Assembly: GCF_022530855.2 (NCBI RefSeq)
Contig: NZ_CP099567.1
Location: 2,480,001-2,544,000, forward strand
Source of the DNA: Candidatus Vondammii sp. HM_W22
Lineage (GTDB): Bacteria > Pseudomonadota > Gammaproteobacteria > Chromatiales > Chromatiaceae
Direction of reading: 5' to 3'
Length of the DNA: 64,000 nucleotides
Shown here piece by piece: positions 1 to 64,000 of this stretch. Position numbers and translations under genes: made by a program. Within the stretch, counting starts at the first letter, position 1. Every line of letters starts with the position of its first letter. The notes beneath the pieces were generated by a model. That model saw only the letters and a program-made list of their open reading frames with translations. It did no database searches and was not told the DNA's origin.

Positions 1-267
1 TCCACCTTACGGTATCGGAAACGTTCAAAAGTCCGAGCTCGAGTTGAGCACGTGTTTGCCCAGCAGGCCAACCAACTAGTGAGTGGCACCGGGCAAGTCA
101 GGGCTGGAGTGAAGATGGGCATGATGAATCAGATGCACAACATGCATCGACTGGTGTAGCTGGCCGGATGAAACGAAGCATGGATATAGATGTTGCCTGA
201 AAAATCCGCGAGGAGACACCAGATTTACCAGGGACTATTGGCCTTTGTCGGATTTTTAGAGGTCCCC
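1..267 (+). mobile_element. IS5-family element, 3' fragment
   Basis: The fragment encodes the C-terminal end of the same IS5-family transposase seen five more times in the window (arginine-rich RVRARVEHVFAQQAN-type motif, then a short tail ending near 160-170). It closes with an inverted-repeat end of the form ..TTTTTAGAGGTCCCC at about 251-267. The next four bases are TTAA, which fits the YTAR-type target of IS5 relatives. The 5' part lies outside the window, so intactness cannot be judged. The last sense codon cluster already carries a stop inside the usual LVWLAG ending. Confidence 0.75.
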
Positions 268-407
268 TTAAGTTACAGGGGAGGATAGAAGTGCCGCCTG
301 AATTCAAACTGAAAAGATGGTGAGTCAGAAAATTCATCTTTCCGAAAGTGGTACTTGCCAACAATCACACGTTAAAATACCCCTCCATACGGACAACAGT
401 AGATCAA

Positions 408-2435
408 ATGACCGAACTCTTTCAGCAACTGATGGCATGGATTGGCCTCCACCCCTACTGGGCAGGAGCCATCATATTTCTCGTTGCCATGGCGGAATCC
501 CTGGCCGTCATCGGGCTGGTGGTGCCCGGCGTGGTGATCATGTTTGGTATCGGAACACTTATCTCCGGAGGCGCCATCGCCTTTTGGTCCGCCATGGCCT
601 TGGCTGTGAGCGGTGCGGTGGCCGGTGATGGGCTCAGCTTCTGGCTGGGTCACCACTACCGGGAGCAGCTGACCGGCACCTGGCCATTCAACCGCTATCC
701 GGCAAGCTTGGAACGAGGCATCACTTTTTTTCAAAAGTACGGTGGCAAAAGTATCGCCATTGGCCGGTTCTTCGGACCGGTGAGGGCGATCATTCCGCTG
801 GTCGCCGGAATGATGGAGATGCAACCCAGCCGATTTATCCTGGCGAATGTCATCTCTGCTTTAATCTGGGCTCCGGCCTATCTGCTGCCAGGAATGGTGT
901 TTGGCGCCTCTCTGGAGCTGGCGTCAGAAGTGGCATTGCGCCTAGTGACACTGATTCTGCTGCTGGCTGTGCTGATCTGGCTGGCCATGCTTATCGCCAA
1001 GTGGCTGTTTCGCTTCCTCCACCCACACACCTCAGCCTGGGTGCAGGGCATACTCCGCTGGAGCCAACTGCATCCATCCACTGGAGAGATCGCCGCAGCC
1101 CTTGCCGATCCCAATCACCCGGAAGGTCGCAGTCTCTCGATTCTGGCCAGCCTCCTCTTGCTGACTACCGTGCTTTTTGCTTTTCTTCTCGGAACAGTAC
1201 CCGAAGGCAGCTTCTTCGCCATCGACAACGCCATACTCCAGGCACTGCAAAGCATCCGTACACCCTGGGCCGACCACCTGATGGTCTACCTGACCCGGCT
1301 CACCGATACCGGTACGGTCGCTGCGCTGATACTGGGTATACTGGGTTTCCTTGTCTGGCGCCGCCACTGGCGTACCGTCCTCTACTGGCTCGCTGCAGTC
1401 CTGTTCTGCGTACTAGCCAGCCCACTGCTGAAAATGGGTTTGCAGATCCCCCGTCCGGAGGTCGTTATGCACCCTCCCGGCAGTTACTCCTTCCCCAGTG
1501 GCCATACTCTGAAAGCGGTCGTCCTGTTCGGCTTCCTTTCGGTGATTATCGCCCGACCGATTTCTGTCCGCTGGCGCTGGCTCGCTTATGGCGTGGCAGG
1601 CCTGCTGGTAGCAGCCGTCAGCCTCTCCAGGCTCTATCTGGGCGTACACTGGTTCAGCGACGTGCTTGGCAGTATCGCCCTTGGCCTGGCCTGGGTGGCG
1701 GCGCTTGGCATGGCCTACCACCGGCATGCCCATGTGGAGACGCACTGGCGCAGTCTGACCATCACCGCAGCAGTGATTCTTATTCTGGCATTCAGTGTTG
1801 AAACAGGGCTTCATCACGAACGTAATTTCGCCCAATATAAACCGGCGGAATCATTGCAGGAGATAGCGGCTGATGGGTGGTGGGAGCGTAATGGAAGTGG
1901 TCTGCCGGATAAACGGGCCGATATCCGTTATCGTTATGAACACCCCTTGAACGTGCAATTTGCGGGCTCTCTTGGCTGGCTGGCAGATCAACTGAGCCAT
2001 TCAGGCTGGCAACAGGCTGATTTGATCTCCTGGAAAAATCAGCTGCAGCGGCTCTCCCCAGGACTCCACCTCAACCAACTACCGGTACTACCGCAGGTTC
2101 ACGACGGAAAACATGAGAGTCTGGTGTTGGCAAAAAGCCTGCCGGATGACCGTCGCCTGATCCTGCGACTCTGGCCATCCCATATCCGCCTGTCACCGTC
2201 AGAAGAGACACTGTGGATTGGGAATGTATCGGAACAGCGGCAGGTCCGAGTCATGAATATGATCTCTTATGCCAAAACCACCGCTAATTTTGAGGTGGCA
2301 TTCCAATCCCTCTCCAGAGACCTTAATGGCTTTCCAGCCGGCCATATATCAAAAGGCAGGGATAGACTGTTGATCAGGGCAAAAGTCAATACATCTTCAC
2401 TACTGCCCAAGAGTTTTCATACACCCAAGCCCTGA
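408..2435 (+). CDS. DedA / PAP2 phosphatase / LssY-C three-domain membrane protein
   Basis: Large polytopic membrane protein of about 675 residues. Residues 1-200 resemble the DedA (SNARE-associated) family, with the GLVVPGVVIMFG and F-GPVRAIIPLVAG type segments. A PAP2 phosphatase domain follows with its three signature motifs: K-x6-RP (about 341-350), PSGH (363-366) and SR-x5-H (about 407-414). These form the phosphohistidine active site that removes phosphate from lipid phosphates such as undecaprenyl pyrophosphate or phosphatidate. The soluble C-terminus (about 508-600) matches the LssY C-terminal domain. I chose the ATG at 408 because the protein then begins directly before the first hydrophobic segment; an upstream start at 348 is possible. 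The 3' end overlaps that of the convergent ubiX by 19 bases. Exact lipid substrate is not known. Confidence 0.85.
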   Translation: MTELFQQLMAWIGLHPYWAGAIIFLVAMAESLAVIGLVVPGVVIMFGIGTLISGGAIAFWSAMALAVSGAVAGDGLSFWLGHHYREQLTGTWPFNRYPASLERGITFFQKYGGKSIAIGRFFGPVRAIIPLVAGMMEMQPSRFILANVISALIWAPAYLLPGMVFGASLELASEVALRLVTLILLLAVLIWLAMLIAKWLFRFLHPHTSAWVQGILRWSQLHPSTGEIAAALADPNHPEGRSLSILASLLLLTTVLFAFLLGTVPEGSFFAIDNAILQALQSIRTPWADHLMVYLTRLTDTGTVAALILGILGFLVWRRHWRTVLYWLAAVLFCVLASPLLKMGLQIPRPEVVMHPPGSYSFPSGHTLKAVVLFGFLSVIIARPISVRWRWLAYGVAGLLVAAVSLSRLYLGVHWFSDVLGSIALGLAWVAALGMAYHRHAHVETHWRSLTITAAVILILAFSVETGLHHERNFAQYKPAESLQEIAADGWWERNGSGLPDKRADIRYRYEHPLNVQFAGSLGWLADQLSHSGWQQADLISWKNQLQRLSPGLHLNQLPVLPQVHDGKHESLVLAKSLPDDRRLILRLWPSHIRLSPSEETLWIGNVSEQRQVRVMNMISYAKTTANFEVAFQSLSRDLNGFPAGHISKGRDRLLIRAKVNTSSLLPKSFHTPKP

Positions 2436-3046
2436 CTTTCGCCCCAACGCTTTGCCAGGTCGCTGTCGATACCAAGATGATCGAGTACCCTGGAGACCAT
2501 GAAATCAACCAGATCCTCGACTTTTTCCGGTCGATTATAAAACCCCGGACTGGCCGGCATGATGACAACCCCCAGACGGGCAAGTTTCAGCATATTCTCC
2601 AGGTGAACCGCTGATAGCGGAGTCTCCCTGACCATCAGGATCAGCTTGCGCTGCTCTTTTAGCATCACATCACCTGCCCGCTCAATCAGGTTATTGCTAG
2701 CCCCCATGGCAAGAGCTGAGAGGGTTCCTGTGGTGCAGGGTGCGATAATCATTGCATCCGGTGCATTGGATCCACTGGCCACCGGTGCGGTCCACTGCTC
2801 ACGGCCAAACACCTGTAACTGCCCTTCAGCAGCAGCGTAACGCTCAGCAAGAAATGATGCTGCCTCTTTTGGTTGGGAGGGGACGGAGAATTCGTTCTCC
2901 ATCGGGATCACCACTTGGCCCGCTTTGGAGATCATCAGATAGACCTGCCGGTTGGCCCGGAGCAGACACTCCAGCAGGCGTAAACCATAAGCGCTGCCGG
3001 AAGCCCCGGTAATCGCCAGGGAAATGGGTTTCGCAAAATCAGCCAT
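2417..3046 (-). CDS. ubiX: Flavin prenyltransferase UbiX
   Basis: UbiX makes prenylated FMN from reduced FMN and dimethylallyl phosphate; the product is the cofactor of UbiD, the decarboxylase of ubiquinone synthesis. The 209-residue protein has the family landmarks: the flavin-binding TGASGSAYG near residue 12, the SNAPDAMIIAPCTTGTLS and GASNNLIERAGDV segments, the RETPLS loop, and the C-terminal PASPGFY-RP-V-DLVDF motif. Start is the ATG at 3046, which overlaps the 3' end of mpl by 8 bases, so translation is probably coupled. A longer reading upstream lies entirely inside mpl and has no family similarity. ubiX directly behind mpl is a common gammaproteobacterial arrangement. Confidence 0.95.
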   Translation of the reverse strand: MADFAKPISLAITGASGSAYGLRLLECLLRANRQVYLMISKAGQVVIPMENEFSVPSQPKEAASFLAERYAAAEGQLQVFGREQWTAPVASGSNAPDAMIIAPCTTGTLSALAMGASNNLIERAGDVMLKEQRKLILMVRETPLSAVHLENMLKLARLGVVIMPASPGFYNRPEKVEDLVDFMVSRVLDHLGIDSDLAKRWGESQGLGV

Positions 3047-4415
3047 ATTGCATGTATCTCTGTTCCAGGATATCCAGTATCCGCTGGTGTATGTTTTCAA
3101 AATCATCGTTGCTCATTATCAGGATATGATCGCCTTCAACGGCTCCATTGGTCACCGTCTTAATTATGCCATCGACAGTATCAAACACTTCCGCCCGCTC
3201 TCCCAGGGATCTGAAGACACTGGGGGCATCCCATTTCAATGTTTCCGGGGAGTAGACCAGAACCTGATCTGCTGCCTCCAGAGCAGCAGGCAGTTCTGCA
3301 GCACTCACTCCCATCCGCATGGTGTTCGAACGCGGCTCCAGAACCGCGATGATTCGCCCCTCACCCACCTGGGCTCTTAATCCATTAAGGGTAGTACGAA
3401 TAGCTGTCGGGTGATGGGCAAAATCATCATAAACCCGGACACCCTCTACCTCGCCACGCAACTCCATGCGCCGCTTAACATTTTTGAAACGTGCCAGCGC
3501 CTCAACAGCAACCTTACCCGGCACCCCCGCATGTCTGGCAGCGGCAATCGCTGCAAGCGCGTTGTTGATACTGTGGTCTCCGGTCAAATCCCAGTCGACA
3601 ACGCCCTGGGATTCACCATCACAGAGCGGGGTAAATTTACTACCATCTGCAGCTAGGCGTTGAGCCTGCCAAAGACCGGGAGCATCCGCAGAAAAACGTT
3701 CAATGCCTGTCCAGCACCCCATCGCCAGCACTTCATCAATTGCCTCATCGACTGCCGGTGCAATGATCAATCCACTGGCGGGAATGGTGCGGACCAAGTG
3801 GTGGAACTGTTGCTGAATCATCGCCAAATCATCAAAGATATCGGCATGGTCAAACTCAAGATTATTCAACACCAGGGTACGTGGCCGGTAGTGTACAAAC
3901 TTGGACCGCTTATCGAAAAAAGCGGTGTCATACTCATCCGCCTCAACGACAAAAAACGGTGTATCACCCAATCTCGCTGAAATCCCGAAGTTGCACGGCA
4001 CACCGCCGATGAGAAATCCTGGTGAAAGACCGGCATCCTCAAGAATCCACGCCAGCAGACTGGCAGTACTGGTTTTGCCGTGGGTACCGGCCACCGCCAA
4101 CACCCAGCGCCCCTGGAGGACGTGCTCAGCCAGCCACTGCGGACCGGAAGTATAGGACAGCCCGGCATCCAGCATATACTCTACCGCCGGGTTCCCCCGG
4201 GACATGGCATTGCCCACGACCACACAGTCCGGTGCAGGTTTCAGATGCGCGGGGTCATAACCCTGCATAAGCTCTATCCCAGCCTCCTGCAACTGTGTGC
4301 TCATGGGAGGATAGACATTGGCATCGGAGCCACTTACCTGATGGCCCATTGCCCTTGCGAGCAGTGCAATGCCACCCATGAAGGTCCCGCAGATCCCCAG
4401 AATATGGATATGCAT
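3039..4415 (-). CDS. mpl: UDP-MurNAc:L-Ala-gamma-D-Glu-meso-DAP ligase (Mpl)
   Basis: Mpl joins the recycled tripeptide L-Ala-gamma-D-Glu-meso-DAP to UDP-MurNAc, a cytoplasmic step of peptidoglycan recycling. The 458-residue length is normal. The N-terminal Rossmann domain begins HILGICGTFMGG (3-15). The Mur-ligase P-loop GTHGKTS is at 110-116, followed by a VVEADEYD segment for metal/nucleotide contact and by ARFKNVKRRMELRG and FAHHPTAI motifs typical of the Mur C-terminal domains. It is followed by ubiX in overlap and preceded, one base away, by a membrane-protein gene on the same strand, suggesting one transcript. Confidence 0.95.
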   Translation of the reverse strand: MHIHILGICGTFMGGIALLARAMGHQVSGSDANVYPPMSTQLQEAGIELMQGYDPAHLKPAPDCVVVGNAMSRGNPAVEYMLDAGLSYTSGPQWLAEHVLQGRWVLAVAGTHGKTSTASLLAWILEDAGLSPGFLIGGVPCNFGISARLGDTPFFVVEADEYDTAFFDKRSKFVHYRPRTLVLNNLEFDHADIFDDLAMIQQQFHHLVRTIPASGLIIAPAVDEAIDEVLAMGCWTGIERFSADAPGLWQAQRLAADGSKFTPLCDGESQGVVDWDLTGDHSINNALAAIAAARHAGVPGKVAVEALARFKNVKRRMELRGEVEGVRVYDDFAHHPTAIRTTLNGLRAQVGEGRIIAVLEPRSNTMRMGVSAAELPAALEAADQVLVYSPETLKWDAPSVFRSLGERAEVFDTVDGIIKTVTNGAVEGDHILIMSNDDFENIHQRILDILEQRYMQYG

Positions 4416-4416
4416 C

Positions 4417-4935
4417 TTAAGCCCCGGTCGGAAACAGGCCCTGGACGAGCCAGTTGATGAGGAGAAAATAGCCGATAGCCAGCATCAATCCACGGCCAAA
4501 ACGCATATCAAACGTGTGGCGCAGAATATGGGCAATAATCACTAGTGACCAGATCATCAGCACCAGATAGAAGAGTACGCCCAGCTCTCCGATCAGTGAG
4601 TCGGCTGGATCGCTGCCCATCAGTAACTGCAACGGCATGGTAATCAGATTAATCAAAACCCCGGAACCAAACAGCGCCGTGGTGGATTGGAAGAACCGCT
4701 GCTGTTTCTTCAGCAGGAAAAGAGCCAATCGCAAGATCAGGGCAATCAATGCCAAGTCTAAAAACTGGGCCAGCAGTGCCGGCGCCAAGGCACCGACACT
4801 TCCGACGATAACAATCGTCCCCGAAATCAGCCCGAAGAGGGCTGTAAGCAGAAACAAAAAAGCCGATGCAGGCAGATCTTGAGGAGTCGCCCGCAACAGG
4901 CAGATATCAACGAACAGATTGAGTAGTCTTTTCAC
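4417..4935 (-). CDS. Uncharacterised membrane protein upstream of mpl
   Basis: 172-residue protein with about five hydrophobic segments (roughly residues 24-45, 50-70, 82-103, 113-135, 147-165) separated by short polar loops, so an inner-membrane protein. The general look resembles Yip1-type small membrane proteins, but I do not recognise a defining motif and name no function. The stop is one base from the mpl start, so the two genes are almost certainly cotranscribed, which may place it in cell-envelope metabolism; that is inference from position only. Confidence 0.75.
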   Translation of the reverse strand: MKRLLNLFVDICLLRATPQDLPASAFLFLLTALFGLISGTIVIVGSVGALAPALLAQFLDLALIALILRLALFLLKKQQRFFQSTTALFGSGVLINLITMPLQLLMGSDPADSLIGELGVLFYLVLMIWSLVIIAHILRHTFDMRFGRGLMLAIGYFLLINWLVQGLFPTGA

Positions 4936-5130
4936 AATAGTTATCAGTTAAAAAATCAGCGCAGATCATAACCCGTGAAGGCAGTTTATTTCTAACCTGT
5001 GGCTAAAACGGTAGTAAGTCGTCAAAAAGTCCTAACCGATCAGTTTGGATGCAACGATAGATATTGAATAGCGTGTCCTTTGTAGTGATAGAGCCACACT
5101 GCTATTCTTCCAGCTTTTGCGCAATTGGAA

Positions 5131-6297
5131 ATGAATATGCAGGAACTCCATGTAGAGACAGCCGAACAGCTGACCCGGCTCTGTGAGCTTATCAGCGGCA
5201 GTCAGTGGCTGGCTCTGGATACCGAGTTCGTGCGGGAAAAGAGCTACTATCCCAATTTCTGCCTATTACAGGTCAGTAATGGAGAGGTCGCTGCCAGTGT
5301 GGACCCTCTCTCGCTGGATGAGCTGTCTCCCCTGCTGGATATTATCTACGACCCCAAGGTGATCAAAATATTTCACGCGGGCAGGCAGGACCTGGAGATT
5401 TTTCACGACCTGTGGAGCAAACTGCCAACGCCCCTCTTCGACACCCAACTGGCCGCCACCCTCCTGGGGCTGGGGGATCAGGTGGGATATGGCAATCTGG
5501 TGAAACAGTTGTTGGGCATCCAGCTGGAGAAAGGTCATGCCCGCACCGACTGGTCGAGGCGCCCACTACAACAGGATCAGCTGCGCTACGCACTGGATGA
5601 CGTTATCTATCTGGGTGAAATCTATCTCAAGCTGGAAGCCAGTCTGCGCAAACTGGGGCGGGAAAGCTGGCTGGTGGAGGACTTTGAGATGCTCGCCTCT
5701 CCTGACACCTATATTATCTCCCCGGATAAAGCATGGCAGCGGATAAAGGGACGCCAATACCTCAAAGGCGTGCAGCTTGCGGTACTTCAAACCCTGGCTG
5801 GCTGGCGGGAGAGTGAGGCCCAGAGAGCGAACAAACCAAAACGCTGGATACTCAAAGATGAGGTACTGACAGAGCTATCGAAGCGACAGCCAAAAGATAT
5901 CAAACAGCTGGAACGGATTCGCGGGCTGGAGACAGGTACGATAGGCCACAAAGGCGACACCCTGTTGAAGCTGATCAGCGATGCACGTCAATTGCCAAAA
6001 GAGCAGTGGCCCGAGGAAAAACAGATCCCCCCGCGGCTTAATTCCAACCAGCAGGCCATCGCTGACCTGCTGGTGTGCAGCCTTCGGCTGCTGGCAAAAA
6101 CGAACAACATTACTCATACCGCGCTGGCCACCCGCAAGGAGCTTGAAAAAATGGTCACAGGTGCACGTGATCTTGAAATTCTCCATGGCTGGCGCCGGGC
6201 CCTGGCGGGGGATGACCTGTTGAAAGTACTTGAGGGGAAGTTATTGCCGGTAATCAAGGATGGCAGGATTGAGCTGGAGCAGAGGGACAGCGCATAA
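5131..6297 (+). CDS. rnd: Ribonuclease D
   Basis: RNase D is a 3'-5' exoribonuclease that trims tRNA precursors and other small RNAs. The DEDDy exonuclease residues are visible: D and E in LALDTEFVREKSYYP (near residue 30), D in FHAGRQDLEIF (near 90), and Y/D in LRYALDDVIYL (near 155). An HRDC domain follows at about 215-290 (LAGWRESEAQRANKPKRWILKDE.. LERIRGL). Length (about 389) is typical. The start is uncertain among TTG 5125, ATG 5131 and ATG 5137; a GGAA at 5127-5130 is best spaced for 5137, so the first two residues here may not be translated. It is transcribed away from the mpl group. Confidence 0.93.
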   Translation: MNMQELHVETAEQLTRLCELISGSQWLALDTEFVREKSYYPNFCLLQVSNGEVAASVDPLSLDELSPLLDIIYDPKVIKIFHAGRQDLEIFHDLWSKLPTPLFDTQLAATLLGLGDQVGYGNLVKQLLGIQLEKGHARTDWSRRPLQQDQLRYALDDVIYLGEIYLKLEASLRKLGRESWLVEDFEMLASPDTYIISPDKAWQRIKGRQYLKGVQLAVLQTLAGWRESEAQRANKPKRWILKDEVLTELSKRQPKDIKQLERIRGLETGTIGHKGDTLLKLISDARQLPKEQWPEEKQIPPRLNSNQQAIADLLVCSLRLLAKTNNITHTALATRKELEKMVTGARDLEILHGWRRALAGDDLLKVLEGKLLPVIKDGRIELEQRDSA

Positions 6298-6363
6298 TAA
6301 CAAATAGAGGACTCTCCCCTTATCCATTACCTGCCCTCTTACCAAGACGCATTTATCAGCTTT

Positions 6364-6723
6364 TCAGTTATCAGATTCAAGCTTCTTTCTGTCTGCTTTG
6401 GTGAGTTTACCTACTACCAGATCATATGATCCTCTGGCCAGGTCATTTATCATCTCCTCCGACAGCTCTCCATTTAGTGAAATTGTAATCCAATGCTGTT
6501 TATTCATGTGGTAGCCGGGGATTACTGATTCGAATTCGCTAACCAGGACCTCTCCATCAGCAGGAGGACATTTTAACGTTACCCGTGGAACTTCCTCTTT
6601 TTGAGAAACAAGCGCGAACATTTTACCCATGACCTTAAATACCAAGGCTTCAGGACCAAATGGGTAGCTTCCCTCTGAACTTTTAAATTTTGAGAGATAC
6701 GCTTCAATATTTTCTGCTTTCAT
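6364..6723 (-). CDS. MmcQ/YjbR family protein
   Basis: 119-residue protein of the YjbR/MmcQ family, whose members have a CyaY-like fold and are loosely described as DNA-binding. Family signs: an opening helix with YPFGPEALVFKVMGKMFAL, a LKCPPADGEVLV strand region, and the H-NKQHWITISLNG..EMINDLARGSYDLVVGKL ending in which the HW-T and L-RGSYDLV patterns are conserved. The 3' end is about 65 bases from that of rnd (convergent). Just upstream lies an IS3 element and beyond it a dead MerR regulator. The biochemical role of the family is not settled. Confidence 0.85.
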   Translation of the reverse strand: MKAENIEAYLSKFKSSEGSYPFGPEALVFKVMGKMFALVSQKEEVPRVTLKCPPADGEVLVSEFESVIPGYHMNKQHWITISLNGELSEEMINDLARGSYDLVVGKLTKADRKKLESDN

Positions 6724-6823
6724 TGGAAACCTCCAGGTTGTTTAAAGTACACATAACACTGCCAACACCTGTTAGTGACCTTCCCCCCATCTTAATACCA
6801 AGACTTGGGTGAGATAATTCATT

Positions 6824-7642
6824 CTAAGCGGCCCTATTCACAAAGGCCACAGGTGACAAATAATTTAATGCGCTATGAGGCCGCACGTGATTGTAGTGCT
6901 CTCGCCATTGATCAATTTCATGTCTAGCGTCATCAATGGACCTGAACCAATGCTGATTTAAGCATTCATTTCTGAATTTACCGTTTAAGCTTTCTACAAA
7001 CGCATTCTGAGTAGGCTAGCCTGGCTGAATAAAACCTAGCTTAACGCCACTTTCTTTTTGCCAGTAGAACATCGCCTTGCTAGTAAACTCAGTACCGTTG
7101 TCGCAGATTATTTGATCCAGAGCGCTCCTTAGCTCAATCACCTGAGTTAAAAAACGAGCGACCTGGTGACCATTGATCGAGAAGTCAGAGAGCTGGCCAA
7201 TAACTTCTCTTGAGTAATCATCAATCACATTAAATACTCGAAAGCGGCGACCATTAGCCAACTGATCACTGACAAAATCCATTGACCAGCGTATGTTTTT
7301 ACCAATGGGCACAATCATTGGCATTCTTGGTCGTATTATCTTCTTGCGTTTTTTAGTCCTCACTTGAAGACCTTCTTCGTTATAGACTCGGTAGGTCCGC
7401 TTCTTGTTTTTCACAAGCCTCTCACCTCTCAGGAGGCCATGTAAAAACAAATAACCATAACTCGGATGCTTCTTTGCTAACTCAAGTAACCGTTTGCGTA
7501 GAGGCTCATCTTTTCCCCATTGAGTAACGTACCGAAAAGCGGTTCTACTTAAGCCTACTAATTGGCAAGCTCTACGCTCACTTAATTTGAACCGCGACTT
7601 AAGGTAGCTCACGATTTGTTTTCTATCAGCAGGCTTTACCAC
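6824..7642 (-). pseudogene. IS3 OrfB transposase, premature stop
   Basis: OrfB carries the rve-type integrase core of IS3 transposases (WSMDFVSDQL, FNVIDDYSRE, CDNGTEFTS). Relative to the intact copy at 35319-36137, the sequence reads GGCTAGCC where that copy has GGTAAGCC, so Gly-Lys becomes Gly-stop after residue 208 (stop at about 7016-7018). The last 64 codons, which include the third catalytic acidic residue region (QNAFVESLNGKFRNECLN), are still present but untranslated. Scattered missense differences from copy 2 show the copies have been separate for some time. Confidence 0.9.
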
Positions 7643-7902
7643 TTTTTTGAGAGCACATCCTTCATCGCCTCAGCTCCAAGCATTTTCTCGGCAAGTAACT
7701 TCTTAAGCTTGTTGTTTTCGCTTTCAAGCTCTTTGAGCCGTTTGGCTTCTGAGACATCCATCCCGGCGTATTTGCTTCGCCAGTTATAAAAGCACCCGGT
7801 TGAAATGCCGAACTGACGACAAATGTCATCAACTTTTACCCCTGACTCATGCTGCTTGATGGCACCAATAATTTGCTCTTCTCTGTAACGCTTCTTCTTC
7901 AT
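7636..7902 (-). CDS. IS3 OrfA (helix-turn-helix transposase subunit)
   Basis: 88-residue OrfA of the IS407-like group: N-terminal helix-turn-helix (RYREEQIIGAIKQHE.. DDICRQFGISTGCFYNWR) that binds the element's ends, followed by a leucine-zipper-like coiled coil (LKELESENNKLKKLLAEKML). It ends KDVLSKKW at an A6G run (AAAAAAG on the coding strand) that is the standard -1 slippage site leading into orfB. One residue differs from copy 2 (GAEAM for EAEAM). OrfA alone is not sufficient for transposition. Confidence 0.9.
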   Translation of the reverse strand: MKKKRYREEQIIGAIKQHESGVKVDDICRQFGISTGCFYNWRSKYAGMDVSEAKRLKELESENNKLKKLLAEKMLGAEAMKDVLSKKW

Positions 7903-7997
7903 CTTGAGATCTCCTAATACACAGACTAATTGGAAATCTCATCCTTGTCATGGCTCTATTTCTGGGGGAAAGGTCAGTGCGTAAGCGCTTATCAGAT

Positions 7998-8529
7998 TTA
8001 ATTTTTATCAACTTTTGACCATTTACGGATCAACGCGATTTCATCTTCTTCTATCCCTATCGATTCAAGAAAATCCTGATGAACTTCAGGAGAGGTTTTT
8101 TCAAACTCAACATGCCATTTTTTCATCCTCTCTTCATTCAATCCCGCCGCTTCCAGCAAGGATACCCATATCTCTTTCGTGATAACTCTGGCACCTCTTC
8201 TGGAGGTTTCATTTTCCAGTATTTTAAGAATTACTTTCTGCTGATCTCTAAATCTCCTGTTATTTCGCTATTGATCAAAAACAGTCTGTGTTCGAGGGAT
8301 TTATTTAGCTCATCACCTTCCTTATCAAGAAGTAAAGAGATGGCATCCAGTGATAACCCGGCATTGCGGAACAGTGATATTTTGTCCATATTTTTCAGAT
8401 CAATACGGAATAGAGTCTGTAATTTGACGTACTTCTACCACTGGGCGTTAAGATGCCGATAGAGTCATAATATAGACGCGTGCTTCTCGAAAGCGAATAT
8501 TCTTTTGCCACTTGTCCAATAATAAACAT
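7998..8529 (-). pseudogene. MerR-family transcriptional regulator, frameshifted
   Basis: Read on the minus strand from ATG 8529: an N-terminal MerR winged helix (MFIIGQVAKEYSLSRSTRLY then YDSIGILTPSGRS..NYRLYS). At about 8400-8410 the frame breaks; the next frame continues with DLKNMDKISLFRNAGLSLDA, the second half of a MerR DNA-binding domain. A second shift at about 8245 leads into a long helix and effector region with WHVEFEKTSPEVHQDFLESI and a stop at 7998. The pieces line up as one regulator of about 175 residues with two frameshifts, so it should be non-functional. It sits between an IS3 element and an IS256 element. Its former target is unknown; the YjbR gene beyond the IS3 copy is the nearest gene. 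Confidence 0.8.
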
Positions 8530-8577
8530 CTAGTTTTCCACCGAATATGGAATTGACAGGGGTGATCGGCAAAAAGC

Positions 8578-9884
8578 GAGGGTGTAACGATTTCCGTGTA
8601 ACTGCCCGGGTTAAATGTACTCCGCCAAGCGTTCTTCGAACTCAATCATAAATCTATTCAGTGCTGGTTTCCAATTGCGAATCGGCATGGTCCATTTTTT
8701 TGATGCTTGCTGCACCGTCAGGTACACCACTTTCATTGCCGAGTCGTCGGTCGGAAATAGCTTCCGTTTTTTAATTACCTTGTGAACCACGCTGTTCATT
8801 GACTCGATGGCATTGGTTGTATAGATTGCCCTGCGGATGTCCTCAGGGTAGCCAAACAGGGTATTAATATTGTGCCAGTGGCTACGCCACGAACGGCTGA
8901 GCTGGGGATATTTGTCGTCCCATCGGTTAGAGAAATTATCAAGTTCCAGTAGCGCTTCATCTTCGGTGACAGGCTTATATATTTTCTTCAGGTCTGCCGT
9001 CACTGCCTTGTAGTCTTTCCAGGGCACATACTTCATCGAGTTGCGCACCATGTAAACAATACAAAGCTGGATCTGAGTCTCGGGAAACGCTGTATCGATT
9101 GCGTCTGGAAAGCCCTTCAGGCCATCGACACAGGCTATCAGTATATCCTTCACGCCGCGATTCTGGAGCTCTGTGAGTACATTGAGCCAGAACTTGGCAC
9201 CCTCATTCTCTGACAGCCAGAGCCCCAACAATTCCTTGTGGCCCTCCATGTTCACGCCCAGTGCCAGATAAATTGCCTTATTGATCACTTTCTTATCTTG
9301 CCGGATTTTTACGACAATACAATCCAGGTAAATAATGGGATAGACCGCATCCAGTGGCCTAGATGGCCATTCAATCACTTGTTCAATAACAGCGTCAGTC
9401 ACTTTGGAAATCAAGGTGGCGGAAACATCAGCACCGTACATTTCTTTAACGGTCGTGACGATTTCTCGTGTTGTCATGCCCTGGGCATACAAGAAAATAA
9501 TCTTGTTGTCCATGGAAGTAAATCGACGCGGGTGTTTTTTAACGAGCTTGGGCTCGAAACTCCCAGCTCTGTCGCGTGGTGTATCGAGCTCGAACTGGCC
9601 AGCTTCCGTTCGGTTAGTCTTACTGGCATAGCCGTTGCGGTTATTGGCAGCTGCGGACTGCTCGTGCCTTTCAAAGCCAAGATGATCATCTAACTCAGCG
9701 TTCAGTGCCGCTTCGATCGTAATCTTGGTTAGCATCTGCTGGAAGTCTTTGTGGTCGTCTTCCGTCTTGATATTTTTAGCGGCCGCATGAGCGATCGCCT
9801 GTAGTTCTTTCTTGTTCATAGTGCTTATCCTCACCCTTGTCTGGGTTTAATAATAGGCAGTTACACAGAATTCAGGACACCCTC
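8578..9884 (-). mobile_element. IS256-family element, copy A (intact transposase)
   Basis: 1307 bases between the ends GAGGGTGTAACGATTTCCGTGTAACTGCC-like (from 8578) and its inverted partner ..GGCAGTTACACAGAATTCAGGACACCCTC (to 9884). The innermost GTGTAACTGCC is shared with three other copies in the window (B, C, D). No clear 8-base target duplication is seen (caaaaagc / tatcggaa). It has inserted into, and removed the 3' part of, an IS1595-type transposase gene on its right. It is the only copy of this type with an open transposase. Confidence 0.85.
8611..9819 (-). CDS. IS256-family (mutator type) transposase
   Basis: 402-residue DDE transposase. The catalytic acidic residues lie in the conserved settings YLDCIVVKIRQD, IACVDGLKGFPDAI and TTNAIESMNS, which are the family hallmarks; the N-terminal part has the MTTREIV..MYG.DVSATLISKVTD DNA-binding segment. 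ATG 9819 is chosen over an upstream GTG (9834) because a GAGG ribosome-binding sequence lies about 9 bases before it. Length is normal for the family and no internal stop occurs, so this copy may be active and could act on the defective copies at 20018, 45988 and 52571. Confidence 0.93.
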   Translation of the reverse strand: MNKKELQAIAHAAAKNIKTEDDHKDFQQMLTKITIEAALNAELDDHLGFERHEQSAAANNRNGYASKTNRTEAGQFELDTPRDRAGSFEPKLVKKHPRRFTSMDNKIIFLYAQGMTTREIVTTVKEMYGADVSATLISKVTDAVIEQVIEWPSRPLDAVYPIIYLDCIVVKIRQDKKVINKAIYLALGVNMEGHKELLGLWLSENEGAKFWLNVLTELQNRGVKDILIACVDGLKGFPDAIDTAFPETQIQLCIVYMVRNSMKYVPWKDYKAVTADLKKIYKPVTEDEALLELDNFSNRWDDKYPQLSRSWRSHWHNINTLFGYPEDIRRAIYTTNAIESMNSVVHKVIKKRKLFPTDDSAMKVVYLTVQQASKKWTMPIRNWKPALNRFMIEFEERLAEYI

Positions 9885-10522
9885 TATCGGAAAGAACAGT
9901 GCTGCCAGCACACAGACTGGATCTGGCATATCGAGCGATCTCCGCACTCTGAAAACCGCGGAGCCGACGCAGTTGGATCTTCATTGGCCCGCCGTCCTGC
10001 GTCGTCTCAACAGCTGCCACGAAAGGGATTTTATTACGAGACCCTCGCCCACGCTTTCTCGCTTTCTCGGTTCCTCACCACCAATACAGGCATCATCCAT
10101 CTCGATGCGACCAGCCAGTTTTTTTGACTCTGACGTTCCATCATCACCTGCATCAGTTTGTGCTTGAGCTTCCAGGCTGTATTGTAGTTCACACCAATTT
10201 CACGGGACAGTTGCAAGGCAGAAGTACTCTTTTTACGCTGAGTCAACAAATAGATGGCCAGAAACCACTTCTTCAACGGCAGCTTGGTGCCGTGAAAGAT
10301 GGTGCCAGCAGTCAGGGAGCTTTGGTGGTGGCATTTGTGGCACTGATATACCTTACGGCTTTTGAGTTCACAACCTGTTGTGTTGCCACACTCAGGACAT
10401 ATATATCCGGTAGGCCAACGCAGTTGGTACAATGCTTGTTGGCATTACTCTTCAGAACCATGTTTTTCAATAAATTCGTGCAAACCAAAACCTTTTTGAA
10501 ACTGCACTGTATTTTTCGGCAT
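9885..10522 (-). pseudogene. IS1595-family transposase remnant
   Basis: Begins at ATG 10522 with MPKNTVQFQKGFGLHEFIEK and is cut by a TAA stop where relatives have Gln (..GSEE-stop-CQQALYQLRWP). It then runs through the zinc-ribbon (CPECGNTTG.. CHKCHHQ) and the helix region SALQLSREIGVNYNTAWKLK. After EMDDACIGG the frame shifts again, continuing KRGRGSRNKIPFVAAVETTQ and ..GFQSAEIARYA until VLSD, where the sequence stops at the IS256 boundary. The remaining catalytic part is absent on the other side of that IS256 copy. Three lesions plus truncation make it non-functional. Confidence 0.8.
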
Positions 10523-10701
10523 GATAGAAACCCCTCTGTGTTCAGTGGCTTCTATTATGCAATGACCACTGGCTCAATAGCTGAGCCTGGCAGGTAATCA
10601 GGTATTTTTATACCCCAATGACTTGCACTGCAGATTGGACGGAATGGCAAATGGCTTTTGACCGGTTAAGAAAACAGTGAAAACAATCGGTAAATCGGTT
10701 G

Positions 10702-12246
10702 TTATCTTTTTTTCCAGATGCGCCACCTGGCGTGTAGAAGAGTGAAAAAAAGCAGCAACAATGCAAATGAGACAACAAGCCAATTGCCAACCACGGCATA
10801 GGGCGTGCTGCCCGACATTGGAATGATTTCACCACTGAGCACATGCTGTTCAAAGGCCGGAGATTGGGCCAGCAATTCACCCTGAGGACCAATCAAGGCG
10901 GAAATCCCAGTATTGGTGGATCTCAGCATATAGCGCCCCGTCTCCAGCGACCGCATCCGGGCAATCTCCAGATGTTGGGGGGGTGCTAGGGAGTCGCCGA
11001 ACCAGGCATCGTTGCTGGCATTGATCAGGAAGGCTGCCTGAGGCATGGCCTGGATCACCTCTTCACCAAACACATCTTCATAGCAGACGGAAATACCGGC
11101 AGGATAACCCACCACCTGTAACAAGGGTCTCTCTTTCTCCCCTGGAGTGAAATCCGACATGGGTATCTGCAACCAATCAATCAGTGGACGCAGCAGAAAT
11201 TTCAGCGGCATAAACTCGCCAAAGGGAACAAGATGGCGCTTGTAGTAACTATCCCTGATCGCGCCAAGGCTTATCATGGCGTTGTAAAACTGACCGCTCT
11301 CCGAATTCCAGACCGGGATACCGATAAGTAACTCACTACCCTGCTCCACCGCCTCTGTGGAGAGTGGCTGTAACAGCGATTCTTCGATCAAGTGTGCAAA
11401 AGCGGGCACGGCCGTCTCCGGCCAGATAATAAGATCGCTCTCCCAGTTCGCCCGGGTCAGATCTGTGTAAAGTTTCAGCGTAGCTCTCCGGTTCTCGGGT
11501 CTCCACTTCGCCTCCTGCTCGATGTTGGCCTGAATCATACTGATTTTGATCGGCTCACCGGCAGGTCGAGTCCACTGGACATCTTTCAGTGGTATAGCCA
11601 CGCCCCAGATCAGCAGCAGCACCGCAAAAGCGATCGCCTTGTGATAGCCTTTGCCCTTGAACAGCAGTACCAGAAAAGCGGCACTCAACAGCAACATCCA
11701 ACTTACGCCGTAGACACCGGCCAGTGGTGCGTAGCCCGCCAGGGGAGAATTGATCTGTGAATATCCCAATACCAGCCAGGGAAAACCGGTGAAGAGCCAG
11801 CCACGCAGCCATTCACCAATAACCCAGAACAGTGGGAAAAACAGCACCAGTGCAAGAGCCGGCCCATATCGTTTGGCCATGTAACCCGCGCACCAGCCCA
11901 CCAACCCATAGAGGAGAGCGACAGAAACCACAAACAACAGGGTAATAAAAATAGCCAGCAGCGTACCGACATTACCAAACTTGTCGATGCTGATATGCAT
12001 CCAGAATACGCCGAAGCCCAGCAGTCCGGAGCCGTAGGCCCAGCCGAGAAAAAATGCCTGCCTGGGAGACGCATAAAGCCAGAGAAAAAACAGCAACGCG
12101 GGCCCCGACAGTGCTAGGAGATGGAGAGAGAATGGCGCAAACGAGGCGACCGTCATGGCACCTGAGACAAAGGCTATCAGCAGCAACCAACCACCCTGAA
12201 GAGAGTGGAGTCGGCGCTGCGGTTGTTCGAAGTCAGTTTGCAACAT
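10702..12246 (-). CDS. lnt: Apolipoprotein N-acyltransferase
   Basis: Lnt adds the third acyl chain to the N-terminal cysteine of lipoproteins at the periplasmic face of the inner membrane. The 514 residues comprise about seven membrane segments in the first 220 residues and a carbon-nitrogen hydrolase domain from about 232. The catalytic triad is readable: Glu277 in IIWPETAVPAF, Lys336 in YYKRHLVPFGEF and Cys388 in GISVCYEDVFGE. The start codon overlaps the end of corC by 14 bases. It is the last gene of the miaB-ybeZ-ybeY-corC-lnt operon, whose order is standard in gammaproteobacteria. Downstream is the IS1595/IS256 cluster. Confidence 0.96.
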   Translation of the reverse strand: MLQTDFEQPQRRLHSLQGGWLLLIAFVSGAMTVASFAPFSLHLLALSGPALLFFLWLYASPRQAFFLGWAYGSGLLGFGVFWMHISIDKFGNVGTLLAIFITLLFVVSVALLYGLVGWCAGYMAKRYGPALALVLFFPLFWVIGEWLRGWLFTGFPWLVLGYSQINSPLAGYAPLAGVYGVSWMLLLSAAFLVLLFKGKGYHKAIAFAVLLLIWGVAIPLKDVQWTRPAGEPIKISMIQANIEQEAKWRPENRRATLKLYTDLTRANWESDLIIWPETAVPAFAHLIEESLLQPLSTEAVEQGSELLIGIPVWNSESGQFYNAMISLGAIRDSYYKRHLVPFGEFMPLKFLLRPLIDWLQIPMSDFTPGEKERPLLQVVGYPAGISVCYEDVFGEEVIQAMPQAAFLINASNDAWFGDSLAPPQHLEIARMRSLETGRYMLRSTNTGISALIGPQGELLAQSPAFEQHVLSGEIIPMSGSTPYAVVGNWLVVSFALLLLFFTLLHARWRIWKKR

Positions 12247-13063
12247 CCTCAGCCGTTGGAAGCAGCCTGATACTCAGCAGGTGAACACGCCGACTGTCGG
12301 CTCGCAGCACTTTAAACCTGAACTGTTTGATATCCACCTTCTCGCCACGTTTTGGCTGATGCCCCAGGGCATGAGTCACCAGGCCGGCAATGGTGTCGAA
12401 TTCAGCATCGGAGAGATCGCAGCCAAAATAGTTATTGAACTCTTCGATAGGAGTGAAGGCTTTGGCGGTAAACTCCCGCTCACCCCGTTTGAGAATGGTG
12501 GTTCCTTCGTGGAAGTCATGCTCATCCTCTATTTCACCGACAATCTGCTCCAGCACATCCTCAATGGTAACGAAGCCCGCAGCAGCGCCAAATTCATCAA
12601 CCACAATAGCCATGTGATTGCGGTTGGCACGAAATTCATTCAGCAGTACGTTCAGGCGCTTGCTTTCGGGAACAAAGACAGCCGCACGCAACAGGTCCAG
12701 TATGTCGAAACGGCGACGCCCTTTTGTGCAGTAGGCCAGCAGATCTTTTGCCAGCAAAATACCCATCACCTCGCCACGATCATCGCCAATGACCGGAAAG
12801 CGGGAATGGGAGGATTCTATCGCAACAGGCAATATCCGCTCCAATGGGTCGTCATGCTCTATCACCACCATGTTGGCACGGGGGATCATGATATCCCGGA
12901 CCCTCAGCTCGGAAACCTGCAGTACACCCTCCATCATGGAGAGGGCTTCGGTGTCCATCAACGCCCTCTGCTTGGCGTCCCGCAGCAGCGCTATCAACTG
13001 ATCCTTGTTTTCCGGGGGCATGCAAAATATCTGTTGCAGCTTTTTCAGCCAAGTATTACTCAT
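12233..13063 (-). CDS. corC: CorC/HlyC-type CBS-domain transporter-associated protein
   Basis: 276-residue soluble protein of the CorC (YbeX) family. It has a short N-terminal lead, two CBS domains (about 65-190, starting RVRDIMIPRANMVVIE and containing GEVMGILLAKDLL and VDEFGAAAGFVTIEDVLEQIVGEIEDEHD) and a C-terminal CorC_HlyC transporter-associated domain (about 205-275). In Escherichia coli the family is linked to Mg/Co efflux and to ribosome-related phenotypes; which applies here is not shown. It lies 9 bases after ybeY and overlaps lnt, in the conserved order. Confidence 0.93.
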   Translation of the reverse strand: MSNTWLKKLQQIFCMPPENKDQLIALLRDAKQRALMDTEALSMMEGVLQVSELRVRDIMIPRANMVVIEHDDPLERILPVAIESSHSRFPVIGDDRGEVMGILLAKDLLAYCTKGRRRFDILDLLRAAVFVPESKRLNVLLNEFRANRNHMAIVVDEFGAAAGFVTIEDVLEQIVGEIEDEHDFHEGTTILKRGEREFTAKAFTPIEEFNNYFGCDLSDAEFDTIAGLVTHALGHQPKRGEKVDIKQFRFKVLRADSRRVHLLSIRLLPTAEDVAN

Positions 13064-13072
13064 CTCTTCTTT

Positions 13073-13525
13073 TCAGCCTGAATAGGGGTCCGGAAAACAC
13101 AAACGGGAGAGGATCTCCACCTCCAGACATTCCATCTCATCGGCTTCCTTTTCATTCTGGTGGTCGTGGCCCTGAAGATGTAGCGCGCCATGAATCACCA
13201 TGTGCGCCCAGTGGGCCTCGACACTCTTCTTCTGGGCAGAAGCTTCAGCCACCACCACCGGGGCGCAAATCACCAGATCTCCCAGCAGATCACTCTCCAA
13301 CACTTGAGGGGCTTCAAAGGGGAAAGAGAGCACATTGGTCGGTCGGGCTTTACCCCGATACTCCCGATTGAGATCGCGACTCTCATCTTCATCCACTATT
13401 CTGATCACCAACTCCACCTGTTGATGGCGACTGTTCAGTGCAGCTTCTGTCCACTCCCGGAGTTTATCATCAGCCGGGAGATCGGCAGACCGGCTTTCCC
13501 GCTGGATCTCCAACTGCAACGTCAT
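13073..13525 (-). CDS. ybeY: Endoribonuclease YbeY
   Basis: YbeY is a single-strand-specific metallo-endoribonuclease needed for 16S rRNA 3' end maturation and ribosome quality control. The 150-residue protein shows the zinc-binding motif H-x3-H-x5-H as HGALHLQGHDH, with His112, His116 and His122. The REYRGKARPTNVLSFPFE segment (about 55-72) is also diagnostic. Its ATG overlaps the stop of the upstream ybeZ by one base. That ybeZ is broken, so ybeY now depends on its own initiation or on ribosomes terminating early in ybeZ. Confidence 0.95.
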   Translation of the reverse strand: MTLQLEIQRESRSADLPADDKLREWTEAALNSRHQQVELVIRIVDEDESRDLNREYRGKARPTNVLSFPFEAPQVLESDLLGDLVICAPVVVAEASAQKKSVEAHWAHMVIHGALHLQGHDHQNEKEADEMECLEVEILSRLCFPDPYSG

Positions 13526-14467
13526 CAGGACTCCTTTTGGTCACCGAATGACTCGTAGGCATTGATAGTTTTCTGCACCAGGGAGTGACGCACAATATCC
13601 CGTACGCTGAAGAAGGTAAGACTGATTCCGTCCATCTGGCTCAGCACATCGGTAGCCTGATGCAACCCTGAAAGCTGGCCGCGGGGAAGATCCACCTGAG
13701 TCACATCGCCGGTAATCACGACTGTAGAACCAAACCCGATGCGGGTGAAGAACATCTTCATCTGCTCCGGCGTGATATTCTGGGCCTCGTACAGAATAAT
13801 AAATGAGTCGTTCAGGGTACGCCCACGCATATAGACCAATGGAGCCACTTCGATGACATTCCGCTCAATCAGCTTGGCTACCCGTTCAAAACCCAGCATC
13901 TCAATAGAGGGCATCGTACAACGACCGATGGTAGGGGTTGATTTTCTGGGCCAGATCCCCTGGCAGAAACCCCAGTTTTTCACCCGCCTCCACGGCTAGC
14001 CGGACCTGATCCCGGTCCAGAGCATCCACGACACAAGCTACTGCAAAGTATGTCTTGCCGGTGCCCGCCAGCCCCACGCCAAAATTGATATCATGAGTGA
14101 CTATTTTATGCAGGTACTCCTGCTGATTGATGCCACGGGGGCGTACCAATCCGCGCCCCTGGTGATCGGCATCATCTCTCAACAGCGCCCCAATGCCTGA
14201 CTCGTGAAGAAACAGATATATCTTTTCAGAGGCGAGCACCTCATCCTTGGTTGCAGCGTACAGACTTTGCAACACCTCGCCACTGGCCCGCACTGATTCG
14301 GCTTCACCGATCAGATGAAAATGAGAACCCCGGTAGTTGATCTCGATGCCCAGGCGCCGCTCAATCTGTTTCAGGTGCTCATCCAACTGGCCGCAGAAAT
14401 TGGCCTGTCGATGGTTGTCTTCCAGAGCGAGGGTAAGATCAAGGGAGCGTGGCTGGTCAGACATCAT
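13525..14467 (-). pseudogene. ybeZ: PhoH-like ATPase YbeZ, frameshifted and motif-damaged
   Basis: YbeZ is a P-loop ATPase that partners YbeY. The first frame (14467 to about 13901) has the N-terminal domain (LKQIERRLGIEINYRG) and the Walker A GLAGTGKTYFA. Three defects appear. First, between DQVR and AVEAGEKLGFLPGD about six residues that relatives have (RIVLVRP-like) are missing. Second, an extra T after LYDALY shifts the frame, ending it at about 13901. Third, in the downstream frame the Walker B reads FIILYEAQN where the family has FIILDEAQN, losing the acidic residue. The rest (EMLGFERVAKLIERNVIEVA, TGDVTQVDLPRGQ) is still clear. Several independent lesions favour true decay over one sequencing error. 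Confidence 0.85.
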
Positions 14468-14491
14468 TACACCAGAGAAAACAGAAATCAT

Positions 14492-15838
14492 TCATGAGTG
14501 TTGTGCCAAACGGGCTTCAAACAGCTCTCCCCGCAGGGAGTTTGGCAACGCCTCGGTAATTCTAACATCAATGAACTGGCCAATCAGGTTGCCAGGACCA
14601 TCAAAATTCACCACTCTGTTATTTTCCGTCCGCCCCGCCAACTGATTCGAATCCTTGCGTGAGGTGCGCTCAACCAGCACCCGCTCAACGGTACCCACCA
14701 TGCGGCGACTGATCTGCTGTGCCATTTCGTTAATCCGCTGCTGCAACCGCTCCAGACGCGCCTGTTTCACGCTGTGGGGCACATCATCCGCCATCTCTGC
14801 TGCGGGGGTACCTGGCCGTTGGCTGTAGATAAAGCTGAACGAGTGATCAAAGCCAACGGTTTCAATCAGCTCCATCGTGCGTTCAAAATCGCCTTCACTC
14901 TCACCGGGGAAGCCGATGATAAAATCGGATGACAAGCTGATATCAGGGCGCAACTCGCGCAGACGCCGAATCCTGGCCTTATAGTCAAAAGCAGTGTGTC
15001 CCCGCTTCATCAGCCCCAGAATACGGTCAGAACCGCTCTGCACCGGCAGATGCAGGTGATTCACCAGCTCCGGCACCTCGCCATAGACATCGATCAACCG
15101 ATCAGAGAACTGCACCGGGTGGGAGGTGGTGAAGCGGATGCGGTCAATCCCGTCGACGGCCGCCACATACGGAATCAGCAGGGCAAGATCCGCAATCTCT
15201 CCGTCGTGCATGGGACCACGATAAGCGTTGACGTTCTGCCCCAGCAGATTGATTTCCCGCACACCCTGCCCTGCCAGGGAAGCCACTTCGGCAATAACAT
15301 CGTCAAATGGGCGGCTGATCTCTTCTCCACGGGTATAGGGCACGACACAGAAAGTACAATACTTGGAACACCCCTCCATGATGGAGACAAAGGCGGTCGG
15401 ACCTTCAGAACGCGGTTCCGGCAGGCGGTCAAATTTTTCAATTTCAGGAAAGGAGATATCCACTACCGGCTGATGCTCCCGGCGGACACTGTCCAGCATC
15501 TCCGGCAGACGATGCAGGGTCTGCGGACCAAACACCAGATCAACATACGGGGCACGTTGGCGAATGGCATCCCCTTCCTGACTGGCAACACATCCACCGA
15601 CCCCGATAACCAACTCAGGACGCTTCTCTTTCCAGGTACGCCAGCGCCCCAACTGGGAGAACACCTTCTCCTGCGCCTTCTCTCTGATAGAGCAGGTATT
15701 GAGCAGCAGGAGATCAGCCTCTTCCGGATGATCGGTCAATTCAAAGCCATGAGATTCATTGAGCAGATCCGACATCTTTGCAGAGTCGTACTCATTCATC
15801 TGACAGCCAAAAGTTTTAATATAAAGTTTGCCGTACAT
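14492..15838 (-). CDS. miaB: tRNA-2-methylthio-N6-dimethylallyladenosine synthase MiaB
   Basis: Radical SAM methylthiotransferase that converts i6A37 to ms2i6A37 in tRNAs reading UNN codons. From the ATG at 15838 the protein has 448 residues. The N-terminal UPF0004 domain has the auxiliary cluster cysteines Cys12 ([12 protein letters not shown]), Cys49 ([11 protein letters not shown]) and Cys83 ([10 protein letters not shown]). The SAM cluster is C-x3-C-x2-C at Cys157, Cys161 and Cys164 ([18 protein letters not shown]). A TRAM domain closes the protein ([14 protein letters not shown]..). A TTG seven codons upstream is an alternative start. First gene of the operon running to lnt. Confidence 0.96.
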
Positions 15839-16101
15839 GGACGATATGGAAATTGCCAAAAGGCGCAGTAGCCTACATTCTATATTAGCTCTTTTCCAGC
15901 AATCTTTGAGCTTACTGGGAATTTATCTGGTGGATTCAAGTTGTAAGTGCATCATCTGTGCTCTTCAGAAAGAGGATGTATTCAGCTCCAAAGTGCATCA
16001 CCTGGATGACTAAAACAAAGATGATCTGAATGCTTGGTAAAATGAGGTTGTGAAGTCTCATTTACACAGTGAGAAGCACAAATCATGTCATATCATCATA
16101 T

Positions 16102-16939
16102 GGAAACCTCTAAAAACCTTCCCAAATCAGCGATAAGCTAGTAACCAATTCAACCAACCATTGATAAAAGCCATGCAACCAAGTTTTTTTGATCATCAAG
16201 ACCAACTTGAACTCCTTGAGCAATTGGGAGACCCGCTGCCAAAGCTGGAAAAGACCGTAGACTAGAAGGCTTTTCGGGTATTGTTGGCTCAGTTTGTAAA
16301 AACAGTGATCCCGGTAAAGGTGGGCGTCCACCTTACAATGCGGTACTGATGTTCAGTGATAACAAACCCCGCCAGAAGGATGTTGAAACCCACTGGACCA
16401 TGAAGCATGGCGAAACCCACTATGGGTACAAAAGCCACATCAGCATAAACCGGAAGCACAAGGTCATTCGCAAGTACGCCATCACATCAGCTGAAGTTCA
16501 TGATAGCCAGATCTTCAAGGAACTGCTGGATGAGAACAACAATAATGGCAGTATCTGAGCCAATTCTGCTTACCGCAGTATAAAATGGGAAGCCGCTTTA
16601 CCGGGGTGCGCATTACCGCAGTCACATTCATCGCAAATCGACACGCAAACGCCCTTTGAATGAACGGGAGCAAGAGGCAAACCGAAAACGATCAAGAGTT
16701 CGGGCTCGAGTTGAGCACGTGTTTGCCCAGCAGGCCAATCAACTAGTGCGTAGCATCGGGCAAGCCAGCGTCGGCGTGAAGGTTGGTATGAATTTGGTGT
16801 ACAACATACGTCGATTGGTGTGGCTGGCCGGATGAAGCGAGGTATAGATATGGATGTTGCCAAAAAAACGAGTGTGAAGATGCCGGACTCTCCTGATTTG
16901 CTAGAGACTATCGGACTTTGTTAGGTTTTTAGAGGTTCC
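16102..16939 (+). mobile_element. IS5-family element, internally deleted
   Basis: Both ends are present: GGAAACCTCTAAAAACC at 16102 and its inverted partner ..GGTTTTTAGAGGTTCC ending 16939. The transposase starts at about 16168 (MQPSFFDHQDQLELLEQLGD), hits a TAG at about 16262, and is then fused across a deletion of roughly 100 codons (..AVLMF joined to SDNKPRQKDVE) to the segment HWTMKHGETHYGYKSHISIN and finally the VEHVFAQQANQLV C-terminal part. At 838 bases with ends intact and no usable transposase it could only move in trans. Confidence 0.8.
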
Positions 16940-17198
16940 TTATTAATATTCTACAGCGCGTCCATCTGGCAACCCGATGGCCCTACGAAATGCTGAAGAT
17001 AAGGATCTTCACTGGATTATGAAGAATAGTCTCTAAAAATTCTTGTTTTCTGATCAAGTATCCAATATAGTGCCGGCATTGCAGTGTTCTTGTAGTTTTT
17101 CGGCAGCTCCTTCGTAGTTCGTGGCAGATTCTTCCGTAACCGCTCGACAAGCGTCTGCATATACATCAAGTTCAATTATATATTTTAAGGTAACCGGT

Positions 17199-17402
17199 AT
17201 GGCTACAGGTACAGTTAAGTGGTTCAGTGACGAAAAAGGCTTCGGCTTCATCACACCTTCCGATGGCACTAAGGACGTATTCGTTCATCACAGTGCTATC
17301 CAGGGTAATGGCTTCAAGTCATTGGCTGAAGGACAGACAGTATCCTTCGACGTTGAGCAGGGTCAGAAAGGCCCCAGCGCAACTAACGTCGTACCTCAGT
17401 AA
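17199..17402 (+). CDS. Cold-shock protein (CspA family)
   Basis: 67-residue single cold-shock domain that binds single-stranded RNA/DNA and melts RNA structure. RNP1 is KGFGFI (about 16-21) and RNP2 is VFVHH (about 30-34); the start [20 protein letters not shown] is typical. ATG 17199 is preceded by AAGG at 17187-17190 with 8-base spacing. The region from about 17040 has no other gene and could hold a long leader as in cspA genes, but I see no certain cold-box. A strong terminator follows at 17433. The gene sits alone between two IS5 remnants. Confidence 0.95.
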
Positions 17403-17432
17403 ATCTGAGCTCCAGGTATTAACCACCCGAGG

Positions 17433-17462
17433 AAAAGCCCCGCTATATAGCGGGGCTTTTTT
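17433..17462 (+). terminator. Rho-independent terminator after the cold-shock gene
   Basis: AAAAGCCCCGC-TATA-GCGGGGCTTTTTT: a seven-pair GC-rich stem (GCCCCGC/GCGGGGC) with a TATATA-type loop, flanked by A and T runs, 30 bases after the csp stop codon. Reads as a terminator on the plus strand; the A run also permits function on the other strand. Confidence 0.9.
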
Positions 17463-17563
17463 GTCTCCACTCTGCCAACGTCCTCACTGAGTCTGGTTCG
17501 TGTATGCACCTTCCCACCAAGATAGCGAAGTAAGGGCTTACAATATAGGACAATTCGGCTTAA

Positions 17564-18554
17564 GGAACCTCTAAAAACCTAACAAAGTCCGATAGTCTCT
17601 AGCAAATATGGAAAGCCCGGACTCTTGATCGTTTTCGATTTGCCTCTTGCTCCCGTTCATTCAAAGGGCATTTGCGTATCGACTTGCAATGAATATGACG
17701 GCGGTAATGCGCCCCCCCCTCGGTAAAATGATGTCCTGTTCTACACGGCGGTAAGCAGAATCAGCCCAGACGCTCCCATTACTCTTGTTCTCATCCAGCC
17801 GTTCCTCAAAGACTTGGCTATCATGAACTTCAGCTGATGTGATGGCGTACTTGCGAATGACCTTGTGCTTCCGGTTTATGCTGATGTGGCTTTTGTACTC
17901 ATAGTGGGTTTCGCCATACTTCATGGTCCAGTGGGCTTCAACATTCTTCTGGTGGCGTTTGTTATCACTCCATGTCTCAGGGCTGCCCCCATTTTTGATT
18001 TGCCTATTTTCCTCTCGCGTATTGCGTTGCCTGGGTACTGGAGCGATAGCGGCATCTACAATCTGTCCCTTGCGAGCACTGAAGCCTGCTGCATCAATCT
18101 GGATCAACAGCTCTGAAAAAAGTTTATCAACAAGGCCCCGTTCTTTCAGGTGCCCACGATACACCCAAACCGCTTTGGCATCGGGTACCTTACCCTTCCC
18201 GGGCTCAGCCCAAGAAAACGACAAAAGCTATAGCGATCCCGAATTTGGAACCCTGTTTGATCATCGGGAAAATTGAATAAATGCTGTAGGACCAATACCT
18301 TGAACATCAGTACCACATCGTAAAGTGGACGCCCGCCTTTACAGGGACCACTGTTTTTATAAACTGAGCCCAACAATACCCGAAAAGCCTTCTAGTCTAC
18401 GGTCTTTTCCAGCCTTGGCAGCGGGACTCCCAATTGCTCAAGAAGTTCAAGCTGGTCTTGATGATCAAAAAACTCGGTTGCATGGCTTTCATCAATGGTT
18501 GGTTGAGTTGGTTACTACTTTATCGCCGATTTTGGAAGATTCTTAGAGACTCCC
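17564..18554 (-). mobile_element. IS5-family element, degraded, with TTAA duplication
   Basis: 991 bases from GGAACCTCTAAAAACC (17564) to ..TCTTAGAGACTCCC (18554), flanked on both sides by TTAA (17560-17563 and 18555-18558), a typical YTAR target duplication. The transposase gene inside is frameshifted and has lost its C-terminal end by an internal deletion. The right-hand insertion point is next to a truncated gene remnant (18560-18794). Confidence 0.85.
17661..18483 (-). pseudogene. IS5-family transposase, frameshifted
   Basis: Starts at ATG 18483 (MQPSFLIIKTS-type) but the frame breaks at once and again near 18200. The readable pieces are LLGSVYKNSG..GGRPLYDVVLMFKVLVLQH and DRYSFCRFLGL, then KVPDAKAVWVYRGHLKERGL, FSARKGQIVDAAIAPVPRQR and HWTMKYGETHYEYKSHISIN (DDE-type IS5 core). 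After RYANAL the sequence jumps to the element end, so the RARVEHVFAQQ part is deleted. Not functional. Confidence 0.8.
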
Positions 18555-18559
18555 TTAAG

Positions 18560-18794
18560 CTAGTGTCTCACTTCTTCCTGTCGAGGCTTGCGCCGCCGAA
18601 TCTGCAAGCCAACCCGGATGCCCTTGAGCAACTGCGGGATATCTCTTTATTCCAGACGTATAGCCACAACGGAAAAATACTCCGATGATGAGGCGCTGCT
18701 ACGGCAGTCAGGCTCAACGGCGGTGTTTAATATTTACACTGAAGCCCGTGGTGCCAGTTTTGCGGAACGCTTTGAAGCGCAAAACTACATTTAA
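18560..18794 (+). pseudogene. C-terminal gene remnant, possibly a KefB-like cation:proton antiporter
   Basis: Directly right of an IS5 element. One frame reads RLAPPNLQANPDALEQLRDI then SHNGKI; after a one-base shift near 18675 another frame reads YSDDEALLRQSGSTAVFNIY then TEARGASFAERFEAQNYI and stops at 18794. The second part resembles the C-terminal tail of Kef/TrkA-type antiporters (..GADAVFNLYAEAGAGFAE..). The 5' part of the gene is missing. Family assignment is tentative. Confidence 0.4.
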
Positions 18795-18877
18795 AGAAAT
18801 CAAAGAAACAGAGCCGCTATAATTTGGGAAGCATGATTTTGCTCATCTCTCATTGAGAGTGGCTGAATAGGATTTTA

Positions 18878-19795
18878 TCAACGATTTGAAGCGTCTCTTT
18901 TTACAAGGTGCAACAGATAGCTTTTCGGCATAATGATCAGGATATTTCCCGCTAACACCAATGCCACACCCGAGGCTGAGCTCATTGTCCACTGATAGCC
19001 TTCAAACAGGGTTGAAATTCCTAGGGCGACCAATGGAAACAGAACCATGGCGTAGGCGGCTTTTTCCGGGCCGATACGGCCCAGCAATGTAAGGTAGCTG
19101 CCAAAGGCGAGTACCGAGCCAAAAAGTGCTAGGTAGAAAAGTGACACACTGTAACCCAGTGAGTCGTCATAATTGAACGGAACACTCTGCAGTATGGCAG
19201 TCATGGCCAATATTAGGGCACCATAGGTCATGCCAAAAGCGTTAGTCTGAATGACCGGTAGTTTTTGCTGCTGATTATGTGCAGATATGATGTTTCCCAG
19301 CGAAGCGATAAATGTCCCCAGCAGGGTTAATCCCACGCCTGTCAGTGATGCCGTATTACTTTGAAGATTGGTTAGCTCCGGGCTGAAAATGAGTGCTATA
19401 CCAACCAATCCAAGCAGAGCACCGGTGACCATCAATGGACTAACCGGTTTTCGGAAGAAAAGAGCGCTGTTGGCGATATTCATCAGAACAATTGTGGAGA
19501 AAATCACCGCTATCAGTCCACTGGTAAGCTCTGAGGTGGCCCAGTAGATAACCAGATAGTTCAGGCAAAACAGTAGCAATCCCTGAAGCGCCATCCACAG
19601 ATGCTGCTGTGGGCTGAAGCGTAGTGGTAACCCGCGAAACAGGCACCAGGCAAACAGAATCAACGCAGCCAATGCAAAACGATAAGCAATGGAAAGCTCT
19701 GGATTCACCCCTCCAAGCTGGAACTTGATGGCAAAAAAGGTCGAACCCCAGATAAAGACAGCAGAGAAATAGAGGCTGATTGAGTGTGTAAGCAT
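18878..19795 (-). CDS. EamA-family (DMT superfamily) transporter
   Basis: 305-residue inner-membrane protein with ten predicted membrane helices in two EamA repeats (about 5-135 and 150-290). Typical features are FIWGSTFFAIK near the start, a conserved glycine-rich loop after helix 4 (ATSELTSGLIAVIFST) and FLYLALFGSVLAF-type sequence in the second repeat. Such proteins export amino acids, purines or other metabolites; the substrate is not predictable. ATG 19795 was chosen, with GGA 8 bases upstream; a TTG at 19807 is possible. It stands alone between an IS5-truncated remnant and a nested ISL3/IS256 block, with no operon partner. Confidence 0.88.
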   Translation of the reverse strand: MLTHSISLYFSAVFIWGSTFFAIKFQLGGVNPELSIAYRFALAALILFAWCLFRGLPLRFSPQQHLWMALQGLLLFCLNYLVIYWATSELTSGLIAVIFSTIVLMNIANSALFFRKPVSPLMVTGALLGLVGIALIFSPELTNLQSNTASLTGVGLTLLGTFIASLGNIISAHNQQQKLPVIQTNAFGMTYGALILAMTAILQSVPFNYDDSLGYSVSLFYLALFGSVLAFGSYLTLLGRIGPEKAAYAMVLFPLVALGISTLFEGYQWTMSSASGVALVLAGNILIIMPKSYLLHLVKRDASNR

Positions 19796-20093
19796 GGATA
19801 ATTCCAATCGACAGTTACTGATCTGTGAAGGGAGTGTTATACGCCATTATTAATTATTAAAGAAACTAATTATTTTGATGCTATTCATTTGCTATTCTGA
19901 GAGAATCATCAATCTTGAGATGGACTGCTAATTTCCCAGTGAAGAGGATATTTGATGTGTATTCAGCTGTTGTGTGGAGGTAGATTGCATTGGCAAATCG
20001 CTCTTTGTTGCGGGAACGAGGCTGTCCTGTAATTCTATGTAACTGCCTGTTATTAAACCCAAACATAGGGAGAGGATAGGCAGATAATCGACA

Positions 20094-21314
20094 AGAAAGA
20101 GCTCCAGGCGATAGCCCAAGCGGCCGCTAAAAACATCAAAACTGAAGAAGATCTCAACGAGTTTCGGCAAATGCAGCCCAGAATCACGGTCGATGCAGCA
20201 CTCAATGCTGAACTGGCTGATCATCTTGGCTTTGCCAAGCATCAACAATCCGAAGCGAGTAATAGCCGCAACGGCACGACCAGCAAGACCTTGCAAACGG
20301 AAGATGGCCAGTTTGAACTGGATACCCCGCGAGATAGAGCGGGCAGCTTTGAACCTCAGCTAGTTAAGAAGCACCAGCGTCGATTTACCTCAATGGATGA
20401 CAAGATCCTCTTCTTGTATGCCCAAGGTATGACAACCCGCGAAATCGTCACGACATTCAAGGAGATGTATGGGGCCGATGTCTCTGCCACACTCATATCC
20501 AAAGTCACTGATGCAGTTATCGAACAGGTTGTTGAATGGCAATCTCGCCCCCTGGATGCGATTTATCCTATTGTTTATCTGGACTGCATTGTCGTTAAAA
20601 TCAGGCAAGACAAGAAAGTGGTCAACAAAGCGATTTACCTCGCTCTGGGCGTTAACCTGGAAGGCCACAAGGAATTATTGGGGATGTGGCTATCGGAGAA
20701 TGAGGGGGCCAAATTCTGGCTGAACGTGTTGACAGAGCTTCAGAATCGCGGTGTGAAGGATATTTTGATTGCCTGTGTCGATGGCTTAAAAGGCTTTCCT
20801 GATGCCATCAACACGGCTTTCCCGAATATCCAGCTCTATAATTGTGCATATGCTACGGAACTCGATGAAGTAGCTGCCCTGGAAAGACTACAAGCCTGTG
20901 GCGGCTGATTTGAAAAAGAGTTACCAGTCCATCACCGAGGAAGAAGCTTTACCGGCGCAGGGTAAATTCTCTGACCGATGGGACAACAAACACCCCCGGA
21001 TGAGCCGCTCCTGGAGTGCCCATTGGTAGAATCTCAACACGCTGTTCAACTACCCGGAGGACATACGAAAGGTGATCTACACGACCAACGCCACTGAGTC
21101 ACTGAGTCACTGAGTCACTGAGTCACTGAACAGCGTCATTCGCAAAGTGATCAAAAAGCGGAAGTTGTTTCCAACCGATGACTCGGCAAAGAAGGTAATC
21201 TATCTGGCAATCCAGGCCGCATCGAAAAAGTGGACAACGCCGATCCGTCATTGGGAACCAGCACTGAATGGATTTATCATTGAGTTCGAAGAACGCTTGG
21301 CGGAATATATTTAA
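20094..21314 (+). pseudogene. IS256-family transposase, copy B, broken
   Basis: The first 235 codons are close to copy A (FTSMDDKILFLYAQGMTTRE, YLDCIVVKIRQDKKVVNKAI, CVDGLKGFPDAINTAFP). Near 20826 the frame shifts (..AFPNIQLYNCAYATELDE instead of the normal IQLCIVHMVRNSMKYVPW), ending the frame at 20908. Downstream pieces are still recognisable to EEFEERLAEYI near 21310. An 8-base unit ACTGAGTC has expanded to four copies at 21093-21124 in the NAIESLNS active-site region, introducing a TGA. Not functional. Confidence 0.88.
21093..21129 (+). repeat. 8-base tandem repeat ACTGAGTC x4
   Basis: Four perfect copies of ACTGAGTC followed by ACTGAAC. Other IS256 copies have only one unit here, so three units were added by slippage within the transposase gene. 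Confidence 0.9.
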
Positions 21315-22707
21315 CCCGGGCAGTTACACAGAAAACTTTACAGGCTCGCGGAAACCTCTGCTACGCACCTTGATCATCTTGATTCGGCTGTTGAGGCCTT
21401 CTGCCGAACCATTACTTACTTCCAAAACAACAGCGTTCAATATTTCCCACAGATGATCCTTGATTGTTCCCGCCACTTTCTTGATTGGCTCCAGGCCACT
21501 GCGCATTGCCCATGGCAACCACCGCTCCCGGCCTTTCCTTGCTCATGTCTTGAGAGTGACATGGCAAACTCTTTGATCGCCCAGGCACGGGCAATCCTCA
21601 GCGTGCTGTCACGTAGCGCCTTAACCGCAATTTCTGTCGGCGTGTCATGTTCTCCGGGTTGCAGGGCTAGTCATACTGGCTGCCTTTAGGGCCCTCATAG
21701 CCATCAGCGCTTTGTGCTCTTGGCAGCGTGTACCTTGTCTACTGCTTCACCGAGATACTTGGCGACATGGAGTTTATCAAAGGCAATCTTCTCTTCAGCC
21801 CTAGGCAGGCTTTTCAGTGTGGCATTGATAAAGGCTGGCCACATATCCATGGAGACACTCTCTATCGCTTCTCGCTGCTCCTCTGTCAGACTTTCGTACC
21901 ATGTGCTTTAAGCGTCGCCTTTTTGCGGTCACTGCCCACGTGTGGCACTGTACCTGCATCCTGGCCTGGTAAGACTGTTGCATAATCATGGCGTTTCTTG
22001 AAGACCGTCTCATCAACACCTATCGTGTTGAGCTGATCTCTGTTCTACGTGCCAGTCCTCGCTTAACCTCTCGCTGCATAATTCCATCAATGGCATTCTA
22101 ACTCAGCCCCATCAATCGGGAGACTACCGAGATCGATACCTCTTTCAACCAGTCGATCACCAGTGCCTCAAACATTGCAGTAAATCCAGAGCCCGGTTCC
22201 GCCCAGGAAACTGGCACGGTGACCATCCCATGTTCTTCACACTTCACTCTGGGCGCATCTGCTACCAAAATAGTTTTGTACTGGCAGGTGTCCAGGTGCC
22301 GCCAGCGGCGCTTCCGTGAGTCATAGTCCGGTGACAGAGGTTAAACAACACTGCTTGGCACCTACCTCCTGCTCAACGTGTACCGTTACCTTTCCCTCTG
22401 ACAGAGCCAACTCTAACCTGCCAAGGGGCTCTTGATACCCAGGATTTGGACGTGACGTATAGATCTTTATCTCTCATAGGGGGGCACGTTGATTTACCCA
22501 CTCAATTAGGGGAAGAACCGATTTTAGAAGACATTACTCGCAAGGACTATATAGCGTTGCTAGATGCTGTCGTAAATCGAGGAGCGAAAATTGTTGCTCT
22601 CAAAGGTCAAGCAGTTGTTAGCGCAGTAGCTTCGCCGTACAGCGTAGCCATATTGAATCAAACCCCATTCTGGGCTTAGGTAAAGTGCGCTAGGCACTAA
22701 AGAAATA

Positions 22708-22869
22708 CCCCGGTCAAGAGTGTGCTTAACCCGGCTAAGATAACTACACTGCTCAAAGGGCTGGATGATTGGTCAGCCCACGACACTATCAAGTTGGCTA
22801 TTCGCTTCATTCTAGCATCCGGGCAACGTGTGGCAACGGGTATGGCGTGGAAAAATGTAGACCTGATAA
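22708..22869 (+). pseudogene. Tyrosine recombinase (integrase) fragment
   Basis: Reads VKSVLNPAKITTLLKGLDDW then SAHDTIKLAIRFILASGQRV and MAWKNVDLI. This is the start of a phage/island-type tyrosine integrase catalytic domain: the ..LALRFLLLTGQRVGEV..W.DIDL block carrying the first catalytic Arg. The sequence around the arginine is damaged (ASGQRVATGMAWKN). It is cut at 22870 by an IS5 remnant and the rest is not found. The adjoining stretch 22520-22700 has a short open frame (ILEDITRKDYIALLDAVVNR..) that I do not recognise. Confidence 0.6.
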
Positions 22870-22870
22870 G

Positions 22871-23390
22871 GGAACCTCTAAAAACCCGACAAAGGCCAAT
22901 AGTCTCTGGCAAATCCGGAGAGCCCAGTATTTTCACGCTCATTTTTCTGGCAACATCCATATCCATGGCTTGCTTTATCCGGCCAGCTACACCAATCGAT
23001 GCATGTTGCACACCAAATTTATCATACCAATCTTCCCGCCGGCTTGGCTTGCCCGATGCTACGCACCAGTCGATTGGCCTGCTGGGCAAACACGTGCTCA
23101 ACTCGAGCCCGAACTCTTGATCGTTTTCGGTTTGCCTCTTGCTCCCGTTCATTCAAAGGGCGTTTGCCTGTCGGCTTGCGATGAATCTGACTGCGGCAAG
23201 CAAAATCGGCCCAGACGCTGCCATTACTGTTGTTCTCATCCCGCAGTTCTTCCGAAGACTTGGCTAAGGAGTTCAAGTTGGCATTGATGATCAAAAAAGC
23301 TCGGTTGCATGGCTTTTATCAATGATTGCTTGAAGTTGGTTACTATTATCGCTGATTTGGGAAGGGTTTTTAGAGGCTCCCTTAAACTTT
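22871..23390 (-). mobile_element. IS5-family element, internally deleted (520 bases)
   Basis: Ends GGAACCTCTAAAAACCC at 22871 and ..GGGTTTTTAGAGGCTCC at 23390 (each with one more G/C outside). Inside, only the two termini of the transposase remain: the C-terminal RKRSRVRARVEHVFAQQANR region at about 23050-23160 and an N-terminal scrap near 23300. It is in effect a miniature derivative. Flanks ataa/ttaa suggest a TTAA-like target. Confidence 0.8.
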
Positions 23391-23454
23391 TTGCCGTCTG
23401 GCTGGCTCCCATCGGCGTCCGCCTATCCTAAAAATATCCGGCTGATGTCGCTAT

Positions 23455-25221
23455 TCATAATGGCCAGACCCATAGAATCATCGGAATGGAGACCAGAACA
23501 ACCAATATCTCCAGTGGCAGACCCATCCGCCAGTAGTCACCGAAACGGTAGCCACCCGGCCCCATTATCAGCGTATTGTTCTTGTGCCCAATGGGCGTGA
23601 GGAAGGCACAGGAGGCAGCTACTGCTACCGTCATCAAGAAGGGATCTGGATTCACCTGCAGTCTGACGGCAATAGGCGCAACAATCACCGCCGTTGCCGT
23701 GTTGTTCATCACATCCGACAGGGTCATGGTAATAGTCATCAGCAGTACAAGCACCACGACTAGCGAGTAGCCAGCTGATAAACCGACGATCAGATCGGCT
23801 ATCTGCGCAGTCCCTCCACTGCTCTCCAGGGCAGTTCCGATAGGGATCATTGATCCCACCAGGACGATCACCGGCCATTCCACTGAATTGTAGATTTGCC
23901 GTGAATGTACGATCTTCAGCATCGCATAGAGAGCGACCACCCCAGAAAGAGCGACAGGAAGATACAAAATATCTAGCGATGACAAAAGGATGGCGGCAGC
24001 AAATATCCCCGCAGCAAGCAACGCCTTGTCCCGCTGTATAAGCTCCAAGCCGCGTTGTGCCAGGGGAAGGGTTCCAAGCCAGCCACTAATTTCACTGAGT
24101 CGTTTATTGGGGCCAAAAAGCAGCAACACATCACCCGCCTGTATTTTCAGTTTTCTCACGCGGTCACGGAATTGATGTCCCTGCCGCGAAACGCCAAGCA
24201 GAGTGATATCGTGCCGGTACTGCAGCCGCAGAGAGAGTGCGGAGCGTCCCTCGATACGTGCCTCCCTGGGCACTACAACCTCCAGCAGAGAGACATTATC
24301 ATCAGTCAGCACCTCAGTTTCTGTCCCCTTCTGCCGAAAATCGAGCCCCATCACACCGACAAAGCCATCCAGAGCTTCGGGACCGGATTCAATCACCAGT
24401 ATGTCTCCCTCCTGAATCTCGGCCCATCTGGCACGCCCCGACAGCCGGACACCTTTGCGTACTACCCCTGCGATCAAGACATCGTTCTCTTCTGCGGTGC
24501 TATCAAGCTGACGCACTCGTTGACCGATTGCCTTCGACCCTTCGGGCACATGCAGTTCGGTAAGGTAACCGCTGATATCCATCAACTCCTTGGAGATATC
24601 CTGCTTCTGGCGATCGACCGAGATCAGCCGCCATCCAATGGAGGCAACATAAATCACCCCGGCTACGGCACAAGCCAGACCGACCGGGGTGAAATCAAAC
24701 ATGGAGAAGCCTCTACCCAGATTTTTTTCTCTGAATTCTGCAATAATAATGTTCGGCGGCGTACCAATGAGTGTGATCATGCCCCCGAGGATAGAGGCAA
24801 AAGAGAGTGGCATTAGTGTGAAAGCCGGACTGCGCTTAGCTTTTCTTGCAGCCTGCAGATCGACGGGCATCAGCAATGCCAATGCCGCAACATTGTTCAT
24901 CACCGCAGAGAGCAATGCTGAGATTCCAGACATTGCAGCGATGTGCGCCTTCATGGAATGGGACAGTTTACCAACCTGACGGGCCAAGAGCTCTATCGCC
25001 CCGGAGTTGGAGAGTCCGCGGCTGATAATAAGTACCAGCGCAGTAATAATGGTGGCGGGATGGCCAAAACCGGAAAATGCCTGACCTTTTGGCACCACAC
25101 CAATGACCAGTGCTGCGATCAGGGCAACAAAAGCTACAAGATCGTACCGCCACCGTCCCCATATGAGAAACACAAAGATAAATATCAATAGTGTATAAAG
25201 TACGATCTGATCCGTCGTCAT
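23455..25221 (-). CDS. SLC13-family permease with two RCK-C domains
   Basis: 588-residue inner-membrane carrier of the SLC13 / divalent anion:Na+ symporter type. The first half has about six membrane helices and the conserved block SNSGAIELLARQ.. MNNVAALALLMPV.. GGMITLIGTPPNIIIAEFR. Two TrkA-C/RCK-C domains lie in the middle (about 220-295 and 305-385; EGSKAIGQRVRQLD, ARIEGRSALSLRLQYRHDIT). The second half repeats the helices with PIGTALESSGG and MNNTATAVIVAPIA. Family members move sulfate and similar oxyanions or dicarboxylates; substrate cannot be fixed here. ATG 25221 has AGAAGAG upstream; a longer reading to 25311 seems less likely. Neighbours are IS remnants only. Confidence 0.9.
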   Translation of the reverse strand: MTTDQIVLYTLLIFIFVFLIWGRWRYDLVAFVALIAALVIGVVPKGQAFSGFGHPATIITALVLIISRGLSNSGAIELLARQVGKLSHSMKAHIAAMSGISALLSAVMNNVAALALLMPVDLQAARKAKRSPAFTLMPLSFASILGGMITLIGTPPNIIIAEFREKNLGRGFSMFDFTPVGLACAVAGVIYVASIGWRLISVDRQKQDISKELMDISGYLTELHVPEGSKAIGQRVRQLDSTAEENDVLIAGVVRKGVRLSGRARWAEIQEGDILVIESGPEALDGFVGVMGLDFRQKGTETEVLTDDNVSLLEVVVPREARIEGRSALSLRLQYRHDITLLGVSRQGHQFRDRVRKLKIQAGDVLLLFGPNKRLSEISGWLGTLPLAQRGLELIQRDKALLAAGIFAAAILLSSLDILYLPVALSGVVALYAMLKIVHSRQIYNSVEWPVIVLVGSMIPIGTALESSGGTAQIADLIVGLSAGYSLVVVLVLLMTITMTLSDVMNNTATAVIVAPIAVRLQVNPDPFLMTVAVAASCAFLTPIGHKNNTLIMGPGGYRFGDYWRMGLPLEILVVLVSIPMILWVWPL

Positions 25222-25550
25222 AGCACTCTTCTCAGATTTATTATTCCTACAGCCAGCTTGCCACAATAGAAAATAGCTCAATAATTCAATAAAAATATCT
25301 TTGGATCTCATCCAACTATAGACGGCCTCTATCGGGAATATCAGTCTGTAACCAACGTCAAAACAACCAAGCTACCATCTACAGCCAAAATTAGTTTCTG
25401 ATTTCCCTATCATCACACCTTCCCGGCTAAACTTATCTGTCAATCACTACTGTCCGGTAAAAATGCTATGCCCCGGTTCTAACATGATATTGTCTGTATA
25501 AGATTTAGGGAGCCTCAGATTAATTCTGGATCAGATGGATGACGAGTGGT
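25222..25550. other. Intergenic stretch without recognised gene
   Basis: About 330 bases upstream of the SLC13 permease gene. It must hold that gene's promoter, but I see no clear consensus boxes, RNA gene or repeat. Confidence 0.5.
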
Positions 25551-26185
25551 GGTTCTTTCCCTAGATTGAGTGGGTAAGTATCACCCAATCACTCCCTCAG
25601 GATAAAGATTCAGCCCTCCAAGGTGGAAGTAGATTGCATTGGCAAACCGCTCCTTGTTTCGGAAACCTCTGCTACGCACCTTGATCATCTTGATTCGGCT
25701 GTTGAGACCTTCTGCCAGACCATTACTTACTTCCAAAACAACAGTGTTCAATATTCCCCACAGACGATCCTTGATTGTTCCCGCCACTTTCTTGATTAGC
25801 TCCAGGCTACTGCCCATGACAACCACCGCTCGCGGCATAATTCCATCAATGGCATTCCAACTCAGCCCCATCAATCGGAAGACTGTCGAGATGGATGCCT
25901 CTTTCAACTAGTCAATCACCAGCGCCTCAAACATTGCAGTAAATCCAGAGCCCGGTTCCGCCAGCGGCGCTTGCGTGAGTCATAGCCTGGTGAGATCTGC
26001 CCACAGGTTGGACAACACTGCTTGGCACCTGCCTCTTACTCAACCTGTACCGTTACCTCTCCCTCTGACAGAGCCAACTCTACACTGCTAACCTGCCGAG
26101 GGCTTGATACCCAGGATCTGGGTGTATAGATCTTTATCTCTCATAGGGGTACGTTAATCTGCCCAGTCAATTAGGGAAAGAGCCC
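25551..26185 (-). mobile_element. ISL3-family element, internally deleted
   Basis: Left end GGTTCTTTCCCTAGATTGAG (25551) and right end, read on the minus strand, GGGCTCTTTCCCTAATTGAC (to 26185) form the inverted repeats. The transposase C-terminus is normal here (EGLNSRIKMIKVRSRGFRNK, then ERFANAIYFHLGGLNLYPEG near 25600-25680). The N-terminal piece near 25850-25910 is joined to it after loss of the central catalytic part. The right end abuts the tail of an IS256-type transposase, so ISL3 probably inserted there. Confidence 0.78.
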
Positions 26186-26189
26186 ATTT

Positions 26190-27328
26190 ATCTATCCCGA
26201 CTCCATCTTTTAAATGGCACCCTTTTATTACCTTGGCGAAATAATTAAACTCGCGCAGCTTGCGCCAGTTTTTCTCAGCACATTGGCTGAGCTTGAACAG
26301 CATATGCAGCGGATAAACAGCCCTTGGGGCGCTTCGTGCGATGACGGATAGTGGCAAACGTCGATTCAATAGGATTGTCGTCCTGAAGCCCCTTGCCGGT
26401 GCTGAGCGGGAAAATCATATTCACAAATAGCTCCAAGGCTTTCTCTGCATTATCCCGGGTATCGGCTTGCCGGATATCGTGCAACGCCTGCTTGGCTTTT
26501 GGCTGTAATGACTTCGGCAAGGTATTGAGCACATGACCCGTTTTATGCATCCAGCCGCATTGCTGACGGGTTTCCGGGTAGGTCCCATCCAAGGCGGCCC
26601 GGAACCCATGGCACCATCACCGATAACCAGTGCCAGACTGTCCATGCCACGCGATCCCAACTCCAGCAGGACTTCATGCCAGCTCTGCGTCGACTCCCGG
26701 ACACCATTTTCTATCACCAGAAAATGCTTCTCACCCCGTTCATTGACACCAATAATAAATGCGTAGAGTTTTACCTTTTCAGCTCTCAGGCCACTGTAGA
26801 TGCCGTCTATCCAGATGTATACCCAGCGAGCTTTGTCCAATCTGGTGGTACACCAATCCCGATACTCCTGTACCTATACCTGCTTCAGTCGGGAAACCGT
26901 ACTGGCGGATAGCCCTTTTGCTTCCGGGCCAACCCGCACCTTGAGTGCTTCCCCCATCTCACCGCGGCTTACACCCTTGAGATACAGCCAGGCAATCGCA
27001 GCTTCCAGCGAACGGGTTTTGCAAATATAGGGAGGGACCAACGCAGCGTGGAAAGTGACCGGGTCTCCAGACCTAGAGCGTACCTTGGGTACCTTCACGG
27101 TCACTGGACCTAGCCTGTCTGGATGACTTGTTACCGGCAGGTAGCCATTGCCTACGGCAGCAGCATGACCATGCTCGGTTTGTTGTCCGGCAACTAGGAT
27201 AACAAGGCTTGCAACTCTGCTTCTATCGCTTGTTCAATCAGCTTTCGGGCTCCCATTCTGGGCAACTCTGTCGGTGGATCAGCGATCTGCTCTCGATCTT
27301 CGATCGAAATAATTGTATTCCTACCCAT
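26190..27328 (-). pseudogene. IS256-family transposase, second subgroup, decayed
   Basis: A different IS256 lineage from copies A-D. It starts at ATG 27328 (MGRNTIISIEDREQIADPPT, then GARKLIEQAIEAELQALLS) and has a TAG after LLS. The next readable pieces are VTVKVPKVRSRSGDPVTFHA, AAIAWLYLKGVSRGEMGEAL, VYIWIDGIYSGLRAEKVKLY (first catalytic Asp), LVIGDGAMG (second), and DNPIESTFATIRHRTKRPKG (Glu region), in several frames. The 3' end (LAKVIKGCHLKDG) is cut by the ISL3 element. At least four frameshifts or stops; inactive. Confidence 0.85.
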
Positions 27329-27616
27329 GGTGGCATATCTCAGTTAGTTGTTTGATTACTTTGCAGTTTCAAGTCAACCAGATACGCCGCTTTTTTCGGT
27401 GCCTGTCAAACACCACCTTCAGTTATATCTCGCTTTATTGTGCCTGGATAATGCTAGCGGAAAATCAGATCTAAAAAGTTCAAGAAATTCAGACCCTCAG
27501 CATGACACTTCAGGGACGACTAATTAGTCAGTGGCTATTGAAGAACGATTGAAAAAGGATACAGAAGCGGATGGCATTTTTTTAGGCTCAATACCACGGT
27601 CTTGGTTCAATATTAT

Positions 27617-28765
27617 GGGAACCTCTAAAAAATCGACAAAGGCCAATAGTCTTTAGCAAATCGGGAGAGCCCGGCATCTTCACACTCATTTTTCTGGCAA
27701 CAGCCATATCCATACCTTGCTTCATCCGGCCAGCCACACCAATCGACGCATGTTGTACACCAAATTCATCATACCAATCTTCACGCTGGCCTGCTGAGAA
27801 AACACGTACTCAACTCGAGCCCGAACTCTTGATCGTTTTCGGTTTGCCTCTTGCCCCGTTCATTTAAGAGGCGTTTGCGTGTCGACTTGCGATGAATGTG
27901 ACTGCGGTAATGCGCACCCGGTAAGGCGGCTTCCCGTTCTACACTGCGGTAAGCAGAATCGGCCCAGACACGGCCATTACTGTTGTTCTCATCCAGCCGT
28001 TCCTCGAAGACCTGGCTGTCGTGAACTTCTGCTGATGTGGTGACGTACTTGCGAATGACCTTGTGCTTCCGGATCTATGCTGATGTGGTTTTTGTACCCA
28101 TAGTGGATTTTACCATCACTTCTTAGTCCAGCGGGCTTCAACATCCTTCTGGCGGCGTTTGTTACCGCCCCATGTCAGGGCTGTCTCCATATTTGGTTTG
28201 CCTATTTTCCTCTCGCGTATTGTGTCGCCTGGGTACTGGAACGATGACGGCATCTACAATCCATCCCTTGCGAGCACTGAAGCCTGCTGCATCAATCCGG
28301 ATCAACGGCTCTGAAAAAAGTTTATCAACAAGGCCCCTTCTTTCAGGCGCTCACAATATACCCAAACTGTTTTAGCATTGGGAACCTTACCCTCCGGGCT
28401 CAGCCCAGGAAAACGACAAAAGCTATAGCGATCCCGTATTTGGAGCTCTATTTTATCATCGGACAGATTGAATAAATGCTGTAGGGCCAACACCTGAACA
28501 TCAGTACCGCATCGTAAGGTGGGCGCCCACCTTTACTGGGATCACTGTTTTTGTAAACGGAGCCCTACAATACCCGAAAAGCCTCCCGGTCTATGGTCCT
28601 TTCCAGCTTTGGCGGCGGGTCTCCCAGTTGCTCAAGGAGTTCAAGGAGTTCAAGGAGTTCAAGTCGATCTTGATGATCAAAAAAACTCGGTTGCATGGCT
28701 TTTATCAATGGTTGGTTGAGTCGGTTACTATTATCGCTGATTTGGGAAGGTTTTTAGGGGCTCCC
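27617..28765 (-). mobile_element. IS5-family element, near full length, decayed
   Basis: 1149 bases from GGGAACCTCTAAAAAATCG (27617) to ..GGTTTTTAGGGGCTCCC (28765); this is the longest IS5 copy and so the best guide to the intact element. The minus strand carries the whole transposase in fragments: a start near 28697, LVLQHLFNLSDDKIELQIRD near 28440, the KPAASIRING-antisense core and RVEHVFAQQ-type end near 27800. It has frameshifts throughout and a 9-base tandem expansion near the N-terminus (28628-28660). Inactive. Confidence 0.8.
28628..28660 (+). repeat. 9-base tandem repeat (caaggagtt) x3
   Basis: Three copies of CAAGGAGTT plus a partial fourth inside the IS5 element. The other IS5 copies have a single AAGGAGTTCAAG here, so the array is a local slippage expansion. 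Confidence 0.8.
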
Positions 28766-29244
28766 ATATACCTCCTTCGGCATCAAGACTAATTTCAGGA
28801 ACCCTTCCCTTATTTTGATTATCTTTGGCGTAATGATGCTGGCACCAAAGCTGATCCCTCAATCACCAACTGAACTGGAGCAGTCCCAAGCAAACGATGA
28901 TACCAGCACACCGGCACTGGACACCCAAGCGCCGGATAAATCCTTCGTCCAAGCCGAAATCAAACGACTGGCGGTTGTTGACTCGTTCAACCAATCCTCC
29001 CGGCCACAATAACCTCTACCTGAACCCAACCCCGCTATCTTAGCCGCAACAGAACCGACAGTTCGGGAGACGCCTGAAGTGACAACAATACAGGCCGAGC
29101 TCAGTATTCCAACAATAAACATCGAGAAACCTGCCGCCATTTCCCATTTCCCATTTCCCATTTCCCATTTCCCATTTCAACAGGCTATCAGGGAATTCAC
29201 CACCGACTTCATCGTAAATTTTCGGCACTTGATTGTAAACTGAA
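28766..29244 (+). pseudogene. 5'-truncated gene remnant of unknown family
   Basis: One frame runs in from the IS5 boundary: a hydrophobic stretch NPSLILIIFGVMMLAPKLIP, a polar linker, DKSFVQAEIKRLAVVDSFNQ, a TAA at about 29010, and then in the same frame PLPEPNPAILAATEPTVRET and AELSIPTINIEKPAA. It next passes through the heptamer repeat at 29137 and stops at about 29242. This looks like the membrane-anchor and proline-rich linker of a larger protein. I cannot name it. The stretch 29245-29481 shows no gene. Confidence 0.4.
29137..29178 (+). repeat. 7-base tandem repeat (ccatttc) x6
   Basis: Six consecutive copies of a CCATTTC heptamer. Because 7 is not a multiple of 3, copy-number change would shift the frame of any gene read through it. 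Confidence 0.92.
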
Positions 29245-29481
29245 GGTTCTCGCTCCAGAAATTGAAGGCGGCGTTCCCGCTGCCAACGCACTGGGGAGCG
29301 CCATATCCATGCCTTCGCAAACATCCGCAGGGCGCTATTGATAACTTGCATCGAATGCAGCAAAACTCAATCGGTACTTCAACGCAACCAACTTCCCATA
29401 ATCCGGAAACCTTCTGCCTTTTACCTTTAAATCAACCCGATAAACCTTTACTCTTAATGGTAATGGAGTCTGGAGATATTC

Positions 29482-29814
29482 ATGTCACAAGATTGCAGTT
29501 ATAACGAACTCTATCCCCTACAGGTGCTCGACGACAGTATGGAACCCGAGTTTCCGGAGAAGTGCGTGCTGGTAATCGAACCCTCTCAGGTGTGCGCCAG
29601 TGGTGCCTATGTGATTGTCAGCGTCGATGGCGAGCGCTGGTTTCGTCAATTCATCCGGGAGGATGACGGCAGTGAACGGCTGATCGCGGTTAACGATAAC
29701 TATCCGGCCATTGGCCTGAAACAGGACAATTACCAGATTGAAGGCGTCATCATCCAGCGAAACAGAAAACACTACAAACCCTATGAACCAAACAACGGCG
29801 AGCCTCTCCAATAA
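29482..29814 (+). CDS. S24/LexA-like domain protein lacking the usual lysine
   Basis: 110-residue stand-alone S24-type domain. The serine motif is LDDSMEPEFPEKCVLVIEP (Ser19 region), and the strand pattern GAYVIVSVDGERWFRQF matches the part of LexA/UmuD-type peptidases that carries the catalytic lysine. Here that position appears to be arginine (WFRQF for V-KRL). No DNA-binding domain is attached. GGAG at 29472-29475 supports the ATG at 29482. The gene ends three bases before the adaptor gene of an RND efflux system, so it was probably its first cistron. It may be a non-proteolytic or differently regulated relative; function unknown. Confidence 0.8.
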   Translation: MSQDCSYNELYPLQVLDDSMEPEFPEKCVLVIEPSQVCASGAYVIVSVDGERWFRQFIREDDGSERLIAVNDNYPAIGLKQDNYQIEGVIIQRNRKHYKPYEPNNGEPLQ

Positions 29815-29817
29815 GCC

Positions 29818-30922
29818 ATGTGCCACTCACGCCTTCCGGTATTGCTGTTTACTGGCCTTCTGATCCTCCTGCTCAGTGGCTGCAGTGAAAAACCGACTGC
29901 CGGGCCTTCCGGGAAAAAGCGCTCTGGTACAGAGCATCTGGTAGAGATGGTCGTGGTCAGTCCAGAGCAGGTCAGCAGTGCCCACGAGCGGACTGGCAGC
30001 CTCAGGGCGAGGCGCATCGTACGCATTCACAATCAGGAAGAGGGGCGCATCACCAGCATACCCTTCTTTGAAGGTGATGCCATAGCAAGCGGTGACACCC
30101 TGGTCCGACTTGAAGATGCCATGCTCAGGGCCCAGCTGGATAAAGCCAGGGCAACCACCCGGCAAGCTCAGCTCGACCTGAAGCGGATAGGTGATTTGGT
30201 AAAAAAACGTGTCGCTTCAGATGATGAGCAGGCCCGTGCCCGCACTGCACTCGATGTGGCCAAAGCTGAACAGAAACTGCTGGATATCCGCCTGAGCTAT
30301 ACCCGCATTACCGCCCCCTTCTCGGGGGTTATCAGCGAACGCAATATGGAACCCGGGGACCTGGCCCCGAAAAACAGTCATCGGCTGACATTGACGGACC
30401 CTGATTCCCTAGTGACTGAGATACACGTCTCTGAACTGCTGCTCCCCCACCTCAAGCGTGGCGATCCTGTTACGGTAGGCATAGATGCTCTGGGCAACCT
30501 CCCCGTCTCCGGAAAGATACAGCGGATACATCCCGAACTTGATCAAGCCACCCGCCAGGGTGTAGTGGAAATCGCCCTCACCCATATTCCCGAGGGAGCA
30601 AAGGCGGGACAATTCGTCAGAATAACCTTTAAAACAGCCCAGGTGGAACGCATTCTGCTGCCCTTTGCCGCAGTCAGGCGTGACCGTGACGGTGAATTTG
30701 TCTACCGGCTGAATGAGAAACGCCAGGCCCTCCGTACACCGGTCCGCAGCGGTAATTCGTATAGCCGATAAAATAGAGATTACCCAAGGTCTGGAGCCAG
30801 GCCAGCAGGTCATCAGCCGGGGATTTTTGGGACTAACCGAGGGAAAAAAGGTCAAACCGGTGAATGCCAATAAAACAGCCCTGACCTCCATGGTGAAAAA
30901 ACCAACTCCAGACAACCAATGA
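29818..30922 (+). pseudogene. RND efflux periplasmic adaptor lipoprotein, frameshifted
   Basis: Adaptor (membrane-fusion) subunit that would link an inner-membrane RND pump to the outer membrane. It has a lipoprotein signal with lipobox LSGC (Cys22), the first lipoyl half (RIVRIHNQEEGRITSIPFFE), a helical hairpin (about 95-150, QAQLDLKRIGDLVKKRVASD) and the second lipoyl half (TRITAPFSGVISERNMEPGD), then the beta-barrel. At about 30745 a one-base shift ends the frame early (..TPVRSGNSYSR). The lost end is read in the next frame (IRIADKIEITQGLEPGQQVI, then RGFLGLTEGKKVKPVN) to 30922. The true stop overlaps the permease ATG (ATGA). Confidence 0.88.
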
Positions 30923-33900
30923 GCAAACCAAACAAAGCCATCGGCCGCGGCCTCGCAAGCTGGTCTATCCACCACCCCATCGGTGTTGTGATGATCACAC
31001 TCGCGGTGATGATTTTAGGCGTTTTTGCACTGGACCGGCTGAATATCGGCCTTTTACCCCAGCTTATTTATCCGGATATCCGGGTACGTATCATCGATCC
31101 GGGCGTCCCCGCCACCATCATGGAAGATGAGGTAACCCGCCAATTGGAGGAACAACTGGCGATTACCGAAGATGCCATCCATGTGGAGTCTCAAACCGCT
31201 GAAGGGCGCAGCGCCGTCTCCCTCTCCTTTGCCTACGGCAAGGATATCGACGTTGCACTGCGCGACGCCAGTACCCGACTGGACCGTGCCAAACGTTTTC
31301 TGCCCGACACCATTGAACCGCCGGTCATCTACAAGCGCGATCCATCCCAGCTCCCAGTGGCGGAATATGTCATCAGTTCGGCCCTGCGGGACCCGGTAGA
31401 ACTGCGCAGCTGGGTGGATTACAGCCTGGGTAAATGGCTATTGAATATTCATGGAGTGGCAGCGGCTGAAGTGGGTGGCGGCCTTGTTCGTGAGATTCAG
31501 GTGTTGGTGGACCAGGATCGTCTGGTGGGTATAGGCCTGGATATACTGGATATCGCCGATGCTCTGGAAGAGGGGAATAAAGAGACACCGGCAGGCCGCC
31601 TGATTATGCAGCAGGGCGAGATCAGCGGCCGCACAGCAGGCCGCTTCATTAATATGGAAGAGATCATCAATCTGCCGATTATCCTGAATTCGGACAGTGG
31701 ATCGCCAGCCCGGCTGATTCATCTCAGTGAGGTGGCCCAGGTTATTGACGGCGCCGAAGAGGAGCCCTGCGCATTCGCCTGAACGGCCTGCCGGGGATCA
31801 AGCTTTCAATTCAAAAGCAGGCCAGTGCAAATACCGTCACAGTGGTCGATGCGGTCAATAAATAGCTGGCTGAGCTGGAGGCGAACAACCTGATTCCGGA
31901 CGATATTGAGATTCACAGTGTCGGCGACGAAGCCCGTTATGTCAGACGCTCGCTGAACAATGCGATAACCGCAGCCAGCAGCGGCGCCCTGCTGGCCATG
32001 CTGGTGGTCTATATCTTCCTCGGTAGCCTGCGGCGCACCCTGATCATCGGCAACGCTATCCCCATCGCCATTCTGGTCACCTTTATTCTCATGGCCGGCG
32101 GCGGCCTGACCCTCAATATTATGACCCTGGGTGGCCTTGCTCTGGGTATAGGCATGCTGGTGGACAGCACGATTGTGATGCTGGAGAACATCTACCGGCA
32201 TCAGCGTGAAGGTGAGGCACCGGAGAGTGCATCACGGTTGGCTGCCAGCGAGGTTAACAGTACTATTGTCGCCTCCACCTCGACCAATCTTGCGGCAGTG
32301 CTACCGTTCCTGTTTATCACCGGCCTTTCAAAGAGCTGATTTTTACCATCTCAGCCGCCATTGTCGCCGCCATGCTGGTGGCGTTGACCCTGGTGCCGGC
32401 CCTGGCCGGGCATATCCCGGTCGGGCGTGAAGGCATGCTGAGACGTTCTATCAACCGGGCAATCGAGGCACTGCAGAACGGCTATGCATGGCTGCTCAGC
32501 TGGCTGATCAAGGCGCCCTGGCTGATCATCATCATCTTCATTGGCGGATTGGCGATTACCGCACCCCAACTGCTGGAGAGTAAGCAGATATTCCTGCCGC
32601 GGATGGATGAGGGACGGGTCTACGTCAGCATAACGGCTGACCGCGGCACCAACGTGGCGTACATGAACACCCTGACCGAAAAGATAGAAAAAATTCTTGC
32701 CGCCGAGCCAGAGGTGGAGACCCTGTTTACCACCGTCGGCGGCCATGTCTTCGGCCGTTCTCAGCACGAGTCACCAAACCGCGCTAGTATTAAAGTCCAG
32801 CTCAAACCAAAACAGCAGCGCAGTGGCATCAGCAGTCAGCAATGGATTGAAAAGATGCAGAAAAAGGTGGCAAAGGCGCAATTGGCAGGGGTGAGAATCC
32901 GCATGCGCAGTGCCGGCATCCGGGGGATCAGCCTGAACCGCAGCGACGATGACTTTGCCTTGCGGATAAAAGGGCCTGATCTGGCAGTGCTGGAAAAAAT
33001 TGCAGGGCGGGTACTGGAACAACTGAAAGAGGTTAAGGGCCTACGCAATCTGCAGCACTCCGCGGAGACCAAGAATCAGGAGATCTCCATCCAGGTTGAC
33101 CGGGAACGCGCTGCGGGTTACGGACTCTCCCTGGCCGATGTGGGCAAGGCGGTACGTTTTGCCCTCCAGGGCAACAACATTACCGATTTCATCGCCGATG
33201 ACCGCTCTATCGATATCATGCTTCGTCTGAACCGGGATGATATTGCCAATCCGGCAGATATAGAGGAGATCATTCTGCTCAACCAGAACTCACAACGGGT
33301 CCCGGTACGGTTGTCGGATTTCGCCAAGGTGGCGATCGTCCCAACACCCTCTGCCATTATGCGCGACCGCCAGCAGCGCATTGTGGAGGTGACAGCCTCC
33401 CTTATCGGGGATATCACCCTGACCGAGGCGATCGAGTCCGCTGATGCCTCGCTGGAGAGTCTGGAGGTCCCCAAGGGGTATAGGATTTACGAAGCGGGCA
33501 ATCTGGAGACCCTGCAGGAAGGCCGGGACGTCAGCAGACAACTGCTGGGACTGGCGCTGTTCCTGGTTTTTGTGATGATGGCGGTGCAGTATGAATCTCT
33601 GCGCAATCCACTGGTGATTATCCTCAGTGTCCCCTTTGCCATTATCGGGGTAACGCTTGGGCTGGAGTTTACCGGTCTGCCGCTCTCTATGCCGGTCTGG
33701 CTCGGCATGATCATGCTGGCCGGTATCGTGGTCAACAACGCCATTGTGCTGGTGGAGTATATCGATATAAAACGAAATCAGGGACTGGCTCTCATCGAGG
33801 CCGTCATCGAAGCCGCCCGCCTGCGCATCCGCCCTATTCTGATGACCACATTGACGACCGTGGTTGGTATGTTGCCCCTGGCACTGGCCTTGGGCGAAGG

Positions 33901-34015
33901 CTCTGAAATGCTGCAACCCCTGGCGGTGACTATCGTCTCCGGGCTACTCTTCTCCACCCTGGTCAGCCTGATTCTAGTTCCTTCCGTCTATCGCATTCTA
34001 TATTCTGATAGCTAG
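30919..34015 (+). pseudogene. RND efflux permease (HAE1/AcrB-like), three lesions
   Basis: About 1030 codons of an RND pump. The N-terminus (SWSIHHPIGVVMITLAVMIL, first helix), porter domain (ALRDASTRLDRAKRFLPDTI), helix-4 region (TLGGLALGIGMLVDSTIVML with one Asp where AcrB has two) and C-terminal helices (MPVWLGMIMLAGIVVNNAIV; RPILMTTLTTVVGMLPLALA) are clear. Lesions: a one-base deletion at about 31762 (EEEPCAFA-stop instead of EERLRIRLNG), an in-frame TAG at about 31864 (VNK-stop-LAELE), and a shift at about 32330 (ITGL to FKELIFTISAA). No outer-membrane partner gene is nearby. Together with the adaptor, the whole pump is dead. Confidence 0.9.
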
Positions 34016-34110
34016 AAAGCTGTCAGGAAACAATCAAGAAAACACGACTTTCGTGTAGGTTAAGCTGAGGCACGAAGCCAGACGAAACAACCCCCTACCC
34101 ACCAAAACAG

Positions 34111-34138
34111 AAACAAAGAAACAAAGAAACAAAGAAAG
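34111..34138 (+). repeat. 8-base tandem repeat (aaacaaag) x3
   Basis: Three perfect AAACAAAG units followed by AAAG, in the spacer after the RND permease remnant. Confidence 0.85.
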
Positions 34139-34257
34139 AAAAGGATATAAATACCTTAATAGCTACCTGGCTTTATGATCTACGACCGGTCAAGGAGAAT
34201 GATATTCTCGCCCATGGACGATGAGTTATAGTCAAATCTGGTGTTTAGCCAGTTGAA

Positions 34258-34421
34258 TCAAGCGGCGACCTGATCGACTCTTGCTACCTCAACACCCTCT
34301 TTAAATTTGATTCCGGTTATCACCTTCGCCAGATAATCGAAACCCCGTAATCGTCTCCACGTCTTCTCGGCACACAGGCCGAGTTTGAACATCATGTGTA
34401 GCACGCCGTCACGCGATAGGA
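34258..34421 (-). pseudogene. IS256-family (second subgroup) transposase C-terminal fragment
   Basis: The minus strand reads SRDGVLHMMFKLGLCAEKTW, then RRLRGFDYLAKVITGIKFKE and ends VDQVAA-stop at 34258. It corresponds to the last ~55 codons of the transposase type seen decayed at 26190-27328 and shows the normal C-terminus missing there. No upstream part is present. Confidence 0.8.
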
Positions 34422-34622
34422 ACGCCTAGTTCGATGGCGGATTGAGTTATAACTCAATGGGCCCCCAATCTAGCCGCAGATACGCAGGCAGCTACAGCTC
34501 CATTTTTTGGAGCCTTCATCGCTTCTGCTCCATCCACTATTTACCTCTTGCGTTTATGCCTAAAGACCCATAGCGCCGCTATCACCGAAAATAAAAGTGG
34601 AGCTATTGTTTTAGCGCTTGCA

Positions 34623-34643
34623 CGAATAGCGAATAGCGAATAG
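34623..34643 (+). repeat. 7-base tandem repeat (cgaatag) x3
   Basis: Three perfect CGAATAG units in spacer DNA. Confidence 0.85.
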
Positions 34644-34730
34644 CACAAAATCACGTAGCTTTTATTTTCCAGTGCATAGCCTTGTTATATTTTTGTTACG
34701 TGTAACACACTAATGCAACTTGCTAAAGTT

Positions 34731-34984
34731 TTAACTCTGATCGTATTTAACACGAAACAATATGCTTTCATCAACATGCTCAAAATCTTTCCCATAAATA
34801 TGTAAAGATGTAACTTCATGATAATTAAGCTCACAATCTTTAACTGATAAATTAATTCTAAATGCTTTTGTTTTTGCTTTTTCTAGCATGAACGGTGATT
34901 GAACAATACCAAACGTATCACTACCTGCTTTAGCCTCTACATTAAACATACTTTCACCATTATCTTCTTGGTATTTTCCGCCAG
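34731..34984 (-). pseudogene. Unknown protein, N-terminus removed by IS3
   Basis: An open frame of about 84 codons runs from the IS3 boundary (GGKYQEDNGESMFNVEAKAG) through SDTFGIVQSPFMLEKAKTKA and CELNYHEVTSLHIYGKDFEH to a stop at 34731. No recognised family. The composition is AT-richer than the flanking RND genes, suggesting foreign origin. The rest of the gene is not on the other side of the IS (which is a plus-strand hsdS), so the 5' part has been deleted. A shorter internal start at 34949 exists but is probably not real. Confidence 0.5.
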
Positions 34985-35058
34985 TGACCTTTCCCCCAGA
35001 AATAGAGCCATGATAAGGATGAGATTTCCAATTAGTCTGTGTATTAGGAGATCTCAGG

Positions 35059-35325
35059 ATGAAGAAGAAGCGTTACAGAGAAGAGCAAATTATTGGTGCC
35101 ATCAAGCAGCATGAGTCAGGGGTAAAAGTTGATGACATTTGTCGTCAGTTCGGCATTTCAACCGGGTGTTTTTATAACTGGCGAAGCAAATACGCCGGGA
35201 TGGATGTCTCAGAAGCCAAACGGCTCAAAGAGCTTGAAAGCGAAAACAACAAGCTTAAGAAGTTACTTGCCGAGAAAATGCTTGAAGCTGAGGCGATGAA
35301 GGATGTGCTCTCAAAAAAGTGGTAA
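35059..35325 (+). CDS. IS3 OrfA
   Basis: 88-residue helix-turn-helix subunit (IICRQFGIS-type recognition region, FYNWRSKYAG) with a C-terminal leucine zipper (KELESENNKLKKLLAEKMLE). It ends KDVLSKKW. The last codons contain the slippage site at 35313-35319, so part of the product is fused to OrfB. Confidence 0.93.
   Translation: MKKKRYREEQIIGAIKQHESGVKVDDICRQFGISTGCFYNWRSKYAGMDVSEAKRLKELESENNKLKKLLAEKMLEAEAMKDVLSKKW
35313..35319 (+). other. -1 programmed frameshift site AAAAAAG
   Basis: A AAA AAG heptamer at the orfA/orfB overlap, the standard slippery sequence of IS3 elements. Slippage yields the OrfAB transposase. OrfB alone would start at GTG 35319. I did not resolve a downstream pseudoknot by eye. 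Confidence 0.8.
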
Positions 35326-36137
35326 AGCCTGCTGATAGAAAACAAATCGTGAGCTACCTTAAGTCGCGGTTCAAATTAAGTGAGCGTAGAGCTTGCCAAT
35401 TAGTAGGCTTAAGTAGAACCGCTTTTCGGTACGTTACTCAATGGGGAAAAGATGAGCCTCTACGCAAACGGTTACTTGAGCTGGCAAAAAAGCATCCGAG
35501 TTATGGTTATTTGTTTTTACATGGCCTCCTGAGAGGAGAGGGGCTTGTGAAAAACAAGAAGCGGACCTACCGAGTCTATAACGAAGAAGGTTTTCAAGTG
35601 AGGACTAAAAAACGCAAGAAGATAATACGACCAAGAATGCCAACGATTATGCCCATTGGTAAAAATATACGCTGGTCAATGGATTTTGTCAGTGATCAGT
35701 TGGCTAATGGTCGCCGCTTTCGAGTATTTAATGTGATTGATGATTACTCAAGAGAAGTTATTGGCCAGCTCTCTGACTTCTCGATCAATGGTCACCAGGT
35801 CGCTCGTTTTTTAACTCAGGTGATTGAGCTAAGGAGCGCTCCGGATCAAATAATCTGCGACAACGGTACTGAGTTTACTAGCAAGGCGATGTTCTACTGG
35901 CAAAAAGAAAGTGGCGTTAAGCTAGGTTTTATTCAGCCAGGTAAGCCTACTCAGAATGCGTTTGTAGAAAGCTTAAACGGTAAATTCAGAAATGAATGCT
36001 TAAATCAGCATTGGTTCAGGTCCATTGATGACGCTAGACATGAAATTGATCAATGGCGAGAGCACTACAATCACGTGCGGCCTCATAGCGCATTAAATTA
36101 TTTGTCACCTGTGGCCTTTGTGAATAGGGCCGCTTAG
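35319..36137 (+). CDS. IS3 OrfB transposase (catalytic)
   Basis: 272-residue catalytic part with an N-terminal HTH_21-type region (SLGLSRTAFRYVTQW-like; KHPSYGYLFLHGLLRGEG) and the rve integrase core. The DDE residues sit in RWSMDFVSDQL, ICDNGTEFTSKAMFYW and TQNAFVESLNGKFRNECLNQ. It ends with RPHSALNYLSPVAF, the family's usual C-terminus. Complete and uninterrupted, unlike copy 1. Functional transposase requires frameshifting from orfA. Confidence 0.95.
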   Translation: MVKPADRKQIVSYLKSRFKLSERRACQLVGLSRTAFRYVTQWGKDEPLRKRLLELAKKHPSYGYLFLHGLLRGEGLVKNKKRTYRVYNEEGFQVRTKKRKKIIRPRMPTIMPIGKNIRWSMDFVSDQLANGRRFRVFNVIDDYSREVIGQLSDFSINGHQVARFLTQVIELRSAPDQIICDNGTEFTSKAMFYWQKESGVKLGFIQPGKPTQNAFVESLNGKFRNECLNQHWFRSIDDARHEIDQWREHYNHVRPHSALNYLSPVAFVNRAA

Positions 36138-36185
36138 AATGAATTATCTCATCCAAGTCTTGGTATTAAGATGGGGGGAAGGTCA

Positions 36186-37168
36186 GTTATGGGCACAATA
36201 GGCCGCACGATAGTTGTTCCGCCAGAATGCTCTGGCTGGAATGTGAACAGAGCACTAGCAGTTATGAAGCTAGGAGATGAGTTAGACTCTGATTATTTCT
36301 GTGTTTATCTAAAGTCACCTTATATTAACAATAAGCTTATTGAGCAAAGCATTGGATCAGCGCAAAAGCGTATTAATCTGAAGGATCTCAAGAAATATAG
36401 GATCGTTATTCCGGAAATTATCGAGCAAATCAAAATCGCCCAAATCCTCTCCACCTGGGACAAGGCCATTGAAACCACCGAAAAGCTGATCGAAAATAGC
36501 AAGGCGCAAAAAAAGGCGCTGATACAGCAACTGCTGACGGGGAAGAAGCGGTTTCCGGGGTTTAAAAAGGAATTTAGACGTCTACATATTAGGGATATCG
36601 CGGATATTGATAAAGAATCACTCGGCAATAAGACTTCACCAAGCTTTAAATTCAGATACATTTCACTCTCAGACGTAGACCTAGGAGAAATTTCAGATGT
36701 TTTGAGGGGATATCAGTACAAGGATGCACCTTCACGAGCAAGGCGAGTAGTTAGCGATGGTGATATCTTAATGTCAACTGTAAGACCGAAATCTTAAGGC
36801 CTTCGCAAAGGTTGGGTCCGCATCTGGAGATTGTGTTGCATCAACTGGCTTTGCAGTATTAACACCAAAGCCAGAGTTTGATGGGGATTATTTATACCAT
36901 TACTTGTTCAGTTCGCATATTGCCGGACAACTGCACGCTTTAGTTGTTGGATCAAGCTATCCAGCCATTAACTCTTCAGATGTGAAGGGGCTTGCTGTGT
37001 ATTGCCCAAATGAGAAAGAACAAAAAGTAATATCTTCTGTGCTAAAATAGGAATGAAAGGACTGTACATAATCTTGGAATGCAATTAGCACGATTAAGGA
37101 GTGAAAAAAAAGCCCTTATGCAACAACTCCTCACCGGAAAACGCCGTGTGAAGTTGGATAAGAGGTAA
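36186..37168 (+). pseudogene. hsdS: Type I restriction specificity subunit HsdS, truncated and frameshifted
   Basis: HsdS gives sequence specificity to type I restriction-modification enzymes through two target-recognition domains. The 5' part is missing at the IS3 edge; the frame enters in the first recognition domain (MGTIGRTIVVPPECSGWNVN). It passes the central conserved helices (TWDKAIETTEKLIENSKAQK and LIQQLLTGKKRFPGF) into the second domain. At about 36795 an extra T ends the frame (RPKS-stop); the next frame continues KAFAKVGSASGDCVASTGFA and SSYPAINSSDVKGL. A further break near 37049 precedes the final KKALMQQLLTGKRRVKLDKR, stop 37168. Confidence 0.88.
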
Positions 37169-37195
37169 GTTCTCATTAACACCGTGCAGATGTTT

Positions 37196-37317
37196 GCGAG
37201 AGGGTATGTAGATGCCATTTCCAGAAGTGTTGGCGTGTTGGCGGCAGGGATGCGCCTTCAAGCGTACAGGGATGTATTTACAGCGTCTCCTGGAAGTGGC
37301 ATCTACATATCCTCCTG
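37196..37317. repeat. Imperfect 24-base inverted repeat between hsdS and hsdR remnants
   Basis: Left arm GTATGTAGATGCCATTTCCAGAAG-like at 37204-37227 and right arm CTCCTGGAAGTGGCATCTACATAT-like at 37287-37310 are inverted copies with few mismatches, separated by about 59 bases. The arms extend weakly outward (gcgagagg / cctcctgc). It could form a long hairpin; the shape suggests a REP/MITE-like unit. Confidence 0.7.
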
Positions 37318-37369
37318 CATGGACTTTTAGAGAACTTACGATAAGAGCGAAATCGACGAGGATTCAGCG

Positions 37370-39483
37370 ATGAATAAGGAAGTTACACAGCATCATCAGA
37401 CCTTTGACAGCCTGAAACATAAGCAGGATGGCGGTGTAGAGTTCTGGACTGCCAGAGAATTACAGGCAGTGCCTGACTACAGCAGGTGGGGAAAATTTGA
37501 ACCTATCATCAACAAGTTCAACACGGCCTCGAAACAGCCTGAGTGCTACAACCCTTCAGATAAACTGATTGTGCTCATCGATGAAGGCCATCGCAGCCAG
37601 GGTGGAGAAAATCACGAACGCATGCGTAAGGCGCTGCCAAATGCCGCCTACATCGCTTCCACCGGCACACCGTTGCTGAAGAACGACAAGACGACCAATA
37701 AATTTGGGCCGATTATCCATGCCTACACTATGCAGCGGGCGGTGGAGGACGGCACCGTCACGCCACTGCTTTATGAAGAGCGTCAGCCGGATCTGGCGGT
37801 GAATGAGAAGGCCATTGATAGCTGGTTCGATAAGATTACGGCGGCGCTTTCCGAGGAGCAACGGGCCGACCTGAAGAAAAAATTCGCCCGCAAAGGCCCC
37901 GTCTATAAATCCCAAAATCGCATTGAACTGATCGCCTGGGATATTGCGGTGCATTTTAATGAGAATATTAAAAAGGTGAACCACGGTCTGAAGGCCCAGG
38001 TTGCCTGTGACAGTAAATTAAGCGCCATTCGCTATAAAAAATACCTGGATGAAACCGGACTGGTGAGCAGTGCTGTGGTGATTTCGCCGCCAGATATACC
38101 CGCGAGGGGCATAAAGATCTCGATGAGGAGAAGCTGCCGGAAGTGCAGCAATGGTGGAAAGCGAATGCAGGCCACGATGCCGATGGGTATGAGCGATCCG
38201 TGCTGGATGATTTTTCCACCCCAGGTGCTCCCGACCTGTTGATCGTGGTGGATAAACTACTCACGGGTTTCGATGAGCCCCGTAACACCGTGTTGTACAT
38301 CGACAAGCCATTGAAGGAACACAATCTCATTCAGGCCATTGCACGGGTGAACCGCCTGCACGAAGAGAAACAGTACGGTCTGCTTATTGATTACCGCGGC
38401 ATCCTCGAAGAGCTCGATACGGCCATTCAGCAATTTCAGGATCTGGCCAGCCGGACCCAGGGTGGTTATGACATTGAGGATATTGATGACTTATACAACC
38501 AGATGAGCACCGAGTATAAACGCCTGCCACGCTTGCATGATCAGTTATGGGCGATTTTTGCCGGCGTGAAAAATCGCCAGGATCTGGAACAGTATCGACA
38601 GATCCTGATTCCTGTATATGGCGAAGATGGCGATGGCAACAGCTATGACAAGTGTCAAAAGGTGCGCGAAGATTTCTACTCTGCCCTGACCGGTTTTGGT
38701 CTGTGTCTGAAACTGGCCTTGTCTTCTCAATCGTTTTTTGAAGATGGCAGCATTTCCGAGGCGATGATTCAGACCTGGAAAGTGGATTTGCGCTTCTTTA
38801 CCAATCTGCGCAGGATCGCCCGCCAGGATGCCCAGGAGACCATTGATTACAGCAGCTATGAGGAACAGATCCGGCGTTTGGTGGACAAGCAAGTGGTCGG
38901 TAATGAAATCAAAGAACCCCAAGGCGTTTATATCGTCAACGAACTGGGTCGGGAGCCAGTCGATGAGTGGTCCAAAGAGAAGACCCGAAACGAAACCGAC
39001 CTCATTCGTACCCGAGCCAGGAAAACCATTGAGCAGGAGCTGGCGGGCGATCCCTATGCGCAAAAGGTATTTTCCCAATTGCTAAAAGAGGCCATTGCCG
39101 AGGCTGAGGCCCTGTTTGACCATCCACTCAAGCAGTATGCCCTGCTTAAGACCTTTGAGGAGAAGCTTGCAGTGCGTCAGCTAGAGGGGATTCCTGAATC
39201 GCTGAATGGAAACCGTCACGCCAGAGCCTACTATGGTGCAATGCGCTTGGTGATGGGCGATGACGACCCTCAAGATCTGGCGGATGAGGCCCTTGTCATT
39301 GATCGGGTTATAGACCAGGCAGTTGCTGAGCAGTCGCTGAATCCCCAGGGTATTGAGGCGGAGATCCGCAAAGGCTTGCTGCCGAGACTGTTCAAACTGT
39401 TTGGAATGGATAAGACAAAAGAGGTCATTGACTCGGTCATTCAGATCACCCGGGTGGGTTTGAGCCGTGGAGAGCGCCGTTGA
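37370..39483 (+). pseudogene. dinD-hsdR chimera (type I restriction subunit, truncated and frameshifted)
   Basis: The first ~47 residues (HHQTFDSLKHKQDGGVEFWT then ARELQAVPDYSRWGKFEPII) match DinD/DNA-damage-inducible D proteins, which often lie inside type I restriction loci. From about 37510 the frame is HsdR, entering at FNTASKQPECYN and motif II KLIVLIDEGHRSQGG. The HsdR nuclease domain and Walker A helicase motif are therefore missing. At about 38095 a TA duplication (gatataccc) shifts the frame; the helicase core resumes as KLPEVQQWWKANAGHDADGY, LLTGFDEPRNTVLYIDKPL and QAIARVNRLHEEKQYGLLID, followed by the C-terminal domain to 39483. It cannot act as a restriction motor. Confidence 0.88.
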
Positions 39484-40208
39484 TTGACCAGCGTTTGCAG
39501 TACGGGGAGGTGGAAATTTCCTATCAGGTATTTTTTGTGCCGGGAAGAGAATACAAAATTGCTATCCATGTTCACCCGAATGGGCGAGTGCAGGTTGACG
39601 CACCCCCTCAAACATCACTGGCCGAAGTCAAACAAGCCGTCAGTAGGCACAGCCAATGGTTGTGTCATCAACTTCAGCGTATCCGAGAACAACGTACCTG
39701 GATATTGCCCAGGGAGTACGTCAGCGGCGAAAGCCACTTTTATCTGGGTAGGCGATATGTGCTGAAGGTCAGATTAAATAGACGGCAACAGGCCAGCGTA
39801 AAATTGCAGCGGGGGCAATTTCTGGTCACGACGGGAGATACCACTCGGGATGCCGTTAAAACCCTGTTATGGAATTGGTACAAGGATCACGCCCGCAATC
39901 AAATCGACCGGCGGTTGGAGACCTTGTGGCAGGAGACTAACTGGGTACGGGAAAAGCCGGCCTGGAAATTGCGGGCCATGAAGAAACAATGGGGCAGTTG
40001 CTCTCCAAAAGGTATTTTGTCGTTGAACCCTCACCTTGTGAAAGCGCCATCACACTGTATTGATTATGTGCTGCTCCACGAACTGTGTCACTTGAAGTTC
40101 CATAATCACAGTCGGTATTTCTACCGCTTGCTTAAAAAACAGATGCCGGAGTGGGAGGCGGTAAAAGGGCGATTGGATGGCATGGCGGAATTGCTATTGA
40201 ATAGTTAA
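39480..40208 (+). CDS. YgjP-like (DUF45) zinc metallopeptidase
   Basis: 242-residue protein with a gluzincin-type motif HELCHLKFHNHSRYFYRLL near residue 200: His-Glu-x2-His plus the distant H-x4-F. It also has the family's KKQWGSCSPKGILSLNPHLV block (about 168-188). These M48/YgjP-like proteins are frequently encoded next to hsdR, as here, but their substrates are not established. The start is a TTG at 39480 overlapping the hsdR stop by four bases, typical of coupled translation; no better start is present before the conserved region. It is the only intact gene of the restriction locus. Confidence 0.88.
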   Translation: MIDQRLQYGEVEISYQVFFVPGREYKIAIHVHPNGRVQVDAPPQTSLAEVKQAVSRHSQWLCHQLQRIREQRTWILPREYVSGESHFYLGRRYVLKVRLNRRQQASVKLQRGQFLVTTGDTTRDAVKTLLWNWYKDHARNQIDRRLETLWQETNWVREKPAWKLRAMKKQWGSCSPKGILSLNPHLVKAPSHCIDYVLLHELCHLKFHNHSRYFYRLLKKQMPEWEAVKGRLDGMAELLLNS

Positions 40209-41041
40209 CCTGCTTTTTTATCGAAGTTTTTGTATGAAATAAGCTGAGTCCCAACCAGCGATAGCACAACATAGGCGGCAAAGAACCAGAGGCCGGCCTG
40301 CACTTCAGCGTGGATCATCCCCCCTTCCCCGCTGGTGGAGAAAAAAGCGACAAGGATTGCTACCACAAAGACATCTGCCATCGACCACTTACCAAGATGC
40401 CGGCTTATGTGGAGCCCGCGCAGGGAGAAGTGGTGAGTCCTGCTGAAGAGTGTCAGCCAGGCCACCAGGTTTTTTAGCACGGGAATCACGACGCTGAAAA
40501 AGAACAGGATAATGGCCAGCCACAAGTTGCCGTTTTGTTCCAGGGCGGCGATGGTGCTTAACACCCCTTTTGACTGAAACTGAAAAACCGTTTCACCGAG
40601 TACCGGCAGCTCTTTACTCGCCTCCAGTGAGAGGATCGGTGTTGTCAGGCCAACCAACAGTGCGATAAAGGCAATCGTGAGTGTGGCATAACCCAGATCA
40701 CTCAGGCGGCGGCGAACCCACCAGGTGGTAACAGCGATCACCACGGAAATGATAAAAAAGATGGCGGTGGTCATTCTGACTGACAGGTGATAGGCTGCTT
40801 GCAGTGTTTTGTGCTGATTAAGAATCTCCACCTGGCCGGAATAGCCGTCATAGAGACCGAAGCTCAGTATCTCCAGCAGTTGGCGACTGCTGCTTTCCAA
40901 TTGGGCCTCCGCCTCCAGTTGACTGATGATGAACAGTGTCTCTTGCTCATAGGCATGGGCCTGCTCCCAGGTTTTCCATCCGCTCCAGATCAGCAGCAGG
41001 AACAGCAGGCCGGGCAGAATCCATTTTATTGCTGTATGCAT
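40205..41041 (-). CDS. PqiA-domain inner membrane protein
   Basis: 278-residue membrane protein with an N-terminal helix, a periplasmic loop of about 65 residues (EQETLFIISQLEAEAQ..) and then a paraquat-inducible-protein-A domain. The latter is marked by LTTPILSLEA, VIPVLKNLVAW and especially HLGKWSMADVFVVAILVAFF near residue 220. Four to five further helices are visible. PqiA proteins belong to membrane-lipid transport systems with MCE partners; no MCE gene is adjacent. It converges with the YgjP gene (3' ends overlap by four bases) and lies behind tgpA on the same strand. Confidence 0.85.
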   Translation of the reverse strand: MHTAIKWILPGLLFLLLIWSGWKTWEQAHAYEQETLFIISQLEAEAQLESSSRQLLEILSFGLYDGYSGQVEILNQHKTLQAAYHLSVRMTTAIFFIISVVIAVTTWWVRRRLSDLGYATLTIAFIALLVGLTTPILSLEASKELPVLGETVFQFQSKGVLSTIAALEQNGNLWLAIILFFFSVVIPVLKNLVAWLTLFSRTHHFSLRGLHISRHLGKWSMADVFVVAILVAFFSTSGEGGMIHAEVQAGLWFFAAYVVLSLVGTQLISYKNFDKKAG

Positions 41042-41114
41042 GTCGGGTTAGGTCATTCCGGGGCAGGTTCGGTGTGTCTGTTAGTGGTTAATATAACAGA
41101 GGATGCCATTACCA

Positions 41115-43093
41115 TCAGGGCCGAAAAGCACGAATCAGCTGGTGAAAACGTTGCCGTGACTTCTCGCCGTCGAGACGCCCATAGTGCAGGCCGATATAGA
41201 GGGCGATGATTTTTCCAACGGGAATTTTCAGATCAGCCCTTTTGGCGCCGATGCGTTGAAAGTAGTCCCTTGGGCCTTCGTGAGCCAGACGGGGAATTCC
41301 CGACCGCTCCATTCGTCTGCAGAAACGGAGATAACCGGCTTGAACCGGCGCCAGTTTTTCCCGGGCCCGGAGCCACAACAGAAGGCTGATCAACAGAATC
41401 AGCAACCCGGTGGCAGCGATCATGCCGATAGCCAGTTTGGCCCCTTTCAGAAAGTTCAGCCCCAGCAGGTCCATCAGCCGGCCCTGCTGTTCCATGGAGT
41501 AGCCGAGAACCCAACGGTGCCAGGATGCATTCATCGCATCGACGCCAAAGCGGACCTGTTTTGCGAAACGCTTAAGAAAATCTGACTCCACACTGCCGAA
41601 ATTGATCGGGATACCGGGGGCCAGGCCCTCATCAAAATCGAACTCAAACGGTCGTTCAATACGTTCCGGTGCTACCGCGGCGGTGGGGTCTGTCCGAACC
41701 CATCCAAGATTCTCAAGCCAGACTTCGGCCCAGGCGTGGGCATCTGACTGACGCACGATGAGATGCCCTCCCATCGGGTTGATTTCGCCGCCCTGATAGC
41801 CGGTTACTATCCGTGCTGGGACGCCCGCAACCCGCATCATGGTGACGAAGCTGGTGGCATAGTGTTCGCAAAATCCCCGGCGTGTTTCAAACAGAAATTG
41901 ATCCGCAGGATTATCATCCAGTAATGGTGGGTAGAGGGTGTAGTAAAAAGGCTCCCGACGAAAATAGTTCAGTGCCTGGTTTACCAGGGTACGATTGCTG
42001 TTGCTGGCGGAGCGCCAGGTCTGTACCAGCTGACGCATTCTGGCTGTGATGTTGTCGGGAAGCTGCAGTCCGCGTTGTCTCTCCTCTTCAGTGAGTGCGC
42101 CGGTGTTGTAATTCAGCCGCGAACTGATCTCATACCGATAACGTTTGCCTGAGGGTTGACTGCCGATAATTTGAAAATCGGGCAACAGAGCGTAGCGCCG
42201 GGCGGTAACCGATCGGGAAGATCGAGGGCAAAGAGCCATTTGTTGGACGATGGCTCAAGGGTAACGCTGTAATCTACCGGTGGAGCCATTGCTGTGAAGC
42301 GAAGTTGCTGTTCCTTTGGAGATTCACCCCTGCTCCAACGCCGGCCATCACTCTCCCAGAGCACCGGGCCGCGCCAGTAGCGCGCCTCCGGTGGGGGAAC
42401 CTCCTGTTTGAAATCGACTCTGAAAGCGACGGCCTTGGAGCGAATCAGCTCACTGATACTGCCGGGTGTGATGCTGTCGCTGAGTCCGGTTACGCCTCTG
42501 GTCTGGTCAATGCCAAGATTCCACAGAGGTCCGGAAAAGCGGGGGAAAAAGATAAACAGCGCCACCATGATCGGCAGGGCCTGGAGCAGCAGTGACAATG
42601 AGAAGCCGAAGGAGTTAAGCGGTTTTGGTGACGGGCGGCTGCGGCTGGTCTCCACCAAAATGCCGATCAGTCCAACCACTATCAGCAGTACATAGCCGAC
42701 CAACAGCATCTGTTGTTCAAACAGAAACAGGGTAATCAGAATAAAGAAGCCGAGAAAAATGGTGACATAGAGGTCTCTTCGCCGGCGTATTTCCAGCAGC
42801 TTCAGGCCCAACATGGCAGTGAGCATGGCAACACCAGCCTGACGGCCAAACAGCAATGGGTAGTGTTTCAGTACAATGGCGAATCCCGCCACGGTGAGCA
42901 GAAACAGCAGCAGACGTCCCAGTTGAAGCCGGGGCCGATAGATTGCCACGAGACGCAATGCTAGTGTCGTCAGAAAAAACAGCGTGATCCAGATACTGAG
43001 ATGGCGGAAATGTGGCGCCACCATCAGCCCCATCAACAGCGCAAGGGTGAGGAACTCTCTGGAAGTCAGGCGGATTTCGGTTGCGACCTTCAT
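41115..43093 (-). pseudogene. TgpA-type transglutaminase membrane protein, frameshifted
   Basis: Product of the moxR-DUF58-tgpA operon. The N-terminal half (43093 to about 42200) has five to six membrane helices plus a DUF3488 region (RFSGPLWNLGIDQTRGVTGL, RGPVLWESDGRRWSRG). At about 42195 one base is missing (..RLPPGATLCCP); the correct sequence resumes in the next frame (YALLPDFQIIGSQPSGKRYR). The transglutaminase core then shows Cys in RRGFCEHYATSFV, His in QSDAHAWAEVWLE and Asp in WVRTDPTAAVAPERIE. A last helix and a cytoplasmic tail follow to 41115. The lesion separates membrane and catalytic parts. Confidence 0.87.
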
Positions 43094-44037
43094 CCTTTTT
43101 CACCAAATAATGCCAGTGCCGCAAGGCAGTTATGCCGGTGATTCTGCCCCCGGGCCGGGCTGATTTCGAAACCCGGGAGTCTGAGTCCAAACTCCTGTTC
43201 CTGGTCACAGGCGTCCAGTATGCCGCGACAGAGACGGCTCAACCGGGCCTCGGTCTCCATCTCAGGAAGGCTGTGCCAATCGATCCAAAGCCGTTCAGAC
43301 CGGTCGCCGCCAAACTGTTTGGTTTGCAGACCCTGTTCTCTTGCGAACGCCTTCCAGTTGATATGTCGGGGAGAATCGCCGTCATGATAGGGCCGAAGCC
43401 CGACAAAATCATCCACTCCTGCCCCACGATCCCCCTTTGCACTTTGGCTTTAGTCCGGCATATCCGCTGGAGGGATCCGCTTGCCTGGTGCAGGGTAGAC
43501 TAGGCATTCACTCTCCAGCTCTACATAACACCATGCCCGCAACAGTCCGGTTGGATAGCGGGTGGAGATGCTAAATCGGGGCAGCCCCAGTTTTCCCCGT
43601 CGGGGTGCAGACAACAGGAGAGAGAGTGATTGGCGGGATCTGTTTTGAAGATCGGTCTCAACGGCCTCACTTCCCTTTAACTGCAGGCGGATATCGGGTC
43701 GTTCACTGCGCCGTTTATTGATCAGCAGAATCTCAAAATTTGCTTTATCTCCGGCAAAGATAGGATTGACTCTCCCTGCCTGCAGTTCCACACCCAGCAG
43801 GTTTCGCCAAGTGTGTAGTATGGTTACCAGACCGAGACCGGCGAGAAGAAAGGTGAGGAAAAAACCGAGATTGTTGGCATAGTTGATGGAGCCGATAAGC
43901 ATCAACATCAACAGCAGGCCAAAGCCGAAACCGTAGCGGGTTGGCATGATATAGATTTTTCGTGGCCTGATTTGCACCAAGCCAAGGTTATCCGCCTCGG
44001 CCAGCCTGAGAAAACGACTGAATGCAGAGAGTGCCAT
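43090..44037 (-). pseudogene. DUF58 protein with in-frame stop
   Basis: 316 codons in one frame with a single TAA at 43450-43452. The N-terminal part has two helices (FGFGLLLMLMLIGSINYANN, LTFLLAGLGLVTILHTWRN) and a beta-rich domain. After the stop (PPADMPD-stop-SQSAKGDRGAG) comes the DUF58 signature FVGLRPYHDGDSPRHINWKA, the family's most conserved block. DUF58 proteins are partners of MoxR ATPases. Its stop overlaps the tgpA start (ATGA) and its start overlaps the original moxR stop (TGATG). The signature cannot be made unless the stop is read through. Confidence 0.88.
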
Positions 44038-44953
44038 CAGGGCAGTGGGACCGATTCTAGTAGCTGACGCGCCAGCTCATCCCCTTCATCAGCGCCGGTG
44101 TCGGCACTGCTATGGAGACGGTGGGCCACAGTGGAATGAGAATTGCCTGAACATCTTCCGGTAACACTTGGGAGCGTCCATCGAGCAGCGCCCAGGCCCG
44201 GGCACCGTTGAGGAGTGCCAGTCCTGCCCTTGGGGAGAGACCATGATTATAGCGGAGATTATTACGGCTGAACTGCAGCAGGGCCTGAATGTAATCCAGC
44301 AGGGCATCCGAAACATGAATTTTGACAACCTGCTTCTGAATGGCTTGTAGTTGGCCCGGTGCAAGCACCGGCCCGATGCCGTTCAGCAATTCCCGCCGGT
44401 CGCTGCCGGCCAGCAGTTCCCGTTCGGCCTGGGCGTCGGGATATCCGAGGTGAATACACATCAGAAATCGGTCCAGCTGAGACTCCGGCAGTGGGAAGGT
44501 GCCGATTTGATGAGCCGGATTCTGAGTGGCTATGACAAAGAAGGGTTCCGGCAACTTGCGGGTCTCGCCATCGGCTGTTACCTGACGCTCTTCCATCGCC
44601 TCCAGCAAGGCACTTTGCGCCTTTGGGGTGGCCCGGTTGATTTCATCTGCGAGCACCATTTGCGAAAAAACGGGGCCGGGATGGAACCGGAACAGACCCT
44701 CATCTCGGACATAGATCGAAACACCGAGAATATCCGCCGGTAACAGATCGCTGGTGAACTGTATACGCTGGTAGTCAAGCCCCAGCAGCTTTGCCAGGGT
44801 ATGAGCCAGCGTTGTTTTTCCCACCCCTGGCAGATCTTCAATTAAAAGATATCCCTTTGCCAGCAGGCAGGCAAGGGCAAGGCGTATGGCGTTCTCTTTG
44901 CCGAGAATGATTTGCCCAGCCTGTTGAATGATAGGGTCAAGTGTCGTCTTCAT
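44037..44953 (-). pseudogene. MoxR-type AAA+ ATPase with C-terminal frameshift
   Basis: The AAA+ domain is complete: Walker A DLPGVGKTTLA (about 41-50), Walker B VLADEINRATPKAQSALLEA (about 100-120), sensor 1 VIATQNPAHQIGTFPLPE and the MoxR lid domain (GLSPRAGLALLNGARAWALL). After VLPEDVQAIL one base is missing near 44133, giving an abnormal tail that stops at 44057. The adjacent frame reads the expected family ending (HSTVAHRLHSSADTGADEGD then ELARQLLESVPLP) with a stop overlapping the DUF58 start. The ATPase core might still fold. MoxR acts as a chaperone-like ATPase with DUF58/VWA partners. Confidence 0.82.
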
Positions 44954-45061
44954 ATTGATATCAACTTCATTCCGTGTTTTTGACTCTGGACAGTGCTTGT
45001 TGGTAAAGACTAAAAAAGGGACGCTATGGAACGCTGTTTATTCTCATGCTATCACTTAAAG

Positions 45062-45741
45062 ATAGCCTCTAAAAACCTTCCAAAATCAGCGATATATAGC
45101 AACCAACTCAAACAACCATTGGTAAAAGTCATGCAGCCAAGTTTTTTGATCATCAAGACCGATCTGAACTCCTTGAGCAACAGGGAGACCCGCGACCAAA
45201 GCTGGAAAGTACCATAGACTGGGAGGCCTTTCGGGTATTGTTGGGCTCAGTTTATAAAAACAGTGATCCCAGTAAAGGCAGGCCCCCACCTTACGATATG
45301 GTACTGATGTTCAAGGTGTCTTACAGCATTTGTTCAATCTGTCCGATGATCAAACAGAGTTCCAAATACCGGATCGCTATAGCTTTTGTCGTTTTCTTGG
45401 GCTGAGCCCGGGGAAGATAAGGTACCCGATGCTAAAACGGTTTGGGTGTATCGTGAGCGCCTGAAAGAATAGGGCCTTGTCGGTAAACTCGTTTCAGAAC
45501 TGTTGACCCGGATTAATGTAGCAGACTCCAGTGCTCGCAAGGGACAGATTGTAGATGCCGCTATCGCTCCAGCACCCAGGCAACGTAATAGACGAGAGGA
45601 AAATAGGCAGATCAAAGCCGGGGATAGCCCTGAGGCATGGAGTGATAACAAACGCCGCCAGAAGGATGTTGAAGCCCGCTGGATCATGAAGCATGGCAAA
45701 ACCCACTATGGATACAAAAAAACTACCGGCATAGACCGAAA
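45062..45741 (+). mobile_element. IS5-family element, 3' truncated
   Basis: Left end ..AGCCTCTAAAAACCTTCC at about 45062. The transposase reads on the plus strand in fragments (LLGSVYKNSDPSKAGPPPYD near 45240; RYSFCRFLGL near 45380; SSARKGQIVDAAIAPAPRQR near 45530; RQKDVEARWIMKHGKTHYGY near 45660) with a deletion near 45320 and other shifts. The sequence leaves the IS5 pattern at about 45740 with no right end. Confidence 0.75.
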
Positions 45742-45987
45742 GAATTTCAAGAAATCCTTGAACAAGCAAATACTCGTATTTCTAGAGTTCGCTTTAAAAT
45801 AGATGAAGAAAGTAAACCAGACCAACATACAGAAGCAGGCAGTGCGGAGTGGTTTTTTATCCTAGCTGATGAAATTAGAAAGGTGGTGGAGGATAGTCTC
45901 CCGAAACTTATAATATTGCTAAAAGTGAAATCCCATAAAAACATAACAAATCGCTGCACTGGACTAATTACTCGCTGGCGCTCGTAA
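45742..45987 (+). pseudogene. Unidentified gene fragment between IS5 and IS256
   Basis: 82 codons open: EFQEILEQANTRISRVRFKI, DEESKPDQHTEAGSAEWFFI, LADEIRKVVEDSLPKLIILL, ending RWRS. Charged and helical in appearance; no family recognised. It starts where the IS5 similarity ends and stops at the edge of IS256 copy C, so it is probably the middle or end of a gene truncated on the left. Confidence 0.35.
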
Positions 45988-46919
45988 TTATACTGCCTGG
46001 GTTAAATATATACCGCCAAGCGTTCTTCGAACTCAATCATAAATCTATTCAGTGCTGGTTTCCAATGACGGATCGGCATTGTCCACTTTTTCGATGCGGC
46101 CTGGATTGCCAGGTGGATTACCTTCTTCGCCGAGTCATCGGTGGAAACAACTTCCGCTTTTTGATCACTTTGCGAATGACGCTGTTCAGCGACTCAATGG
46201 CGTTGGTCGTGTAGATCACTTTTCGTCTGTCCTCCGGGTAGTTGAACAGCGTGCTGAGATTCTGCCAATAAGCACTCCAGGAGCGGCTGATCTAGCGAGG
46301 TAAATTGCTTTGTTGATCACTTTCTTGTCTTGCCGGATTTTAACGACAATGCTGCCCAGATAAACAATAGGCTGAGTCGCACCCAGGGAGCGAGATTGCC
46401 ATTCGACAACCTGTTCGGTAACCGCATCAGTAACTTTGGATATGAGTGTCGCGGAGACATCGGCTCCGTACATTTCCCTGAATGTCGTGACAATTGCGGG
46501 GGTCATCATACCCTGAGCATACAGGAAGAGGATCTTGTCATGCATTGAGGTAAATCAACGCCGGTGCTTTTTAACCAGCCGGGGTTTAAAGCTGCCCGCT
46601 CTTTCTCGTGGAGTATCCCCTTCAAACTGGCCATCTTCCGTTTGCAAAGTCTTGCCAGTAGTACCGTTGCAGCTATTACTCGCTTCGGGTTGTTCATGTT
46701 TGGCAAAGCCAAGGATGATCAGCCGGTTCAACGTTGAGTGCTGCATCGACCGTGATTTTGGCCAGCATTGGCCGAAACTCGTTGTGATCTTCTTCAGTTT
46801 TGACGTTATTAGCGGCTGCTTGGGCTATCGCCTGGAGCTCTTTTTTGTCGATCAGCTGCCTGTCCTCTCCCTTGTTTGGGTTTAATGATAGGCAGTTACA
46901 CAGAATTTAGGTCTGTCTC
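45988..46919 (-). mobile_element. IS256-family element, copy C, internally deleted
   Basis: The right end ..GGCAGTTACACAGAATTTAGGTCTGTCTC (to 46919) is good; the left end is degraded (only TATACTGCC..GGGTTAAATATA remains near 45990). The transposase has lost about 390 bases in the middle: the C-terminal third (LSTLFNYPEDRRKVIYTTNA) is joined directly near 46294 to KVINKAIYLA of the N-terminal half. Extra stops (e.g. FTSMHDKILFLYAQGMMTPA preceded by a stop) confirm it is dead. Confidence 0.82.
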
Positions 46920-47015
46920 ATAGCTAATCCTATAGAGAACTTACCATTTTTGTTGAACCGAAGGTGCGGTATAGTGCTCTGCTTCCAAGTTTACTGACAG
47001 TGTGCTAATTATCCC

Positions 47016-47618
47016 GTGTCCAATCAACAGATCAGCTATATCATCGGCGACCGACTCTACCTCAATATCACCGACAGATGCACCCTGGAGTGCGCCTTCT
47101 GCCCGAAGACTCAGGGTGTTCATAAGGTCCATGATTATGACCTGACCCTGAAGCAACGGCCCACGGTTGAGCAGATAATCGCAGCCATTGATGACCCTGC
47201 AAAATATGCTGAGGTAGTCTTCTGCGGTTTTGGAGAACCCACACTGCGGTTCAAGGTACTGCTTGAAGTGGCCCGCTACATAAAGGCGAATGGTGGTAAT
47301 GTCAAAATCAACACCGACGGGCTGGCTAATCTTGTCAACAAACGCAATGTCCTGCCGGAGATGGCCGAATGCGTGGATGCACTCTCTATCTCGTTAAATG
47401 CGCAGAACGCTGAAGTCTATGATCGCCACTGCGTCCCGGCATTGGCTGGCTCTTATGAAAAGATGCTGGAATTTCTAGCGAAGGCCCCAAAATACATCAA
47501 GGATGTCACCGCTACGGCCATTGATGGCCTGGAGGGGGTGGATATTGCCGCCTGTGAGGCACTGACGGAAGAACGGAATGTTAAATTCCGCTGTCGTCAA
47601 CTGGGTAAAGTAGGATAA
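47016..47618 (+). CDS. TatD-linked-type radical SAM protein
   Basis: 200-residue small radical SAM protein. The cluster-binding motif is C-x3-C-x2-C at Cys22, Cys26 and Cys29 (RCTLECAFCPKTQG), and the SAM-contact glycines are VVFCGFGEPTLR near residue 70; NGGNVKINTDGLANL follows. Length and the opening YIIGDRLYLNITDRC match the family known as TatD-associated radical SAM proteins, although no tatD is in view. The start is a GTG at 47016. It is six bases upstream of the dioxygenase gene and shares its strand, so the two are very likely one transcript. Substrate unknown. Confidence 0.88.
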   Translation: MSNQQISYIIGDRLYLNITDRCTLECAFCPKTQGVHKVHDYDLTLKQRPTVEQIIAAIDDPAKYAEVVFCGFGEPTLRFKVLLEVARYIKANGGNVKINTDGLANLVNKRNVLPEMAECVDALSISLNAQNAEVYDRHCVPALAGSYEKMLEFLAKAPKYIKDVTATAIDGLEGVDIAACEALTEERNVKFRCRQLGKVG

Positions 47619-47624
47619 AATCGG

Positions 47625-48503
47625 ATGCAAACCAACAGCCCATACTATCTCCATGACAATGATGCTTACAAAAGCTGGTGCGATGAAAAGCTTCAGAATT
47701 ATCCAGCTTCTCTGGAAGATTTGATTGTCGAGATCAATGATCAGCAGCACCTGACGCCAGCGGAACACCAAGCGGTCATGACACTGATCAAAAAAGTCGG
47801 CATGGCGATCTATGCAAGCCATAATGGCAACCCTCATGACAAAGAGCTGATTCGTAGCCTTGGGCTGCAGTTCGGTCTAGACCACCTTGATCACAATATG
47901 TGTGCGGATGAAGACGCCATCACCTCACTGGCGGTACAGCCGGATGCCTTGCATAAAGGCTATATCCCATACTCGAACCGCCCCATCGCTTGGCACACCG
48001 ACGGCTATTACAACAACATGAGCCAGCAGATCCACGGGCTGCTGCTCCACTGCGTTCAACCGGCCGCAAACGGGGGAGCCAATGAATTTCTGGACCATGA
48101 AATCATTTACATGCAGTTGCGGGATATAAACCCGATTTATATTCATGCGCTGATGAATCCCGAGGCGATGACTATCCCGGCCAATATTGTCGATGGCAAA
48201 GAGTTACGGCCCGCCCGCACCGGCCCGGTGTTTCAGATCCGTAACGATGGCAGATTGCATATGCGCTACACAGACCGCAGCCGCAGTATCGAGTGGCGGG
48301 ATGACCCGGCCACCCAGGAGGCCGTCACAGAACTGAAGCGGCTGCTCAGGGCAGACTCTCCCTACCATTTCAAAGGAACGCTTCAGGCCGGCCAGGGGTT
48401 GATCAGCAACAATACCCTCCACACCCGTGATAGTTTTGAAGATGGCGACAGTGAACGTCTGCTCTATCGCGCCCGCTACTTTGACAGTATTAAGGGGGCC
48501 TGA
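47625..48503 (+). CDS. TauD/TfdA-family Fe(II)/2-oxoglutarate dioxygenase
   Basis: 292-residue TauD/TfdA-like oxygenase. The iron-binding facial triad is visible as His124 and Asp126 in IAWHTDGYYN and His266 in NNTLHTRDSFED, with Arg282 in LLYRARYFD in the usual 2-oxoglutarate-binding position. Such enzymes hydroxylate or cleave small substrates such as sulfonates or betaines. The neighbour downstream encodes a GBBH-like (DUF971) domain, the domain fused N-terminally to TauD in gamma-butyrobetaine hydroxylase, so a quaternary-amine or related substrate is conceivable. That is inference only. A 77-base gap separates the two genes. Confidence 0.87.
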   Translation: MQTNSPYYLHDNDAYKSWCDEKLQNYPASLEDLIVEINDQQHLTPAEHQAVMTLIKKVGMAIYASHNGNPHDKELIRSLGLQFGLDHLDHNMCADEDAITSLAVQPDALHKGYIPYSNRPIAWHTDGYYNNMSQQIHGLLLHCVQPAANGGANEFLDHEIIYMQLRDINPIYIHALMNPEAMTIPANIVDGKELRPARTGPVFQIRNDGRLHMRYTDRSRSIEWRDDPATQEAVTELKRLLRADSPYHFKGTLQAGQGLISNNTLHTRDSFEDGDSERLLYRARYFDSIKGA

Positions 48504-48580
48504 CAGGCACCAAAAGTATTGATACACATGAGCCGCTATGCAATTATCCGCCACCCCATTTTATTATCACGAGTTGCCAC

Positions 48581-49219
48581 ATGAGTAACCAGCCCCCGAA
48601 AAGAGTCCCATCAGAGATCAATCTTCACAGTAAATCACGACTGCTGATCATTGAGTACGCCGATGGCAAGCGATTTGAGTTGCCATGTGAGTATCTGCGC
48701 GTCTTCTCAAGAGCCATGGAGGTGCGAGCCATGGAAGGACCCATCACAGGCAAGGAAGGAGTCAATGTCACCGAGATTCAAGCTCAGGGGCGGTACGCCA
48801 TCCGATTGATATTCGATGACGGCCACGACACCGGCATCTACTCTTGGGACACACTCTACGACCTAGGGGAAAACAAGGAGAAAAACTGGCAGACGTATCT
48901 CAAACAGCTGGAAGAGATCGGTTATGACCGGAATGCTGATACGGCAAAGCCGCGCAAGGTCAAACTTCTCTATTTCACCTATCTGGTAAAAAAACTCCAT
49001 CGGAAGTCAGAAGAGGTAGATCTCGCTGAATCAGTAAAAGATGTTGCATCACTGCTCGAATGGGTCCGCCGACGCAACCGCGACAAAGCCCATCTGTTTA
49101 AAGAGGGGAGTGTTCAAGTGACGATCAACAAGCAGTTCTCAGAGCCGTTTACCTTGCTTGAAGACGGCGATGAGATCGCCTTCATTCCAACCTCGCCGAT
49201 CGCCCCCGTTGCTGACTGA
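48581..49219 (+). CDS. DUF971 (GBBH-like) domain fused to MoaD/ThiS-like domain
   Basis: 212 residues in two parts. Residues about 8-105 are a DUF971/GBBH-like domain (SKSRLLIIEYADGKRFELPC, EYLRVFSRAMEVR, and the hallmark YAIRLIFDDGHDTGIYSWDT then LYDLG). Residues about 126-206 resemble a MoaD/ThiS beta-grasp domain (VKLLYFTYLVKKL, SVKDVASLLEWVRRR, VQVTINKQF, LLEDGDEIAFIPTSPIA). MoaD needs a C-terminal Gly-Gly to be activated; here the chain ends PIAPVAD, so it is probably a structural or regulatory version. DUF971 alone is widespread; the fusion is less usual to my knowledge. Confidence 0.82.
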   Translation: MSNQPPKRVPSEINLHSKSRLLIIEYADGKRFELPCEYLRVFSRAMEVRAMEGPITGKEGVNVTEIQAQGRYAIRLIFDDGHDTGIYSWDTLYDLGENKEKNWQTYLKQLEEIGYDRNADTAKPRKVKLLYFTYLVKKLHRKSEEVDLAESVKDVASLLEWVRRRNRDKAHLFKEGSVQVTINKQFSEPFTLLEDGDEIAFIPTSPIAPVAD

Positions 49220-49255
49220 TCTATGCATTTATTGTAAATGACGATGCCATCGATA

Positions 49256-49903
49256 TCATGCCGATGGATCATCATTATTCTCAATTCGTTCATTGAAAAT
49301 ATTGGCGACCATTGCCATCTTGACCAGCTCTGCCAGCGAGTTTGCCTGCATCTTCTCCATCACCCGGGCACGATGCGCCTCTACCGTTTTTGCGCTGACA
49401 CCCAGCGCAAGCGCTATCTCTTTGTTGGCCCGGCCATTGGTGACCATCTCCATTACCTGATGTTCACGAGGGGTAAGCGCTGCCAGCCGCGCAGCAATTT
49501 CTGACCTCTCTGCCTGAAGCGACCGTTGCTCTACATCAATTATCAAGGCATTTCTTATACTATCGAGCAGCAGTTCGTCATTAAAGGGTTTTTCAATAAA
49601 ATCGACTGCACCTACCTTCATGGCACGTACCGCCATCGGGACATCACCATGTCCGGTGATGATGATGACTGGGATTCTGATCTGCTGTTCTACGAAGTAC
49701 TCCTGGAGTTCTATTCCGCTCATTCCAGGCATTCTCACATCCAGCAGAAGACACCCCGCCCGCCCGGGATAATAGTTGCGGATAAACTCATCGGCAGAGC
49801 CAAAAACCTCCACATTCATGCCGACGCTCTCAATCAGCCATTTCAGTGAATTACGCATCGCCTGATCATCATCCACCACGAAAACAGTCGCTTTATTACC
49901 CAT
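49256..49903 (-). CDS. FixJ/TodT-type response regulator
   Basis: 215-residue regulator: receiver domain (1-120) with the acidic pocket Asp11-Asp13, phospho-acceptor Asp55 in CLLLDVRMPGMSG, Thr in IIITGHGDVPMAV and Lys in FIEKPFNDE. A LuxR-type helix-turn-helix follows (about 145-205; LTPREHQVMEMVTNGRANKE, ALGVSAKTVEAHRARVMEKM). The arrangement is that of FixJ/StyR/TodT. It overlaps the sensor kinase gene upstream by eight bases, so the pair forms an operon, convergent with the DUF971-MoaD gene 36 bases away. Target genes are not evident; the adjacent cluster is a candidate. Confidence 0.94.
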   Translation of the reverse strand: MGNKATVFVVDDDQAMRNSLKWLIESVGMNVEVFGSADEFIRNYYPGRAGCLLLDVRMPGMSGIELQEYFVEQQIRIPVIIITGHGDVPMAVRAMKVGAVDFIEKPFNDELLLDSIRNALIIDVEQRSLQAERSEIAARLAALTPREHQVMEMVTNGRANKEIALALGVSAKTVEAHRARVMEKMQANSLAELVKMAMVANIFNERIENNDDPSA

Positions 49904-52499
49904 CTCTCTCCTCCCCGCTCGGAATCATAATGCTGAACCGGGTGCCACCTTCTTCTAAACGTTCCGCACTGATTTTTCCGTTATGATCTTCAATAATCGT
50001 CTGACTGATAACCAGCCCCATCCCCATGCCACTCTGCTTGGTAGTATAAAAAGGTTCGAACAGGCGGCCCATCGCCTCATCCTGGATTCCAGGCCCCGAG
50101 TCCAGCACCTCAATAAGGATGTATCCTCCCGCCTGACAACTTGTTCGAATAATCAGGCTGCGTTCATCTTCCTGTATTTCCAGCAGGGCATCAAGGGCAT
50201 TTCTGACCAGATTTAGCAGTACCTGCTCGATCTGCACCACATCTACCCTGGCTTTCAACAAAACCAGACTCAGCTCCTGCTCGATAACCACATTCGCTTT
50301 TCGTGCCTGAAACTCGACAAATGAGCAGACCTCTTTCACCAGCTGGTTGATATCTGCAACACTGCGGATCGGCGGCTGTTTACCGATCAAGCTGCGCAGG
50401 CGCTTGATAATCTCTCCTGCACGGTCGGCCTGGGAGTTAATCTGGCCCAGAGCATGAAGAATATCGTCCCCCCCGTTGCCACTCAACTGCAAACGGCGTA
50501 CACAACCATTCGCATAATTGGCAATGGCTGACAACGGCTGATTCAATTCGTGAGCCAGCCCAGTCGCCATCTCACCCATGGTGCTCAGGCGGCATACATG
50601 AATCAGCTCCTGTTGATGTTCCCGTGCCTGGTGTTCGGCCTGACGCACAGCAGTGATATCACGGCCATAGATATTCACATAACCAAGGTCTACCACGGGC
50701 GTTATCAGCAGAGAGTATATGCGGTCATCGCTGACCAACTGGGATTCCCAATCCTTGCCCGACAGAAAAACATCTGAAATCCGTTTTTTCCAGTAGAGCG
50801 GTAGTGTCTGTCCCTGCTCACAGCCCCAGTATTCGAGCAGGGGAGCACTGGCAGCATTGGCATAAATAATCACCCCGGGCTGGTTGACTCTAAGCACAGG
50901 ACTGGGACTCTCCGATGGGAATTTCGCCAGACTTCTGATCACCTGCTCAGCCCGCCGCCGGTTCGACATATCGTGCATATAGACCGTAAACACAACCCGG
51001 GTCTGGAGCTGAATTGGTTTTATCGCGATCTCAACAGGCAGCTGGTTGCCTTCCCGGGTAACAGCCCACATCTCATGCTGGACCTCTTCTTTCTGATCAC
51101 CGGGATTTTCAAGAAAACTGTTAAGCATATTGCGGAACACTGGCTGATTTTTCACGTCCAGCATCAATTCGGCAAAACTCTCTCCAATCACTTCATCCCG
51201 ATCATGCCCCAAAGTCTGGGCCGCCGTGTTATTAAACTCGATAATTCGCCCGGTCTCATCAATGGTAACAATAGAATCTAGGGCAGCCTCCATAATCGTG
51301 CGCTTCAGCGCCTCGGACTCCTGCATCTCAAATTCATGCTGCTGTCGCATCTCATCCCTGGCATCCCGCACCAGCCGGATAAACTGCTTAATCCAGTCTT
51401 CCAATACAAACAGTTGGTTACCCTGCTCAATAATCGGTTGAGCTTCACCCAGCGCCCGCCGTGAAAAAAGTGAAATACGCCGAAGTATCCGATTCAACCG
51501 TTCCGATAACAGATAGAAGACAAGGGTAAAAATAGTGACAAAGGCCGTTGCTGTTATAATTCGCTGCCGCCGCTCCAATCCCGCAACCCGGCCCCTGATC
51601 ACCTCCATCACTGTATTGGGTACCAGCGTGGCAAACTGGATATTGATGGTCGATCCTTCATACTCGAAAAAAGATTGGTCAGTCACCTGATAGTCATGCT
51701 CCACCTTTTCCATCAATACCCCAGGTGGCAACCTCTTGTAATCACTGCTGGAAAGAAAGCGCTGCTCATCTGCATCCAGCAGACCTACCACCACATCATC
51801 CAGGGCAACCCCCTGTTGTGATGAGGTGAGAAATTGCTCATCGATGGGTGCCATCATCATCAGCAGACCCATGACGGTACCAGTGGCATCTTCTGCCGTC
51901 TCAGATACCAGAAGGTAGGGTTCATCACCGAGGGTGGTAAGCAGCGCCTGCACCCGGTTTTCACTTGAAAAAAGCTCGTTGATACCCGCCAGCTCGGAAG
52001 GCAAGTTGCGTTTTCCGACCTGATAAATCTCGCGGGTTCGACCTTGTTTATCGATCAGCAAAATGTGGCTCGGCTGAATCAGCGTCCGCCAAAGGGCTGT
52101 ATTGGGCAGCCAGGGGGGCGTATTGTAATAGACAAACGGCACTTCTCTGTCACTCTCAAGCCAATGGACAGGCTCCAAATACTGAGACAACTTGCGATGA
52201 TTTGCCAAAAGACGGATGGTTGATGTGTGGGCCGTTACGTAGTTGTTATAACGAATCAACGTCTCTCTGGCCTGCTGCTCCAGGCGGACCTTCAGTTCAT
52301 CGGCAAAAATACTCTTCAGCGCCCGGGGCTGCACCTGCTCCAGCACGAGCCAGACGAACAGGCCGCAGAATAAGCCAACCAAAATCGCCAACAGGGGCAT
52401 GGGTATGCGCCGTAATAGATTGGGACGTGATATTAACGGACTCTGCATTGTTCCAGCATTATGACGGCCAAAAGGAACTGTCGCCAGTCTCTGTTGCAT
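49896..52499 (-). CDS. Membrane PAS sensor histidine kinase (FixL-like)
   Basis: 867 residues: helix at about 35-55, a large extracytoplasmic sensor region (about 56-315), a second helix (about 318-338), a PAS domain (about 400-510, ALDSIVTIDETGRIIEFNNT), a second PAS-like region (about 525-630), then HisKA with the phosphorylated His650 in GLAHELNQPLSAIANYANG. The ATPase domain has N (LLNLVRNALDAL), G1 (LDSGPGI), F (FEPFYTTKQSG) and G2 (MGMGLVIS) boxes. The HELNQPL box is the FixL/TodS-like kinase type. A start at 52448 (18th codon) is an alternative. No haem-binding PAS signature was identified, so the stimulus is unknown. Confidence 0.93.
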   Translation of the reverse strand: MQQRLATVPFGRHNAGTMQSPLISRPNLLRRIPMPLLAILVGLFCGLFVWLVLEQVQPRALKSIFADELKVRLEQQARETLIRYNNYVTAHTSTIRLLANHRKLSQYLEPVHWLESDREVPFVYYNTPPWLPNTALWRTLIQPSHILLIDKQGRTREIYQVGKRNLPSELAGINELFSSENRVQALLTTLGDEPYLLVSETAEDATGTVMGLLMMMAPIDEQFLTSSQQGVALDDVVVGLLDADEQRFLSSSDYKRLPPGVLMEKVEHDYQVTDQSFFEYEGSTINIQFATLVPNTVMEVIRGRVAGLERRQRIITATAFVTIFTLVFYLLSERLNRILRRISLFSRRALGEAQPIIEQGNQLFVLEDWIKQFIRLVRDARDEMRQQHEFEMQESEALKRTIMEAALDSIVTIDETGRIIEFNNTAAQTLGHDRDEVIGESFAELMLDVKNQPVFRNMLNSFLENPGDQKEEVQHEMWAVTREGNQLPVEIAIKPIQLQTRVVFTVYMHDMSNRRRAEQVIRSLAKFPSESPSPVLRVNQPGVIIYANAASAPLLEYWGCEQGQTLPLYWKKRISDVFLSGKDWESQLVSDDRIYSLLITPVVDLGYVNIYGRDITAVRQAEHQAREHQQELIHVCRLSTMGEMATGLAHELNQPLSAIANYANGCVRRLQLSGNGGDDILHALGQINSQADRAGEIIKRLRSLIGKQPPIRSVADINQLVKEVCSFVEFQARKANVVIEQELSLVLLKARVDVVQIEQVLLNLVRNALDALLEIQEDERSLIIRTSCQAGGYILIEVLDSGPGIQDEAMGRLFEPFYTTKQSGMGMGLVISQTIIEDHNGKISAERLEEGGTRFSIMIPSGEERDG

Positions 52500-52562
52500 C
52501 GGTCAGGGGAAACGGGGATTTTCAGTTGGCTGGAAAGCGTGGAAATCAGATGAACCCAAGCG

Positions 52563-52570
52563 GCTAAGCC
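52563..52570 (+). repeat. Target duplication, left (gctaagcc)
   Basis: GCTAAGCC directly before IS256 copy D; identical to 53881-53888 directly after it. Confidence 0.95.
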
Positions 52571-53880
52571 GAGCCTGTAAAGTTTTCTGTGTAACAGCCA
52601 GGGTTAAATATATACCGCTAAGCGTTCTACGAACTCAATCATAAATCTATTCAGTGCTGGTTTCCAATGACGGATCGGCATTGTCCACTTTTTCGATGCG
52701 GCCTGGATTGCCAGATAGATTACCTTCTTTGCCGAGTCATCGGTTGGAAATAATTTCCGTTTTTTGATCACTTTGCGAATGACGCTGTTCAGCGGCTAAT
52801 GGTGTTGTTCGTGCAGATCACTTTTCGTTTGTCCTCCGGGTAGCTGAACAGCGTGTTGATATTCTGCCGATGGGCACGCCAGGAGCGGCTGATCCGGGGA
52901 TACTTGTTGTCCCATCGGTCAGAGAATTTATCCAGCGCCAATAAGGCTTCTTCCTCGGTGATGGACTGGTAAATCTTTTTCAAATCAGCCGTGACAGGCT
53001 TGTAGTCTTTCCAAGGCACGTACTTCATCGAGTTCCGTACCATATGCACGATACAGAGCTGAATCTGGGTATCCGGAAAGGCCATGTTGATGGCATCAGG
53101 AAAGCCTTTTAAGCCATCGACACAGGCAATCAAAATATCCTTCACACCGCGGTTTTGAAGCTCTGTCAACACGTTCAGCCAGAATTTGGCCCCCCCTCAT
53201 TCTCCGATAGCCACATCCCTAATAATTCCTTGTGGCCTTCCAGGTTAACGCCCAGAGCGAGGTAAATCGCTTTGTTGATCACTTTCTTGTCTTGCCTGAT
53301 TTTAACGACAATGCAGTCCAGATAAATAATAGGACAAATCGCATCCAGGAGGCGAGATTGCCATTCAACAACCTGTTCGATAACTGCATCAGTGACTTTG
53401 GATATGAGTGTGGCAGAGACATCGGCCCCATACATCTCCTTGAATATCGTGACGATTTCGCGGGTTGTCATACCTTGGGCATACAAGAAGAGGATCTTGT
53501 CATCCATTGAGGTAAATCGACGCTGGTGCTTCTTAACTAGCTGAGGTTCAAAGCTGCCCGCTCTATCTCGCGGGGTATCCAGTTCAAACTAGCCATCTTC
53601 CGTTTGCAAGGTCTTGCTGGTAGTGCCGTTGCGGCTATTACTCGCTTCGGATTGTTGATGCTTGGCAAAGCCAAGATGATCAGCCAGTTCAGCATTGAGT
53701 GCTGCCTCGACCGTGATCCTGGTCAGCATTTGCCGAAACTCGTTGAGATCTTCTTCAGTTTTGATGTTTTTAGCGGCCGCCTGGGCTATCGCCTGGAGCT
53801 CTTTCTTGTCGATCAGCTGCCTGTCCTCTCCCTTGTTTGGGTTTAATGATAGGCAATTACACAGAATTCAGGATAGTCTC
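52571..53880 (-). mobile_element. IS256-family element, copy D, with perfect 8-base duplication
   Basis: 1310 bases from GAGCCTGTAAAGTTTTCTGT (52571) to ..TACACAGAATTCAGGATAGTCTC (53880). It is flanked by perfect GCTAAGCC repeats, so the borders are certain and the insertion is relatively recent. It lies just upstream of the histidine kinase gene (72 bases from its start). The transposase inside is broken. Confidence 0.95.
52605..53815 (-). pseudogene. IS256-family transposase, copy D, three lesions
   Basis: Compared with copy A: an amber stop replaces the Gln of GQFELDTPRDRAG (near 53590), the G run in SENEGAKFWLN has grown to seven Gs near 53193 and shifts the frame, and the NAIESLNS active-site segment is damaged near 52795 (TNNTISR-stop). 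The intervening segments (YLDCIVVKIRQDKKVINKAI, CVDGLKGFPDAINMAFPDTQ) are otherwise well preserved. Confidence 0.9.
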
Positions 53881-53888
53881 GCTAAGCC
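53881..53888 (+). repeat. Target duplication, right (gctaagcc)
   Basis: Perfect direct copy of 52563-52570 bordering IS256 copy D. Confidence 0.95.
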
Positions 53889-54461
53889 AAGTACCTGCTG
53901 TTCTCAACACACAAGCTCAGTGTCATCCATTAACCGATACAGCACATCCTGATTCATCGAATCCGAATGATTGGCCATGAGGCCTAGCCGGCCTCCACGC
54001 CATGAACCACCACCTCGAACTGGGGAGGGGGCAGCCCTCACTTTCCAGTATCAGCGATACATCAATCTGTGCATGCACCAAGTGTGTTTTCGATCTCGTG
54101 ATGCATTTTGGGGCATCCCGGTCCCCAAAATGCACTCAATCTTCGACAGTCTATATTGCCCAGGCCATCCTGCGTACGCGCCACTTCGCTTATGTGGACT
54201 CCCCTCTGTCAACAACGAAATGATTAAAATATAGGATAATAAAATAAATGCGTGCTTATGTGCGAACTCTAATTTTGGCAGCTAACCCAGGCCCAATGAT
54301 TTTTACGCGAACTGTATGGTTAAATCTCTCCAGCAAGTTTGTTTGCTCTGTGCGAAGCACTGACTCTTACAGTTGATTTGTCATCTACGTTAAGAAGCTT
54401 TTTGTTAGTGATTGTTACGCTTAAGCCAATAACGGCTCAGCTTTATATTCTGTACCTTCCG
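53889..54461. other. Gene-free stretch holding a palindromic repeat
   Basis: No supported coding region on either strand. It contains the palindrome at 54089-54160, which is shared with 63259-63330. Short open frames here have no family resemblance. Confidence 0.55.
54089..54160. repeat. Dispersed palindromic repeat, copy 1
   Basis: TTCGATCTCG-GATGCATTTTGGGG..CCCCAAAATGCACTC..ATCTTCGACA..ATTGCC. A 12-base perfect stem TGCATTTTGGGG/CCCCAAAATGCA (54102-54113 and 54123-54134) encloses a 9-base loop. About 70 bases are shared with copy 2 at 63259-63330, well beyond the stem, so this is a repeat family rather than a chance hairpin. Confidence 0.85.
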
Positions 54462-55340
54462 TCAATAGGGCAAATGCCGTCCTGACCGTTTTGTTTGCGG
54501 TTCTCGTTTGTCAACATGGTTGATAACGGACATCGCACCATTCACAAGATAACTCCTCATGTCAATATTCTTCGTCAATCTCCCGATAGTACCAAAATTT
54601 GTTTTCCACCACTGGAATGCTGAAGCCGCGTCAATCCGATGCATGCTGATGCATCCCTTCCCATTTTAAATGTACCAGCTTCACCGCAGCCTATCGCAAT
54701 ATAGAGATTAACAGCATTTATCGTAGACACAACCTCTAGTGCCGCCCGCAACTTCTCACATTCCGGGTGTGCCTTGATGGCCTGTGCCAATAGCCTATCC
54801 TTTTCCGCTATGTTTTTAACCGTCGGTAAGTAAAGTCTCCATATTGCATTCAATGCCTGGCGAAACTGCTATGCAAAACCTTTTCTCTGCGTCTTCAAGC
54901 ACCCCTTGAACTGTGCCACCTAATCCACCTCTTCTTGATGACACACGTACATTCTCATGATGGACTGCTCTTGTTGCTCAAAAGTCTTGCCATTGATGAA
55001 TTTAATATCAACAAGCTGACTAGCCTGTACGATGGCCAAGGCATCATTTTTATCGGCCTTTTGATTTTACCTTATCTGAGAAACAAGCTTGGCTGATATA
55101 ATGTGGGCATCATGACCATTGTCCTTAGCCACTTGCTTCCAGTAGTTGGAAATCGCACAAGGTTCGAACACGGCAATCGCTAGTTTAGCCATGACCAGAC
55201 AGGATGCAAATTCCCCTGATGCCATTTCATCATTGGTAACTATCTCAGGTCCCTTGACAACGCACACCCGGATAACTTTTTTGGCTAAATCTACACCTGT
55301 AGTCGTTTTCTTCGTTTATTGGGCTCCCATTCTTTGCTTT
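54462..55340 (-). pseudogene. IS110-family transposase, decayed
   Basis: The minus strand begins near 55320 with TTTGVDLAKKVIRVCVVKGP (the DEDD N-terminal motif with Asp), then IAVFEPCAISNYWKQVAKDN and GHDAHIISAKLVSQIR. After a TAA it continues NQKADKNDALAIVQASQLVD, the second acidic region of IS110 enzymes. The rest is in pieces to about 54462 (IKAHPECEKLRAALEVVSTI, AGTFKMGRDASACIGLTRLQ), the last resembling the Tnp_20 domain. Many shifts and stops. No ends could be defined. The stretch 55346-55586 downstream holds nothing recognisable. Confidence 0.8.
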
Positions 55341-55586
55341 AAGGGCAACCAGTTTCTGTTTTAGGGTGAGGGGAGTCCAATTATCTCTCCATCGCCGGTA
55401 GCGAGTAAATTTTGCCCTTAAAGGGATAAAAATAAAATACGGGGGATTGCGCGGTACAGCAAGGTTATCCCCAATACTGTTTCAATCTGATACATTGAGG
55501 AATTGATTGATAGTTTACTCCCAACAACACGGTAGCGTGTCCGTCCGACAAAAAAATACAACTTAAATAAATAAAAATGAGGCCAG

Positions 55587-56081
55587 ATGAACGATCCAAA
55601 GCCAATTGATATCAGCAACGCCATTAGCCCAGGACTCCCACGCCGCTTGGCGGCCATTGTTTATGACAGCTTTTTGGTAGTGGGACTGCTACTATTGGCG
55701 GCCGCGCTGGCCATGCTCCTCGCCGCCTCTATTGGCGGTAAGGAGGCGGCGCTCCACATCTCGGAAAACGTGCTGTTCAAACTTTGGATTGCCCTTGCGC
55801 CACTATTTTTCTTTATCGGCTTCTGGACACATGGCGGCCAGACGCTGGGCATGCGGACCTGGAAGATAATGGTAATCCGACAGGACGGTATGCCGCTCAA
55901 CCTTAAAAATGCACTGATTCGTCTCTTTTGCGCGATCCTCTCATGGCTGCCAATGGGCCTTGGCTTTCTATGGATGCTAGGTGACCAGGATGGATTGACC
56001 TGGCACGACCGGCTCTCCGGGACTCAAATGGTTATGCTGGAAAAAACAGCTCTAAAAAGTAGACGGCTTATTGTTCAGTGA
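55587..56081 (+). CDS. RDD-family membrane protein
   Basis: 164-residue inner-membrane protein with the RDD pattern: an early Arg-Arg (GLPRRLAAIVYDSFLV), two helices (about 28-52 and 67-85), the THGGQTLGMRTWKIMVI segment and a closing GLTWHDRLSGTQMV with the Asp of the family. RDD proteins have no settled role; some have been linked to ion or solute transport. Its 3' end overlaps that of lptG by seven bases (convergent), an arrangement common near lptFG. Confidence 0.9.
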   Translation: MNDPKPIDISNAISPGLPRRLAAIVYDSFLVVGLLLLAAALAMLLAASIGGKEAALHISENVLFKLWIALAPLFFFIGFWTHGGQTLGMRTWKIMVIRQDGMPLNLKNALIRLFCAILSWLPMGLGFLWMLGDQDGLTWHDRLSGTQMVMLEKTALKSRRLIVQ

Positions 56082-57139
56082 ATTTTGCGGACGAACCAGA
56101 CGCCAAAAGAGAGGAATATCAGTCCTGGCACTGCTGCGGCAAACAGCGGGTTGAGGCCGTAGACGATCGCCATTTGGCCAAACACCTTGTTCAGCAGAAA
56201 AAAAGTGATCCCCAACAGGGCGCCGGCAAAGATCCGCTGACCAATGCCCACTGAACGCAGTACGCCAAAGACAAAAGGGACGGCAAGAAAAACCATTATC
56301 AGCGTCACCAGCGGTGAAATAATTTTACTCCAGAAGGCAACTTCATAGGTGACCGCCTCCTGCCCATTGTCGTGCATAAAACCGATATATCGGTACAAGC
56401 CCCACACCGGCAGCATAGTAGGCCGCACCACAACCACATCAAGCAGAGACGGATTCAGCAGTGAGTCCCAAGTCGCCTGCTCCAGCTTTCGGCTCACGAC
56501 ACCATCCTTGGTAAACCGAGTCTGGTCAATCTCTTTCAGCAGCCAATGATCGCCCTGATATTGGGCAAATCCGGCATGGGTTGCCACCTCCAGCTCACGC
56601 TTCTCGGAAAACTCATAAATGTAGATATCCTGCAGCTGTGAGCCTGGCAGAATTTTCCGTATATTGACAAATGAGTGCCCGTCCCTGGCCCAGAAGCCAT
56701 AACGCGATTTCATTGTAATCTGTTTCGATATCTTCTCGGCCCGCATGCGTTCCGCATACTGCTCAGTATTCGGTGCAACCACCTCACCGATCAGCAATAC
56801 CAGAAAAATCACCAGCAGACCGGATTTCAGCACCGAGACAATAATCCGCGCCAGAGAAACTCCGGCAGAGCGCATGGCGATCAGTTCAGAGTTACTTGCC
56901 AGTCTGCCCAGCCCGATCAGGCTACCGAGCAATACTCCCATGGGGAAGATTTCATAGGCTCGCCGGGGAAGAATAAGCAGTACATAGAGAAAAGCGTCTT
57001 GCGTCGTGTAGTCACCCTGTCCAATGTCACCCAGCTCATCTATCAAGGTAAAAAAACCGGCCAGAATAAGCAGTACCAGAAGGGTAATCAGAATATTCCC
57101 AACCACTGTATGCCTGATATATCGATCTAGCAGCTTCAC
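56075..57139 (-). CDS. lptG: LPS export permease LptG
   Basis: LptG and LptF form the membrane part of the LptB2FG ABC transporter that pulls lipopolysaccharide out of the inner membrane to the LptC-A-D bridge. 354 residues: helix 1 after LLDRYIRHTVVGN, helices 2-3 (about 60-125, containing PMGVLLGSLIGLGRLASNSE then LIAMRSAGVS, the coupling-helix region), a periplasmic beta-jellyroll domain (about 135-265) and three helices at the end (VTLIMVFLAVPFVFGVLRS, GQRIFAGALLGITFFLLNKV). The ATG overlaps the lptF stop by four bases. Confidence 0.95.
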   Translation of the reverse strand: MKLLDRYIRHTVVGNILITLLVLLILAGFFTLIDELGDIGQGDYTTQDAFLYVLLILPRRAYEIFPMGVLLGSLIGLGRLASNSELIAMRSAGVSLARIIVSVLKSGLLVIFLVLLIGEVVAPNTEQYAERMRAEKISKQITMKSRYGFWARDGHSFVNIRKILPGSQLQDIYIYEFSEKRELEVATHAGFAQYQGDHWLLKEIDQTRFTKDGVVSRKLEQATWDSLLNPSLLDVVVVRPTMLPVWGLYRYIGFMHDNGQEAVTYEVAFWSKIISPLVTLIMVFLAVPFVFGVLRSVGIGQRIFAGALLGITFFLLNKVFGQMAIVYGLNPLFAAAVPGLIFLSFGVWFVRKIH

Positions 57140-58245
57140 GGTCTCTTACCCCTGAAGCGGCTGGCCATTGCAGCGGTAAAACGATGGGACTTGTAGAGTA
57201 TCACCAAACCGCCAAGAGTCAGCATAAACGGATGCACCCACCATCGCCCTAACCAGACCGGCGTGATGCCTGCCACCATCCAATTGCCTGAAACGGCCTG
57301 AAGGTTAAGAAAAATAAAATAGAACAAAATAGCCAGCATCAGACTACCGTATATGCCTTCACGCGGCAGTGATTTACTCAAAGGAACACAAAGAATGGTG
57401 AAAACAATAATAGCTGTGGGGAATATCAAGCGATATTGAAACTCCGACAGCTCACTGATTTTTTCCGAGCGCATCAGATACCCGCTTGGAAGCGCCTTTG
57501 GCGGCAACGCCTTAACCGCTTTTTTACCTTCACCAATGCGAATCGCATACTTCTCGTAATCCCCAACGGTGTATGCGCTGTTACCCGGCGACCCCTCATA
57601 TCTGTAGCCGTCATTCAATACCAGGTAGAGCCCGCCTGTCTCTTTATCTACATATTGGTAACCCTCTGCCGCAGTCACCAACCCCAGCTTCCCATGTTTT
57701 CTGTTCTGGATAAAAATATTCCGCATCCGGCTTTTGTCATCGGATATGGACTCAACATAAAACAGCAGGTCACCCTGACTGAACTCATTAAAGCGACCCG
57801 CCACCGCCGTTCCCAGCTCTGCCGACTCATCCTGCTGACTCTGTATGGTCTCTTCCTTGTTCTGGTTGACCCAGGGAAGCAGGCTTATGGTAAGCCAGGC
57901 GACTAGTGCTGTAACCGGCAGCGCCATCAGGAGAAACGAGCGAAACACCCTGAAAGTCCCCACTCCTCCCGCAGCCAGTGCAGTCATCTCGCTATCCCGG
58001 TACATACGACCGAGCGTATACAGAATAGAGAAGAAAAAAGTGGGAGGAGCCACTGGGCCAAGTACCTGAAGCACCTCAAGGCCGAGCAGTCGCATCAGCA
58101 CTTCGTTGCTGATAATACCGGAGGCTGCATCTTCGAGAATGCTGATGTAGCTCTGACTAACGACGATCAGCATCAGCACCGTCAGGATGGCAAGAAAGGA
58201 TTTGCTGGCTTCCCGCAATATATAGCGGTCAATAATGGGTAGCAT
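57136..58245 (-). CDS. lptF: LPS export permease LptF
   Basis: 369-residue partner of LptG with the same plan: helix 1 (IIDRYILREASKSFLAIL), helices 2-3 with TFFFSILYTLGRMYRDSEMT and ALAAGGVG at the coupling helix, a periplasmic jellyroll (about 130-260) and three C-terminal helices (FPTAIIVFTILCVPLSKSLP-). First gene of the lptFG operon, divergent from pepA. The 225-base gap 58246-58470 must contain both promoters. It also holds a GC hairpin CCCCC-TTGGAACC-GGGGG near 58292-58309 of unclear role. Confidence 0.95.
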   Translation of the reverse strand: MLPIIDRYILREASKSFLAILTVLMLIVVSQSYISILEDAASGIISNEVLMRLLGLEVLQVLGPVAPPTFFFSILYTLGRMYRDSEMTALAAGGVGTFRVFRSFLLMALPVTALVAWLTISLLPWVNQNKEETIQSQQDESAELGTAVAGRFNEFSQGDLLFYVESISDDKSRMRNIFIQNRKHGKLGLVTAAEGYQYVDKETGGLYLVLNDGYRYEGSPGNSAYTVGDYEKYAIRIGEGKKAVKALPPKALPSGYLMRSEKISELSEFQYRLIFPTAIIVFTILCVPLSKSLPREGIYGSLMLAILFYFIFLNLQAVSGNWMVAGITPVWLGRWWVHPFMLTLGGLVILYKSHRFTAAMASRFRGKRP

Positions 58246-58470
58246 AGATTACGTCAGGCAATTATACGGCTTAAAAACTGGAACACGATATTCCCCCTTG
58301 GAACCGGGGGCATTCTACCTCAGAGCATTAGAATACAATAGTTTCTGTCTCAGCCTATCAATCTGACTGCTGAACATGGCCCTGGCACCTGTGCCAAACA
58401 GCAGCAGTTCTTGTAAACTATCCATAGTGGTGCCGGAATCCGGCACAGAATGATTATTCAGGAGTCTTTT

Positions 58471-59970
58471 ATGGAATACCCTCTGAGATCCGGTGATCCC
58501 AGCAAACTGCGTACGGCCTGCCTAGTCCTCGGCATCTTCTCCAAGCGCAATCTTTCTGAACCTGCAATCACCGTAGACAAAGCCAGCAAAAGCTTTCTGG
58601 GGAGAATTCTGAAGAAAGGCGACATGGATGGCAAAAGCGGTCAATTCCTGATGCTCTACGATGTCCCAGGCATCCGCGCTGAACGGGTATTACTGATTGG
58701 GTTGGGGGCAAAAAAGGATTTTGATCTTTCAGCCTATCGCAAGGCGATGGCCAAGAGCGCCACTATTCTAAGCGAAAGCCACACCACGGAAGCCGCCAAT
58801 ACGCTCTCCCTTGTAGAGCCGCAGGGAAGCGACATCTACACCCAGATGCGGGAATCGGTTACCACGATTGAACGGCAATTCTACCGCTTCGATCAGTGCA
58901 AAAGCAACGTGGAGGAAATAAAGCGCCCACTGAAAAAGATGGGGCTGTTTATCGGCGATCGCCGCAGTGCCAAGCGTGCCGAACAGGCTATCGCTCATGG
59001 TTGCGCCATCGCCCGGGGCACATCCCTGGCAAAGACCCTCGCCAATCTGCCCGGTAATATCTGCACACCAAGCTACCTGGCCAAAGAGGCACTCGCCCTT
59101 GGCCGTCAATCGCCTAAGCTGAAGGTGAAAATCCTTGACGAGAAGCAGATGGAAGGATTGGGCATGAGAGCCCTTCTTTCAGTCTCCCGGGGCAGCAGGC
59201 AACCGGCAAAGTTGATTGTTATGGAATACAAAGGGAGCAGCGATAAGAGTAAGCCGGTGGTCCTGGTAGGCAAAGGCCTTACTTTTGATGCCGGCGGCAT
59301 TTCGATCAAGCCTTCCGCAGGCATGGATGAGATGAAATACGATATGTGCGGCGCCGCCAGCGTGCTGGGCACTATGGCCGCTTGTGTGGAGATGGCGTTA
59401 CCGATCAACCTAGTCGGCATTGTACCCTCTTCGGAAAACCTGCCGGATGGCGACGCCAACAAACCCGGGGACATAGTCACCAGCATGTCAGGGCAAACCA
59501 TTGAGATACTCAATACCGATGCGGAAGGACGCCTGATCCTCTGCGATGCGCTCACCTATACCGAACGATTCAACCCCGCCGCAGTAATCGATATTGCCAC
59601 CCTCACCGGGGCTTGCGTAGTGGCTTTGGGAGCCCACGCTTCAGGGTTGCTGGGAACTGACGATGCGCTGGTGAATGAACTGCTGGCAGCAGGTGAGAGC
59701 AGCGGTGACCGTGCCTGGCAACTGCCGCTTTGGGATGACTACCAGGAGCAACTGGACAGCAACTTTGCCGATATAGCAAACATTGGCGGTAAAGGAGGTG
59801 GCACCATCACTGCCGGCTGCTTCCTGTCGCGCTTCACCAAGAAGTATAAATGGGCTCACCTGGACATTGCAGGCACTGCATGGAAAAGCGGCGCCCAGAA
59901 AGGAGCGACGGGCCGCCCCGTCCCCATGCTATCCGAGTTTCTGCTGAAGCGTTGTGGTCTCGGTAAATGA
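58471..59970 (+). CDS. pepA: Leucyl aminopeptidase PepA
   Basis: M17 dinuclear-metal aminopeptidase; in E. coli also a DNA-binding protein for Xer recombination and carAB control. From ATG 58471 it has 499 residues. The active-site block VLVGKGLTFDAGGISIKPSA holds the metal ligands Lys and Asp, and DEMKYDMCGAASVLG follows. The family signature NTDAEGRL is at residues 348-355. Start choice: AGGAG at 58460-58464 is six bases before this ATG, whereas the ATG at 58450 has none. The stop overlaps the holC ATG by four bases. Confidence 0.96.
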   Translation: MEYPLRSGDPSKLRTACLVLGIFSKRNLSEPAITVDKASKSFLGRILKKGDMDGKSGQFLMLYDVPGIRAERVLLIGLGAKKDFDLSAYRKAMAKSATILSESHTTEAANTLSLVEPQGSDIYTQMRESVTTIERQFYRFDQCKSNVEEIKRPLKKMGLFIGDRRSAKRAEQAIAHGCAIARGTSLAKTLANLPGNICTPSYLAKEALALGRQSPKLKVKILDEKQMEGLGMRALLSVSRGSRQPAKLIVMEYKGSSDKSKPVVLVGKGLTFDAGGISIKPSAGMDEMKYDMCGAASVLGTMAACVEMALPINLVGIVPSSENLPDGDANKPGDIVTSMSGQTIEILNTDAEGRLILCDALTYTERFNPAAVIDIATLTGACVVALGAHASGLLGTDDALVNELLAAGESSGDRAWQLPLWDDYQEQLDSNFADIANIGGKGGGTITAGCFLSRFTKKYKWAHLDIAGTAWKSGAQKGATGRPVPMLSEFLLKRCGLGK

Positions 59971-60398
59971 CCCAGGTTGATTTCTACATTCTGGGCGACC
60001 AAGCCAAAGGTGACCGATACCAACTGGCCTGCCGTATTGCAGACAAGGCCTGGCAATCGAACCGGCGAATCTACCTCAACACCAACTCCGAAGCTGAATC
60101 CAGACACATAGACCGACTTCTCTGGACCTACAGGGAGGGGAGCTTTCTACCCCACGGCATCCTCGGCGAGAGTGACCAGGCGATGACCCCTATTATCATT
60201 GGCAATGGTGGCGATGCGGCAGATGAGCACGATGTATTAATCAATCTTGCCAATGAGGTGCCGCTGTTTTTCAGCCGGTTTGAACGGGTGGCGGAATTTA
60301 TCGATAACGACCCTGAAATCCGCAAATCAGGCCGTGATCGATACCGTCTCTACCGCGACCGGGGCTATACTCTGAATACCTACAACATAGACCGGTAA
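59967..60398 (+). CDS. holC: DNA polymerase III chi subunit
   Basis: 143-residue HolC; chi joins the clamp loader (via psi) to single-strand-binding protein. Typical blocks: VDFYILGDQAKGDRYQLACR at the start, RIYLNTNSEAESRHIDRLLW, FLPHGILGE, and PIIIGNGGDAADEHDVLINL toward the end. It overlaps pepA by four bases and is followed five bases later by a small conserved gene, the standard pepA-holC order in gammaproteobacteria (valS, usually next, is not here). Confidence 0.95.
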   Translation: MTQVDFYILGDQAKGDRYQLACRIADKAWQSNRRIYLNTNSEAESRHIDRLLWTYREGSFLPHGILGESDQAMTPIIIGNGGDAADEHDVLINLANEVPLFFSRFERVAEFIDNDPEIRKSGRDRYRLYRDRGYTLNTYNIDR

Positions 60399-60403
60399 TA
60401 AAA

Positions 60404-60835
60404 GTGAAATACCCCTTTCATCGAACAGCCACTGCCGAGCCACAAGAAACGCCTCTCGCGGTGGATTCATCCGGCATTCCGATACTCGATGAGGTGGTAG
60501 ACTTTAACCCCATTGGACAGGAGGACAGTGCATTCACTGATGGACCAGTGCCGGCTTCACCCAATCTTGCACTCAACCTGCCGATGCATGACGCACTGCT
60601 TAAAGCGATTCGAGAACAGCTGAAGTCACAGCTTCAGAACGAGCTGGCGCTGATGATCGATCAGTTGACGTCTGAAACAATAAGCCAGATAACCATAGAC
60701 CTGGAAGAGACCATGCGGGAGAAACTCCAAAGCTCTCTGAAAAGCAGAATCAGCGAACTGATTGAGCAGTCACTGAATCAACACCTTCGCGATAGTCAGG
60801 AAAGCGCACCTGATACTAAGAACACCGATAGTTAG
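60404..60835 (+). CDS. Small acidic coiled-coil protein after holC
   Basis: 143 residues starting at GTG 60404. The N-terminal half is acidic and probably disordered (SGIPILDEVVDFNPIGQEDS). The second half is a long amphipathic helix (DALLKAIREQLKSQLQNELA, LMIDQLTSETISQITIDLEE, MREKLQSSLKSRISELIEQS). Proteins of this type occur after holC in related genomes, but I know of no assigned function. In operon with pepA-holC by spacing. Its 3' end faces parC (78 bases apart); no clear terminator was seen between them. Confidence 0.8.
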   Translation: MKYPFHRTATAEPQETPLAVDSSGIPILDEVVDFNPIGQEDSAFTDGPVPASPNLALNLPMHDALLKAIREQLKSQLQNELALMIDQLTSETISQITIDLEETMREKLQSSLKSRISELIEQSLNQHLRDSQESAPDTKNTDS

Positions 60836-60913
60836 TGTTCATCCAGAAACCGATAACCCACCACCAGGACACGAACAGACGCGGATTAAGGCGGTTGTCC
60901 ACTGAATGCCCCG

Positions 60914-63163
60914 CTACCCCACCTTGATGTTATCCACCTTCTGGAAACCGCGGGGTAATTTGCTGCCACGGCGCCCATGCTCACCCTGATAGTGATCCAG
61001 ATCACGCCCTTTAAGGTTAATGTGCCGCTTGCCAGAAACAGCCGTGAGTAAGGCACCTTCAGGAACGCAGGTTAATGCCACCACAAACTCTTCTCTGCTG
61101 GCCACCCGCTTTGGCGGAATGCCGATAATCTTATTTCCCTTGCCCCGGGAAAGTGCCGGTAGCTCGGAGATAGGGAAAGCCAACATGCGGCCTTCGTTAG
61201 TAATCGCCACCACACGGTCACTCGCCATATCGGTGATCGGCACCGGGGGCAAAACCTTGGCCCCTTTAGGCAGAGTCAACAGCGCCTTACCCGCCTTGTT
61301 CTTTGCCATCAGATCCTTATATTGCACCAAGAAACCATAGCCCGCATCGGATGAGATCAGATACCACTGGTCAGATTCACCCCCAAGTACGGCGATAAAC
61401 AGAGCGCCGGATGGCGGTGACAGCCGCCCGGTCAGAGGCTCTCCCTGACTGCGCGCAGATGGCAAAGTATGAGCCAGCGCCGAGTAGCTGCGCCCGGCTG
61501 TATCGATAAATACCACTGACTGGTTACTGCGTAACTGTGCTGCGCCAAGATACCGATCCCCAGCCTTATAGTTGAGGCCGGTGGGATCTATCTCATGGCC
61601 CTTGGCCGTCCGCGCCCAGCCTTTCTCGGAGAGAATAACCGTCACGGGCTCACTGGGGGCCAGCTCAGTCTCATCCAGCACCTCTGCGGCAAAACGCTCT
61701 ACAATGGGCGAGCGTCGGCCATCACCATACTTTTCGGCATCGGCCTGAACCTCCTTGCGAATCAGCGTCTTCATGCGCTGCCGGGAACTCAGCAGTTTTT
61801 CCAGGCGGTTTCTCTCTGTGGCCAGCTCTTTCTGCTCTGCACGGATCTTCATCTCTTCAAGCCGGGCCAGCTGACGCAGTTTGGTGTCCAAAATATAGTC
61901 GACCTGAATCTCTGTCAGGTCGAAACGGCTCATCAGCACCTTTTTAGGCTCATCCTCGGTGCGAACAATACGGATCACCTCATCTAGATTGAGAAAGGCA
62001 ACCAGCAAACCATCCAGCAAGTGTAACCGCTCATTCACCTTGCCAAGGCGATAATCCAATCGGCGGCGTACTGTCTCAAAACGAAACTCCAGCCACTCCT
62101 TGAGCATATCCCGCAGATTTTTTACCTGGGGGCGACCGTTCAGGCCGATCACGTTCATATTCACCCGATAAGTGCGCTCCAGGTCGGTGGAGGCAAATAG
62201 GTGTGACATCAAACGTTCCACATCCACACGGTTGGAGCGCGGGACAATCACCAGACGGGTTGGGTTTTCATGGTCCGACTCATCGCGCAGATCTTCAACC
62301 ATGGGCAGTTTTTTCGCCTGCATCTGGTAGGCAATCTGCTCCAGTATCTTGTCACCTGACACCTGATGAGGCAGTGCCGTGATCACTATATCTCCCTGTT
62401 CACGCTCATATCGCGCACGCATACGGATGCTGCCAGTACCGGTACGGTAGGTTTTCTCCAGCTCACGACGGGGAGTGATAATCTCCGCATCAGTCGGGTA
62501 ATCCGGCCCCTGGATATGCTCACACAGCTCTTCCAGAGTTGAATTGGGGCTCTCCAGTAGGCGGATACAGGCACTGGCCACCTCCCGCAGATTGTGCGGC
62601 GGAACATCCGTGGCCATACCCACAGCAATACCTGTCGTTCCGTTCAGCAGCAGGTTAGGCAGGCGGGCGGGCAACACTACCGGCTCTTTCATGGTGCCGT
62701 CAAAATTAGGCACCCAATCGACGGTTCCATGGCCCAACTCGGACAGCAGCACCTGAGTATAGGGTCTCAGACGCGCCTCGGTATAACGCATGGCGGCAAA
62801 AGATTTCGGATCGTCCGGCGATCCCCAGTTGCCCTGACCGTCTACCAACGGGTAACGATAGGAGAAGGGTTGGGCCATCAACACCATCGCTTCATAGCAG
62901 GCTGAGTCACCGTGAGGATGGTATTTACCCAGCACATCACCCACCGTACGGGCAGACTTCTTGTGCTTGGAGGAAGCAGAAAGCCCCAACTCCGACATGG
63001 CATAAATAATACGCCGCTGTACCGGTTTCAGGCCGTCCCCGATATGGGGCAGGGCGCGATCGAGAATGACGTACATGGAGTAGTCCAGATATGCCTTCTC
63101 AGTAAACTGTTTCAGCGGCATCTGTTCGATGCCTTCCAGACTCAGATCGATTTGGCTTGCCAT
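60914..63163 (-). CDS. parC: DNA topoisomerase IV subunit A
   Basis: ParC is the DNA-cleaving subunit of topoisomerase IV, which unlinks daughter chromosomes. 749 residues from ATG 63163. The catalytic tyrosine is Tyr127 in [12 protein letters not shown]. The quinolone region [15 protein letters not shown] has the unmutated Ser87 and Glu91 (Ser80/Glu84 in E. coli numbering). A coiled-coil with [20 protein letters not shown] (about 430-470) and a C-terminal beta-pinwheel of shortened ParC type (e.g. [40 protein letters not shown]) follow. Seven more codons upstream from GTG 63181 are possible but lack a good ribosome-binding site. Confidence 0.96.
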
Positions 63164-63258
63164 AAATGCCGGAACCCACACTTCCAGTTGAATAGTTGGA
63201 GGAAGATCATACGAAAACTGGCTTCACTTGTCACAGCAGGCTGAAAACAAGTGAGTCT

Positions 63259-63330
63259 TCGATCTCGCGATGCATTTTGGGACGTCCCAGTCCCCAAAAT
63301 GCACTCGATCTTCGACAACCTATTATTGCC
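63259..63330. repeat. Dispersed palindromic repeat, copy 2
   Basis: TTCGATCTCGCGATGCATTTTGGG..CCCCAAAATGCACTCGATCTTCGACA..ATTGCC, matching copy 1 at 54089-54160 over about 70 bases with a few changes. The stem is TGCATTTTGGG/CCCAAAATGCA (63271-63281 and 63293-63303). It lies between the 5' end of parC and the 3' end of the CNP1-like gene, both on the minus strand. Confidence 0.85.
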
Positions 63331-63380
63331 CGGCCACCAGGGACTACCGGTCTTCGCTTCGCTCTCCATGGCCGGCAGCA

Positions 63381-63947
63381 TCAGTGAAAGCCTATTTCAC
63401 TCCGCTCAAACCGGCCATACTTGATCGCATCAATCATCTTTTCAGGGGTGCGATCAACCATCTTGTGGGCACAGAAGTAAAACTCCCAAAGATCCTTCCG
63501 GTAGCGGGTGTATAACGTATCCATAAGGGGTTTCCACTGCGGCTTACGCATGGAGCGAAAGACACCTTTGCCATTCCCATAGGCATAAACCTTGTACTCT
63601 TTGGCCGTGCAGCGCATCCCCTCATAGGCGACATTGTTGACCCCCGTTTTTGAACGAATGACCAACGTGTACCTGACTATCCCATCTGCCTTATTATAGC
63701 CAAGGGACTTGGTATCGATAAAATAACGAAACCTAGAACCCGGCAGATCAACATCGAACTCCAGCAGATCCTCATCCTCAGGGTAATCCGGCAGAGCAAT
63801 CGTCTCTTCAGCCCATACATGCTCTTCAATATTAGGGTTGAGCGACTGGTGGGGCTCTTCAAGGCCCGTCTTTGCCCCATATGCACTACCTGTTAAAACA
63901 ACAGATAGCATTGAAAATAGAAAATAACCGACTCTCATCTTTTGCAT
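63381..63947 (-). CDS. CNP1-like secreted protein
   Basis: 188 residues with a Sec signal peptide (MRVGYFLFSMLSVVLTGSAYGA, cleavage about residue 25). The mature part matches CNP1-like proteins: W-E..LPDYPEDEDLLEFDVD, RYFIDTKSLGYNKADGIVRY, TGVNNVAYEGMRCTAKEYKV, YAYGNGKG, W-PL and FYFCAHKMVDRTPEKMIDAI. Two cysteines of the mature part could pair. The family is periplasmic or outer-membrane associated with unknown function. It is on the same strand as parC, upstream of it by about 218 bases with a palindromic repeat between. The remaining 53 bases of the window hold no gene. Confidence 0.85.
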   Translation of the reverse strand: MQKMRVGYFLFSMLSVVLTGSAYGAKTGLEEPHQSLNPNIEEHVWAEETIALPDYPEDEDLLEFDVDLPGSRFRYFIDTKSLGYNKADGIVRYTLVIRSKTGVNNVAYEGMRCTAKEYKVYAYGNGKGVFRSMRKPQWKPLMDTLYTRYRKDLWEFYFCAHKMVDRTPEKMIDAIKYGRFERSEIGFH

Positions 63948-64000
63948 CGTTTTAGTCTCAAATTCGAGATACCCATCCGTAAACTATCAAAAAGGAACAC

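What the first reader, a model, noticed from the sequence alone, without database searches (positions are those of the whole stretch)
47016..49219. Compact radical SAM - TauD dioxygenase - DUF971/MoaD cluster of unknown pathway
Three intact, co-directional genes survive in a neighbourhood otherwise full of pseudogenes and IS, which implies selection. DUF971 is the N-terminal domain of gamma-butyrobetaine and trimethyllysine hydroxylases, whose C-terminal domain is TauD-like. Here the two halves are separate neighbours, with a ubiquitin-like domain added and a small radical SAM enzyme in front (6-base spacing to tauD). The combination suggests an oxidative modification of a small metabolite or cofactor in which the DUF971-MoaD protein is a non-catalytic partner.
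Basis: partly seen in the sequence, partly recalled or inferred. Interest (0 to 1): 0.72.

Follow-up and report, generated by a model that had tools for sequence, protein, structure and literature searches.

The report
Relocated sulfur-pathway dioxygenase gene cluster
Three small intact genes in a sulfur-oxidising bacterium form a conserved cluster around an uncharacterised oxygen-using enzyme that, in relatives, almost always accompanies the sulfur-oxidation (dsr) genes, together with a helper protein found almost only where that enzyme is found.

Summary
Three intact, co-directional genes lie at 47016-49219: a 200-aa radical SAM protein (TIGR04038), a 292-aa Fe(II)/2-oxoglutarate dioxygenase of the TauD/GBBH fold, and a 212-aa DUF971-plus-MoaD-like protein. 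They are under purifying selection. The trio recurs in Sedimenticola-like genomes and each pair recurs in other genera, so it is not a strain accident.

The dioxygenase belongs to the sequence family called tauD/dsrQ in the literature. In 274 gammaproteobacterial genomes it occurs almost exactly where dsrA does (86 of 91; odds ratio 507); in 57 it is divergently adjacent to dsrA. In the window's genome the dsr divergon is intact but lacks this gene; the only copy is in the window. At class level the DUF971-MoaD protein occurs only with the dioxygenase and dsrA (19/19). Its ubiquitin-like tail lacks Gly-Gly, so it is no ordinary sulfur carrier. The radical SAM gene is a recurrent neighbour of ubiU/ubiV.

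Best reading: an rDsr-associated, split GBBH/TmpA-type oxygenase with a DUF971 partner acting in trans; the radical SAM's role is unproven. AlphaFold found no confident interface (inconclusive). The substrate is unknown.

The parts
47016..47618 (+). small radical SAM protein, 200 aa, TIGR04038 (TatD family nuclease-associated radical SAM), CX3CX2C motif (CTLECAFC), GTG start
   Evidence: TIGR04038 265.6 bits, cut-off 129.7; PF04055; orthologues 60-80% in relatives
47625..48503 (+). Fe(II)/2-oxoglutarate dioxygenase of the TauD/GBBH fold, of the sequence family named tauD/dsrQ; Fe ligands H124, D126, H266 invariant; only copy in the genome
   Evidence: PF02668; invariant residues; fold Z 21.5 to TmpA and 20.3 to BBOX1; co-occurrence with dsrA; single copy
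48581..48940 (+). DUF971 / GBBH-like_N domain of the third protein
   Evidence: PF06155 84.5 bits, residues 13-93; solved relatives 2l6n, 2l6p, 3luu
48941..49219 (+). MoaD/ThiS-like (ubiquitin-like) domain of the third protein, without the C-terminal Gly-Gly
   Evidence: PF02597 26.8 bits, residues 130-203; tail alignment of 44 homologues
49256..49903 (-). FixJ-like response regulator, convergent conserved neighbour
   Evidence: NF006900 FixJ 251.3 bits, just under the cut-off of 255; present beside the DUF971-MoaD gene in 15 related loci
49896..52499 (-). FixL-like PAS sensor histidine kinase, conserved neighbour
   Evidence: HATPase_c, HisKA and PAS domains; conserved in the same 15 loci
46216..46545 (-). 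IS256-like transposase fragment that separates the trio from its usual upstream neighbours (HDOD-protein gene and yebC-ruvCAB-tol in relatives)
   Evidence: shares long stretches with the intact transposase ORF at 8611-9834; arrangement in relatives

Best explanation
The cluster encodes an accessory oxidation module of reverse-dsr (rDsr) sulfur oxidisers living at low oxygen. Its core is a 2-oxoglutarate dioxygenase of the dsr-associated tauD/dsrQ family whose gene has left (or replaced the copy at) its usual place opposite dsrA and now sits in an operon. The enzyme corresponds to the catalytic half of GBBH/TmpA-type hydroxylases. Most likely it hydroxylates a small charged metabolite or cofactor, and the neighbouring DUF971-ubiquitin-like protein supplies in trans the N-terminal domain that GBBH and TmpA carry fused, as a non-catalytic partner. 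The small radical SAM protein probably performs a separate O2-independent step needed in the same redox regime, since its relatives sit beside the anaerobic ubiquinone genes ubiUV. Shown: gene content, family assignment, intact active sites, conserved adjacency, co-occurrence with dsrA, absence of the gene from the genome's own dsr divergon. Inferred: physical partnership, substrate, shared pathway with the radical SAM protein.
For: Dioxygenase vs dsrA in 274 class genomes: 86 of 91 dioxygenase-positive genomes have dsrA and only 6 dsrA-positive lack the dioxygenase, odds ratio 507, p 5e-57; in 57 genomes it lies within 2 kb of dsrA, always divergent. In the order, 12 of 17 dioxygenase-negative genomes lack dsrA against 1 of 20 positive ones. 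The window genome keeps the divergon c28-c37-Cas6-like-DsrC-like opposite dsrA without the dioxygenase, and has a single copy, in the window. The same holds in G052, G069, G046, G008, G078, G080, G087, G021, G108 and others, and G082 retains a truncated copy at the dsr site. DUF971-MoaD: 19/19 with dioxygenase and dsrA, 77/78 in the order, adjacent to the dioxygenase in 12 of 79 loci. Fold: TmpA Z 21.5, BBOX1 Z 20.3, TauD 17.4. Radical SAM within 6 kb of ubiU in 14 genomes of 11 families; dioxygenase within 4 kb of ubiU in 10 genomes of 8 families. DsrQ prior art: PMC7596348.
Against: No confident TauD/DUF971 interface in the fused AlphaFold run (pTM 0.57). The DUF971-MoaD gene is far from the dioxygenase gene in most Chromatiaceae. 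Within dsrA-positive genomes it is not correlated with the radical SAM. The radical SAM occurs without the other two in genera g19, g42 and others. Co-occurrence of all genes could reflect shared lifestyle rather than a shared reaction.
Confidence: 0.45

Rival explanations
1. Loose neighbourhood: three independent low-oxygen accessory genes that drift around the same hot spots (aspS/yebC-ruv-tol, ubiUV, dsr) and do not share a pathway.
For: Each gene often stands alone; the radical SAM is not correlated with the dioxygenase in the order sample (p 0.78); DUF971-MoaD and radical SAM are uncorrelated among dsrA-positive genomes.
Against: All three pairs recur adjacent and co-directional in different genera, with the trio in at least four genomes and 6-bp or few-bp gaps; DUF971-MoaD is nested within dioxygenase-positive genomes.
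Confidence: 0.3
2. Sulfonate breakdown: the dioxygenase acts like taurine dioxygenase and frees sulfite from sulfonates, which then enters sulfur oxidation (the proposal made for TauD/DsrQ in the literature).
For: Proposed for TauD/DsrQ (PMC7596348); near-perfect link to dsrA.
Against: By sequence profile the nearest solved relatives are TmpA, DfmD and GBBH, and TauD does not reach E 0.01; by fold TmpA and GBBH lead TauD by 3-4 Z units. An optional nutrient pathway would not be expected to track dsrA so strictly.
Confidence: 0.12
3. Ubiquinone module: the cluster serves O2-independent or low-O2 ubiquinone synthesis.
For: Radical SAM and dioxygenase both recur beside ubiU-ubiV-ubiT, the dioxygenase starting 3 bp after ubiV in one genome; radical SAM and ubiU co-occur both inside and outside dsrA-positive genomes.
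Against: The dioxygenase follows dsrA, not ubiU: 45 of 91 carriers lack ubiU. In the window genome ubiUV lies 1.35 Mb away. UbiUV and UbiT are known to suffice with the common Ubi enzymes in E. coli (PMC6747719).
Confidence: 0.1
4. Sulfur-carrier chemistry: the MoaD-like domain is a thiocarboxylate sulfur carrier and the radical SAM a thiolation or MoaA-like enzyme.
For: MoaD/ThiS fold; sulfur-oxidising hosts.
Against: No C-terminal Gly-Gly in any of 44 homologues; MoaD equivalog cut-off not met (41.2 vs 66.15); no adjacent E1-like gene.
Confidence: 0.03

Closest known systems
TauD/DsrQ, the tauD-like gene divergent from dsrA in sulfur oxidisers (named by Lenk et al. 2012 as reported in PMC7596348)
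   Same: Same sequence family, same strict co-occurrence with dsrA, same Fe(II)/2OG active site
   Different: In the window the gene is not beside dsr; it lies in an operon with a radical SAM and a DUF971-MoaD gene, and the dsr divergon of this genome lacks it
gamma-butyrobetaine hydroxylase (BBOX1) and TmpA (2-trimethylaminoethylphosphonate hydroxylase)
   Same: Nearest solved folds of the catalytic domain; both families carry an N-terminal domain ahead of the matched region
   Different: Far below the family cut-offs (36.9 vs 414.75 and 33.2 vs 400 bits); no fused N-terminal DUF971 domain here, a separate DUF971 protein instead, with an added ubiquitin-like domain
TIGR04038 TatD family nuclease-associated radical SAM proteins
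   Same: Full-length match well above cut-off
   Different: Neighbours in the window are not tatD; in Gammaproteobacteria the recurrent neighbours found here are ubiU/ubiV and mnmL/yhcC
Stand-alone DUF971 proteins (for example the Pseudomonas protein of PDB 2l6p)
   Same: Homologous DUF971 domain, 53% identical paralogue in the same genome
   Different: The window protein has an extra C-terminal MoaD-like domain without Gly-Gly and a far narrower distribution
UbiU-UbiV-UbiT O2-independent ubiquinone genes
   Same: Recurrent chromosomal neighbours of the radical SAM and of the dioxygenase in other genera
   Different: Not adjacent in the window genome; no sequence relation

Membership tests
TauD/GBBH-type Fe(II)/2OG dioxygenases (PF02668) | profile score above cut-off and 2-His-1-carboxylate iron site | tested here: met
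   64.5 bits, cut-off 27; H124, D126 and H266 invariant in 12 diverse homologues
TauD/DsrQ | same sequence family as dsrA-divergent tauD-like proteins | tested here: met
   40-70% identity and one tree with dsr-adjacent copies
TauD/DsrQ | gene located opposite dsrA | tested here: not met
   dsrA is at 710115 of the genome, this gene at 2527625; the divergon is present but lacks the gene. So it is described as a relocated relative, not filed as DsrQ
gamma-butyrobetaine hydroxylase (TIGR02409) | equivalog cut-off and fused N-terminal DUF971 domain | tested here: not met
   36.9 bits vs 414.75; DUF971 is on a separate protein
TIGR04038 radical SAM | profile score above cut-off and radical SAM CX3CX2C motif | tested here: met
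   265.6 vs 129.7 bits; CTLECAFC in the sequence
DUF971 / GBBH-like_N (PF06155) | profile score above cut-off | tested here: met
   84.5 vs 22.8 bits
MoaD sulfur carrier (TIGR01682) | equivalog cut-off and C-terminal Gly-Gly | tested here: not met
   41.2 vs 66.15 bits; tail ends SPIAPVAD, no Gly-Gly in 44 homologues
Split GBBH/TmpA-like enzyme with a partner in trans | physical interface between dioxygenase and DUF971 protein | tested here: inconclusive
   read-through chain folded, pTM 0.57; only five rows were paired

The most novel reading that the evidence does not exclude
The rDsr-associated dioxygenase is a split GBBH-type enzyme: its N-terminal regulatory or dimerisation domain is a separate DUF971-ubiquitin-like protein that has no function without it, and together they form an overlooked, O2-dependent step attached to reverse-dsr sulfur oxidation, paired in some lineages with an O2-independent radical SAM counterpart.
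Probability: 0.3. Interest if true: 0.72.

Novelty: new variant of a known kind. Interest (0 to 1): 0.52.

Why it matters
An oxygenase gene that tracks dsrA almost one to one across Gammaproteobacteria, yet has no assigned reaction, points to a missing step or repair reaction in one of the main routes of microbial sulfur oxidation. The window adds two leads that make it testable: a candidate dedicated partner protein (DUF971 plus a tail-less ubiquitin-like domain) and a genome in which the gene is free of the dsr divergon, so it can be deleted without touching dsr expression. The link between the TIGR04038 radical SAM and ubiUV is a second lead, for anaerobic ubiquinone synthesis.

Tried and rejected
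A sulfur-carrier or molybdopterin role was rejected: no Gly-Gly tail in 44 homologues and no E1 gene nearby. Carnitine/butyrobetaine metabolism was rejected as a family assignment: scores are far below the cut-offs. A first AlphaFold run on alignment A3 failed for the dioxygenase (pLDDT under 50 in most of it); a second with a corrected alignment (A6) folded both proteins. An earlier alignment, A2, aligned dioxygenase-only rows onto the DUF971 part and was discarded. The first genome-contig scan with the single window protein found nothing; a profile of the MoaD half worked. An FNR-site search (TTGATNNNNATCAA, up to 2 mismatches) gave no convincing site upstream of the radical SAM. Promoter and terminator scans gave nothing that separates the three genes: no terminator-like site between them. 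Whole-genome download was not available. No paper mentions TIGR04038; the paper that first named DsrQ is not held, so its content is cited through PMC7596348. DALI-like rows that span residues beyond 294 of the fused model were not used as evidence for an interface.

Full report
What is there. The window lies at 2,480,001-2,544,000 of a 3.35-Mb, one-contig genome whose nearest named relatives in the searches are Sedimenticola and other Chromatiales sulfur oxidisers. Three co-directional ORFs at 47016-47618, 47625-48503 and 48581-49219 encode a radical SAM protein of family TIGR04038, a PF02668 dioxygenase and a DUF971 (PF06155) plus MoaD/ThiS (PF02597) protein. None has an internal stop. Against relatives the non-synonymous distance is 0.15-0.31 with synonymous sites near saturation. 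Gaps are 6 and 77 bp, with no terminator-like site between the genes. The upstream side is IS debris; the downstream side is an intact convergent FixJ/FixL-like pair.

Is it conserved? In 147 genomes of the order, the radical SAM and dioxygenase are adjacent in the other species of the genus (G052, about 10 bp apart) and in genera g11 and g34. Dioxygenase and DUF971-MoaD are adjacent in g13 and G080. Radical SAM and DUF971-MoaD are adjacent in g21, G087, G033 and G130. All three are together in G069 and, up to a contig end that cuts the radical SAM gene, in G122. A second collection gave the complete trio in L173, L178 and L187, a dioxygenase/DUF971-MoaD pair in 12 of 79 loci and FixLJ beside the DUF971-MoaD gene in 15. 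The cluster is therefore not accidental to this strain. Neither is it universal: in Thiodiazotropha, Thiocystis and most others the three genes are apart.

Which pathway? Clustering of neighbourhoods showed relatives of the dioxygenase opposite dsrA. Family models confirm DsrA, DsrK and DsrC. In a class-wide sample of 274 genomes, 86 of the 91 with the dioxygenase have dsrA and only 6 with dsrA lack it (expected overlap 30.6, p 5e-57); in 57 genomes the two lie within 2 kb, always divergent. Within the order, dioxygenase-negative genomes mostly lack dsrA too (12 of 17, against 1 of 20 controls). The usual divergon is dsrA opposite dioxygenase, a 60-70-aa protein, a 240-aa protein, a Cas6-like protein (PF09559, TIGR02807) and a DsrC-like protein. 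The window genome has this divergon (L275) with the last four genes and dsrA, but without the dioxygenase. Its only dioxygenase gene is the one in the window. The same loss at the dsr site is seen in ten or so relatives, and G082 keeps a truncated copy there. So the window gene has most likely replaced the copy at dsr after duplication or transposition. The tree puts it in a well-supported clade of copies that lie away from dsr, separate from the dsr-adjacent ones. The literature calls the dsr-adjacent gene tauD/dsrQ and speculates about sulfonate breakdown (PMC7596348).

The radical SAM. TIGR04038 proteins lie within 6 kb of ubiU in 14 genomes from 11 families, at 16-69 bp in four of them. 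UbiU, UbiV, UbiT and MnmL/YhcC were confirmed by curated models. The dioxygenase is within 4 kb of ubiU in 10 genomes of 8 families, starting 3 bp after the ubiV match in G269. The radical SAM and ubiU co-occur both inside and outside dsrA-positive genomes. This suggests a role in low-oxygen or anaerobic metabolism, but the radical SAM also occurs without dioxygenase and DUF971-MoaD.

The DUF971-MoaD protein. It is found in 19 class-sample genomes, all with the dioxygenase and dsrA, against 6 expected, and in 78 order-sample genomes, 77 of which have the dioxygenase (p 2e-5). Shared ancestry of the genomes inflates these figures, but the nesting is strict. Its ubiquitin-like domain ends in a proline-rich tail without Gly-Gly in all 44 homologues aligned, so thiocarboxylate chemistry is unlikely.

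How it may work. By profile and fold the dioxygenase is closest to TmpA and BBOX1, over their catalytic domains only (chain residues about 97-377); TauD scores lower (Z 17.4). The iron ligands are invariant. Both reference enzymes carry residues ahead of that range that form their own N-terminal domain (established knowledge of GBBH; PF06155 is named after it), so a missing N-terminal domain here and a co-inherited separate DUF971 protein fit a split enzyme. The direct test was weak: a natural read-through of L178 (TGA read as Trp) with 28 rows folded both proteins (pLDDT 81.7) but gave pTM 0.57, about what two undocked domains would give (the comparison is an estimate). Only five rows carried both proteins, so absence of a confident interface is inconclusive.

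Limits. Co-occurrence counts treat genomes as independent; the class sample holds at most a few genomes per family, which softens but does not remove this. The 1e-30 to 1e-100 thresholds were chosen by hand. Membership of the window gene in DsrQ in the strict, positional sense is not met and is not claimed. The substrate, the partnership and the role of the radical SAM protein remain inference.

Noticed in passing
L164:8020-8706, L126:11420-12115, own genome L275:7888-8544: A Cas6-family protein (PF09559, TIGR02807 above cut-off) is a fixed member of the divergon opposite dsrA in sulfur oxidisers, followed by a DsrC-like gene. In the divergons inspected it is flanked by dsr genes and small unknown proteins, not by recognised CRISPR genes.
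   Followed up: partly
L126:10682-11401 and L165:8466-8654: Two further conserved families of the same divergon (about 240 aa and 60-70 aa) have no Pfam match.
   Followed up: partly
L108:5917-6915, L253, L254, L255, L261, L263, own genome L276:10425-11318: The tRNA-modification radical SAM gene mnmL/yhcC sits directly upstream of ubiU-ubiV in many sulfur oxidisers.
   Followed up: no
L133:7037-8581, L156:14327-15971, L162:9606-10332: A membrane protein, a DUF2249 protein and a hemerythrin form a small cluster beside the dioxygenase or ubiUVT in several families.
   Followed up: no
L274: In an IMG/VR contig a relative of the dioxygenase lies next to a reverse-transcriptase ORF and a formylglycine-like variable protein, which looks like a diversity-generating retroelement.
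   Followed up: no
L289:8293-8826 (G082): A truncated dioxygenase gene remains at the dsr site while an intact copy lies elsewhere in the genome.
   Followed up: partly
G000:C1:135779-136144: The genome also has a stand-alone DUF971 protein, 53% identical to the DUF971 part of the window protein.
   Followed up: no
window, whole: FNR-like 14-mers with up to two mismatches are more frequent than in shuffles (58 vs 37 expected); repeated IS copies may explain part of this.
   Followed up: no
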